Source: Nitrospirae bacterium RBG_16_64_22
GTDB taxonomy: Bacteria > Nitrospirota > RBG-16-64-22
DNA length: 40,011 bases
Assembly (NCBI GenBank): GCA_001803795.1
Contig: MHEK01000105.1
Coordinates: forward strand, 1-40,011
Direction: 5' to 3'
This document shows, in pieces, positions 1 through 40,011 of the stretch (position 1 is the stretch's first letter; each line of letters opens with the position of its first letter). Below the pieces are notes generated by a model that was not told the DNA's origin, did no database searches, and was given only the letters and a program-made list of their open reading frames with translations. Both the position numbers and the translations under genes were made by a program.

Positions 1-284
1 AGGGCACGGCCGCGTCGAAGATGGCGGCGCTCCGCAAGGCCGGCGTGGCCGTGACGGACAACCCGGCCCTGATCGGCGAGACGCTGGCCGGACTCCTGGC
101 GAAGGGAAAGAAGGCCGCGGCCAGGCCGAAGAAGGCAAAGGCCAACAAAGCGGCGGCGAAGAAGCCGAAGGCGAAAAAAGCCCTGGCAAAGAAAGGCGTC
201 AGGAAAGCCGCTCCCAAGAAACCGGCGAAGAAAGCTTCTCCGAAACGCAAGGCTGGAAAGAAGGGCGGCAAGGGACGGAGATAA
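1..284 (+). CDS. sucD: Succinyl-CoA synthetase alpha subunit, C-terminal part with lysine-rich tail (5' partial)
   Basis: The frame is open from base 3, before the first ATG, and reads GTAASKMAALRKAGVAV, the typical end of the ADP/GDP-forming succinyl-CoA ligase alpha subunit (TCA cycle, cytoplasm). About the first 35 visible residues fit the family, up to the GETLAGLL segment where SucD proteins usually stop. They are followed by roughly 60 residues made almost only of Lys, Ala, Pro, Arg and Gly, resembling histone H1 or AlgP-type tails. The N-terminal CoA-binding and catalytic histidine regions lie outside the window, so the call rests on the short C-terminal match. The gene ends 16 bp before the NuoF-like gene and may be co-transcribed with it. 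Confidence in the family is good; the role of the tail is unknown. Confidence 0.75.
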   Translation, partial: GTAASKMAALRKAGVAVTDNPALIGETLAGLLAKGKKAAARPKKAKANKAAAKKPKAKKALAKKGVRKAAPKKPAKKASPKRKAGKKGGKGRR

Positions 285-300
285 CCGTCCTCCCGTTTGT

Positions 301-1590
301 ATGGAACCCGTTCTCCTTCATCCCGATCGCCTCGACCTCCCCGATCTCGCGGCGTACGAGCGCGCGGGCGGGTACGAAGGGCTTCGGAAGGCGCTCGCGA
401 TGCCGCCGGCCGGGATCGTGGCGGAGGTGGAGCGGGCGGCGCTCCGCGGCCGGGGCGGGAGCGGTTTCCCCACGGCCGTCAAGTGGCGGATGGTTCTGGA
501 GACCCCGTCGCCGGAGAAGTACCTCGTCTGCAACGCCAACGAGGATGAGCCGGGGACGTTCAAGGACCAAGCCCTTCTTCTTCGCGCGCCGCATCAGCTC
601 CTCGAAGGGATCCTGATCGCGGCGTACGCCGTCGGCGCGAAGACCGCCTGGCTCTACATCAACGGCCGGTTCAAGAACGAGATCGCCGTCATGGCCCGCG
701 CCATGGACGAGGCCCAGATCGCGGGACTCATCGGGACCGCAGAGAGGCCAGGCCGCTCCGGGGTCGAGGTCCGCGTCGTGGAGAGCCCCGGTCTTTACAT
801 CGGCGGCGAGGAGACGGCCTGCCTCGAAGTGATCGAAGGGAAAGCGCCGATTCCGCGCCAGAAGCCGCCGTTCTATCCCGCGGCCATCGGCCTCTTCGGG
901 AAGCCCACGGTCGTGAACAACGTGGAGACGCTCTCGAATCTCCCGCACATCCTGGCGCGCGGGGCGGACTGGTACGGGACGATCGGCCCGGCGAACAACC
1001 ATGGGACGCGGGTCTTCTGCCTCTCGGGTGACGTTCTGCGGCCGGGGCTCTATGAGCGGCCGATGGGGTATCCGCTTAGGGACCTCGTCGAGAAGGACGG
1101 CGGAGGAATCCGCGGAGGCGGGAGGCTCAAGGCCGTCTTCCCCGGCGGCCCCTCTCTTCCTCTCCTGCCGGCGGACAAGATCGACGTGCGTCTCGACTTC
1201 GATTCCATGAAAGAAGCGGGAACCGGGCTCGGGACGGGGGGGATGTTCGTCGTCGGAGAAAACACCTGCGTCGTCGAACTCGTCCGCGGGTTCGTCTCCT
1301 TCTTCGAACACGGGTCCTGCGGCCAATGTCCGCCGTGCCGGTTGGGGACCGAGGCGCTGGGGCAGATTGTCTCCCGAATCGAGAGCGGAAGCGGATCGAC
1401 GGCGGACATCGACGCCGCCCTCCAGGTGTGCCGGATGATCGAGCGGAAGGGGATCTGCCACCTTGTCACGGCGGCCGTCCAGCCGGTGCAAAGCTCCATC
1501 CTTTACTTCCGCGAAGAGTACGAGCGGCACATTGCGGAGCGCGCCTGCCCCTTCAGGGGGGCGAAGGCGGCCGCGGGGGGCCGCCGGTGA
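301..1590 (+). CDS. NuoF-like NADH-binding flavoprotein
   Basis: This 429-residue protein resembles NuoF/HoxF/HydB-type subunits that oxidise or reduce NAD(H) through FMN and a [4Fe-4S] cluster. The glycine-rich NADH/FMN motif GRGGSGFPTAVKW lies near residue 50, followed by NANEDEPGTFKDQ. GLYIGGEETACLE corresponds to the family's usual YICGEETA, with Gly in place of the first Cys. GTGGMFVVGE follows near residue 310, and the cluster motif SCGQCPPC with a later Cys in KGICHL is near the C-terminus. No NuoE or NuoG partner is adjacent, so it is not part of a complete Complex I operon here. Its stop overlaps the GTG start of the next gene, suggesting the two are translated together. Which electron partner it serves cannot be told from the window. 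Confidence 0.85.
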   Translation: MEPVLLHPDRLDLPDLAAYERAGGYEGLRKALAMPPAGIVAEVERAALRGRGGSGFPTAVKWRMVLETPSPEKYLVCNANEDEPGTFKDQALLLRAPHQLLEGILIAAYAVGAKTAWLYINGRFKNEIAVMARAMDEAQIAGLIGTAERPGRSGVEVRVVESPGLYIGGEETACLEVIEGKAPIPRQKPPFYPAAIGLFGKPTVVNNVETLSNLPHILARGADWYGTIGPANNHGTRVFCLSGDVLRPGLYERPMGYPLRDLVEKDGGGIRGGGRLKAVFPGGPSLPLLPADKIDVRLDFDSMKEAGTGLGTGGMFVVGENTCVVELVRGFVSFFEHGSCGQCPPCRLGTEALGQIVSRIESGSGSTADIDAALQVCRMIERKGICHLVTAAVQPVQSSILYFREEYERHIAERACPFRGAKAAAGGRR

Positions 1591-2117
1591 GACAGGGGGC
1601 GCTCTCCCCGCTTCAGGAAGAGGTCCTCAAGACCCTCTACTGCCGCAATCCGAAGCGAGACCCGGACGGCGCGGAGGAAGAGAAGGCCCACGCGCTCGGT
1701 GTCGAGATGGTGTCCAAGGAAGTCCTCGAGCTGGAGATCTACCTTCTCGGGCGGGAGACGTTCTCCGATCTTCCGCAGAAGGTCGATCCCGCCGTGTGTC
1801 TTCCCCAGGGGGTGTTCCGGTTCATCTACTCCCTCCTCCGCAATCCCCTTCCTATCCCTGAGTCCGAGGAGAAGGTCCGCAAGGAATACCACCTCGACTT
1901 CTACGATGCTCTTCGGGACCTGATCGCGAGGAAGCTCCTCGTCGGGTTCACGGCCGGGTACCGGCTGGCGCTTTCCGAGGACGGCTCCAAGATTCCGATT
2001 CCTCTTCCGTGGAGCGAGAAGGACGCGAAGGACCGGATCATCGGCGTGGATCTGACGCGGGGAGGCTTCATCGCGGCCCGGGCTGCCATGATGGTTCGTT
2101 CGACGGGCCAGTCGTGA
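1587..2117 (+). CDS. Protein of unknown function coupled to the NuoF-like gene
   Basis: This 176-residue protein starts at a GTG that overlaps the stop of the NuoF-like gene (GTGA). The ORF track extends the frame upstream inside that gene, but those residues are an artefact. It is a mixed charged soluble protein with no signal peptide, no membrane segment and no cysteine cluster motif. Recognisable stretches such as LSPLQEEVLKTLYCRNP and FYDALRDLIARKLLVGF suggest a mostly helical fold. I do not recognise a family. Tight coupling suggests it works with, or helps assemble, the flavoprotein, but this is inference from position only. Confidence 0.65.
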   Translation: MRQGALSPLQEEVLKTLYCRNPKRDPDGAEEEKAHALGVEMVSKEVLELEIYLLGRETFSDLPQKVDPAVCLPQGVFRFIYSLLRNPLPIPESEEKVRKEYHLDFYDALRDLIARKLLVGFTAGYRLALSEDGSKIPIPLPWSEKDAKDRIIGVDLTRGGFIAARAAMMVRSTGQS

Positions 2118-2144
2118 ATCGCGCGCGTTTTCCCGCTCCCCGTG

Positions 2145-2153
2145 TGCTAGCAT
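2145..2153 (+). promoter_or_regulatory. Possible extended -10 promoter for the methionine synthase pair
   Basis: The sequence TGCTAGCAT, a TGn extended -10 followed by TAGCAT, lies 21 bp before the ATG of the activation-domain gene, in the 57-bp gap after the preceding gene. No good -35 box is seen at the right distance. This is a weak call based on one element. Confidence 0.25.
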
Positions 2154-2174
2154 AAGGGGCCGGCTGGAGAATCT

Positions 2175-2831
2175 ATGCCGATCAGGAGCCTGGCGGGAGC
2201 GGTCGTCCTTCGCAACATCCCGTTCACGATCGACGAGAAGAAAGTCCTGCGGGAGATGCGGATTCCCAAGGCCGGTTCGCTCGCCGAGCTGGACTCCGCC
2301 GCGCTTTCCCGGGACATCAAGAAAGCGATCGACCTGGCCTATTCGCTCATCCAAGGGCAGGCCTGTTACCGGACGTTCCGGATCACGGAGGTCCGGCCCG
2401 ACACGATTGTCATTGAGGGGAGCGGAACGCTTCTCGCCGGATCGAACATGGTGAAGCTCCTCGCGGACTGCGACTGTGCGACGCTCATGGCCTGCCACAT
2501 CGGGGGGGCGCTTCCTGCCAGGGTCGAGGCGTTGTCCGCGGAGAACCTGGCGGAGGCGTTCTACCTGGAGCGGGTCGGGACTTGGATGGCCGACTACATG
2601 GCGGACCAGGTGGACCGCGTGGTCGAGAGCGAGATCGTCAAGAACGGATACGAGAGGACATTTCGATACGCCTGCGGCTACGGTGACTGGGCGCTTTCGC
2701 ACCAACCGGAGCTTCTTCGTCTGGTCGAAGCGGAAAAGATCGGGCTCAAGGCAATGCCCGAATCGCACATCATGATTCCCCGGATGGCCGTGTCGGCCGT
2801 GATCGGGTGGAAGAGGAAAGAGGCGGCATGA
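2175..2831 (+). CDS. Stand-alone methionine synthase reactivation-domain protein
   Basis: This 218-residue protein resembles the C-terminal activation domain of cobalamin-dependent methionine synthase (Met_synt_B12 family), which presents SAM and a reductant to repair oxidised cob(II)alamin. The diagnostic C-terminal stretch is MPESHIMIPRMAVSAVIGW, matching the family's ExxxMxPxxSVSAxxGW pattern. The central segments YLERVGTWMADYMAD and RYACGYGDW also fit. It overlaps the following metH by ATGA, so the two are translationally coupled, and MetH itself ends without this domain. Thermotoga-type organisms are known to encode the domain separately in the same way. The likely role is reactivation of the adjacent MetH; related proteins may also serve other corrinoid enzymes. 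Confidence 0.88.
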   Translation: MPIRSLAGAVVLRNIPFTIDEKKVLREMRIPKAGSLAELDSAALSRDIKKAIDLAYSLIQGQACYRTFRITEVRPDTIVIEGSGTLLAGSNMVKLLADCDCATLMACHIGGALPARVEALSAENLAEAFYLERVGTWMADYMADQVDRVVESEIVKNGYERTFRYACGYGDWALSHQPELLRLVEAEKIGLKAMPESHIMIPRMAVSAVIGWKRKEAA

Positions 2832-5254
2832 CGGGACATTTTCTGGAGCGGGTCAGGAGGGAGGTCCTCCTTCTCGACGGGTCCATGGGGGCTCTCCTCC
2901 AGAACCGGGGTCTGCCCGCGGGGTACGCCCCGGACCTCTGGAACCTGGAGAACCCGGCGGCCATCGAGGCCGTGCACCGGGAGTACGTCGACGCCGGGAG
3001 CGACGTGATCCTCACGAACACGTTCGGCGCCTCCCGCCTGCGTCTCGCCGAGTACGGCGCGGAAGGGCGGCTCGCGGAGATCAACCGGGCGGCCGTGGAG
3101 ATCGCCCGCCGGGCGGCGGGGACCAGGGCGTACGTCGCGGGCGACATCGGGCCGCTGGGAACAACGCTCGCGCCGTTCGGCGAGCTTCCGTTCGACGACG
3201 CCGTCGCGATCTTCGCCGAGCAGGCGCGCGCCCTCGCCCAAGCCGGCGCCGACTTGATCGTGATCGAGACGATGTTCGATCTCCTCGAGCTCCGCGCGGC
3301 GCTTATCGGCGCGCGGGACGCGGCGCCGAATCTTCCTCTCGTGGCGTCGATGACGTTCACGACCGACGGTCTGACCGACACGGGGACCGATCCGGAAACG
3401 GCCGCGGCGGCACTCGAGACGCTTGCCGACGTGATTGCCGTCAACTGCTCGACCGGTCCCGACGCGATGACCGCGGTCGTCGAGAAGATGGCGCGGACGA
3501 CGCGAAGACCGATCGGCGTCCAGCCGAACGCCGGCCTTCCCGTTCAGCGGGAGGGGAGGACGGTCTTCCCCCTCTCGGCGGAGGAAGTGGCGGCGTTCGG
3601 GACGGGCTTCGTCGAGGCGGGAGCGACGCTCGTCGGCGGGTGCTGTGGAACGACGCCGGATTACATCCGCCTCCTCAGGAAGACGATCGGGGGCCGTCCC
3701 GCGTCCCCGCGGGCCGTGCCGGGCGGCGTCAAGATCACGAGCCGGATGAAGACGGTCCGGATCGGCCCGGGGTTTCCCTTCCTCAAGATCGGCGAGAAGA
3801 TCAATCCGACGGGGAAGAAGGCGTTCGCCGAAGCGATCCGGGAAGGGCGGATGGACATGATCGTGGCCGAGGCCCGGAAGCAGTACGAGCACGGCGCGCA
3901 CGCGCTCGACGTGAACGTCGGCGTTCCGATGACGCCCGAGGCGGAGAACATGGCCCGGGCCGTGACGGCCGTCCAGAACATCGTGGACCTGCCGCTCGTC
4001 ATCGACTCCGCGAACGTCGACGCCCTGGAAGCGGGTCTCAAGGTCTATCCGGGCCGGGCGCTCGTCAACAGCGTGAACGCCGAGGAGGAGAAACTCGAAC
4101 GGGTCCTGCCGCTCGTGAAACGGTACGGCGCTTCCGTTCTCGGTCTCGTCTCCGGCGACGAGATTCCGGAGAAGGCCGCCGACCGTCTCCGGAATGCCGA
4201 GAAGATCCTGAAACGGGCGCTCGGCATGGGAATCGCCCTCGACCAGATCGTATTCGACGTCCTGGCCCTGCCGGTTTCGGCGATGCAGGACGGCTCCCGA
4301 GAAACGATCGAGACGGTCCGGCTCGTCGGCCGGGAACTGGGGGCCGCGACCTCGGCGGGCGTCTCGAACGTTTCCTTCGGCCTCCCCAACCGGCCGCTCA
4401 TTCACAACACATTTCTCGCCCTCGCCATCGGCGCGGGGCTCGACGCCGGGATCGTGAACCCGTACGACGAGGGGATGCACCGGGCCGTCGAAGGGGCCTC
4501 TCTCTTCTCCGGGCGCGACCCGGGGTGCAGGCGGTTCATCGAGATTCACCAGGCGAAGGCGGAGGAGCGGAAGAAACCAGCGGCGGAGGCCGGGACGCCG
4601 AAGAGCACGCGCGACAGGATCTTCGAGGCCGTGGTGGAGGGAGAGCGGGAATCGATCCAGGCCCTCGTCCGCCAGGGGCTGGCCGAGGGTCTCGATCCGT
4701 TCGCCGTCTTTCTCGACGCGATGACGCCGGCGATCCGCCATCTGGGCGAGCTGTTCGGGGCCCGGAAGAAATTCATCCCGCACCTCATCGCGGCGGCCGA
4801 GACGATGAGGAAGGGCGTGGAGATCCTGTCTCCGCTCATGGAGTCGGCCGGGATCGTGGAGAAGAAGGGAACGATCGTCATGGCCACGGTGAAGGGGGAC
4901 GTCCACGACATCGGAAAGAACATCTGCTGTCTTATGCTGAGGAACTACGGTTTCGCCGTGATCGACCTCGGCAAGAACGTCCCGTGCGAGGCGATTCTCG
5001 ACGCGGCCGCGAAGCACCGGGCGGACTTGATCGGCCTCTCGGCCCTCATGACGACGACGATGATGCAGATGAAGATCGTCCGGGATGCGGTGAAGGAAAA
5101 AGGATTGCCGTATAAGATTATGATCGGGGGGGCCGTGACGACGCCGGAGTTCGCCAGGGAGATCGGCGTGGACGGGCACGGGAAGGACGTGGGCGACGTG
5201 ACGGGCGTGGCCGAGCGGCTGGTCGAGGAGGCCAGGGGCGCGGGAAAACGGTGA
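2828..5254 (+). CDS. metH: Cobalamin-dependent methionine synthase lacking the activation domain
   Basis: This 808-residue cytoplasmic enzyme transfers a methyl group from methyltetrahydrofolate to homocysteine. The homocysteine domain (about 1-285) opens with LLDGSMGALLQ and has zinc ligands at Cys207 (VNCSTGP) and Cys272/Cys273 (GGCCGTTP). The pterin domain (about 310-570) contains GEKINPTGKK and DVNVG. A helical cap and a cobalamin domain follow, with the B12-binding DxHxxG motif at GDVHDIGKN, where His693 is the lower cobalt ligand. The protein stops after the B12 domain, so the reactivation module is missing and is supplied by the upstream gene. I chose the ATG at 2828 rather than the upstream codon in the track because it forms an ATGA overlap and has a purine-rich ribosome site (GAGGAAAGAGG) before it. 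Confidence 0.95.
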   Translation: MTGHFLERVRREVLLLDGSMGALLQNRGLPAGYAPDLWNLENPAAIEAVHREYVDAGSDVILTNTFGASRLRLAEYGAEGRLAEINRAAVEIARRAAGTRAYVAGDIGPLGTTLAPFGELPFDDAVAIFAEQARALAQAGADLIVIETMFDLLELRAALIGARDAAPNLPLVASMTFTTDGLTDTGTDPETAAAALETLADVIAVNCSTGPDAMTAVVEKMARTTRRPIGVQPNAGLPVQREGRTVFPLSAEEVAAFGTGFVEAGATLVGGCCGTTPDYIRLLRKTIGGRPASPRAVPGGVKITSRMKTVRIGPGFPFLKIGEKINPTGKKAFAEAIREGRMDMIVAEARKQYEHGAHALDVNVGVPMTPEAENMARAVTAVQNIVDLPLVIDSANVDALEAGLKVYPGRALVNSVNAEEEKLERVLPLVKRYGASVLGLVSGDEIPEKAADRLRNAEKILKRALGMGIALDQIVFDVLALPVSAMQDGSRETIETVRLVGRELGAATSAGVSNVSFGLPNRPLIHNTFLALAIGAGLDAGIVNPYDEGMHRAVEGASLFSGRDPGCRRFIEIHQAKAEERKKPAAEAGTPKSTRDRIFEAVVEGERESIQALVRQGLAEGLDPFAVFLDAMTPAIRHLGELFGARKKFIPHLIAAAETMRKGVEILSPLMESAGIVEKKGTIVMATVKGDVHDIGKNICCLMLRNYGFAVIDLGKNVPCEAILDAAAKHRADLIGLSALMTTTMMQMKIVRDAVKEKGLPYKIMIGGAVTTPEFAREIGVDGHGKDVGDVTGVAERLVEEARGAGKR

Positions 5255-5270
5255 AGCGGTGAATGGGTGA
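5251..5270 (+). repeat. Short gtgaatcg-type octamer repeat, copy 1
   Basis: Just at the stop codon of metH the sequence reads gtgaagcggtgaatgggtga, variants of an 8-base unit close to gtgaatcg. Longer arrays of the same unit occur before the Nudix gene and after the phosphofructokinase gene. Confidence 0.6.
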
Positions 5271-5277
5271 AATGCAT

Positions 5278-5373
5278 TGGAGCGGGTCCTGTCCTCGGCC
5301 AGCCCCATCGTCCTCATCCCGCGTTGGCGGGATTCCGGGCGACGGGGCGCCCCGGCCTCGGCCACCCGCTCCA
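5278..5373. repeat. Structured intergenic palindrome
   Basis: The 96-bp element is bounded by a perfect 10-bp inverted repeat, tggagcgggt at 5278-5287 and acccgctcca at 5364-5373. Inside it, gccccatcg (5302-5310) can pair with cgacggggc (5339-5347) with one mismatch. At the centre, atcccgc-gttg-gcgggat (5316-5333) forms a perfect 7-bp hairpin. There is no T-run, so it is not a simple terminator. It sits between metH and the Nudix gene, flanked on both sides by octamer repeats. Confidence 0.6.
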
Positions 5374-5380
5374 TACGATC

Positions 5381-5421
5381 GTGAATCGGTGAAGCGGTGA
5401 ATGGGTGAATCGGTGAATCGG
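5381..5421 (+). repeat. Short gtgaatcg-type octamer repeat, copy 2
   Basis: About five consecutive units (gtgaatcg, gtgaagcg, gtgaatgg, gtgaatcg, gtgaatcg) fill this stretch. The array runs into the annotated start of the Nudix gene, so the first residues of that protein (MGESVNR) would be encoded by repeat DNA. Confidence 0.7.
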
Positions 5422-5967
5422 AAAACAGAAGGGACGAAGATCGACCATCCGCATCACCAAGGCCCCGTTTTCGCCTACTGTCCGAGGTGCGGCGCGGGGC
5501 TCTCGGCGCGAAGGCTGCGGGACCACGAGCCGGAGCGCCTCTACTGCGAGGAGTGCCGGTTCATCTTCTTCCAGAACCCGAAAGTGGCGGCCTGCGCGAT
5601 CCCGCGCGTGGACGGAAAGATCGTTCTCCTGCGCCGGGGGATCGAGCCCTCGTACGGGAAGTGGGTCTATCCCGGCGGGTTCGCCGACGTGGGCGAGCGG
5701 ATGGAGGACGCCGCGCGGCGGGAGACGCGGGAAGAGGTGAACCTCGACGTGACGATCACGGGCCTCGTGGGCGTCTATTCGTATCCCGGCTATCCCGTCG
5801 TGATCATCGTCTACAAGGCCGAGGGAAACGGCGATCGGCCGTCGGTCGGAGACGAGACGCTGGAGGTCGGCCTCTTTGGGCCGGACGAGATTCCGTGGGA
5901 CGAACTCGCCTTTCCCTCGACCGTCCAGGCGCTCAGGGACTACTTTTCGCGGAGGGAAGACGGATGA
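5401..5967 (+). CDS. Nudix hydrolase with N-terminal zinc ribbon
   Basis: This 188-residue protein combines a zinc ribbon, CPRCG near residue 24 and CEEC near residue 50, with a Nudix domain. The Nudix box reads GGFADVGERMEDAARRETRE followed by EVNL, matching Gx5Ex7REUxEE, the Mg2+-binding catalytic loop. The zinc ribbon plus Nudix order recalls NADH pyrophosphatase NudC and ADP-ribose pyrophosphatases, but the substrate cannot be fixed from sequence. Its ATG lies inside a tandem repeat. The in-frame GTG at 5413 is an alternative start, and the zinc ribbon would be kept either way. The stop overlaps the ATG of the phosphofructokinase gene (ATGA), so the two are coupled. Confidence 0.88.
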   Translation: MGESVNRKTEGTKIDHPHHQGPVFAYCPRCGAGLSARRLRDHEPERLYCEECRFIFFQNPKVAACAIPRVDGKIVLLRRGIEPSYGKWVYPGGFADVGERMEDAARRETREEVNLDVTITGLVGVYSYPGYPVVIIVYKAEGNGDRPSVGDETLEVGLFGPDEIPWDELAFPSTVQALRDYFSRREDG

Positions 5968-7055
5968 GACCCATTCGGAGGATCGGGATCTCGACGGGCG
6001 GCGGCGACTGCCCGGGACTCAACGCCGTCATCCGGGCGGTCGTGAAGACGGCCGTCAACACGCACGGATGGGAGGTCGTGGGGATCTTCGACGGGTTCGA
6101 CGGCCTTATCGACCCGGCCAAGTCGAAGGTCCTGACGCCGCTCGCGATCCGGGGGATCCTCCCGCAGGGGGGGACGATCCTGGGGACGACGAACCGGGGG
6201 AACCCGTTCAAGTATCAGACCGAGGTCAGGGGAAAGGTCGTCACGCGGGACCTCTCTCCGCTGGTCATCCGCAACGCGCGGAAGATGGGTCTCGACGCCG
6301 TGGTGACGATCGGCGGGGACGGGACGATGGGGATCGCGTACGATCTTCACCGGCGGGGGCTGCCGATGGTCGGCGTTCCGAAGACGATCGACAACGACCT
6401 TGCGTCGACGGACATCACGTTCGGGTTCAACACGGCGGTCACGACGGCCACGGAGGCCCTCGACAAGCTCCACACGACGGCTGAGAGCCACCACCGGGTC
6501 ATCGTCCTGGAAGTCATGGGACGGTACGCCGGCTGGATCGCGCTCGAGAGCGGGATCGCGGGCGGGGCGGACGTAATCCTGATCCCCGAGATCCCGTTCG
6601 ACTACGAGGCCATGTGCGACAAGATCATGACCCGGCGCCGCCGCGGGTCGAAGTTCTCCCTCATCGTCGCGGCCGAGGGGGCGAAGCCCCGTGGGGGATC
6701 GGTGTCGCTGGTGGAGAAGGGCGTGGGGGGCCGGGCGGAGCGCCTGGGGGGGATCGGGCAGAAGATCGCCGCCGAGATCACCCAGCGGACGGGGATCGAC
6801 ACGCGCGTGACCGTCCTGGGGCATCTGCAGAGGGGCGGGAGCCCAACGCCGTTCGACCGGATTCTGGCGACGCGCCTGGGCGTCGCGGCCGTCGATCTGG
6901 TCCGCCGCCGGCGGTTCGGACGGCTTGTCTGCGTTCGGGGGGGGGATATCTCTTCTGCGTCTCTTGCGAGCGCCGCCGGAAAGATGCGGGGCGTCCCGCC
7001 GAGGGGCGAGCTGGTCCGGGTGGCCGAGGCGCTCCGGATTTCGTTCGGAAGGTGA
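5964..7055 (+). CDS. pfkA: 6-phosphofructokinase, mixed-motif group
   Basis: This 363-residue glycolytic enzyme phosphorylates fructose 6-phosphate. It has the N-terminal phosphate loop GGGDCPGLNAVIR, the nucleotide motif GGDGT, the catalytic PKTIDND loop and EVMGRYAGW for substrate binding. Gly in GGDG is typical of ATP-dependent enzymes, whereas Lys in PKTIDND is shared with PPi-dependent ones. That combination marks the so-called group III PFKs, usually ATP-dependent but not always allosteric in the E. coli manner. The start ATG at 5964 overlaps the stop of the Nudix gene; the longer track ORF is a read-through artefact. The phosphoryl donor remains an inference. Confidence 0.93.
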   Translation: MRPIRRIGISTGGGDCPGLNAVIRAVVKTAVNTHGWEVVGIFDGFDGLIDPAKSKVLTPLAIRGILPQGGTILGTTNRGNPFKYQTEVRGKVVTRDLSPLVIRNARKMGLDAVVTIGGDGTMGIAYDLHRRGLPMVGVPKTIDNDLASTDITFGFNTAVTTATEALDKLHTTAESHHRVIVLEVMGRYAGWIALESGIAGGADVILIPEIPFDYEAMCDKIMTRRRRGSKFSLIVAAEGAKPRGGSVSLVEKGVGGRAERLGGIGQKIAAEITQRTGIDTRVTVLGHLQRGGSPTPFDRILATRLGVAAVDLVRRRRFGRLVCVRGGDISSASLASAAGKMRGVPPRGELVRVAEALRISFGR

Positions 7056-7064
7056 CAAGGGCGG

Positions 7065-7097
7065 GTGAATCGGTGAGTCGGTGAGTCGGTGAATCGG
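7065..7097 (+). repeat. Short gtgaatcg-type octamer repeat, copy 3
   Basis: Four units (gtgaatcg, gtgagtcg, gtgagtcg, gtgaatcg) lie between the phosphofructokinase and ilvD genes. The rest of this 115-bp gap holds a perfect hairpin, cccgac-ttt-gtcggg at 7124-7138, and the ilvD ribosome site. Confidence 0.7.
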
Positions 7098-7170
7098 AAA
7101 GCCCTCCTCCCCTTTGTAAGGGCCCCGACTTTGTCGGGACAGGGAGGCTGGGTGGGGTAGAGGAGGATTG

Positions 7171-8838
7171 ATGCGTTCGGATGCAATTAAGAAAGGAATC
7201 GAGCGGGCGCCCCACCGGGGTCTTCTCAAGGCGTGCGGCGTGACCGACGCCGACATGGAGAAGCCGTTCATCGGCGTGGCCAACTCTTATATCGACATCG
7301 TCCCGGGGCACGTCCACCTTCAGGAATTCGGCCGGATCGTCAAGGACGAGATCCGCGCGGCCGGGGGGATGCCGTTCGAGTTCAACACGATCGGCGTCGA
7401 CGACGGGATCGCCATGGGGCACGCCGGCATGCACTACTCCCTGCCCTCCCGGGAGCTGATCGCCGACGCCGTCGAGACGGTGGCGAACGCCCACGCGCTG
7501 GACGGGCTCATCTTCATCACCAACTGCGACAAGATCGTTCCGGGGATGCTCATGGCGGCGATGCGCGTGAACGTCCCGTCGATCCTCGTGTCCGGGGGAG
7601 CGATGGCGGCGGGGCATCTCTCAAACGGCCGCGCGGTGGACCTCATCACGATCTTCGAAGGCGTGGGCGCGCGGATGGCGGGGAAGATCGGGGACGCCGA
7701 GCTCAAGGAGCTGGAGGACAAGGGGTGCCCCACGTGCGGCTCGTGCTCCGGCCTCTTCACGGCGAACTCGATGAACTGCCTGATGGAAGCCCTGGGAATC
7801 GCGCTCCCGGGGAACGGGACGATCCTGGCCGTCGATCCGAGGCGGAAGGACCTGGTCCGGCGCGCCGCGCGGCGGATCGTCGATCTCGTCCGCGACGGCG
7901 TCCGGCCGCGCGACATCGTTACCCGCGAGGCGATCGACAATGCGTTCGCCCTCGACATCGCCATGGGGGGGTCGACGAATACGGTCCTCCACACGATCGC
8001 CATCGCGCACGAGGCTGGGATCGAGTATCCCCTCCGCCGGATCAACGAGCTGGCCGAGAAGGTCCCTCATCTCTGCAAAGTCGCGCCCGCTTCCTCCTGG
8101 CACATGGAGGACGTGGACCGGGCCGGGGGGGTGTCGGCGATCCTAAAGGAGATCTCGCGGAAGAAGGACGTGCTTCGTCTCGACCAGCGGACCGTGACCG
8201 GGAAGACGCTGGGAGAGAACATCGCGGACGCGGGAATCCTCGATCCCGATGTCATCCGGCCGATCGAGAAAGCCCACTCTGAAAGAGGCGGGCTCGCAAT
8301 CCTGTTCGGCAGTCTTGCCCCCGAGGGATCGGTCGTCAAGACGGCCGCCGTCACTCCGGGGATGATGAAGTTCGAGGGGACGGCGGTCATCTTCGAATCG
8401 CAGGAAGAGGCGAACGCGGGAATCCTGGCCGGTAAGGTGAAGGCCGGAGACGTGGTGGTCATCCGCTACGAGGGGCCCAAGGGAGGCCCGGGTATGGTCG
8501 AGATGCTGGCTCCCACGGCGAACATCGTCGGGATGGGGCTTGGCGAGTCGGTCGCCCTCGTCACGGACGGACGGTTCTCCGGCGGCACGCGCGGCGCCTG
8601 CATCGGCCACGTTTCCCCCGAGGCGGCCGAGGGAGGGCCGATCGCCCTGCTCCGGAACGGCGACACGATCCGGATCGACCTCGAGCGGCGGACGCTCGAC
8701 GTGGACGTGAGCGAGGACGAATTGAACGCCCGGCGGGAGTACTGGAAGCCGCCCGCTCCGCGCGTCACTTCGGGCTGGCTCGCCCGCTACGCGAAGATGG
8801 TGACTTCAGGCTCGACGGGGGCGGTGCTGAAGGCGTAA
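7171..8838 (+). CDS. ilvD: Dihydroxy-acid dehydratase
   Basis: This 555-residue enzyme dehydrates 2,3-dihydroxy-acids in valine, leucine and isoleucine synthesis, using an iron-sulfur cluster. The family signature [14 protein letters not shown] occurs near residue 115, with the cluster-ligand segment [19 protein letters not shown] near residue 190. A near-C-terminal [11 protein letters not shown] and GHVSPEA complete the pattern, and the length is normal for the family. I use the ATG at 7171 with AGGAGG 4 bp upstream, not the TTG one codon earlier given by the track. No other branched-chain genes are adjacent. It converges on the histidine kinase gene with a 22-bp gap. Confidence 0.97.
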
Positions 8839-8860
8839 CAACTGGACGGTTGAGATTCCC

Positions 8861-11044
8861 TCATTCCCGCGGAGTCTCGATCGCGAGATGTTCCCGGTCT
8901 TCCGGCCGCGCTTCCTCGGGGGGCGGCGGCATCCGGATGGGCAGCATGATGACGAACGTCGTCCCGCGTCCCGGCGTGCTCTCTACGTCAATCGTACCGG
9001 AGTGCTCCTGAATGAGGCGGTGGACGATGGAGAGGCCGAGCCCCGTCCCCTTCCGGTCTTTGTCCCTTGTCTTCGTCGTGTAGAACGGCGTGAATATCCG
9101 TTCGATCTGGTCGGGGCGTATTCCCTTTCCCGTGTCTGCGATGGTCAGGCGGGCGAAGGGGACGTTCTCCGACACGACGAGCCGCGTGGCGATCGTGATC
9201 CCTCCGCTTCCCTCGACGGCTTCGACGGCGTTCAGGATGAGATTGATCAAGACCTGCCGGATCTTGTCCTCGTCCATGGGGACATGGGGCAGGGACTCGT
9301 CAAGATCGGTCTGGAGTTCGATCGACCGTTCCCGGCACGTGGGCTTGAGAAGGACGACCACGCTCTCGATGATTGTGTTGAGCGGCTGTTTCCTGAGCCG
9401 CGGCGGCTTGGGCCTGCTCAGGTTGATCAGTTCCGTGATCAACCGTTCGATTCGCGCCATTTCCCGGATGGCGGCCTGGTAGTAGGTGCGGACGAAGTCC
9501 TCCTGGGTCCGGATCTGCGGCAGGAGCTGAAGAAACATCTTGATGCTCGTCAGGGGATTGCGGATCTCGTGCGACAATCCCGACACCACGTCTTCGATCC
9601 CCTTGAGCCGATCGATCCGCTCCAATTGTTTTTGGGCGTCCAAGTGGAACTCGTGGAGTCTTGCGTTCTCCATGGCGACCGCCGCCTGGGACGCGAGAGT
9701 CTCCAGATACTTCAGCTCGTCGGCCGTGTACGGCCGCCGGGACTCCTTCTGGCCGATGCCGCAGAATCCGATCAGCCGCCCGTTCTCCTTGTTTGAAGGC
9801 TCGCGGAACGCAAGGAGAAGGGCGAAATCGTCCGCCGCGAAAAGCTGCTCCACGGAACCGGCGGCCTCCTGAAGACGGAGTCCCGGCACCTCTTCGCGAA
9901 GGATGAGGGGGTTCGTTTTCAGGACCTGGCAGACGGCGTGTTCGGGCGAGATTCCTCCGTCCTTGGGCGAGAGACGGGCGGGAGGGTGGGCCGCGGACCG
10001 CCGGAGGTAGCCGGTTGAGTCCTCGACGAACAGCACGCACGACTTCGCGCCCGTGGCTGTCGCGATCGTGGCGGCGAGCTTCTGGCCGATCTCCCTCAGG
10101 TCGAGCATCTGGACGACGGCGCGCGCGAGCTCCGCCAGGGATTGCGTCACCTCGTGGCTCGAGGCGAAGAAGGACCTCGAAACGGCCGACTCGATCCGCG
10201 CCTTGAGGCGGTAGAAGGCCACGGCGATGAGCCCGAACGCCGCCAGAAGGATGGCCGAGAAGCCGGGGTCGATTGCGCCGAAGAAGCGTTTCTGCGCGAA
10301 CAGCGCGATACCGAAGAGCGGGAGAAGGACAAGAAGGAGCGTGACGCCGTACGCAAGCCCCCTCTTCATGATTGTGTGAACGTCCAGAAGGCGGTATCTG
10401 ATCAAGATGTAGCCGTTTGCGGCCGTTACGAGTGGAACGAGGATGTTTCCGTACGGGAGAATGGATATATCGTACCAGAGTGGGAAGTTTGTGCTTCCGC
10501 CGATGTACCCCACGACTGTTGAAATCAGAATGTACTCCAGTTGAGTTCTTCCGATACCAGTGGTTTCCCTTCTTCGCTTGAACATCATGGCCGTCGATAG
10601 GGCCAAGTATGCGAAGAAGTAGGCGAGGTAGAACGGAAAGGCAACTCCAGGCGTCGGCCAGTAGGGGGTGACAGGAGTCTGGTGCGTACCTTGAATGAAG
10701 AAACCGGTCGGATCGAGAAGCAAGAAGAAAACCCCCAGGGAATAACCCGAGGCGAGTAGTTTCGCGTGGTGCTTCGGACGTCCAAAGAGGGTGGTAACGT
10801 GATGATAGTGGAGAACCGGGATCATGGTAGCCCCGGCCATCATCAACCTGGCAAAGAGAAGGGCCTGCGGAACGCTGTCGGCCGTTAGCCAGAGAAAATA
10901 GAAACCGCTCCAGAAAGAAAGACTGACGCAGTAGGCGGCGTACGTACGGTGTCTTGGGTCTTCCGGCTTCTGGGCGAGGACAAATATTCCGAGGAACGTA
11001 TTGATGACCGCAATGACGAGAGCGGTGACTGCAAAGAAGCTCAT
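8861..11044 (-). CDS. Membrane histidine kinase with N-terminal multi-TM region and GAF-like domain
   Basis: This 727-residue sensor kinase begins with a hydrophobic region of about seven or more membrane helices (residues 1-275, histidine kinase N-terminal 7TM type). A GAF-like domain follows (about 300-460), then a HisKA domain with H-box SHEIRNPLTS (His492) and an ATPase domain with N-box NLILNAVEAV (Asn605), G1 DTGKG at 637 and G2 GTGLGLS at 666. All catalytic boxes are intact. It starts 4 bp after the stop of the PilZ-hydrolase-methyltransferase gene, so the pair is almost certainly one transcript. No response regulator lies in the window, so its target is unknown. The likely stimulus is membrane or cytoplasmic and sensed by the TM or GAF parts. 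Confidence 0.93.
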   Translation of the reverse strand: MSFFAVTALVIAVINTFLGIFVLAQKPEDPRHRTYAAYCVSLSFWSGFYFLWLTADSVPQALLFARLMMAGATMIPVLHYHHVTTLFGRPKHHAKLLASGYSLGVFFLLLDPTGFFIQGTHQTPVTPYWPTPGVAFPFYLAYFFAYLALSTAMMFKRRRETTGIGRTQLEYILISTVVGYIGGSTNFPLWYDISILPYGNILVPLVTAANGYILIRYRLLDVHTIMKRGLAYGVTLLLVLLPLFGIALFAQKRFFGAIDPGFSAILLAAFGLIAVAFYRLKARIESAVSRSFFASSHEVTQSLAELARAVVQMLDLREIGQKLAATIATATGAKSCVLFVEDSTGYLRRSAAHPPARLSPKDGGISPEHAVCQVLKTNPLILREEVPGLRLQEAAGSVEQLFAADDFALLLAFREPSNKENGRLIGFCGIGQKESRRPYTADELKYLETLASQAAVAMENARLHEFHLDAQKQLERIDRLKGIEDVVSGLSHEIRNPLTSIKMFLQLLPQIRTQEDFVRTYYQAAIREMARIERLITELINLSRPKPPRLRKQPLNTIIESVVVLLKPTCRERSIELQTDLDESLPHVPMDEDKIRQVLINLILNAVEAVEGSGGITIATRLVVSENVPFARLTIADTGKGIRPDQIERIFTPFYTTKTRDKDRKGTGLGLSIVHRLIQEHSGTIDVESTPGRGTTFVIMLPIRMPPPPEEARPEDREHLAIETPRE

Positions 11045-11048
11045 GATT

Positions 11049-13067
11049 TCAGGCCTTCACGGCGGCAATGAGGATGGCTTGATTTCCGAAGGAGATCCTC
11101 GATGACAAGGGGACCGCTCCCGACGCTTCGAGCAGAGCTTCCAACTCAAGTTGGGAGAAGAAGCGGTAGAGGCCATGGGTTTCCTTGACGGCGATTCCTC
11201 CGGCGTTGTTCAGCAGTGTTCGCGCCTGGTCGATCTGTTCGTGACTCCGGGCTTTCTCCGCGACATTCCGGTATATCTGGGAGCAGTCCGCCATCGGTTT
11301 CAACGTGCTGATCACCATCCGCCCCTCGGGCTTGAGGACTCTGACGAATTCCCTCAGCAGGCCGAGCGGATCATTGAGATACGAGAGCACGAGATTGCAG
11401 ACGATCTGATCGGCCGTGCCGGAGCGGAGCGGGAGAGATGCGTCAAGGTTGCCTTGGATGAATGTGTAAGAACCCGGCGCCGCTTCTCCAGCCGGTCTGC
11501 GCATTGGCTCCAGGGTCTTGCTCGTGTTCATGGCCGTCAGGAGGGCCTCGTGCACGAAATCGATTCCGACGTAAAGAGAAAGAGGGCGTCTCCCTGAGAG
11601 GAAGAAAAAGGCAAGATTGCCCGAGCCGCATCCGGCGTCCAGGAGGATCATAGGTCCTGCGGAGGGGCCGATCATTTCGACGACGTCGCTTGCCAACTGT
11701 TGATAGTCTTCGACTTGCCGGATAAGCGTGAAATCGGATAGATAGGACCTCCAGAATTCTCTCTCGTCTTCCATTCTCTTGTCCATGTGCAATCTCATCC
11801 GGTCCTTTTCGATCCTTCGCTGTGTTACAACTTCCCGCAATGACGGTGATTGAAAAGCGAGAGGGACGGATGGGAGCAGGCTTCGATGTGTTTGCTCAAC
11901 CAGATGTTGAAAGGCAGCGGAAAGGTCCTTCGGATTCTCCTCCAGCCTGTGCATGGACTGATCCAGCAGATACAGAGTCTTGCATTCCGAAGAAATGCTC
12001 TCCAGGGCCAACTTGACCGCATCGAGAGAGACCCATGTATCTCTCAACCCTGCAATGACATGCACGGGGACCTGGGTCGACCGGCTGTCTTCGAGCGTTG
12101 CTTGTAGATTGTGGAAATTGAAGGCGACGGAATTGCCCAGAAAATGGTCGGCTTTTATCGAGTGCCCAAGCACGTTCATGGTTCCGTAGTCATGTCCCCT
12201 CAGGTGGCGATCGACGAGATCTTCCAAGTGGACTGCCGTGAGCGTGGCTTGCAGGTCCACGACGGGTACGAGCAGAGCCAGCGCCCGGATGCGGGGGTCG
12301 CAGCTTGCGGCCTTGAGGGCGGACCGGGCGCCGAGGCTCGCCGCGCAGACGACGATCGGGTACGCCTGGAAGGAGTTCTCGACGTAGTCGAGGGCGGCGT
12401 GGAGGTCCTCCTCGTGCTGGGAGAGGGTGAAGTCGAGGATGCTCCCGTCGCTTTCCCCGACGCTGTCGGTCGTGTCGTACCGGAGGATGTGGAAGCCGTT
12501 CGCGGCGAATGTGTAGGCCGGAAGAAGGGCGGTCGTCTTGTGCTCTCCGTACGCGGGAGGCATGACGACGAACGGCGTGTCGGGCTTGTACATTTCCCCG
12601 ACCGGATGGTCGTAGAACGCGACGATCCTCTTGCCCCGCCGGTTCGCGAACGAGATCAGATCGCTCTGAATGGTCGTCGGGACCTTCCGCCCGCCGATCC
12701 GGCTCCTGTCGAGAAGAAGGTCCGCGAGATGTCGCCGGAGTCTTGTCTTTTCGGGCCCGTCTTCGCCCGCGAACGAAAACCCGTAGCGGCAGGAATTCGT
12801 CTTGGGATCGCGGGCGGACCAGCAAAGCCGGCCGGGAAGCGCGATCCCGTCGTTCCCCGGAATCTTCAGGACGAGGACGCAGTCGGCGAGGTCGACGGGG
12901 GACGAGCACGCGAGGCCGATTCCCCGGTCGCTCACGTCGATCGACGTGCAGGATTGGGGGAGCGGGCGAGGGCGGCCCGGATCCGAGGGAGGCTCAATAG
13001 CGACGGGGACGGACAAGAGAAGGCGCGTGGAAAAGCGCTTCTCTTTTACCCGATTGAGGACGGACAT
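11049..13067 (-). CDS. Three-domain fusion: PilZ, LuxD-like alpha/beta hydrolase, SAM methyltransferase
   Basis: This 672-residue protein has three parts. Residues 1-120 fit a PilZ domain with both c-di-GMP motifs, RxxxR at 11-15 (RFSTR) and DxSxxG at 44-49 (DVSDRG). Residues 125-400 resemble LuxD, the acyl-ACP thioesterase of luminous bacteria. The apparent nucleophile is Ser244 (CAASLGAR), with Asp343 (GLRDTW) and His373 (SMHRLEENP); the 99 and 30 residue spacings are close to those of the LuxD triad as I recall it. Residues 455-672 are a class I methyltransferase with motif I LLDAGCGSGN near 475. A charged helical linker joins the last two parts. The family matches are by eye. I infer a c-di-GMP-controlled enzyme acting on an acyl substrate; no luxA, luxB, luxC or luxE is nearby. 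Confidence 0.85.
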   Translation of the reverse strand: MSVLNRVKEKRFSTRLLLSVPVAIEPPSDPGRPRPLPQSCTSIDVSDRGIGLACSSPVDLADCVLVLKIPGNDGIALPGRLCWSARDPKTNSCRYGFSFAGEDGPEKTRLRRHLADLLLDRSRIGGRKVPTTIQSDLISFANRRGKRIVAFYDHPVGEMYKPDTPFVVMPPAYGEHKTTALLPAYTFAANGFHILRYDTTDSVGESDGSILDFTLSQHEEDLHAALDYVENSFQAYPIVVCAASLGARSALKAASCDPRIRALALLVPVVDLQATLTAVHLEDLVDRHLRGHDYGTMNVLGHSIKADHFLGNSVAFNFHNLQATLEDSRSTQVPVHVIAGLRDTWVSLDAVKLALESISSECKTLYLLDQSMHRLEENPKDLSAAFQHLVEQTHRSLLPSVPLAFQSPSLREVVTQRRIEKDRMRLHMDKRMEDEREFWRSYLSDFTLIRQVEDYQQLASDVVEMIGPSAGPMILLDAGCGSGNLAFFFLSGRRPLSLYVGIDFVHEALLTAMNTSKTLEPMRRPAGEAAPGSYTFIQGNLDASLPLRSGTADQIVCNLVLSYLNDPLGLLREFVRVLKPEGRMVISTLKPMADCSQIYRNVAEKARSHEQIDQARTLLNNAGGIAVKETHGLYRFFSQLELEALLEASGAVPLSSRISFGNQAILIAAVKA

Positions 13068-13165
13068 TCCCGATCCATCCCTTCCTTGGCCGAAGGAACT
13101 TCCGATGGTCCAGCGCTCTTCCAGGTCCTGGATGGGCCGGGAGACCGCTGGATCACCAAGACAAG

Positions 13166-13198
13166 CCTATTCAAACGGGTGAAACCTTGTCAACCCGT
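13166..13198 (-). promoter_or_regulatory. Possible promoter and operator for the fusion-kinase operon
   Basis: Reading the minus strand, a consensus TTGACA lies at 13193-13188, followed after 16 bp by a weak AATAGG. The -35 is embedded in a perfect 6-bp inverted repeat, acgggt (13175-13180) and acccgt (13193-13198), spaced by 12 bp, which could bind a regulator. The site is about 100 bp upstream of the start codon. The -10 box is poor. Confidence 0.35.
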
Positions 13199-13238
13199 AT
13201 TTCAACCGAACGTTTCTCCCGCGGACCCGTCGATCCGC

Positions 13239-13814
13239 CTACCCAGGTCCCTTGACCCACCAATCGCTCTTGTCCTTGAACCACCAGAGGGAGGAGTCCG
13301 TCTCCAGGATCGTCTCGGCTAATGCACGGGCCTGGTCGGTGAGAAGGCGCTTCATGGAGAAAGCGAGCCACTCGTCGGCGTACTTGTTTCCCAGGTCCTT
13401 GTACTCCTTGAGGGCCAGGATCATCTCGATCTGGTCCGCGTCATGGGCGAGGCGGGCCTCGGTCGTCTCCCCGGCGTTGTATTCCGCGATGAGAGACTTG
13501 ATCTCTCCGCCGAAGGGGAGCGTTTCGGCGAGGTCGGCAACCGCTTTTTCCTCGTTGGGCACGACGTACTTTTTGTTGACGTAGTTGAGGTCGCCCGTCC
13601 GGGCTTCCGGGAGGTCGTGGAAGAGGCAGAGCTGGACGAGGCGGTCCACGTTCGCGCCGGGCGTGATCTTGCCAAGAACGTACCCGATGCAGGTGGTCCG
13701 AAACGAGTGCTCGGCGACGGATTCGGCCCCGGAGCCCAGGAACTGGAACCCCGACCGGGGGGTCCGTTTGAGCATTCCCGCTTCGAATAGGAAATTGGCC
13801 AAGTTTTCCATCAT
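13239..13814 (-). CDS. HD-domain hydrolase (YfbR/5'-nucleotidase-like)
   Basis: This protein of about 191 residues belongs to the HD superfamily of metal-dependent phosphohydrolases. It shows the family opening NFLFEAGMLKRTPRSGFQFL, then the metal-binding His in SVAEHSFR, the HD pair in CLFHDLPEARTGD and the final Asp in LAHDADQIE. The likely substrates are nucleotides such as deoxynucleoside monophosphates, as for YfbR, but this is family knowledge only. I place the start at the ATG-ATG pair (13814), which matches the usual N-terminus. The track uses a TTG four codons upstream, which has a GGGGTAG-like ribosome site and remains possible. It lies upstream of the PilZ fusion gene on the same strand, 171 bp away, with its own promoter likely. 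Confidence 0.87.
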   Translation of the reverse strand: MMENLANFLFEAGMLKRTPRSGFQFLGSGAESVAEHSFRTTCIGYVLGKITPGANVDRLVQLCLFHDLPEARTGDLNYVNKKYVVPNEEKAVADLAETLPFGGEIKSLIAEYNAGETTEARLAHDADQIEMILALKEYKDLGNKYADEWLAFSMKRLLTDQARALAETILETDSSLWWFKDKSDWWVKGPG

Positions 13815-13957
13815 CTTGGAAGCCAATACTACCCCGATGAAGACCCGAAGTCAGCCGAATAGATAGAGCGATCCCATAAGAGAAATCAATCCGCCGATTG
13901 GCTATGCAAATCGCGTGCTTTCGTTGTGAAACCCCCCTCTTTTTCATTGACCCGGGC

Positions 13958-13982
13958 GCCCCAACGTGGTATTCGTTGGGGC
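13958..13982. other. Strong hairpin in a 397-bp gap without a gene
   Basis: Between the HD gene and rdgB (13815-14211) I see no convincing gene. The clearest structure is gccccaacg-tggtatt-cgttggggc, a perfect 9-bp stem with a 7-base loop. A second small dyad, gcatgc-acg-gcatgc, lies at 14039-14053. No T-run follows either, so neither is a standard terminator. The 129-residue ORF across this gap has no family features. Confidence 0.45.
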
Positions 13983-14211
13983 CGCGAGAAAGGTTCCCCC
14001 CTCGCTTCCGCTCGGGCGTCTCGGTTCAACTATACATGGCATGCACGGCATGCTGTCCTGACGGCTCGTCTTCCGCGGTTGCGGTCCGCTTCCATCGGCG
14101 AGAGCAGGCGCCTTTCGGGGAAGCGTCGCTTGCGCGCACGGGGCCGGGGGAATGGGGAGAGTCTTGTTTCCGTCCCGTTCTTCGCGTAGTTCTTTTTCTT
14201 AGAGGTCGAGT

Positions 14212-14850
14212 CTGGAGATTGTCCTCGCCACGAGGAACCGAAAGAAAGTCGAAGAATTCGGCAGGATCCTGGCGCAGAGCGGGCTGACGCTTCGCTCTCT
14301 CGACGAATTTCCGGACTGCCCGGAGGTCGTCGAGGACCAAGCGACCTTCGAAGGAAACGCGGTCAAGAAGGCGCGGATCGTGTCCGCGCGAACGGGACTG
14401 CCCGCCGTCGCGGACGATTCGGGGCTCGAAGTGGACGCCCTGGGCGGCGCGCCGGGCGTTTTCTCGGCCCGCTGGGCCGGTCCTGGCGCGGATGATCGGA
14501 AGAACCGCGAGAAGCTTCTCTCAGAGTTGAGGAGCGTCCCCGCCGGCCGCCGTGCCGCAAGGTTCGTTTGCTGTATCGCCCTGGTTTTTCCGGGATGGCC
14601 GGATGGCAAGGCCGAGACCTTCTTCGGCCGGGTCGAGGGAACGATCGGATTCGAGCCCAAGGGCGCGAACGGATTCGGGTACGATCCTGTTTTCATTCCG
14701 GACGGGCCGGACGGGCCAAGTGGGCACGCCCGGACCTTCGCGGAAATGACCGGGGAAGAGAAAGACGCCCTGAGCCACCGCGGGCGGGCGCTGAGGTCGC
14801 TCAAGAATTATCTGGCGGGCAGGGTCGGTTCCCCGGCGCACAGCCGCTGA
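14212..14850 (+). CDS. rdgB: XTP/dITP pyrophosphatase with a probable CTG start
   Basis: This is the HAM1/RdgB family enzyme that hydrolyses non-canonical purine triphosphates (ITP, dITP, XTP) to monophosphates, cleaning the nucleotide pool. The reading frame opens as [16 protein letters not shown], the classic N-terminal substrate-binding motif, normally preceded by Met. The catalytic [11 protein letters not shown] and the GFGYDPVF motif follow, and [10 protein letters not shown] closes the family pattern. No ATG, GTG or TTG exists between the upstream TAG (14200-14202) and this motif; the position of the initiator is a CTG with AGAGG 6 bp before it. The track's ATG at 14380 would delete 56 residues including the first motif. 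With the CTG start the length is 212 residues, normal for the family. Confidence 0.9.
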
Positions 14851-14876
14851 CCTGGTCCCGGGCTTCGCTGACCGGT

Positions 14877-14894
14877 CCGCCGCGAGCGCGGCGG
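14877..14894. other. GC hairpin upstream of sat
   Basis: The sequence ccgccgcg-ag-cgcggcgg is a perfect 8-bp dyad (in practice a 7-bp stem with a 4-base loop), located 27 bp before the sat start codon and just ahead of its ribosome site. It has no T-run. It could mark the end of rdgB transcription or stabilise the sat mRNA; neither is shown. Confidence 0.35.
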
Positions 14895-14920
14895 CCCACG
14901 CACCAAACAGGGAGGAAACA

Positions 14921-16138
14921 ATGTCGAGACTGGTTCCGCCTCACGGCAGTGACAAACTCAAGCCCTTGCTTCTCTCGGGCGCCGAGCTGAAGGGGGAGCG
15001 GGAGCGGGCCAAGTCGCTCGCCCAGGTCAAGATGACGTCCCGCGAGACGGCCGACCTCATCATGATGGGGATCGGCGCCTTGACACCTCTCGACGGTTTC
15101 ATGGGATACGACGATTGGAAGGGCGTCTGCGACGACTACAAGACGGCAAAGGGCCTCTTCTGGCCGATCCCCTTCACGCTCTCCACGACGGAGGGGCAGG
15201 CGAAGAGCCTCAAGAAGGGCGACGACGTCGCCCTCGTGGACGAGGAGTCGGGCGAGACGATGGGGATCCTCAAAGTGCGCGAGACGTACAAGATCGACAA
15301 GGCCCACGAGTGCAAGCAGATTTTCCGGACGAACGACCCCGCCCACCCAGGCGTCACTCTCGTCATGAAGCAGGAAGAGGTGAACGTCGCCGGATCCGTC
15401 AAGGTCCTCTCCGAGGGGCACTTCCCCGAGACCTACCCCGGCATCTACATGCGCCCCGCCGAGACGCGGGCCCTCTTCGAGGAGAAGGGGTGGAGCCAGG
15501 TGGCGGCGTTCCAGACGCGGAACCCGATGCACCGCTCCCACGAGCACCTGGTCAAGATCGCCATCGAGACGCTGGACGGCGTCCTCATCCACCAGATTCT
15601 GGGCAAGCTCAAGCCGGGAGACATTCCCGCTGACGTCCGCTCGCGGGCCATCAACAAGCTCGTGGAGGACTATTTCGTCAAGGACACTTGCGTCGTGTCC
15701 GGATACCCGATGGACATGCGCTATGCCGGGCCCCGGGAGGCGCTCCTCCACGCTCTGTTCCGCCAGAACTTCGGATGTTCCCACCTCATCATCGGCCGCG
15801 ATCACGCCGGCGTGGGCGACTACTACGGCCCGTTCGACGCCCAGAAGATTTTCGACGAGATCCCCCGGCACTCCCTGGAGATCCAGCCGCTCAAAATCGA
15901 CTGGACCTTCTTCTGCTACAAGTGCGACGGCATGGCCTCGATGAAGACCTGCCCGCACGGCAAGGACGACCGGGTCCTCCTCTCCGGGACCAAGCTTCGG
16001 AAGATGATGTCGGAGGGGGAGGCGGTTCCGCCCGAGTTCAGCCGGCCCGAGGTCGTCGAGATCCTGAAGGCGTACTATGATTCTCTCGAGGAGAAGGTCG
16101 AGATCAAGCTTCACAAGCACACACAAGCCGGCGCCTAG
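14921..16138 (+). CDS. sat: Dissimilatory sulfate adenylyltransferase (ATP sulfurylase)
   Basis: This 405-residue cytoplasmic enzyme converts sulfate and ATP to adenosine 5'-phosphosulfate and PPi, or the reverse. The substrate-binding motif [11 protein letters not shown] lies near residue 198, [12 protein letters not shown] near 292 and the C-terminal GTKLRKMM near 360. A cysteine pair, [16 protein letters not shown], marks the zinc-containing form common in sulfur bacteria and archaea. A strong ribosome site (GGGAGGAAAC) precedes the ATG. It is followed by aprB and aprA on the same strand, which places it in dissimilatory rather than assimilatory metabolism. No fused APS kinase domain is present. 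Confidence 0.97.
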
Positions 16139-16260
16139 GCGGGCACGGCGCGAAATCGTCCGTCTGTCAGGAAGGGAGGTGACGGGAAGCCCGATCGGCT
16201 GTTTCTAAACGCCCCGGCGGCGGATGGCCAGCGCTGGGAATTCTTAAGAAGGAGGAAACC

Positions 16261-16695
16261 ATGCCAAGTTTTGTGTACACGGAGAAGTGCGACGGGTGCA
16301 AGGGGCAGGACAAGACGGCCTGCATGTACATCTGCCCGCACGACCTGATGATGCTCGACAAGGGAAAGATGAAGGCGTACAACCAGGAGCCCGAGCAGTG
16401 CTGGGAGTGCTACTCCTGCGTGAAGATCTGCCCCCAGCAGGCGATCGAGGTCCGGGCCTACGCCGATATCGTCCCGATGGGCGGGGCCGTGATTCCTCTT
16501 CGCGGGTCCGACTCCATCATGTGGACCGTCAAGTTCCGCAACGGCCAGGTCAAGCGGTTCAAGTTCCCCACGCGGACCACGGCCGAAGGCTCCGTCGATC
16601 CCTACAAGGGAAAGCCCGAGCCCAAGCTCGAAGACCTGACGAAGCCCGGTTTCTTCACGCACGCGGGCCAGACGCTCCCCACCCTCAAGAAGTAG
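16261..16695 (+). CDS. aprB: Adenylylsulfate reductase beta subunit
   Basis: This 144-residue iron-sulfur subunit of APS reductase carries two [4Fe-4S] clusters that bring electrons to the flavin in AprA. Cluster motifs are CDGCKGQDKTACMYICPHDL near residue 10 and CWECYSCVKICPQQAIEVR near residue 46; the inserted loop in the first motif is typical of AprB. The C-terminal tail, which wraps around AprA in known structures, is present. GAAGGAGGAAACC gives a strong ribosome site. It is followed 18 bp later by aprA. The 122-bp gap before it, after sat, has no gene. Confidence 0.97.
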   Translation: MPSFVYTEKCDGCKGQDKTACMYICPHDLMMLDKGKMKAYNQEPEQCWECYSCVKICPQQAIEVRAYADIVPMGGAVIPLRGSDSIMWTVKFRNGQVKRFKFPTRTTAEGSVDPYKGKPEPKLEDLTKPGFFTHAGQTLPTLKK

Positions 16696-16713
16696 GCGAG
16701 AAGGAGGAATATC

Positions 16714-18618
16714 ATGGCAGAGAAGGGAACGTTCGGTAATCCAGAGGTCGTCGAGATCGAGACCGACCTTCTGATCATCGGCGGCGGCATGGCGGCCTGC
16801 GGCGCAGCGGTCGAAGCGAAGCGCTGGGCGCCCAAAGACATGAAGATCACGCTCGTGGACAAGGCGGCGCTCGACCGGAGCGGCGCCGTGGCCCAGGGGC
16901 TCTCGGCCATCAACACGTACCTTGGGGAGAACGACCCCGCGGACTATGTCAAGATGGTCGCCAACGACCTGATGGGGATCACCCGCGACGACCTCGTCTA
17001 CGACGTCGGCCGTCACGTGGACGACTCGGTCCAGCTCTTCGAGGAGTGGGGCCTTCCGGTCTGGAAGCAGCCGGGCGACGAAGGGAAGTCGCTCAAGGAC
17101 GGCGGTAAGCCGGTCCGGTCCGGCAAGTGGCAGATCATGATCAACGGCGAGTCGTACAAGGTCGTCGTGGCCGAGGCGGCGAAGAAGGCCCTCGGGATGG
17201 AGAACATCTACGAGCGTGTCTTCATCGTGAAGCTCGTCCTCGACGCCAAGAACGACAACCAGATCGCCGCGGCCGTCGGCTTCTCGACCCGCGAGCACAA
17301 GCTGTATATCTTCAAGGCCAAGGCCATGCTCAACGTCTGCGGCGGCGCGGTCAACGTCTTCCGGACCCGGTCCGTGGCCGAGGGAATGGGGCGCGCCTGG
17401 TACCCGGTGTGGAACGCCGGCTCCACGTACGCCATGGCGGCCGAAGTCGGCGCCGAGCTCACGATGATGGAAAACCGGTTCGTGCCCGCCCGGTTCAAGG
17501 ACGGCTACGGCCCGGTCGGCGCGTGGTTCCTCCTCTTCAAAGCCAAGGCGGCGAACGCCCTGGGCGAGAACTACATGGAGAAGAACGCCGATATGCTCAA
17601 GGAGTATCCGCCCTACGGCCTTTCGAAGGTCCCGGCCACCTGCCTCCGTAACCACCTCATGCTGAAGGAGATGAAGGAAGGGCGCGGTCCCATTTACATG
17701 GACACGGTGGCGGCCATGGCCAATCTCTCCAAGACGATGGACGCGAAGCAGGTCAAGCACCTGGAAGCCGAGGCGTGGGAAGACTTCCTCGACATGTGTA
17801 TCGGTCAGGCGGGGCTCTGGGCCGGCATGAACATTCAGCCGGAGAAGTCCCCGTCCGAGCTGATGCCGACGGAGCCGTACCTCCTCGGGTCCCACTCCGG
17901 CTGTGCCGGGATCTGGGTCTCCGGCCCTGAGGACATCGCCCCGAAGGAATGGCAGTGGGGCTACCGGAGCATGACGACGGTCAACGGCCTCTTCACGGCC
18001 GGCGACGGCGTCGGCGCGTCCGGCCACAAGTTCTCCTCCGGCTCGCACGCCGAGGGGCGGATCGCGGCCAAGGCGATGATCAAGTTCGCCCTGGACCACA
18101 AGGACCACAAGCCGTCGCTCGCGAAGAGCACGGCGGAACTGGCTGAGGAGATTTACCTCCCGGTCCGCAACTGGCTGGCGAACAACAGCCTCACCACGGC
18201 GCCGGATATCAACCCGAACTACATCCGGCCGAAGATGCTGCAGGCCCGCCTGCAGAAGATCATGGACGAGTACGTGGCCGGCGTCGCCACATGGTACGTG
18301 ACCAGCGAGAAGATGCTGGAGCGCGGCCTCGAACTGCTGACGATGCTCAAGGAAGATTCGAAGAAGATGGCGGCATCCGACCTCCACGAGCTTCTCCGGG
18401 CGTGGGAGAACTACCACCGGATCGTGACGGCGGAGGCCCACCTGCGGCACACCCAGTTCCGCAAGGAGACGCGGTACCCCGGCTTTACCTACAACGCCAC
18501 GTACCCGAAGCTCGACGAGGAGAACTGGAAGTGCTTCGTCAACTCCCGGATCGATCCCAAGACCGGCGAGTGGACCTGCAAGAAGGTTCCGCACATCGAC
18601 CTGGTGCCGAAGGGCTAA
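16714..18618 (+). CDS. aprA: Adenylylsulfate reductase alpha subunit
   Basis: This 634-residue FAD enzyme reduces APS to sulfite and AMP (or runs in reverse) in the cytoplasm. The FAD-binding LLIIGGGMAACGAAVEA lies near residue 13, and the loop AALDRSGAVAQGLSAIN near 50 is characteristic of AprA. The substrate/flavin region YLLGSHSGCAGIWV and the second FAD segment GLFTAGDGVGASGHKFSSGS lie at about 390-445. The length is normal for the family but slightly short compared with some Deltaproteobacterial enzymes. The gene ends at a strong intrinsic terminator, so sat-aprBA can be a complete transcription unit. Direction of catalysis is inferred from the nearby Qmo/Hdr genes. Confidence 0.97.
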   Translation: MAEKGTFGNPEVVEIETDLLIIGGGMAACGAAVEAKRWAPKDMKITLVDKAALDRSGAVAQGLSAINTYLGENDPADYVKMVANDLMGITRDDLVYDVGRHVDDSVQLFEEWGLPVWKQPGDEGKSLKDGGKPVRSGKWQIMINGESYKVVVAEAAKKALGMENIYERVFIVKLVLDAKNDNQIAAAVGFSTREHKLYIFKAKAMLNVCGGAVNVFRTRSVAEGMGRAWYPVWNAGSTYAMAAEVGAELTMMENRFVPARFKDGYGPVGAWFLLFKAKAANALGENYMEKNADMLKEYPPYGLSKVPATCLRNHLMLKEMKEGRGPIYMDTVAAMANLSKTMDAKQVKHLEAEAWEDFLDMCIGQAGLWAGMNIQPEKSPSELMPTEPYLLGSHSGCAGIWVSGPEDIAPKEWQWGYRSMTTVNGLFTAGDGVGASGHKFSSGSHAEGRIAAKAMIKFALDHKDHKPSLAKSTAELAEEIYLPVRNWLANNSLTTAPDINPNYIRPKMLQARLQKIMDEYVAGVATWYVTSEKMLERGLELLTMLKEDSKKMAASDLHELLRAWENYHRIVTAEAHLRHTQFRKETRYPGFTYNATYPKLDEENWKCFVNSRIDPKTGEWTCKKVPHIDLVPKG

Positions 18619-18650
18619 CGACGGGCCGAGACCTCTCGGCCAGGGCACGC

Positions 18651-18687
18651 GGGGCGGTCCGCCGGTTTGCGGACCGCCCCTTTTTTT
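18651..18687 (+). terminator. Strong intrinsic terminator after aprA
   Basis: A perfect 12-bp stem, ggggcggtccgc (18651-18662) and gcggaccgcccc (18669-18680), with a 6-base loop, is followed directly by seven T residues. It lies 32 bp after the aprA stop and ends the sat-aprBA transcript. Confidence 0.93.
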
Positions 18688-18711
18688 GATATTCCAAGAG
18701 CAGGCAACCTG

Positions 18712-18831
18712 ACCGCGGAGAACGCAGAGGACGCAGAGAGTTGCTGGGAGGGTGGACGGCGATCGACGTCAATTGATCGGCGAAGGGAAGGAGACGATCC
18801 GGGAATGCCTGTCCTCCGCGCCCTCTGCGGT
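18712..18831. repeat. Inverted gcagagg-type intergenic repeat
   Basis: In the 316-bp gap after aprA, accgcggagaacgcagagga (from 18712) and, inverted, gtcctccgcgccctctgcgg (18811-18830) form imperfect 20-25 bp arms around a roughly 75-bp centre. The centre contains its own small dyad near gatcgacgtcaattgatc. No protein-coding gene is visible in this gap. The downstream arm is followed by the leader of the YkgJ-type gene. Confidence 0.55.
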
Positions 18832-18934
18832 GGAAGAAGTTCGTTTTTCAAATCCTTTACCCAACGGCCTGTGGTAACCTAAAGGCGATTCAATCCGCTT
18901 CCCCCAGCCCGCGCTTTCATCGAGGAAACAAGGA

Positions 18935-19741
18935 ATGGAAATCCCGACACCGTCCAGCCAGATCGAACCGGTCAAGCTCGTTCCGGAAAGCCGGTTCAGG
19001 TTCGCCTGCCACAAGGGGCTTTCGTGCTTCACCCAGTGCTGCCGCGGGATCGATATCATCCTGACGCCGTACGACATTCTCAGGATGAAGAAGCGCCTGG
19101 GGCTCACGGCCGAGGAGTTTCTGCTGGTTCACACGGACGTCGAAATCCTGGAGAAGACGATGCTTCCGGTCGTGCGGCTCAAGATGCGCGAAGAGGAGGG
19201 GTCTCCATGTCCCTTCGTGACATCGGAGGGGTGCTCGATCTACGAGGACCGTCCCGCCACCTGCCGGTACTATCCTGTCGGCATGGTCTTCCTCAAGAAG
19301 CAGGACGTGGCCGACAAGGAGGAGTTCTACTTCATGGTCCGGGAGGACCACTGCAAGGGATTTGCGGAGTCCCGGGAGTGGACGGTCGCCGAGTGGCGGG
19401 CCGACCAGGGGCTCGATCTCTACGACGAGCGGAACCGGGGTTGGATGGAGATCATCCTTCGGAAGAAATCGCTCGGTCCGACGGCCGAGCTGTCCCCGAA
19501 GGCCCTCCAGCTCTTCTTCATGGTCAGCTCGAACGTCGAAAGCTTCCGGCGGTTCGTCTTCGAGAGCCGGTTCCTGTCGTCGTACGACGTTCCGGCCGAG
19601 AGGATCGAGAAGATGAGGAACGACGACGTGGAACTGCTGGAATTCGGCTTCGAGTGGCTGAGGGGGGTTTTGTACGGGGACAAGGGGGTGGATCTCAAGC
19701 CCGGCGCGGCTCCGCGAGAAAGCGGCCCGGCAAGTTCGTAA
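18935..19741 (+). CDS. YkgJ-type cysteine cluster protein
   Basis: This 268-residue protein belongs to the YkgJ / UPF0153 family, thought to bind zinc or an iron-sulfur cluster through conserved cysteines. The cysteine pattern is clear: CHKGLSCFTQCCRG near residues 25-38, CPFVTSEGCSIYEDRPATCRYYP near residues 90-113, and another Cys in EDHCKGF. No signal peptide or membrane segment is seen. YkgJ-like genes often occur beside sulfur-metabolism genes in sulfate reducers, which fits the position between aprBA and the Hdr genes, but the biochemical role is not established. It is followed 25 bp later by the SDR gene. Confidence 0.85.
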   Translation: MEIPTPSSQIEPVKLVPESRFRFACHKGLSCFTQCCRGIDIILTPYDILRMKKRLGLTAEEFLLVHTDVEILEKTMLPVVRLKMREEEGSPCPFVTSEGCSIYEDRPATCRYYPVGMVFLKKQDVADKEEFYFMVREDHCKGFAESREWTVAEWRADQGLDLYDERNRGWMEIILRKKSLGPTAELSPKALQLFFMVSSNVESFRRFVFESRFLSSYDVPAERIEKMRNDDVELLEFGFEWLRGVLYGDKGVDLKPGAAPRESGPASS

Positions 19742-19766
19742 ACAACCCTGGCCAAGGGGGTTCGTT

Positions 19767-20633
19767 ATGGAAGAGAAGATCCTGGTTACCGGGCCGACGG
19801 GAAACGTCGGCACGCACGTCGTTCGCCAATTGCTGGCCGCGGGAGTTCCGGTCCGCACGGTGGCCCACTCCCGGAACAGCATTGAGGCGCTGAGGAAGGC
19901 CGGCACGGAGGTCTTCGAGGCCGACTTCGGCGAGCCGGGGTCGATGCACGCTGTGTTTGACGGAATTTCGCGCGTGTTTCTGCTCACCCCCCTCGTTCCC
20001 CACATGGTTCGGATGGGAGCGACGCTCGTCGAGGAGGCCAAGAAGGCGGGCGTGAAGCATATCGTCCGGTTGTCCGGCATGGGCGCCGACGCCGCTCCTG
20101 GCATCACGCTTGGAAGATGGCACCGCGAGGTGGAAAGGGAGATCGAAGATTCGGGGATCGCCTACACCTTCCTGCGCCCGAATTCCTTCATGCAGACGTA
20201 CGCCGTCTTTTTCGGCGAGTCTATAAAGAACAGGGATGCCTTCTACCTGCCGGCCGGCGACGGGAAAGTGAGCCTCGTCGACACCCGCGACGTCGCGGGT
20301 GTCGCTGTCGAGGCGCTCACGAAGAAGGGACACGAGGGAAAGGCCTATACGCTCACAGGCCCGGAGGCGCTGTCGAATACGCGGGTGTCGGAGATTCTAT
20401 CCGAGGTCACGGGGAGGGCCATCCGGTACGTGGACGTTTCGGACGAGTCCGCCCGTCACAGGATGAAGAACGCACAAATCCCTGACTGGCTGATCGACGT
20501 CCTCATGGAACTCTATCAACTGCATCGAGAGGGCGCGACATCGGCCGTCCTGCCGACCGTCGAGCAGGTGACGGGGAAGCCCCCGATCGACTTCCGCCAG
20601 TTCGCGCTCGACCACGTCGAGGCATTCAAGTAG
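19767..20633 (+). CDS. NmrA/SDR-type NAD(P)-binding protein
   Basis: This 288-residue protein opens with the Rossmann motif VTGPTGNVGTHVVRQLL (GxxGxxG), followed by the NmrA-like features FLLTPLVPHMV and the segment FLRPNSFMQTY. The catalytic Tyr-xxx-Lys of classical SDRs is not evident, as is usual for NmrA-like atypical SDRs. Such proteins are NAD(P)H-dependent reductases or redox sensors (for example quinone reductase QorB). No substrate can be named. It converges on hdrB with a 91-bp gap and may be co-transcribed with the YkgJ-type gene upstream. Confidence 0.85.
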   Translation: MEEKILVTGPTGNVGTHVVRQLLAAGVPVRTVAHSRNSIEALRKAGTEVFEADFGEPGSMHAVFDGISRVFLLTPLVPHMVRMGATLVEEAKKAGVKHIVRLSGMGADAAPGITLGRWHREVEREIEDSGIAYTFLRPNSFMQTYAVFFGESIKNRDAFYLPAGDGKVSLVDTRDVAGVAVEALTKKGHEGKAYTLTGPEALSNTRVSEILSEVTGRAIRYVDVSDESARHRMKNAQIPDWLIDVLMELYQLHREGATSAVLPTVEQVTGKPPIDFRQFALDHVEAFK

Positions 20634-20724
20634 GCAAGCAGTCCCGGCGGCAGTCCTTTCCGAATCCCCATCCGGCCTGGTGCTCATGGCGCCGGAGCGG
20701 GTGTCCGACCCCAGCGGACTGTTC

Positions 20725-21648
20725 CTAGCGGATGATCGAGGAGAGGGCCTTCGCGGCGCCGGTCTCCATGTCGCCGAGCTTCATCTCGCCGGCGCTCGCG
20801 CCGAAGGCGAGGCCGATGAGTTGTGTCGCGTACACGATGGGGATGTGCCCCTTCTTGCCCGCTCCGGATTCCCGCTTTTCGGCCGCCTTGAGGACGTTCT
20901 CCTGCATGATGTCGAGACCGCCGGCACACTTGGGGCAGATGAGGGCGACGACGTCGGCCCCGGCCGCCTTCGCTTTCGAGAGCGTATCGTAGATCAGCCG
21001 GAAGGATGTGTCTTCGTCCTGGATCAGGGACCGGCCGCCGCAGCACGACGTCTCGTTTCCGTACGAGACGGTTGTGGCGCCGCAGGCCTCCAGGAGCGCG
21101 TGCATGAACCGCGGGCGCTCGGCGTCGTCCATCCTGGGATTCCGGGCCGTCCCCGTGTAGACCGACGGGCGCGAGTAGAGACAGCCGTAGTAGGGGGCAA
21201 CCTTGAGGCCCGTGAGCGGCTTCTTGACCTTGGCCTTCACTCCCGCGACGCCGACCTCGTTGAAGAGGAATTCGATGATGTGGCGCGGCTCGACGTCCCC
21301 CTCGTAGCCTGAACCGCCCCCTGTCCGGAGAAGATCGTTCACCTTCTCTTTCTCGTCCGCTCTCTTGTTCAGGACGGCGTTGGCCCGGGCGAGCTCGTGG
21401 TAGCAGACGGAGCAGGACATCACGAGGTCCTTGGCGCCGAACTGCTCCTTGGCCAGCATCAGGTTCCGGGCGGGGAGCATCAGGCCGGCCTCCCCCTGGC
21501 TCTTGAGTTCTCCGATCCCGCAACAGTTGTAGTCGCCGATTTCCTCCAGAGCGAATCCCAGAGATCCCGCGACGTACTTGGATGTGTCGTCGTACGCCCG
21601 GTCGATCGTCTTGAGGGCGCATCCCGGATAATAAGCAACCTTCTTCAT
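20725..21648 (-). CDS. hdrB: Heterodisulfide reductase subunit B-like protein
   Basis: This 307-residue protein carries two CCG domains, the cysteine-rich modules that bind the unusual [4Fe-4S] clusters of HdrB. The first reads YYPGCALK and later NCCGIGE; the second reads YYGCLYSRP and later TSCCGGRS, followed by CPKC. In methanogens HdrB reduces the CoM-S-S-CoB disulfide; in sulfate reducers with HdrBC-type Qmo it is thought to exchange electrons between AprBA/Qmo and other thiol or quinone partners. The ATG at 21648 overlaps the stop of hdrC (ATGA), so the long track ORF of 756 residues is only a read-through of this frame. It is the last gene of the qmoA-qmoB-hdrC-hdrB operon. Confidence 0.93.
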   Translation of the reverse strand: MKKVAYYPGCALKTIDRAYDDTSKYVAGSLGFALEEIGDYNCCGIGELKSQGEAGLMLPARNLMLAKEQFGAKDLVMSCSVCYHELARANAVLNKRADEKEKVNDLLRTGGGSGYEGDVEPRHIIEFLFNEVGVAGVKAKVKKPLTGLKVAPYYGCLYSRPSVYTGTARNPRMDDAERPRFMHALLEACGATTVSYGNETSCCGGRSLIQDEDTSFRLIYDTLSKAKAAGADVVALICPKCAGGLDIMQENVLKAAEKRESGAGKKGHIPIVYATQLIGLAFGASAGEMKLGDMETGAAKALSSIIR

Positions 21649-22271
21649 GCCGCCGCCACCTCCTTCGCGCGCCTCTCCTTGATCTGGGTCAGGGCGCCCT
21701 TGAGCCCGGAGCGCCAGGCCCGGGGGCTGCCGAGCTGCATCAGCTTGAACATCCGGCCGGTGATGAACTGCTTGAATCCCTGTTTGGCTTCGGCCGGCGC
21801 GAGGAGTTCCAGGAACCGCCCGGTCTTGAGGAGGGACATGACGTGAAGTCGGGCGAGGTTGAGCCGGCCCGTTCCGATGATCTGATCGACGTACTCCTGG
21901 GTGATGGCCGCCTCGTGCTTGTGGACCGCCTCGGGGAAGTACTTGGGAACGACGTGGGAGAGCGCCTCCACGACCTCGGCGGGGTTCACGTCCCGCGGGC
22001 ACCGCTGGGAGCAGGTGTAGCACCCCAGGCACTTGTCGATGAGGTGGGCGCGGCGGCGGAGCTCGCCCAGGTTCCCCGTCTGCGTCAGATAGATGAAGAC
22101 CCGCGGGGAAAAGTCGGGAAAGAGCGGCGTGAGCGGGCATGAGCCCGAACAGACCCCGCACTGCATGCACAGGTAGACCCGGTCGGCAGTCTTCACACGG
22201 CTGAAGACGTCCCGGGCGAACCCGGGATCGTAGGCCACCGTGCCCGGACTGGACTCTGCGGCGCTTGCCAT
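21645..22271 (-). CDS. hdrC: Heterodisulfide reductase subunit C-like protein
   Basis: This 208-residue iron-sulfur protein contains two [4Fe-4S] motifs, CMQCGVCSGSCP near residue 35 and CLGCYTCSQRCP near residue 82, the normal HdrC pattern. It would pass electrons between QmoB/HdrA-type flavoproteins and HdrB. It lacks the HdrE-like membrane helices that would make it a QmoC fusion. I start it at the ATG at 22271, which has AGAGGAGG just upstream, not at the ATG 12 codons earlier in the track. It overlaps hdrB by 4 bases and lies 99 bp after qmoB. Confidence 0.92.
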   Translation of the reverse strand: MASAAESSPGTVAYDPGFARDVFSRVKTADRVYLCMQCGVCSGSCPLTPLFPDFSPRVFIYLTQTGNLGELRRRAHLIDKCLGCYTCSQRCPRDVNPAEVVEALSHVVPKYFPEAVHKHEAAITQEYVDQIIGTGRLNLARLHVMSLLKTGRFLELLAPAEAKQGFKQFITGRMFKLMQLGSPRAWRSGLKGALTQIKERRAKEVAAA

Positions 22272-22370
22272 TCGCGTTCCTCCTCTGATCTTGTCGAGAG
22301 CACGCATTCCCCCCTCCGCCGCGAGCAGGGGAGAGGGATCGTTTAGCGAACCGGTCGCGCGACTGCCGCG

Positions 22371-24521
22371 CTAGAAGCCCTTCATCGGGTTGGGGCCGAA
22401 CGCCTGAAGCGATTCGGCGAACGCGCTCAGGATTTCCGGGGCGCGCCGGAAGTCCATGATCGAGATCGCCTCCTGCCGGACCCGCTCCGACTCGAGGGCC
22501 ATCCGGGAGAGCGTCTCGGCGATCTTGGACAGGCGGACGCTCGCGATCTCGCTTCCCTTGATGAAGTGACACTGGTAGTCGTCGCCGTGCCGGCACCCCA
22601 TGAGCATGATGCCGTCGAACCCCTTGGACATGGCGTCGGAGATCCAGACGAGGTTGACCGAGCCGAGGCACCGGACCGGAATGATCCGCACGTGCGGGTT
22701 CATCTGGATCCTGTTGATGCCGGCCATGTCGAGGGCCGGGTAAGCGTCGTTCTCGCACGCAAACACGAGGATCCGGGGTTTTTCCTCCTCCTCGCTGGGG
22801 ACGTCGATCGACTTGAGCATCGATCCGATCATGTCCACTGAGTAGTTCTTGAACGAGATGATCCGCTGGGGGCAGGCGCCCATGCAGGTGCCGCACCGCC
22901 GGCAGCGGGTGGCGACGAGGATCGGGTTGGCCTTTTCGTCCTCGTTGATGGCGCCGAAGGGGCATTCCTCGGTGCACCGCTTGCACTGCGTGCATCCTTG
23001 CATGGCGAACTCGGGGTACGTGAGGTCGCCCGCGCGCGGGTGGACCGCCGCTCCCCGCGTGGTCATCTCGATCGCCTGGATCGCCTTGAGAGCGGCGCCG
23101 GCCGCGTCTTCACGGGCGGCGGCGATCCCCATCGGGCGCCGGACGGTCCCGGCCGTGTAAATTCCGGTCCTCCGCGTCTCGTACGGGAAGCAGATGAAGT
23201 GTGAGTCGGGGAAGCCGTACTTGTGGGTCGGAAGCTCCGGGCCCTGGCGGTATTCGAGATGGAGGACTCCGCCGTTGTCGCCGCCGGCGTTGGGGACGAG
23301 CCCCGTGGCCAGGACGACGAGGTCCAGGTCGCCGATGACGGCGGGAGAACTGCCCAGAAGGGCCTCCGTCACTTCCAGGGAGAGCCGCTTGCCGGGTTCT
23401 TCCTTGACGCCGGAGACCTTGCCCTTGATGAACATGCCCCCGTCCTGCTGGACGCGGCGGTAGAATTCCTCGAGCTGACCGGGGGTCCGGATTTCGTCGT
23501 AGACGAGATAGATCGACGCGTCCTTGTTCTGCTCGCGGAGGTAGACAGCCTGCTTCATCGCCGCTCCGCAGCAATACGCGGAGCAGTACGGAAGATGCTT
23601 CTCGTCCCGCGACCCGGCGCAGAGGACGAACGCCGCGCGCTGGACTTCCTTCCCGTCGGACGGACGGACGATCTTCCCCTTCTGGGCCATCGCCTCGCAG
23701 GCTTCCATCGTGATGACGTCGGGAGAAAGGCCGTAACCCAGGTCCCCGAGCTTGGCCGGATCGTACGGCTTCGCTCCCGTGGCCATCACGATCGCGCCGA
23801 TCCGCTCCTCGATCGTCTCGGACCCCTTCCGGATGGTGACGTCGAAGAGGCACGGGCCGCCCTTGGTGTTCGCCACTTCGGCCCCGGTGTGGACCTTGAT
23901 CCGCGGATGCTCCATGACCCGCCGGATGGCCTCGCGCACGCCGGTGTCCTCCGGGTCGCGGTAAGGCGCGCGCGCGGGCGTCTGCTTGTGGAGCTTTGCG
24001 GCGGTCCCGCCGAGGGCCGGGGATTTCTCGACCAGGACGACGTCGGTGCCGGCTTCCGCCGCTTCCAGAGCGGACGTCATTCCCGTGATCCCGCCCCCGA
24101 TGACGAGGACGCTCCTCGCGAAGTCCTCCGCAAGGTAAGGAGTGGGCGAGTCCGTCTTTTGCATCCGGACGAGACTCATCCGAAGGTAGTCGTGGGCGAG
24201 CGCCTGAGTGTCCTCTGTATTCGGCGTCTGGCACCAGGCGACGTGCTCCCGGAGGTTGGCCCGTTCGATGAGGGCCGCCCCGAAGGAGAAGACGTCGGTG
24301 TTGACGCGGGGGGAGCAGGCGCCGATCACGACGGCGTTGATCCCCTCGCCGGCGATGTCCTTCTTGATGAGGTCGACGCCCTCCGGACCGCAGAGGAAGG
24401 CGTGCGTTCTGACAGCCTGGGCCTTTCCCTCCTTGGCGGCGAGGGCTTCGAGCTTGGCGATGTCAACCGCCTCGCCGATCCCGCACCCCGAGCAAAGGTA
24501 GACCCCCGTCTTCTTATCCAT
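22371..24521 (-). CDS. qmoB: Quinone-modifying oxidoreductase subunit B (HdrA plus MvhD-like)
   Basis: This 716-residue protein has an HdrA-like core and a C-terminal MvhD-like part, the layout of QmoB. The HdrA portion shows the FAD motif VLVIGGGITGMTSALEAA near residue 138 and YCSAYCCGAAMKQAV near 312. Ferredoxin motifs CTQCKRCTEECPFG and CRRCGTCMGACP follow near residues 505-535. The last segment, GCRHGDDYQCHFIKGSE, is the MvhD/FrhD-type cluster-binding domain. An N-terminal CSGCG precedes the HdrA part. QmoB forms a cytoplasmic complex with QmoA and here with HdrCB. AGGAGG precedes the ATG at 24521; the track used a TTG one codon earlier. It starts 4 bp after the qmoA stop. Confidence 0.95.
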   Translation of the reverse strand: MDKKTGVYLCSGCGIGEAVDIAKLEALAAKEGKAQAVRTHAFLCGPEGVDLIKKDIAGEGINAVVIGACSPRVNTDVFSFGAALIERANLREHVAWCQTPNTEDTQALAHDYLRMSLVRMQKTDSPTPYLAEDFARSVLVIGGGITGMTSALEAAEAGTDVVLVEKSPALGGTAAKLHKQTPARAPYRDPEDTGVREAIRRVMEHPRIKVHTGAEVANTKGGPCLFDVTIRKGSETIEERIGAIVMATGAKPYDPAKLGDLGYGLSPDVITMEACEAMAQKGKIVRPSDGKEVQRAAFVLCAGSRDEKHLPYCSAYCCGAAMKQAVYLREQNKDASIYLVYDEIRTPGQLEEFYRRVQQDGGMFIKGKVSGVKEEPGKRLSLEVTEALLGSSPAVIGDLDLVVLATGLVPNAGGDNGGVLHLEYRQGPELPTHKYGFPDSHFICFPYETRRTGIYTAGTVRRPMGIAAAREDAAGAALKAIQAIEMTTRGAAVHPRAGDLTYPEFAMQGCTQCKRCTEECPFGAINEDEKANPILVATRCRRCGTCMGACPQRIISFKNYSVDMIGSMLKSIDVPSEEEEKPRILVFACENDAYPALDMAGINRIQMNPHVRIIPVRCLGSVNLVWISDAMSKGFDGIMLMGCRHGDDYQCHFIKGSEIASVRLSKIAETLSRMALESERVRQEAISIMDFRRAPEILSAFAESLQAFGPNPMKGF

Positions 24522-24525
24522 CAAA

Positions 24526-25794
24526 CTACCTCCTGGAAATGGACTGGATCGCTTTGAGGGCCGCGGCGGTGCTCTGCTGCACGGCGGCGGCGACGTCGAG
24601 CGGCCCCCTCGCGCAACCCGCGGCGTGAATGCCGGGCCGGCCGGAATCGGCGGCCACGAAGCCGTACTGGTCCGTCACCACCTCGACGGGCACTTTCTCG
24701 CGGGCGGTGGTCGGGTTCATCCCCGTGGCCAGGACGACCAGGTCGTGGCGGTTCAGGTACCTCTCCCTTGCCGTGGTGTTCTCCCCCTGGAGGATCAGGT
24801 CCCCGGTGGCCTCGTCCTGCTGGATCGCCGCGACCTTGGACTTGATGAACGTCACGTTCGGGTCGTTCTTCACCTTTACGTAGAAGTCTTCGAGCGTGTC
24901 GAGGGCCCGGATGTCGATGTAGTACAGGGTGACCTTCGAATCGGGGTACTGCTCGCGGACGAACTGCGCCTCCTTGAGGGCGGCCATGCAGCAGATCCTC
25001 GAGCAGAACGGGAGGTGGAACTCGTCGCGGGAGCCCGCGCAGTGGATAATGGCGACGTTCTTCGCCTCCTTGCCGTCCGACGGCCGGACGATCCGGCCCT
25101 TCGTGGGTCCCCCGACGGCGGCGAGCCGCTCGATCATCATGTTCGTGATCACGTTGGGGAAAGTACCGAAGCCGTACGCGTGGAGGTTCCCGGCCTCGTA
25201 AGGGTCCCACCCGGTCGCCCAGACGATCGATCCCACGGTGAGCGTCACGTTTCTCGCCTGCATGTCGAAGTCGACGGCGCCGTACGCGCACGCATCGACG
25301 ATCCTCTTCTGGTCCGGCGTTCCCAGGACGGAAGGATCGACGACGTACCGGAGCGGGAAGGCCATATCGTGGGGAAGGTAGGCGGCTTTCATCCGGTCCA
25401 TGCCGAAATTGAAGGGGTTGGCTACCTCCGCCTCGCACGCCTCCGCGCACTTGCCGCAGGCCGTGCATCGCTCGTTCACGTACCGGGGGGAGGTCTTGAG
25501 CGTGACCTGAAAGTTCCCTTCCTCCCCCGCGATCCCGGAGACCTCGGTCATCGTGAAGACCTTGACCCGGGGATTGGCCTTGATCCGGCGGAAGTTGATC
25601 TCGAGCCCGCAGGAGGGAGGGCAGAGCTTCGGGAAGTACTTGTTGAGTTGGGCCACGCGTCCGCCGAGGTAGGGGTTCCGCTCGACGAGGAGGACGTCCG
25701 CGCCCGCTTCGGCCGCTTCGATGGCCGTCGTGAGACCGCTGATCCCGCCGCCGACCACAAGGATGGTCCGGTTTGCCGCTATCGCTTCAGACAC
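24526..25794 (-). CDS. qmoA: Quinone-modifying oxidoreductase subunit A (HdrA-like)
   Basis: This 422-residue HdrA-like flavoprotein has FAD motif ILVVGGGISGLTTAIEAAEA near residue 10, an early CPPSCG cysteine pair, and CTACGKCAEACEAEV near residue 90, where the family's usual CP is replaced by CE. A second flavin/cluster region (FCSRICCMAALKEA) lies near residue 268 and the C-terminal IHAAGCARGPLDVAAAV near 390. QmoA interacts with AprBA and QmoB in sulfate reducers. It starts at GTG (25794) after GGAGGTGGC. It is the first gene of an operon with qmoB, hdrC and hdrB, on the strand opposite to sat-aprBA, unlike the usual same-strand aprBA-qmo order. The 127-bp gap upstream probably contains the promoter, but I cannot pick a clear one. 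Confidence 0.95.
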   Translation of the reverse strand: MSEAIAANRTILVVGGGISGLTTAIEAAEAGADVLLVERNPYLGGRVAQLNKYFPKLCPPSCGLEINFRRIKANPRVKVFTMTEVSGIAGEEGNFQVTLKTSPRYVNERCTACGKCAEACEAEVANPFNFGMDRMKAAYLPHDMAFPLRYVVDPSVLGTPDQKRIVDACAYGAVDFDMQARNVTLTVGSIVWATGWDPYEAGNLHAYGFGTFPNVITNMMIERLAAVGGPTKGRIVRPSDGKEAKNVAIIHCAGSRDEFHLPFCSRICCMAALKEAQFVREQYPDSKVTLYYIDIRALDTLEDFYVKVKNDPNVTFIKSKVAAIQQDEATGDLILQGENTTARERYLNRHDLVVLATGMNPTTAREKVPVEVVTDQYGFVAADSGRPGIHAAGCARGPLDVAAAVQQSTAAALKAIQSISRR

Positions 25795-25921
25795 ACGCCA
25801 CCTCCGCTCACTTGAGTCCGGGAGGACTCAGGCCCAGATTCCCTTGTCCCTCAAGGCAAGGGAAGATCCTATTCCACCGCGTCCCTGTTCGTGGATTTTG
25901 AATGCAGGGTCTTCCAGCCGG

Positions 25922-26542
25922 TTACTTGATATTCACGCACTCCACCGTCTTCCAGTGGCCGAACAGATTGACCGACTTGATCAGGCGCACGTTGAGGTCC
26001 GCCATCCGGGCGAAATCGTCAAGCGCCAGGTCCGTCCGGAACCCGACCCTCCTGGTCAGCGGCGAGATAACGTGCTCGATCCATCCGAACGCCGGGTTCG
26101 TGCTTTGAAAGTGATTCAGGAGAACGAACCGGCCGCCCGGCTTCGTGACCCTCTTGATTTCGCGGACGAGCCGGATCGGGTCGGGAACGGTCGTCACGAC
26201 GTAGGCCGCGAGAACCCGGTCGAACGTGTCGTCGGCGAACTCCATGTCGAGCGCGTCCATCTTCTGGAGAGAGACGTGCCGGAGGTCTTCTTCCGCCACT
26301 TTCTTCTCGGCCTCCGCCAGCATTCCTTCCGAGATGTCGATCCCGGTCACCTTGCAGTTCCGCGGATAGAAGGAAAGAGACAGCCCCGTTCCCACGCCGA
26401 CCTCGAGCACCCGGTCGCCGAGGGACAGGTCCATCATCTCGACCGCCTGCCCGCGTCCGGAATGGAAGATCTTTCCAAAGAGAAGATCGTAGATGCCCGA
26501 GTAGCGGGAGTAGATCCGCTCGACAGACTCGACGGTATGCAT
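25922..26542 (-). CDS. PmtA-like class I SAM methyltransferase
   Basis: This 206-residue protein has the SAM-binding motif I RVLEVGVGTGLSLSFYP near residue 45, an acidic motif II (VTGIDISEGML) and a C-terminal NHFQSTNPAFGWIEH region. These match phospholipid N-methyltransferase PmtA and similar small-molecule methyltransferases; the membrane-lipid substrate is likely but not proven. I start it at the ATG at 26542, preceded by AAGGAGGGAACGAC, instead of the track's ATG 35 codons upstream. It is divergent from the molybdenum operon and runs in the same direction as qmoA, 127 bp upstream of it. Confidence 0.85.
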   Translation of the reverse strand: MHTVESVERIYSRYSGIYDLLFGKIFHSGRGQAVEMMDLSLGDRVLEVGVGTGLSLSFYPRNCKVTGIDISEGMLAEAEKKVAEEDLRHVSLQKMDALDMEFADDTFDRVLAAYVVTTVPDPIRLVREIKRVTKPGGRFVLLNHFQSTNPAFGWIEHVISPLTRRVGFRTDLALDDFARMADLNVRLIKSVNLFGHWKTVECVNIK

Positions 26543-26798
26543 GTCGTTCCCTCCTTGCCGGAACCACCGGAACCAAAAACGACTGGAGCCAACGATCGTG
26601 TTGGAGTCTTTGGATTGGGGAAAGGCAACCTGTCCGCGTCCAGGCAAAAAAACCGCGCGGAGTGTAGCAGAGCGGCCGGGTCAAATCAAGGCGAAGTTTT
26701 GCCTCCGGCGGCCGCCCGCCCGGGGGCATTAGCTCTCGCAATATCCGCATAACCTTGAAGAAATAAACGGGAATTATGAATGAATTTGAAAGATGAAT

Positions 26799-26828
26799 TT
26801 GACCCGTTTCAATCCGCTCACTATAGTG
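26799..26828 (+). promoter_or_regulatory. Promoter of the molybdenum oxidoreductase operon
   Basis: A good sigma-70 type promoter, TTGACC (26799-26804), 17 bp spacer, TATAGT (26822-26827), lies upstream of the ATG at 26876. The -10 sits in the 10-bp palindrome cactatagtg (26819-26828). Two direct copies of atgaatttga (26780-26789, 26793-26802) overlap the -35 and could bind an activator. Its position shows that the ORF-track start at 26780 lies upstream of transcription. Confidence 0.7.
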
Positions 26829-26875
26829 CGGCCCGGTTCAATCTGAAAACGTCTACAAAACGGGAGAGGTGGTCA

Positions 26876-29371
26876 ATGGCGCTTCGGTACGCGGGTGAGT
26901 CGGTTCGCGAGTACGACAGGGTCGTCGTGACGCACTGCAACAACCAGTGCGAGTCCACGTGCGGGATGCTCGTCTACGTGAAGGACAACAAGGTCGTCGA
27001 CATCAAGGGGGACCCGGAGAACCCGAACAACTACGGCGCGCTCTGCTGTAAGGGGTCCGGCCAGTTCCAGCACATCTATAATCCCCTGCGCCTCAAGTAC
27101 CCGATGGTCCGGAAGACCCTGGACGACGAGTTCAAGCGCGCCTCGTGGGACGCCGCGCTCGATTTCGCCGCCGAGCGGCTCCTCAAGGTCAAGAAGGAGT
27201 ACGGTCCGGAGGCTCTCTACATCCAGCGCACCGGCCGGTCCGACTTCTGCTGGAAGGAGGCGGCCGCCCGCCTGGGGAAGGTCTTCGGGACGCCGAACAT
27301 CGTCGGCCAGGGCCCCATCTGCACGGAGAGCCCGGGCGTGGCAATGCACTATTTCTTCGGGGCGAAAGAGTACGGCCGCCTCACGAACCCCTCGATGGAC
27401 TGGGTCAACTCCCGCTCCCTCCTCGTCGCCGGCTCCAACATGGGGGCGAACGAGGTCATCACGATCAACTGGGTCCTGAACGCCAAGGAGCGGGGGTGCA
27501 AGGTGATCTGGGTCGATCCCCGCTTCCACCCCTCCATGGCCAAGGCCGACATCGCCGTCCGGCTGCGCCCGAACACCGACGCGGCGTTCGTCATGGCGAT
27601 GATCCACGTGATGATCAAGGAGGGCCTGTACGACAAGGAGTTCACGGACAAATGGGTCCACGGCCTCGACGAGTGGCGGCCGCTCATCGACAAGATGCCG
27701 CCGGAGCGGGCGGAGAAGATCACCTGGGTCCCGAAGGAGACGATCATCCGCGCGGCCCGGGTCATCGGAAACAACCGTCCGTTCTCCGTGACGGGGACGC
27801 TCGGAACGGCCCAGACCTACAACTCCAACAACGTCAACCGCTGTTACGGCGCGCTCGTCGCGCTGACGGGGAGCATCGGCGTCCCGGGCGGCGGCTGGAA
27901 CTGGCTGCACAACTGCCGTCCGCCGCTGAATCCCGGCAACGACCTCAAGGGGCTTCCCGAGCCGAAGCGGCCGATCCTCTCCGACAAGCTCGTGAACATG
28001 GGGGACGTCTCCGCGGCGGGGCTTGCGAACGTGATCTCCACGCAGAAGCCGTACCCGATCCGCGCGGTCTGGTGGAACGGGAACATGCTGGCCCAGATGC
28101 CGAATACCCACAAGTACGCGGGGGCGTTCAAGAAGAACATCGACATCGCCATTCACAACGCGTTCCACCCGAACTTCACCTACCACCACGCGCACGTCGC
28201 CTTCCCCATCACGTCCCACTTCGAGCGGGAGGGCCTGGTCCATCACGGCAACAACCGCCTGCTCGCCTGGTACAACCAGTCGATCGAGCCGAACTGGGAG
28301 TGCCGGAACGACCTCGACGTCGTCGTCGGACTCGCCGAGCGGGTCCTCGCGAAGGAGGAGTTCGAGAAGTATTTCCCGAAGGAGACGATGAAGGAGCGCA
28401 AGGGGAACGCCTGGATCGCCGACATGGTCAAGTGGACGGAGTTCTTCCTCTCCCAGGAGCCGATGACGGCCGGCGCCACGAAGAAGACGCTCGATCCGGC
28501 TTCGACGCCCAAGGGCGGCGTGATGTGGCCCGTCTTCACCGAGCAGGACGCGATGCAGTTCGAGACGCCCGAGGCCAAGCTCCGCGGGAAGTGGATCATG
28601 TACCAGGAGGGGGAGAACTACCCCGGCTCCGACAAGCGGTTCCCGACTCCGTCCGGCAAGCTCGAGATCGCGTCCAGCACGCTCCGCGACCTCGGCTGGG
28701 ACTACGTGCCCCAGCACCGGGAGGGCGGGCACACGCCGGTCTCGAACCCGAAGGAGTTCGCGAACTACCCGGTCATCCTCTGCACGGGCCGGATCGTCTC
28801 CTCGTTCCACGAGATGGGGCACTGGTGGCCCTGGTGCGACGAGCTGGAGCCGGACCGCTTCATCCAGGTCCACCCGATCATGGCGCAGGCGCTGGGGATC
28901 GCCGACGGCGACCGCGTCATCGTCGAGTCCGAGCGGGCCGAGATCGAAGGATTCGCGTGGGTGACGGAGGAGACCGACCCGCGGCAGGTCTGGATCTGCT
29001 GTTCCACGGACGAATACCAGCCGTTCGTCCCCGGGCTCACGAACCGGAACGTCTCGTTCCTGATCGACGACATCATCAAGGACCCGGTCTACAACCAGCC
29101 GGAGTACAAGGCCCAGCTCGTGTGTGTCTACAAGAAGGGTACGGACAAGGCCCGGGCGGTGGAGATCGCCCGGAACCTCGTGACTGAGATGTCTCCGGAT
29201 TACGGCGTCGACACGAAGACGGAGCTGGGCGCCTACGTGAACGGCGTGGCGGAGGGGAGCGCGCCGAAGTTCGACAAGAAGAAGGAAAAGGTCGTGTACG
29301 AGGGGAAGGAGACCGAGCCGGGGAACCTGTTCGAGCACAGCCGGTCGACGGACCTCTTCGCGGGGATCTAG
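26876..29371 (+). CDS. Molybdopterin oxidoreductase, catalytic subunit (DMSO reductase superfamily)
   Basis: This 831-residue enzyme belongs to the DMSO reductase / CISM superfamily and would bind a bis-molybdopterin cofactor. An N-terminal [4Fe-4S] motif, CNNQCESTC with a later CCKGSG, lies at about residues 20-60. A Cys in GPICTESPG near residue 140 is a plausible Mo (or W) ligand. C-terminal cofactor-binding segments include HPIMAQALGIADGDRV near 670. No Tat signal is visible at the start, unlike most periplasmic members, so it is probably cytoplasmic. I use ATG 26876 with GGGAGAGGTGG upstream because a strong promoter lies inside the 32 codons that the track adds. Neighbours are ferredoxin subunits, a TorD-like chaperone and an FAD reductase. 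The substrate is unknown; thiosulfate, polysulfide, formate and others are all possible. Confidence 0.88.
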   Translation: MALRYAGESVREYDRVVVTHCNNQCESTCGMLVYVKDNKVVDIKGDPENPNNYGALCCKGSGQFQHIYNPLRLKYPMVRKTLDDEFKRASWDAALDFAAERLLKVKKEYGPEALYIQRTGRSDFCWKEAAARLGKVFGTPNIVGQGPICTESPGVAMHYFFGAKEYGRLTNPSMDWVNSRSLLVAGSNMGANEVITINWVLNAKERGCKVIWVDPRFHPSMAKADIAVRLRPNTDAAFVMAMIHVMIKEGLYDKEFTDKWVHGLDEWRPLIDKMPPERAEKITWVPKETIIRAARVIGNNRPFSVTGTLGTAQTYNSNNVNRCYGALVALTGSIGVPGGGWNWLHNCRPPLNPGNDLKGLPEPKRPILSDKLVNMGDVSAAGLANVISTQKPYPIRAVWWNGNMLAQMPNTHKYAGAFKKNIDIAIHNAFHPNFTYHHAHVAFPITSHFEREGLVHHGNNRLLAWYNQSIEPNWECRNDLDVVVGLAERVLAKEEFEKYFPKETMKERKGNAWIADMVKWTEFFLSQEPMTAGATKKTLDPASTPKGGVMWPVFTEQDAMQFETPEAKLRGKWIMYQEGENYPGSDKRFPTPSGKLEIASSTLRDLGWDYVPQHREGGHTPVSNPKEFANYPVILCTGRIVSSFHEMGHWWPWCDELEPDRFIQVHPIMAQALGIADGDRVIVESERAEIEGFAWVTEETDPRQVWICCSTDEYQPFVPGLTNRNVSFLIDDIIKDPVYNQPEYKAQLVCVYKKGTDKARAVEIARNLVTEMSPDYGVDTKTELGAYVNGVAEGSAPKFDKKKEKVVYEGKETEPGNLFEHSRSTDLFAGI

Positions 29372-29372
29372 G

Positions 29373-29492
29373 GCCGCGCCGATGGCCGTCGCATCTCTTC
29401 GTTCTCGGTTGTCGCCGATCCTCGACGTGCGAAGAGCACGCCTCCGGTCGGCTCCGCCCTGCGGCCTCGATCTGCTCGGCCCTAGGCGCGGC
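29373..29492. repeat. Structured dispersed repeat, copy A
   Basis: The element fills most of the gap between the catalytic and first ferredoxin genes. Outer arms gccgcgcc (29373-29380) and ggcgcggc (29485-29492) can pair. The core hairpin at 29414-29452 has the arrangement 7-bp stem, 5-base internal loop, 5-bp stem, 5-base loop: gccgatc/ggtcggc and cgtgc/gcacg around gaaga. A related copy lies about 1.1 kb downstream at 30499-30653, with some 85 percent identity over about 80 bases by eye. Confidence 0.75.
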
Positions 29493-29527
29493 TCAGGTTT
29501 GAAAATTGGACTCTGGGAGGATTCATA

Positions 29528-30169
29528 ATGCATGTGTTCAAGGCGGAAGAAGGGTTTGCGGCGAAGAAGGCTGGCGACAACGCCGCTTATCCGGCGATGG
29601 GACGGCAGTCCCGGACGACGCTCGAAAGCGGGAACACGCCGATGTACCACATGTTCCACGACGCGGAGCGGTGCATCATGTGCTTCTCCTGCGAAGTCCA
29701 CTGCAAGCTGGAGAACGATCTTCCCGTCGGGCCGCGGCTCATCCGGATGATCCAGGTCGGGCCGAAAGTGGTGGGGGGACGTCTCAAGTCGCAGTTCGTC
29801 TACATGTCCTGCCATCACTGCGATCCGGCGCCGTGCGTCTCCGCCTGCCCGACGGGCGCGATGCAGAAGCGGGCGGACGGGATCGTCTTCGTGGACGAGA
29901 AGGCCTGCATCGGATGCAAGACGTGCATCACGGCCTGTCCGTGGGGATCGCCCCAGTACAACCCGAAGACGAAGAAGGTCGTGAAGTGCAACTACTGCAT
30001 GGAGCGGGTGGACCGGGGGCTCTGGCCGGCTTGCGCCCAGATGTGCGCGACCCACTGCCTCTACTTCGGGAACATCAACGAGTACACGAGCGTTCTGCGG
30101 GAACGGTACGCCCGGCGGATCGCCGATTCGGTCGAAAGGCAGGTCGAGGCCGCGCTGGTCGGCCGGTAG
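29528..30169 (+). CDS. Four-cluster ferredoxin-like electron-transfer subunit
   Basis: This 213-residue protein is a DmsB/PsrB/NrfC-like iron-sulfur subunit that shuttles electrons to or from the molybdenum enzyme. Four cysteine groups are clear: CIMCFSCEVHC near residue 54, CHHCDPAPCVSACP near 97, CIGCKTCITACP near 131 and CNYCMERV plus CAQMC near 158-173. No signal peptide or membrane anchor is seen. A GGGAGG ribosome site lies just before the ATG. It follows the catalytic gene after a structured repeat. The longer 268-residue track ORF in another frame is a shadow. Confidence 0.92.
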   Translation: MHVFKAEEGFAAKKAGDNAAYPAMGRQSRTTLESGNTPMYHMFHDAERCIMCFSCEVHCKLENDLPVGPRLIRMIQVGPKVVGGRLKSQFVYMSCHHCDPAPCVSACPTGAMQKRADGIVFVDEKACIGCKTCITACPWGSPQYNPKTKKVVKCNYCMERVDRGLWPACAQMCATHCLYFGNINEYTSVLRERYARRIADSVERQVEAALVGR

Positions 30170-30242
30170 GCCGGCCCGGCCGAGTCAAAGGGGCGATACG
30201 GACGGTTCTTTTCGGCAGTTTGCTTCGGAAGGGGGCATTGGG

Positions 30243-30497
30243 ATGGCGGTTCAGGCGGGCGGAGGCAGTATCGGCACGATCGTCACGAGGCCGATCCGGG
30301 TGGCCTACATGAACGGCGACTATGACAAAGCGGAGGCTTTGATCCGGGGGGCGGGCGTCACGATCAGGGTTCGCACGGTCTCGACCGTGGAGCCTTACCA
30401 CGGGACGATCCACGTGGTCCCGGAGGACTACGAGAAGGCCGTCGCCCTTCTGGACGAGAAAAAGATCGCGCACTATCCGCCGACGCCGTACTTCTAG
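30243..30497 (+). CDS. Small unknown protein in the molybdenum operon
   Basis: This 84-residue protein (ATG at 30243, GGAAGGGGG upstream) has no cysteine, signal peptide or membrane segment. Its pattern, a strand (IRVAYMNGD), a helix with YDKAEALIRGAG, a strand (TIRVRTVSTV), then a helix with YEKAVALLDEKKI, suggests a small beta-alpha-beta ligand-binding fold, a little like DUF2007 proteins. This resemblance is weak and I do not claim a family. Conserved placement between the ferredoxin and TorD-like genes suggests a role in assembly, regulation or electron transfer for the enzyme. Confidence 0.6.
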   Translation: MAVQAGGGSIGTIVTRPIRVAYMNGDYDKAEALIRGAGVTIRVRTVSTVEPYHGTIHVVPEDYEKAVALLDEKKIAHYPPTPYF

Positions 30498-30498
30498 A

Positions 30499-30653
30499 GC
30501 GGCGCGACGCTGACCGTTGCGGCATTCTCAACCAGAGTGCCCGTTGGCCTCTGGGGGGCGCCCTCGGTCGTCGCCGGTCCTCGACGTACAGGGAGTACGC
30601 CTCCGGCCGGCTCCTCCCTGCGGCCTTGATCCGCTCGGTCTTCATCGCGCCGC
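30499..30653. repeat. Structured dispersed repeat, copy B
   Basis: This element occupies the gap before the TorD-like gene. Outer arms gcggcgcga (30499-30507) and tcgcgccgc (30645-30653) are a perfect 9-bp inverted repeat. The core hairpin (30573-30611) has the same plan as copy A: gccggtc/ggccggc and cgtac/gtacg around aggga. Compared with copy A, one outer pair changes from A-T to G-C and one inner pair from G-C to A-T, so pairing is kept in both. Confidence 0.75.
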
Positions 30654-30702
30654 GGAGAGCATTGGCGGACCCCATGATCGCTCCAACAGGAAAGAGGCTG
30701 GA

Positions 30703-31485
30703 TTGACCCACATCAACCCGAACGAGATTGACCTCCTCTACTCCGACAAGAAGGACGCGGATTTCTGGAAGAGGAACGCGCGCGAGCACGGCCGCTTGTA
30801 CTGGGTCCGGGCGATGACCACATGCGCGTTCGAGGAAGGCCCCGCGACGCCGGCTTCCCTTGCCCCCGGGAGTCCTTCTCCCGCCGTCCGTGCGGGCCTG
30901 TACAAGGCGCTCGCCCGCGCGTTCCGGTACGCGGACGAGGCGCTGGCGCGGGACGTCTCGTCCGGCGCGTTCCGCCGGGACGCGGCCTCGGCGGTCTCGG
31001 TCCTCGGGAAAGCCCCCGTCGTGGACGAAGGGCTTTCTCTTCTGGCCGTGTTCGAGGGTTTGAATCCGGAAGACGTGCTCGACCACCTTCAGACGAAACA
31101 CACGCGCCTCTTCTACGATTCGTACATGCCGTTCGTTCCGCCGTACGAGTCGATCTATTCCCACGAACAGCAGATGAACGGGGCAAGGGCCGAACGCGCG
31201 CGGGAAATCTACCGCCAAGGCGGGTTCCCGATCCCGGCGGAAGAGATGGTCGATCATATCAGCGTCGAGCTGGACTGCCTGGCCCACCTTCTCGGACAAC
31301 AGGGATCGGCGGAAGGAGCGGAGGGGCTGGCATCGAGCCTTCTCTTCGACCATCTCGTCCGCTGGGCTGGGAAGTTCTGCGCGGACGTGGAGAATCTGTC
31401 GGGGTCCGAGTTCTACCGGGGGGCGGCCATGATCCTTCGGGGCGCGCTGTCGCTTGAAGAAAAAGGGCGCGAAGGGGGAGCTTGA
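30703..31485 (+). CDS. TorD-like chaperone for a molybdoenzyme
   Basis: This protein of about 260 residues resembles TorD/DmsD-family chaperones, which guide cofactor insertion into DMSO-reductase-type enzymes. The diagnostic region is LYKALARAFRY near residue 65, then HTRLFYDSYMPFVPPYESIY near 130 and a helical C-terminal domain with ELDCLAHLL. The likely start is TTG at 30703, with AGGAAAGAGG 4 bp upstream; the track's frame extends back into repeat B. No signal peptide is seen. It presumably serves the catalytic subunit of this operon. Its stop overlaps the next gene's start by one base. Confidence 0.8.
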   Translation: MTHINPNEIDLLYSDKKDADFWKRNAREHGRLYWVRAMTTCAFEEGPATPASLAPGSPSPAVRAGLYKALARAFRYADEALARDVSSGAFRRDAASAVSVLGKAPVVDEGLSLLAVFEGLNPEDVLDHLQTKHTRLFYDSYMPFVPPYESIYSHEQQMNGARAERAREIYRQGGFPIPAEEMVDHISVELDCLAHLLGQQGSAEGAEGLASSLLFDHLVRWAGKFCADVENLSGSEFYRGAAMILRGALSLEEKGREGGA

Positions 31486-32249
31486 TGGGCTTGGCGAGGC
31501 GAAAGACGGCGAAGCGGAAAGCGTCTCCCCCGAGACACGCCGCGGCGAAGGCGAAGCGCCCCAGGAGAGCGGTCTCGGGACGCAAGCGAGCCCGAAGGAT
31601 CCCGCCCGTGGAGGCCGGCAAGCAGGCGGCCCGGCGCGAGGTCCTGACGGGCACGGTCTTTCCGCTGACGCCGGCCCTCCCCGCGGCCGATGCCGTCAGC
31701 ACGATCCCGCTCTCGGCGCGCCAGGAGATGGTCTCGGAGATGACCGCCGAGTTCCGCCGCGACATCCTCGTGGACGCCGCGAGCTGCACGGGATGCATGG
31801 ACTGCGTCGAGGCGTGCAGGAAGGAGGTCGCGCCCCAGCACAAGAAATGGAAGACGCCGGTCGTGCCGAGAATCGAGATTCGGAAGACGGGCGGCGTTTT
31901 CGTGCCGCTCCTCTGCCGCAACTGCGAAGAAGCGCCCTGCATGGTCTACTGCCTGACCGGCTGCCGGGCGCGGGACGCCTCGGGCTGGGTCGTCACCGAT
32001 TACGACCGTTGCGTCGGATGCTGGATGTGCGTCATGTCGTGCCCGTTCGCGGCCATCACGCCGGTCTACAAGGAGAAGATCGCCAGGAAGTGCGACGGAT
32101 GCACGCACCGCGAGGTTGCGCCGTGCGTCGCGGCGTGCGAAACGGGCGCGCTCGTTCAGTCCGGAACGGAGACGCTTTCGCTCCGGGCGCGGCGGGCGTC
32201 CGCCGACCGGATCGCCCGGGACAAGATGGCGGGGATGGCAGTCAAGTAG
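31485..32249 (+). CDS. Second four-cluster ferredoxin with a basic N-terminal tail
   Basis: This 254-residue iron-sulfur protein has four cluster motifs: CTGCMDCVEACRK near residue 98, CRNCEEAPCMVYC near 145, CVGCWMCVMSCPF near 177, and CDGCTHREVAPCVAAC near 205. It resembles NrfC/CooF-like electron-transfer subunits. Before residue 50 the sequence is dominated by Arg, Lys and Ala (RRKTAKRKA, KAKRPRRAV), a tail unlike the ferredoxin family. The start is ATG 31485, with GGGGGAG upstream and a TGATG junction with the previous gene. It may link the catalytic subunit with the downstream FAD reductase. Confidence 0.88.
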   Translation: MGLARRKTAKRKASPPRHAAAKAKRPRRAVSGRKRARRIPPVEAGKQAARREVLTGTVFPLTPALPAADAVSTIPLSARQEMVSEMTAEFRRDILVDAASCTGCMDCVEACRKEVAPQHKKWKTPVVPRIEIRKTGGVFVPLLCRNCEEAPCMVYCLTGCRARDASGWVVTDYDRCVGCWMCVMSCPFAAITPVYKEKIARKCDGCTHREVAPCVAACETGALVQSGTETLSLRARRASADRIARDKMAGMAVK

Positions 32250-32329
32250 GCACAGAGGGGCAGAGTTGGAATGGTCAATACGGGAAATAAATTCGCCGTG
32301 TCTCTGTGGCAAGTCATTGAGGTAATTTC

Positions 32330-33649
32330 ATGAAGAACTACGTCATCATCGGTTCGTCGTATGCGGGGATTGGCGCGGTGGAGGCGATCCGAGAGCATGA
32401 TCGCTTCGGCCGGATCACGATCCTCTCCCGCGAGCCGTGGGACTTCACGTACGGCCGTCCGATCATCACCTACTGGATGGGCGGGGACAAGGCGTGGGAC
32501 CGGCTGTGGTACCGGCCCAAAGACCACTTCAAGCGGCTGGGCGTCGATTTCCGTCCCGGCGTCACGGTCGCGGGCATCGACACGGCCGGCCGGAAGGTCC
32601 TCATCGAGAACGGCGAGCCGGTTTCCTATGGCAAGCTGATGATCTCTACCGGCGGGACGCCGATCAACCCGCCGATGGAAGGGCGCGAGCTCAAGGGGAT
32701 CAGGAACCTCACGACGCTTCAGGATGCCGTCGAGATCATGGGCTGGATCAAGAAGCGGAAGGTGAAGAACGTCGTGGTCCTGGGCGGGGGGCTGATCGGC
32801 CTCTCCGCGGTCAAGGGACTCGCCCCGCACAAGGCGTTCAACATGACCGTCGTGGAGCTGGCCGACCGCGTCCTCGTCCTGGGTCTCGACCAGGAGGCGG
32901 GAGGGATCGTCGGCGGTCACTTGAAGAAGCAGGGCGTCGTGCTCGAGACGCAGACGACGATCGAGCGGATCGCGGGCAACAAGAAAGGCGAGGTCCAGGA
33001 GGTCCATCTCAAGAACGGGAAGAAGATCCCGGCCGAGCTGGTCATCATCGCCGTCGGCGTCCGCCCCAACGTCGAGTTTCTCAAGGGAAGCGGGATCGAG
33101 ATCGACCGGGGGATCCTGACCGACCGGACGATGCAGACGAACGTTCCCGGCGTCTACGCCGCGGGCGACTGCGCCCAGGCTTACGAGATCCAGTCGGGCG
33201 AGAGGCGGGTGATCGCCGTTCTCCCCGTCGCCTACAGCGAGGGGCGCGTCGCGGGGAGCAACATGGCGGGGTTCTCGCGGACCTACAAGGGATCGCTCGG
33301 CATCAACTCCTTCTATCTGCTCGGCCTCAACCTCATGACGATCGGCCTCAATATCGCCGATCCCGCGAAGCACGAGATCGCAGTTCGGAAGGACGGGAGC
33401 GCCTTCCGGAAGCTCATCTTCGAGGGGAACAGGATCGTCGGGGCGATCCTGTTAAACGACCTGGCCGGCGGCGGGTTCATCACGTCGCTCGTCGAGGCGA
33501 AGAAGGAGCTCGACCCGGAGACGAAGGCCTCCCTCATCGAGGGCGACTATCTCCGCTTCGTCGCCGCCAAACAGGCCCACGGCGCCGCAGCCGTCCGCTC
33601 GTGGCGCGGCGGCAAATCCGCCCCCACCGCGGTGCCGGCCCCGAACTAG
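32330..33649 (+). CDS. FAD/NAD(P)-dependent oxidoreductase (rubredoxin reductase/NirB-type)
   Basis: This 439-residue flavoprotein has an FAD motif IIGSSYAGIGAVEAI at the N-terminus, an NAD(P) motif VVVLGGGLIGLSAVKGL near residue 147 and the second FAD segment VYAAGDCAQA near 278. The early YGRPIITYWMGG resembles the same position in rubredoxin reductase and NirB rather than the Cys-containing active site of NADH oxidase or CoA-disulfide reductase, so it probably transfers electrons between NAD(P)H and iron-sulfur proteins. It is the last gene of the molybdenum operon, 80 bp after the second ferredoxin. I infer that the complex is NAD(P)-linked. The exact partner is not proven. Confidence 0.9.
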   Translation: MKNYVIIGSSYAGIGAVEAIREHDRFGRITILSREPWDFTYGRPIITYWMGGDKAWDRLWYRPKDHFKRLGVDFRPGVTVAGIDTAGRKVLIENGEPVSYGKLMISTGGTPINPPMEGRELKGIRNLTTLQDAVEIMGWIKKRKVKNVVVLGGGLIGLSAVKGLAPHKAFNMTVVELADRVLVLGLDQEAGGIVGGHLKKQGVVLETQTTIERIAGNKKGEVQEVHLKNGKKIPAELVIIAVGVRPNVEFLKGSGIEIDRGILTDRTMQTNVPGVYAAGDCAQAYEIQSGERRVIAVLPVAYSEGRVAGSNMAGFSRTYKGSLGINSFYLLGLNLMTIGLNIADPAKHEIAVRKDGSAFRKLIFEGNRIVGAILLNDLAGGGFITSLVEAKKELDPETKASLIEGDYLRFVAAKQAHGAAAVRSWRGGKSAPTAVPAPN

Positions 33650-33709
33650 CTCTTCGGTTCCCAGCCCTTCCGACCGCGCGGCCAGGCCTTCGCCGCCGCG
33701 AACCTCTAA

Positions 33710-33765
33710 TTGACAATGGATTCCTTCATGGTGTATTTTTCGAGTTGACCACTTTTTTGGTCAAC
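33710..33765 (+). promoter_or_regulatory. Promoter and operator of the toxin-antitoxin pair
   Basis: TTGACA (33710-33715) and TATTTT (33734-33739) with an 18-bp spacer form a plausible promoter. Just downstream, gttgacca (33744-33751) and tggtcaac (33758-33765) form a perfect 8-bp inverted repeat around a 6-base spacer, where the antitoxin could bind to repress its own operon. The start codon is 12 bp further on. Confidence 0.65.
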
Positions 33766-33777
33766 GCGAGGGGCGCC

Positions 33778-34071
33778 ATGTTGAAGACACTGCCAATTTC
33801 AGAAGTGAAGGCTCGGCTGCCTGAACTTGTAACGGGTGTCGAGGAGCGCGAAGAAGAGGTCCTTGTCACTCGCAAGGGGAAACCCGCCGCCGTCCTGATG
33901 AGTTACGCCGAGTACGAGCGGTTTCGAGAGACCATCGAGGTCCTGAGCGATCCCGACCTGATGGATCAAATCCGGAAGAGCCTGTCGTTCTATTCCAAGG
34001 GTGGAAGGGGCGCCTCGTTCGAAGAAGTATTCGGCGAACCGCTCAGGCCCGGCAAGAAGCGGCAAGGTTAG
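33778..34071 (+). CDS. Phd/YefM-family antitoxin
   Basis: This 97-residue protein has the Phd/YefM N-terminal DNA-binding pattern: LPISEVKARLPELV, then EEVLVTRKGKPAAVLMSYAEYERF. The C-terminal half (from about residue 55) is charged and likely wraps the toxin. It probably represses its own promoter through the inverted repeat upstream. The ATG is at 33778; the 544-residue track ORF in this frame mostly runs through the preceding gene and is not real. It overlaps the toxin start by one base, as is usual for such pairs. Confidence 0.9.
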   Translation: MLKTLPISEVKARLPELVTGVEEREEEVLVTRKGKPAAVLMSYAEYERFRETIEVLSDPDLMDQIRKSLSFYSKGGRGASFEEVFGEPLRPGKKRQG

Positions 34072-34391
34072 TGCCCGCTCTTCAGCCAGAGATACCTCCG
34101 CACATACGGGATTTGATCCGCCATCTTCCCCCGGACATCAAGGCGCTCGTCAAGGCCGCTCTGCGATTTCTCGCACAGAATCCCCGAGGCGGGACTCCTC
34201 TTGGCGGAGATCTGGAGGGTTTCTGGAAGTATCGCGTGAGGCGGTTCCGGGTCATCTACGCCGTCGATACGCGTAGAAAGGCCCTCCGCGTACTGGCAGT
34301 CGGTCATCGGCGCGAGATCTACGACGAAGTCACGCGGATTCTGAAAACTGCCGCCGAGAGCGGTCGTCGGGAAGCGGGACGAGATCGCTGA
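34071..34391 (+). CDS. RelE/ParE-family toxin
   Basis: This 106-residue basic protein fits the RelE/ParE fold: helical N-terminus (IRDLIRHLPPDIKALVKAAL), then FWKYRVRRFRVIYAVD and LRVLAVGHRREIY, matching the family's YRxRxGxYRIxY and VxxVxHRxxxY patterns. RelE members cut mRNA on the ribosome and ParE members poison gyrase; the sequence does not decide which. It starts with GTG, overlapping the antitoxin stop (TAGTG). It is the second gene of the two-gene unit. Confidence 0.9.
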   Translation: MPALQPEIPPHIRDLIRHLPPDIKALVKAALRFLAQNPRGGTPLGGDLEGFWKYRVRRFRVIYAVDTRRKALRVLAVGHRREIYDEVTRILKTAAESGRREAGRDR

Positions 34392-34459
34392 GGCTTGGTG
34401 GAGCGGGGATCTTGCGGTGGGTTTTGAGCAACTCATGGGCAAGAGAGGAGGGGCCAACG

Positions 34460-34696
34460 GTGAACGAGCCGGACCCGCCGATCCGTGTGGAGTGCTACGC
34501 GGGACACAAGGGAGAGGAAACGCCGCGGCGGTTCACGATCGGCGAGCGGCGGGTTGAGGTCGTCGACGTTCTCGACCGCTGGCTCGCGCCGGATCACCGC
34601 TACTTCAAGGTGAAGGGCGATGATGGGGCCCTCTATATCCTCCGGCACGATCTCCTGACGGGCCGATGGGAGATCACGCTGTTCGAGGCCGGATAG
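34460..34696 (+). CDS. Small conserved hypothetical protein (DUF6504-like pattern)
   Basis: This 78-residue protein has a distinctive pattern: RVECYAGHKGEETPRRF, then VVDVLDRWLAPDHRYFKV, then LYILRHDLLTGRWEITLF. It looks like a small all-beta protein with conserved Trp and Tyr residues. The pattern recalls DUF6504-type proteins, but I hold that loosely. The likely start is GTG at 34460, preceded by GAGAGGAGGGG; the track's ATG is 16 codons earlier. No cysteine cluster or signal peptide is present. Function is unknown. Confidence 0.7.
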   Translation: MNEPDPPIRVECYAGHKGEETPRRFTIGERRVEVVDVLDRWLAPDHRYFKVKGDDGALYILRHDLLTGRWEITLFEAG

Positions 34697-34715
34697 GCGG
34701 GAGAGAGAAAAAACG

Positions 34716-34739
34716 GTTCGGAGTTGGGAGTTCGGAGTT
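34716..34739 (+). repeat. Short gttcggagtt direct repeat
   Basis: Two copies of gttcggagtt (34716-34725, 34730-34739) lie in the 65-bp gap before the transporter gene. They are similar in style to, but not the same as, the gtgaatcg repeats at 5-7 kb. Confidence 0.5.
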
Positions 34740-34761
34740 AGAAGATGGGAGGTTGCTGCGG

Positions 34762-35673
34762 GTGGCGGTTGTTGTTCTTCTGATCGGTGTTGCGCTCATC
34801 AGCACGTCGGCCATTCTGGTGACGCTCGCGGGTTCGCCGCCGACGGTCTCCGCCTTCTACCGGAACGCGTTCGCCGCGGGGATGTGGCTTCCCATCATCC
34901 TCGTCGGGCTCGCGCGGGGGAACGGAACGGCCCACCTTCGCCATTCGGGGCGGACGTGGCTGAGACTCTTTCTTCTCGGCTTCTTCTTCGCCGTGGACCT
35001 CTGGGCGTGGCACCGTTCCATCTTCCTCATCGGGGCGGGTCCGGCCACGCTGATCGGAAACTCCCAAATCTTCTTCATCGGCGCGCTCTCGTTCTGGTTT
35101 TTCAAGGAGCGGGCAGGCCGGTTCTTCTGGCCGGGGGCGGTTCTCGCCATGGCGGGAATCGCCCTCCTGACCCTGACGCGAGGGTTCGGGGGAGACGTTC
35201 TCGTGGGTCTCTTCATGGGGATGGTCACGGCCCTGACGTATAGCGCGTTCCTGCTCGTGCTGAAGTCTCTTCTGGACGCGGAGATCGACCTCCCGTCCGT
35301 TCTCTTCTGGACGGCCCTCATCGCGGCGCTCCTCCTCCTGCTCCCGGCGGCCTGGGAGCGGAACAATCCCTTGGACGAGCCGCCCGCGGCGCTCGGCTGG
35401 CTCGTCCTGCACGCCTTTCTCTCGTCGGTCCTCGGCTGGTGGCTGATCGCGAGGGGAATGGAGCGTCTCCCCGTCTGGACGGCGTCCACGCTTCTTCTCA
35501 TGCAACCCGTGATGACGTTCGCGGAGGGCTGGGCGGTGCTGGGGCAGGCCGTTACGCCGCTTCAGGTTTGCGGTGTTGTCCTGGCCCTCGCCGGAATCCG
35601 TCTGGCCAACGCGGGAGAAGCTCGCTTTACGCGCCCAGGAGCGGCAGGAGCTGGGGGAACGTGGGGAACATGA
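34762..35673 (+). CDS. EamA/DMT-family transporter
   Basis: This protein of about 303 residues is a drug/metabolite-type transporter with about ten membrane helices in two EamA repeats. Family features include PPTVSAFYRN near residue 24, WAWHRSIFLIGAGPATLIGN near 82 and a second repeat ending LLLMQPVMTFAEGWAVLGQ and VLALAGIRLAN. I favour the GTG at 34762, 9 bp after GGGAGG; the track's ATG lies in the previous gene and would add about 30 non-hydrophobic residues. The substrate is unknown; amino acids or metabolites are common for the family. Its 3' end overlaps the convergent gene by 47 bp. Confidence 0.88.
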   Translation: MAVVVLLIGVALISTSAILVTLAGSPPTVSAFYRNAFAAGMWLPIILVGLARGNGTAHLRHSGRTWLRLFLLGFFFAVDLWAWHRSIFLIGAGPATLIGNSQIFFIGALSFWFFKERAGRFFWPGAVLAMAGIALLTLTRGFGGDVLVGLFMGMVTALTYSAFLLVLKSLLDAEIDLPSVLFWTALIAALLLLLPAAWERNNPLDEPPAALGWLVLHAFLSSVLGWWLIARGMERLPVWTASTLLLMQPVMTFAEGWAVLGQAVTPLQVCGVVLALAGIRLANAGEARFTRPGAAGAGGTWGT

Positions 35674-36076
35674 CGGCGACGATGATGACGAGAGCGATGA
35701 GGACCAGGAACAGGGCTTTGTAGCCGGCGTCTTTCCCCCAGTCGGCCGACTCGATCCCGCCTCCGGCAGTGTCTCCGGGGGCGGTAGATTCCTCCGGCCG
35801 CGCTTCCGGCCGGTCCAGGTTCATCGCCAGCGTCTGGATCTGCGAATCGCTCAACAGGCCCAGGTTTTCCTTGACTTCCTCGACCTGCTCCGCGGAGATT
35901 CCTTTCTGCAGAAGGGCTGCCTGGACGGTCTCCTCGCCCAGGAACGACCGGATCGTCTGGATGTTCTCTTCCCGCGGTGTCGTATCGGCCGTGGAGGCGA
36001 GGGCGCTTCCAAAGCCGGCAAAGAGCGTAAACAGCGTCACGAGCATGACCTTGAGCGGAGCCGGGGCGTTCTTCAT
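35627..36076 (-). CDS. PA2779-family membrane-anchored protein
   Basis: This 149-residue protein has a signal-like hydrophobic start (KVMLVTLFTLFAGFGSALA), a helical middle part, and a C-terminal membrane helix (FLVLIALVIIVAVMFPTF). The middle, IRSFLGEETVQAALLQKGIS followed by LLSDSQIQTLAMNLD, matches the PA2779 (DUF6627) pattern of short periplasmic proteins. In other organisms such genes lie beside a C39-peptidase-like gene, which is absent here. Function is unknown. The start is at 36076 after GAGGAAGAAACG. It converges on the EamA gene, with 47 bp of overlap at the 3' ends. Confidence 0.75.
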   Translation of the reverse strand: MKNAPAPLKVMLVTLFTLFAGFGSALASTADTTPREENIQTIRSFLGEETVQAALLQKGISAEQVEEVKENLGLLSDSQIQTLAMNLDRPEARPEESTAPGDTAGGGIESADWGKDAGYKALFLVLIALVIIVAVMFPTFPQLLPLLGA

Positions 36077-36189
36077 CGTTTCTTCCTCCTCGGAAGGGTG
36101 ACAGCCGGGATCGCGCGGGCGGATCGCGTGGGCGAAGACTAGCACATCCTGGGGCGCGCAGGAACCTGTTTGGGGGCCGGAAAAAGGAG

Positions 36190-36221
36190 TTGATCCTTTC
36201 CCCTGGGGGAAGGTTTATCCT
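36190..36221 (+). promoter_or_regulatory. MerR-type promoter with palindromic operator
   Basis: A -35 TTGATC (36190-36195) and a -10 TATCCT (36216-36221) are separated by 20 bp, the long spacing typical of MerR-activated promoters. The spacer region holds the near-perfect 19-bp palindrome cctttcccctgggggaagg (36195-36213), very close to the CCTTCC-GGAAGG operators of copper and mercury regulators. It precedes the MerR gene, which likely regulates its own operon. Confidence 0.75.
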
Positions 36222-36237
36222 TGTGGCGAGGCGACAG

Positions 36238-36729
36238 ATGGATCGACAGGCGCTCACGATCAGGCAGTTGGCGAGAGAGGGCGGCGTCTCGTCGAAGACG
36301 CTCCGTCACTGGGAAGAGCTGGGGTTGATTCGCTCGCCCGGGCGGACGCGGGCCAACTACCGCCTGTATGCCCAGGCCGACGTGGACCGTGTCCTCTTCA
36401 TCCTGAAAGCCAAGAGCCTGGGATTCACGCTCGCCGAGATCAGGCGGGTCTTCGATCTGGCGCGCACCCGGACGGCGCCCTGCGATGCCGTGATGAAGTG
36501 GGCGGCCGAGAGGACCAAGTCCCTCGAAGATCAGATCCGAATGCTGAAGGACCTGAAGAAACGGTTGGAGCGCTACCGGAAGCGATGGGCGTCCAAGAAA
36601 TCCGCGGAGCGTCTCGGGGCGAACGAAGTCTGCCGATGTATCGCTTCGGTCTCCGAGGAGGAGGCGCGGCAGAGCACCCAGGCCCCTCGCGTAATCTCCC
36701 GGAGGACCGGGAAGGCCTGGAAGGGATGA
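36238..36729 (+). CDS. MerR-family metal-type regulator
   Basis: This 163-residue regulator has a MerR N-terminal DNA-binding domain (LTIRQLAREGGVSSKTLRHW, then LIRSPGRTRANYRLY), a long dimerisation helix and three cysteines, Cys82 (TAPCDAV) and Cys132/Cys134 (VCRC). Paired cysteines of this kind bind metals or thiol-reactive signals in MerR, CueR and ZntR, but the spacing does not match any one exactly, so the effector is uncertain. I start it at 36238, about 17 bp after the -10 box, so its leader is very short. It is followed 3 bp later by the thioredoxin-like gene. Confidence 0.9.
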   Translation: MDRQALTIRQLAREGGVSSKTLRHWEELGLIRSPGRTRANYRLYAQADVDRVLFILKAKSLGFTLAEIRRVFDLARTRTAPCDAVMKWAAERTKSLEDQIRMLKDLKKRLERYRKRWASKKSAERLGANEVCRCIASVSEEEARQSTQAPRVISRRTGKAWKG

Positions 36730-36732
36730 GAG

Positions 36733-37008
36733 ATGCCGATCGTCGTTGAAGTGTTCAGCTCGCCGGGATGCGCGAAGTGCGTCAGGGCGAAGGACGAGGT
36801 GCTCCGCTTCATCCGGGAGCACGGCCGCGGCGCGGTCGATCTCAGGGAAGTGAACGTCCTGGAGGCGATGGACCGGGCCCTGGATCTCGGCGTCATGGCG
36901 ACGCCTGCGATCGCCGTCGACGGGGAACTCGTGTTTCGCACTCTGCCCCGCGAGAAGGCCCTGCGGGCCGAGTTGGAATCGCGTCTCGACCGGAAGGGAA
37001 AACCGTGA
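36733..37008 (+). CDS. Small thioredoxin-like protein
   Basis: This 91-residue protein has a thioredoxin-like fold with active site SPGCAKC (Cys13 and Cys16) and the cis-proline segment VMATPAIAVDGELV near residue 56. It is shorter than classical thioredoxins, nearer to glutaredoxin-like or redox-active disulfide proteins. It has no signal peptide and should be cytoplasmic, giving or taking electrons from the CcdA-like membrane proteins encoded next. Its stop overlaps the ATG of the first CcdA-like gene. Confidence 0.87.
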   Translation: MPIVVEVFSSPGCAKCVRAKDEVLRFIREHGRGAVDLREVNVLEAMDRALDLGVMATPAIAVDGELVFRTLPREKALRAELESRLDRKGKP

Positions 37009-37634
37009 TGGAGCCTTGGGCGATTCTCGTTTTCGCCGTCGTCCTCGGCGCCCTGGCCTTCTTCGAGCCGTGCGCGATCGCCTCGAACGTCCTCTTCACG
37101 CAGTATGTCCAGCGGATCTCCCGGCGCGAGCGGTTTGGCCAGTTGGGACGGATGGCCCTGGCCCGGATCGGCCTGCTGGTCGCGCTGGGGCTTGCCGTGA
37201 GCGGTCTCGCGCGGGCAGGGGGAATCGCGTTGCCGGACATCTTTCTCGAGGTCGCCTACGGTTCGTTCGGCGCCGTCTACGTCGTCAGCCGCTTCGTCTA
37301 CATTCCCGTTCCGCACATCCGGTTCTACGGCATCGTTCCCGGGGCCGAACGTCGTCTGGCCGAAGGCACGAAGCTCGGCTTGACGCTCCCCGCGTGCACG
37401 ATCCCCCTGGCGGGCGCTCTCCTGATGGCTCTGGCCGGGGCGGCCCGTCCGGCCCTTGGCGCGGCCGCGATGCTCCTGTTCGCCGTATTTTTCTCGATTC
37501 CGGCCTTCATCTACTCCTTCCGGCCGGCGACGGCGCGAACGCTCCGGTTTCTCGACCGCTCGGCCCGGACGACGCCGTACCTCACGGGCATCCTGTTCGC
37601 TCTCGTCGCGGCGGGAAAGGCGCTCGCGGCCTGA
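37008..37634 (+). CDS. CcdA/DsbD-like membrane thiol transporter, paralogue 1
   Basis: This 208-residue protein has about six membrane helices and the two cysteines expected of CcdA/DsbD transmembrane domains: Cys22 (FFEPCAIASN) and Cys130 (LPACTIPLAG). Such proteins pass electrons from cytoplasmic thioredoxin across the membrane to periplasmic partners. The ATG is at 37008; the longer track ORF upstream is an artefact. It lies between the thioredoxin-like gene and a second CcdA-like gene. The target could be the MerP-like protein of this operon. Confidence 0.87.
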   Translation: MEPWAILVFAVVLGALAFFEPCAIASNVLFTQYVQRISRRERFGQLGRMALARIGLLVALGLAVSGLARAGGIALPDIFLEVAYGSFGAVYVVSRFVYIPVPHIRFYGIVPGAERRLAEGTKLGLTLPACTIPLAGALLMALAGAARPALGAAAMLLFAVFFSIPAFIYSFRPATARTLRFLDRSARTTPYLTGILFALVAAGKALAA

Positions 37635-37636
37635 CC

Positions 37637-38344
37637 ATGCCCGACGCCGCCGCGCTACGGGACGTTGTCGCGCACGTCTCCCTTTTGAGCTTCGCGTTCG
37701 CTTTTCTCGCGGGTCTGGTTCTCTCCTTCAATCCCGGCTCTTTCGCCGCCATTCCGGTCGCCGTGGGATACTTCGCCTCGGGTGCGCGCGATGCGCGCCA
37801 CGCTTTCCTTCTTGCGGGGGCTTTCGTCGCCGGGACGTCCGCGGCCGACGTCCTCCTGGGGGTCCTGTTCGCGGCGGCGGGGAACTACGCCGTTGCCATG
37901 GTTTTCGGGCCCCGATGGGGGCTGGTGATCGGACCGGTCCTTCTCTTGCTCGGGCTCCGGTGGCTGAACATCGTCTCGTTCCGCCTGCCGGTCCTCGCGC
38001 CCAAGGGAAGAAAGACGGCGACCTACGCCGGCGCGTTTGTCTTGGGGCTTCCGTTCTCGCTCGCCGTCTGCCCGTTCTGCGTGCCGGCGCTCGTCACGAT
38101 CCTGACCGTCGCGGCCGCCACGGGGAAGGTCTGGTACTCGGCAGGGCTTCTGCTGGCCTATTCCGCCGGGCGCGGGGTCCCGATCCTCGCGGCGGCCGCG
38201 GGTCTGGGGGCGGTCGAGCAGATGCGGGGGATGGAGCGGTTCGTCCCGTGGATCGAGAAGGGGGGCGGGGTCATCCTGGTCCTCGCGGGACTGTACATGG
38301 TCTGGAGCTACGCTCATCCGGCGTGGCTGATCGACCGGACTTAG
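37637..38344 (+). CDS. CcdA-like membrane protein, paralogue 2 with altered cysteines
   Basis: This 235-residue protein has about six membrane helices and the general CcdA plan, but its first conserved Cys is replaced: FNPGSFAAIP, with Gly34 in the usual NPC position. The second site has two cysteines, AVCPFCVPAL (Cys145, Cys148). It therefore may not do standard two-cysteine electron transfer, and could instead bind a metal or form a disulfide within the CPFC motif. It starts 2 bp after the first paralogue. It is followed 11 bp later by the MerP-like gene. Confidence 0.83.
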   Translation: MPDAAALRDVVAHVSLLSFAFAFLAGLVLSFNPGSFAAIPVAVGYFASGARDARHAFLLAGAFVAGTSAADVLLGVLFAAAGNYAVAMVFGPRWGLVIGPVLLLLGLRWLNIVSFRLPVLAPKGRKTATYAGAFVLGLPFSLAVCPFCVPALVTILTVAAATGKVWYSAGLLLAYSAGRGVPILAAAAGLGAVEQMRGMERFVPWIEKGGGVILVLAGLYMVWSYAHPAWLIDRT

Positions 38345-38355
38345 GGAGGCGCTTG

Positions 38356-38655
38356 ATGAGGGCACGGTCTTTCCTGATGATCGGGGTTCTGATGCTCGTT
38401 CCGTCTGCCGCGGAAGCGGTGGGAAGCGAGGCGAGCGTGACGCTCGGCGTGAAGAACATGCTCTGCGTCAATTGCCGGGCGAACATCATCGGGGCCTTGA
38501 AGAAAACGGAGGGCGTCAAGCGGACCGACGCCGATCTGACGGCAAGGACGGTGACGGTTGCCTACGATCCGGCCGTCACGACGCCGGAGAGGATCTCCGA
38601 AACAATCCGGAAACTGGGGTACGAAGTACGGACCCGCATGCCCTTTAGCCCGTGA
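38356..38655 (+). CDS. MerP-like periplasmic heavy-metal-binding protein
   Basis: This 99-residue protein has an N-terminal signal peptide (SFLMIGVLMLVPSAAEA) and a heavy-metal-associated domain with metal-binding motif MLCVNC (Cys37, Cys40), in the place of GMTCxxC in MerP and CopZ. It ends ISETIRKLGYEV, a typical HMA C-terminus. It would bind Hg, Cu or another soft metal in the periplasm. The ATG is at 38356 after GGGAGG. It is the last gene of the MerR-thioredoxin-CcdA operon. No mercuric reductase or MerT is seen here. Confidence 0.88.
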   Translation: MRARSFLMIGVLMLVPSAAEAVGSEASVTLGVKNMLCVNCRANIIGALKKTEGVKRTDADLTARTVTVAYDPAVTTPERISETIRKLGYEVRTRMPFSP

Positions 38656-38702
38656 GGGACCCTGGCTGGATCCTGCCCGGCCGCCCAACAGTTGACTCCG
38701 AC

Positions 38703-38941
38703 TTTGGGGACGCGAGTTTGGGGACGTTGTGTGCGCCCCGATGAAAGGACGACAGGACGACAGGGACGACAGGGGGACGTTGCAAGGTTAGTTAGTTTAT
38801 TCGAGGAACTGGTCTTCTTGCCGGTGCATCCGGGCTTTTCGGACAGACTTGGAAAAGACTCCGGGACCCGGCGACCCTTTGGCGACCCTTTGGGGACGTT
38901 GATAAAGGCGACCCTTTGGACCCTTTGGGGACGTTGATAAA
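38703..38941. repeat. REP-like ttggggacg repeats before the transposase
   Basis: The 333-bp gap before the transposase has no other gene. It contains several copies of tttggggacg, three of gacgacag (about 38747-38772), and two near-identical 22-base copies of accctttggggacgttgataaa, at 38885-38906 and 38920-38941, spaced by 35 bases. The second copy runs into the 17-bp terminal repeat. Repeats of this kind are typical of REP-type sequences near RAYT genes. Confidence 0.7.
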
Positions 38942-38953
38942 AGTATAAATAAG

Positions 38954-38982
38954 TTGACTGTCCGGCCCAGGATAGGTATGTT
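38954..38982 (+). promoter_or_regulatory. Transposase promoter, probably leaderless
   Basis: TTGACT (38954-38959), a 17-bp spacer and TATGTT (38977-38982) form a good promoter just inside the left end. Transcription would start about 7 bp further on, at or next to the ATG at 38989, leaving little or no leader. Confidence 0.55.
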
Positions 38983-38988
38983 GCGCGC

Positions 38989-39990
38989 ATGCCCCGTCAG
39001 GCGAGGATAGACGCTCCCGGAGCGCTCCACCACATCATCGTCCGTGGTATCGAGCGGCGAAGGATCTTCTTAGATCCCGCCGACTACGATGCCTTCCTTC
39101 AGCGGCTCTCCCGGGTTCTTGCCGAGGCCTCCACCCCCTGCTATGCCTGGGCCTTGATGCCGAACCATTTCCACCTCCTGCTCCGGACCGGCCAAGCCCC
39201 CCTGTCCGCCGTCATGCGCAGGCTCCTCACCGGCTACGCCGTTGAATTCAACCGCAGGCACAGACGGACGGGACACCTGTTTCAGAACCGCTACAAATCG
39301 GTTCTCTGCCAGGAGGACCCGTACCTCCTCGAACTGGTTCGATACATCCACCTCAATCCCTTGAGGGGCCGGGTTGTGGAAACCCTGGCCGATCTTGGGA
39401 AGCATCCGTACTGCGGCCACGGAGCCGTCCTGGGGAAGGTCCGAAGAGACTGGCAGGAGACCCGGTACGTCCTGGGGCTCTTCTCGAAGGACCTGGGCGA
39501 GGCCCGCAGGCGGTACGCGCGGTTTGTTCAGGAGGGGGAGAAGCAGGGGCGCCGGCCCGAGCTGACGGGCGGGGGTCTTCGGAGAAGCCTCAAGGGATGG
39601 GTCGAATCCGGAGCACGTCGGAAGGGTACCCGCGTCATGTCCGACGAGAGGATACTTGGGGAAGGGGACTTCGTCCTGGAGACGCTCAGGGCGGCCGAGG
39701 AGGCGATGACGAGGCGATCGGCCCTCAGGCGCAAAGGCTACAACCTCAAGCGGATCCTGAGACGGGTCTGCGAGCTGTTTTCTCTTGGGACGGAAGAACT
39801 CTTTTCTCCCCAGAGAACCCGCCGGGTTGCAAATGCTCGGAGCCTTTTCTGCTATTGGGCCGTTGGGGAACTCGGAGAGAGCGGGGCCTCCGTGGCCCGC
39901 CTGTTGGGGGTGACCCAGCCGGCTGTCAGCATCGCCGCCCGGCGGGGGAAGGCAGTCGCCCAGGAAGGCCGCTACCGCCTGGAGGCGTGA
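38989..39990 (+). CDS. REP-associated tyrosine transposase with C-terminal DNA-binding domain
   Basis: This 333-residue protein belongs to the Y1/RAYT (TnpA_REP) transposases. It shows GALHHIIVRGIERRRIF at the start, the HUH-type motif MPNHFHLLLRT near residue 57, the YAVEFNRRHRRTGHLFQNRYKS segment near 85 and YIHLNPLRGRVV near 120, all typical. Beyond about residue 230 it has a helical region, GYNLKRILRRVCELFSLG, and VARLLGVTQPAVSIA, resembling a DnaA C-terminal / helix-turn-helix domain seen in larger RAYTs. RAYTs move short REP sequences and usually exist as single copies. It appears intact. Confidence 0.93.
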   Translation: MPRQARIDAPGALHHIIVRGIERRRIFLDPADYDAFLQRLSRVLAEASTPCYAWALMPNHFHLLLRTGQAPLSAVMRRLLTGYAVEFNRRHRRTGHLFQNRYKSVLCQEDPYLLELVRYIHLNPLRGRVVETLADLGKHPYCGHGAVLGKVRRDWQETRYVLGLFSKDLGEARRRYARFVQEGEKQGRRPELTGGGLRRSLKGWVESGARRKGTRVMSDERILGEGDFVLETLRAAEEAMTRRSALRRKGYNLKRILRRVCELFSLGTEELFSPQRTRRVANARSLFCYWAVGELGESGASVARLLGVTQPAVSIAARRGKAVAQEGRYRLEA

Positions 39991-40011
39991 GGAATATTTA
40001 TACTTTTATCA

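Follow-up and report, generated by a model that had tools for sequence, protein, structure and literature searches.

A PilZ–LuxD-like hydrolase–methyltransferase fusion paired with a histidine kinase in Nitrospirota, and its possible place in fatty-acid signalling

The stretch of DNA analysed here (the window) comprises 40,011 nucleotides and is contig C105 of a 2.38-Mb assembly, 89% complete, of Nitrospirae bacterium RBG_16_64_22. On its reverse strand, the gene of a protein that joins a PilZ domain, a LuxD-type alpha/beta hydrolase and a class I S-adenosylmethionine (SAM) methyltransferase is followed after 4 bp (11045-11048) by the gene of a membrane histidine kinase (Table 1). ilvD converges on this gene pair from one side, the gene upstream of the fusion lies about 170 bp away on the same strand, and neither a regulator nor a fatty-acid gene adjoins the pair in the window. 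c-di-GMP genes of the same genome include 14 GGDEF matches and 7 PilZ matches. An initial annotation, made from the letters alone, had placed two open reading frames 4 bp apart here and had read them as a PilZ domain with RFSTR and DVSDRG motifs, a LuxD-like hydrolase with a Ser244-Asp343-His373 triad, a class I SAM methyltransferase and an intact 7TM/GAF histidine kinase; the gene coordinates agree with it, profile searches recovered each of these domains, including all four of the kinase, and none was reassigned to an unrelated family.

Table 1 Features of the gene pair and its upstream neighbour (window coordinates).
Feature	Position	Strand	Evidence
PilZ–LuxD-like hydrolase–SAM methyltransferase fusion, 672 aa	11049..13067	-	ORF list, Pfam, homologues
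PilZ domain, aa 10-115	12723..13040	-	PF07238, 32.6 bits (cut-off 22.5)
LuxD-type alpha/beta hydrolase, ~aa 140-400	11868..12650	-	PF02273, 71.3 bits; profile against 1tht, 1.2e-39
Ser244 codon, predicted nucleophile	12336..12338	-	Aligned with LuxD
Asp343 codon, predicted triad acid	12039..12041	-	LuxD alignment and survey
His373 codon, predicted triad base	11949..11951	-	LuxD alignment and survey
Class I SAM methyltransferase, aa 456-651, motif I LLDAGCGSGN	11115..11702	-	PF13489/PF08241, 54-57 bits
Membrane histidine kinase, 727 aa	8861..11044	-	ORF list, Pfam, conserved adjacency
HisKA_7TM input region, aa 9-222	10379..11020	-	PF16927, 60.8 bits
GAF domain, aa 315-458	9671..10102	-	PF01590, 25.4 bits (just above cut-off 22.4)
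HisKA, SHEIRNP at aa 491	9410..9592	-	PF00512, 49.6 bits
HATPase_c, aa 591-703, DTGKG and GTGLG boxes	8936..9274	-	PF02518, 99.6 bits
HD_3 family protein (YfbR-like)	13239-13826	-	

The PilZ motifs found by motif scan (aa 11-15 and 44-49) fit the RxxxR and (D/N)xSxxG patterns, from which we predict that the domain binds c-di-GMP. The Pfam Acyl_transf_2 (LuxD) model matches aa 187-388 of the hydrolase part (cut-off 20.3 bits), and the closest solved structure is LuxD itself (1tht), both from the single sequence (3.6e-14) and with a family profile that covers nearly the whole chain and leaves the runner-up at 6.1e-17; in the alignment, Ser244, Asp343 and His373 fall opposite the S, D and H residues of LuxD, and the Ser244 position is conserved in the catalytic group of relatives and lost in the long forms described below. 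An AlphaFold model of the window protein from a four-row alignment had a mean pLDDT of 38, too poor to use. The methyltransferase part matches Methyltransf_11 and Methyltransf_23 above the Pfam cut-offs, none of the methyltransferase equivalog models reached its cut-off on the window protein or the relatives scanned, and the nearest structures found by profile include LahSB and juvenile hormone acid O-methyltransferase, both as weak matches. Apart from a similarity to mad2 that is generic for methyltransferases, a PADLOC search gave nothing, and a defence role was not adopted.

The initial annotation had allowed that the fusion might be an assembly join, which is ruled out because the same 672-aa protein, 89% identical, occurs with its kinase (87%) in an independently assembled genome of the same family (G002, locus L039). 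Between these two f1 genomes, the ratio of Jukes–Cantor-corrected dN to dS is about 0.20 for the whole fusion, 0.13 for the hydrolase, 0.17 for the methyltransferase, 0.44 for the PilZ domain and 0.21 for the kinase; the fusion is thus under purifying selection. A congeneric metagenome-assembled genome (G001, L038:4304-6260) has the same arrangement at 95% identity with the frame split in two by a 62-bp deletion within the hydrolase part, which is either real decay or an assembly fault. Fusions of the same kind are also present in single-contig genomes such as G054.

The fusion belongs to a family that is widespread in the Nitrospirota. A profile built from eleven relatives matched 101 of 396 genomes of the phylum at 1e-20, an upper limit for complete fusions because some weak matches are Rec-PAS or methyltransferase parts alone, and the fusion with its kinase is present in seven families (given here under anonymous labels, of which f10 is probably the Nitrospiraceae). 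Architectures range from a bare hydrolase-methyltransferase of 547-549 aa (L092, L093), through forms with one PilZ domain (window, L119, L120) and medium f10 forms with two or more, to long f10 forms of about 1400 aa, read where Pfam was applied as Rec-PAS-PilZ-PilZ-hydrolase-methyltransferase; f18 forms of about 750-800 aa have an N-terminal extension in which no PilZ domain was recognised (by Pfam in L081, by motif scan in all). In L119 and L120 the family profile and the S, D and H positions identify the hydrolase, which the Pfam LuxD model misses. At L098:7383-12308, a single 1641-aa open reading frame encodes PilZ, hydrolase, methyltransferase and histidine kinase in one protein. An exact-peptide scan that reached other phyla, and that detects close relatives only, returned the two congeners alone. 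Plasmid searches gave a LuxD on an Escherichia coli record as the only such hit, no match to the L119 protein, and generic kinases for the hybrid kinase of L120; the single match among viral contigs covered the methyltransferase part only.

A search for the pair in other genomes, which the initial annotation had proposed as a check, found the kinase adjoining the module in 47 of 51 loci, a set in which many loci come from one family and are not independent. For 45 of them the distance from the module to the start of a same-strand kinase gene downstream is -6 to 429 bp; in L095 and L097 the kinase gene starts at the end of the fusion gene before the contig ends. No kinase lies directly downstream in the other four (L083, L099, L100 and L101), two of which, L099 and L100, have a sigma-54 regulator directly after the module; at one locus beyond the 51, the kinase is within the same open reading frame as the module. 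The kinase is of 7TM-GAF type in the f1, f18 and f36 members and the double-PilZ forms that were read; the single long form analysed with Pfam is followed by a soluble GAF kinase, and the kinases of the other long forms are similarly short.

Other neighbours are more variable, and few neighbour clusters cross families: Rec-HD-GYP (f10 and f36), FabF (f36 and f12), acyl-CoA dehydrogenase (f29 and f22), a second kinase (f36 and f12) and one cluster common to f18 and f10; several more join f10 forms only to each other. FabF lies directly upstream of the module in L092 and L093, from two families, and passes its equivalog cut-off of 494 bits with 575 and 528 bits; an acyl-CoA dehydrogenase is upstream in L119 and L120, from two other families. 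Downstream of the kinase, f10 loci carry an NtrC-type (sigma-54) regulator with Rec-AAA-Fis domains and a Rec-HD-GYP protein with the HHExxDGxGYP motif, and a Rec-HD-GYP is also present in L092. L119 has the order PilZ-hydrolase-methyltransferase, HK-Rec-HK and Rec-HK from its domains, and L120 the same order, to judge from its layout and the matches of its kinases. When the window genome was searched with the sigma-54 regulator, numerous NtrC-type regulators matched, the best at 48% identity; with the HD-GYP query, the top Rec-HD-GYP, on contig C89, was 41% identical; none of these is assignable to the pair by sequence. Within that genome, the nearest relative of the Rec-HD-GYP from L092 is L126 (G000:C89:6533-7516), which lies near a PilZ-containing open reading frame (C89:5600-5902). 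L126 is a possible output partner of the window kinase.

The hydrolase triad is missing from one group of relatives. This group comprises eighteen rows, of the long f10 type or one related to it, which fall on one side of a single branch (support 94/82; 92% of bootstrap trees), with uncertain placement of the long-branch pair L099/L100. The serine position holds Asp, or Gly in two rows, and no Asp or His can be recognised at the aligned positions of the other two triad residues; most of the 18 carry changes in SAM motif I, with GCGxG kept in L094, L100 and L115 and GxGxG in L116. A single event is a good fit for the predicted loss of the triad and, mostly, of the SAM motif. RxxxR and (D/N)xSxxG are retained in at least one PilZ domain of 17 of the 18 rows (the exception is L100) and the adjacent kinase in 16; triad-less forms of about 1400 aa with a kinase are L041, L043-L048 and L111-L118. 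Two genomes (G019 and G054) have one triad-intact and one triad-less copy each, and in other genomes the profile search found only the catalytically dead copy.

For the window pair, the sequence supports competence of the hydrolase, methyltransferase and kinase, a c-di-GMP motif and a conserved pairing. Our favoured interpretation, to which we give a little less than an even chance, is that an enzyme gated by c-di-GMP produces a methylated acyl signal and its partner kinase reads it. The PilZ domain, to judge from its motifs, would bind c-di-GMP and gate the enzyme; the hydrolase, from its fold and triad, would release the acyl group of an acyl carrier protein or CoA thioester, a substrate suggested by the LuxD kinship and by the FabF and acyl-CoA dehydrogenase neighbours; and the methyltransferase, with SAM, would cap the released acid or a derivative to yield a small hydrophobic compound, for example a fatty-acid methyl ester. 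Methylation at the carboxyl oxygen is suggested by the weak structure matches, which include LahSB and juvenile hormone acid O-methyltransferase. The 7TM region of the kinase would then sense the compound, or the acyl pool that it reports, and pass phosphate to response regulators; in relatives these could be the adjacent sigma-54 activator and the Rec-HD-GYP phosphodiesterase, the latter closing a loop to the PilZ domain. We favour this synthesis-and-sensing interpretation because of the domains, the triad, the kinase pairing, the FabF, acyl-CoA dehydrogenase and HD-GYP neighbours, and the low dN/dS. What counts against it is that the window pair itself has no adjoining regulator or fatty-acid gene, that no methyltransferase equivalog reached its cut-off and that PilZ was not found in some relatives; moreover, one clade has lost the triad and mostly kept the kinase, so the pairing there needs no such catalysis. 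c-di-GMP-gated acyl chemistry feeding the kinase had already been suggested by the initial annotation and gains from this genomic context (kinase adjacency, FabF and acyl-CoA dehydrogenase, HD-GYP); the arrangement itself is not isolated and belongs to a widespread family.

An alternative interpretation is that the enzyme module acts as a receptor or scaffold, in which c-di-GMP, at the PilZ domain, and an acyl or SAM-like ligand in the former active sites would alter the contact with the kinase, which would relay the change. The 18-row clade without the triad, with PilZ motifs and kinase largely kept and with Rec and PAS domains at the N terminus, speaks for this and may itself be a receptor or scaffold, but overall we consider this interpretation unlikely because the window protein and the other groups retain both active sites, and because the comparison of the two f1 genomes shows tighter constraint on the hydrolase and methyltransferase than on the PilZ domain. 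We rate it as about equally unlikely that the enzyme alters an envelope lipid, quinone or similar housekeeping molecule under c-di-GMP control and the kinase monitors the state of the membrane instead of a dedicated signal: UbiE/MenG models do score 24-31 bits on the methyltransferase (39-42 bits in relatives) and the kinase input is embedded in the membrane, but the tight kinase pairing and the HD-GYP and sigma-54 outputs in relatives argue otherwise, and the annotated cross-family neighbour clusters include no recognised quinone gene and, of lipid-synthesis genes, FabF and acyl-CoA dehydrogenase alone. The methyltransferase and hydrolase could also be taken for the biotin-pathway pair BioC and BioH, since the BioC model gives the methyltransferase 46 bits and its cut-off is reached by no protein of this genome (89% complete); we consider this highly improbable and set it aside because the scores (TIGR02072, 46-49 bits) are far below the cut-off of 185 and are equalled by other methyltransferases of the genome, the hydrolase is LuxD-like, and the constant neighbour is a kinase and not a biotin gene.

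More speculatively, and in our view less likely than not, these genes may form an undescribed cell-cell signalling family of the Nitrospirota in which an f10 duplicate lost catalysis, kept its PilZ domains and a kinase partner, gained Rec and PAS domains and became a receptor for the signal that its ancestor produced. Genomes with the dead copy alone would be as expected of an eavesdropper if a receptor did arise from the enzyme in this way, and with its catalytically dead members the clade is a natural test case for such a change from biosynthetic enzyme to receptor. If the synthesis-and-sensing interpretation is right, the Nitrospirota, which include the nitrite-oxidising Nitrospira, would have a signalling system whose class of product can be predicted and whose c-di-GMP feedback is built in, and in which thioesterase, methyltransferase and second-messenger control lie on one chain.

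LuxD is the acyl transferase of the fatty acid reductase complex encoded by the lux operon of Vibrio and Photobacterium and works with LuxC and LuxE. The window hydrolase resembles it in fold along nearly the full length and in the aligned Ser-Asp-His triad, but is joined to a PilZ domain and a methyltransferase in a genome (89% complete) in which a search for LuxC gave no match, and against the NCBIfam LuxD equivalog the window protein reaches 74.4 bits and the best relative scanned (L092) 117.8, far below the 420 bits required; a lux-operon reading was set aside. The kinase recalls PrsK of the XrtA/PEP-CTERM system in its multi-TM/GAF/HisKA architecture, as do relatives with an NtrC-type regulator the PrsK/PrsR pair, and the equivalogs were missed by both the window kinase (TIGR02916, 99.1 bits against 300) and the L096 regulator (PrsR type, 417 bits against 503). 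In the diffusible signal factor (DSF) system, rpfF-rpfC-rpfG encode an enzyme acting on acyl carrier protein-bound chains, a kinase in the membrane and a c-di-GMP phosphodiesterase of Rec-HD-GYP type, and Nitrospirota relatives likewise have a kinase and a Rec-HD-GYP beside the enzyme; RpfF, however, has a crotonase fold and no PilZ domain, whereas the enzyme here is a LuxD-type hydrolase with a methyltransferase.

The phcBSRQ genes encode a methyltransferase, a kinase, a Rec-HK and a Rec protein (PMC8578825) and lie on chromosome 1 in C. necator (PMC2842291). PhcB of Ralstonia and Cupriavidus makes methyl 3-hydroxymyristate or 3-hydroxypalmitate, which PhcS reads. Residue R22 of PhcB is outside the methyltransferase domain (PMC6989110), and from the positions given for phcB R22 (2943477) and phcS L161 (2945312; PMC6989110, Table 1) we infer that PhcB is no longer than about 472 aa, a size beyond that of a methyltransferase alone. 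The window and its relatives share with Phc the succession of a SAM methyltransferase gene and a membrane histidine kinase gene, a likeness of layout, and the order in L119 and L120, with a PhcR-like Rec-HK, comes close to phcB-phcS-phcR; the Nitrospirota fusion differs in joining a PilZ domain and a LuxD-type hydrolase to the methyltransferase, and many relatives have sigma-54 and HD-GYP outputs with no PhcA known. We know of neither a Phc nor a DSF system with a PilZ–LuxD–methyltransferase chain, and a search of open-licence papers found none with PilZ and LuxD and none with LuxD and Nitrospira. The initial annotation's statement that no such system had been described therefore stands, within that literature, for the architecture and not for the logic, which has counterparts in phcBSRQ and rpfFCG. 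Our best reading is that the Nitrospirota pair would follow the same logic as these two systems with different parts: signalling by an enzyme and a kinase through fatty-acid chemistry is of a known kind, and its PilZ–LuxD–methyltransferase version looks undescribed.
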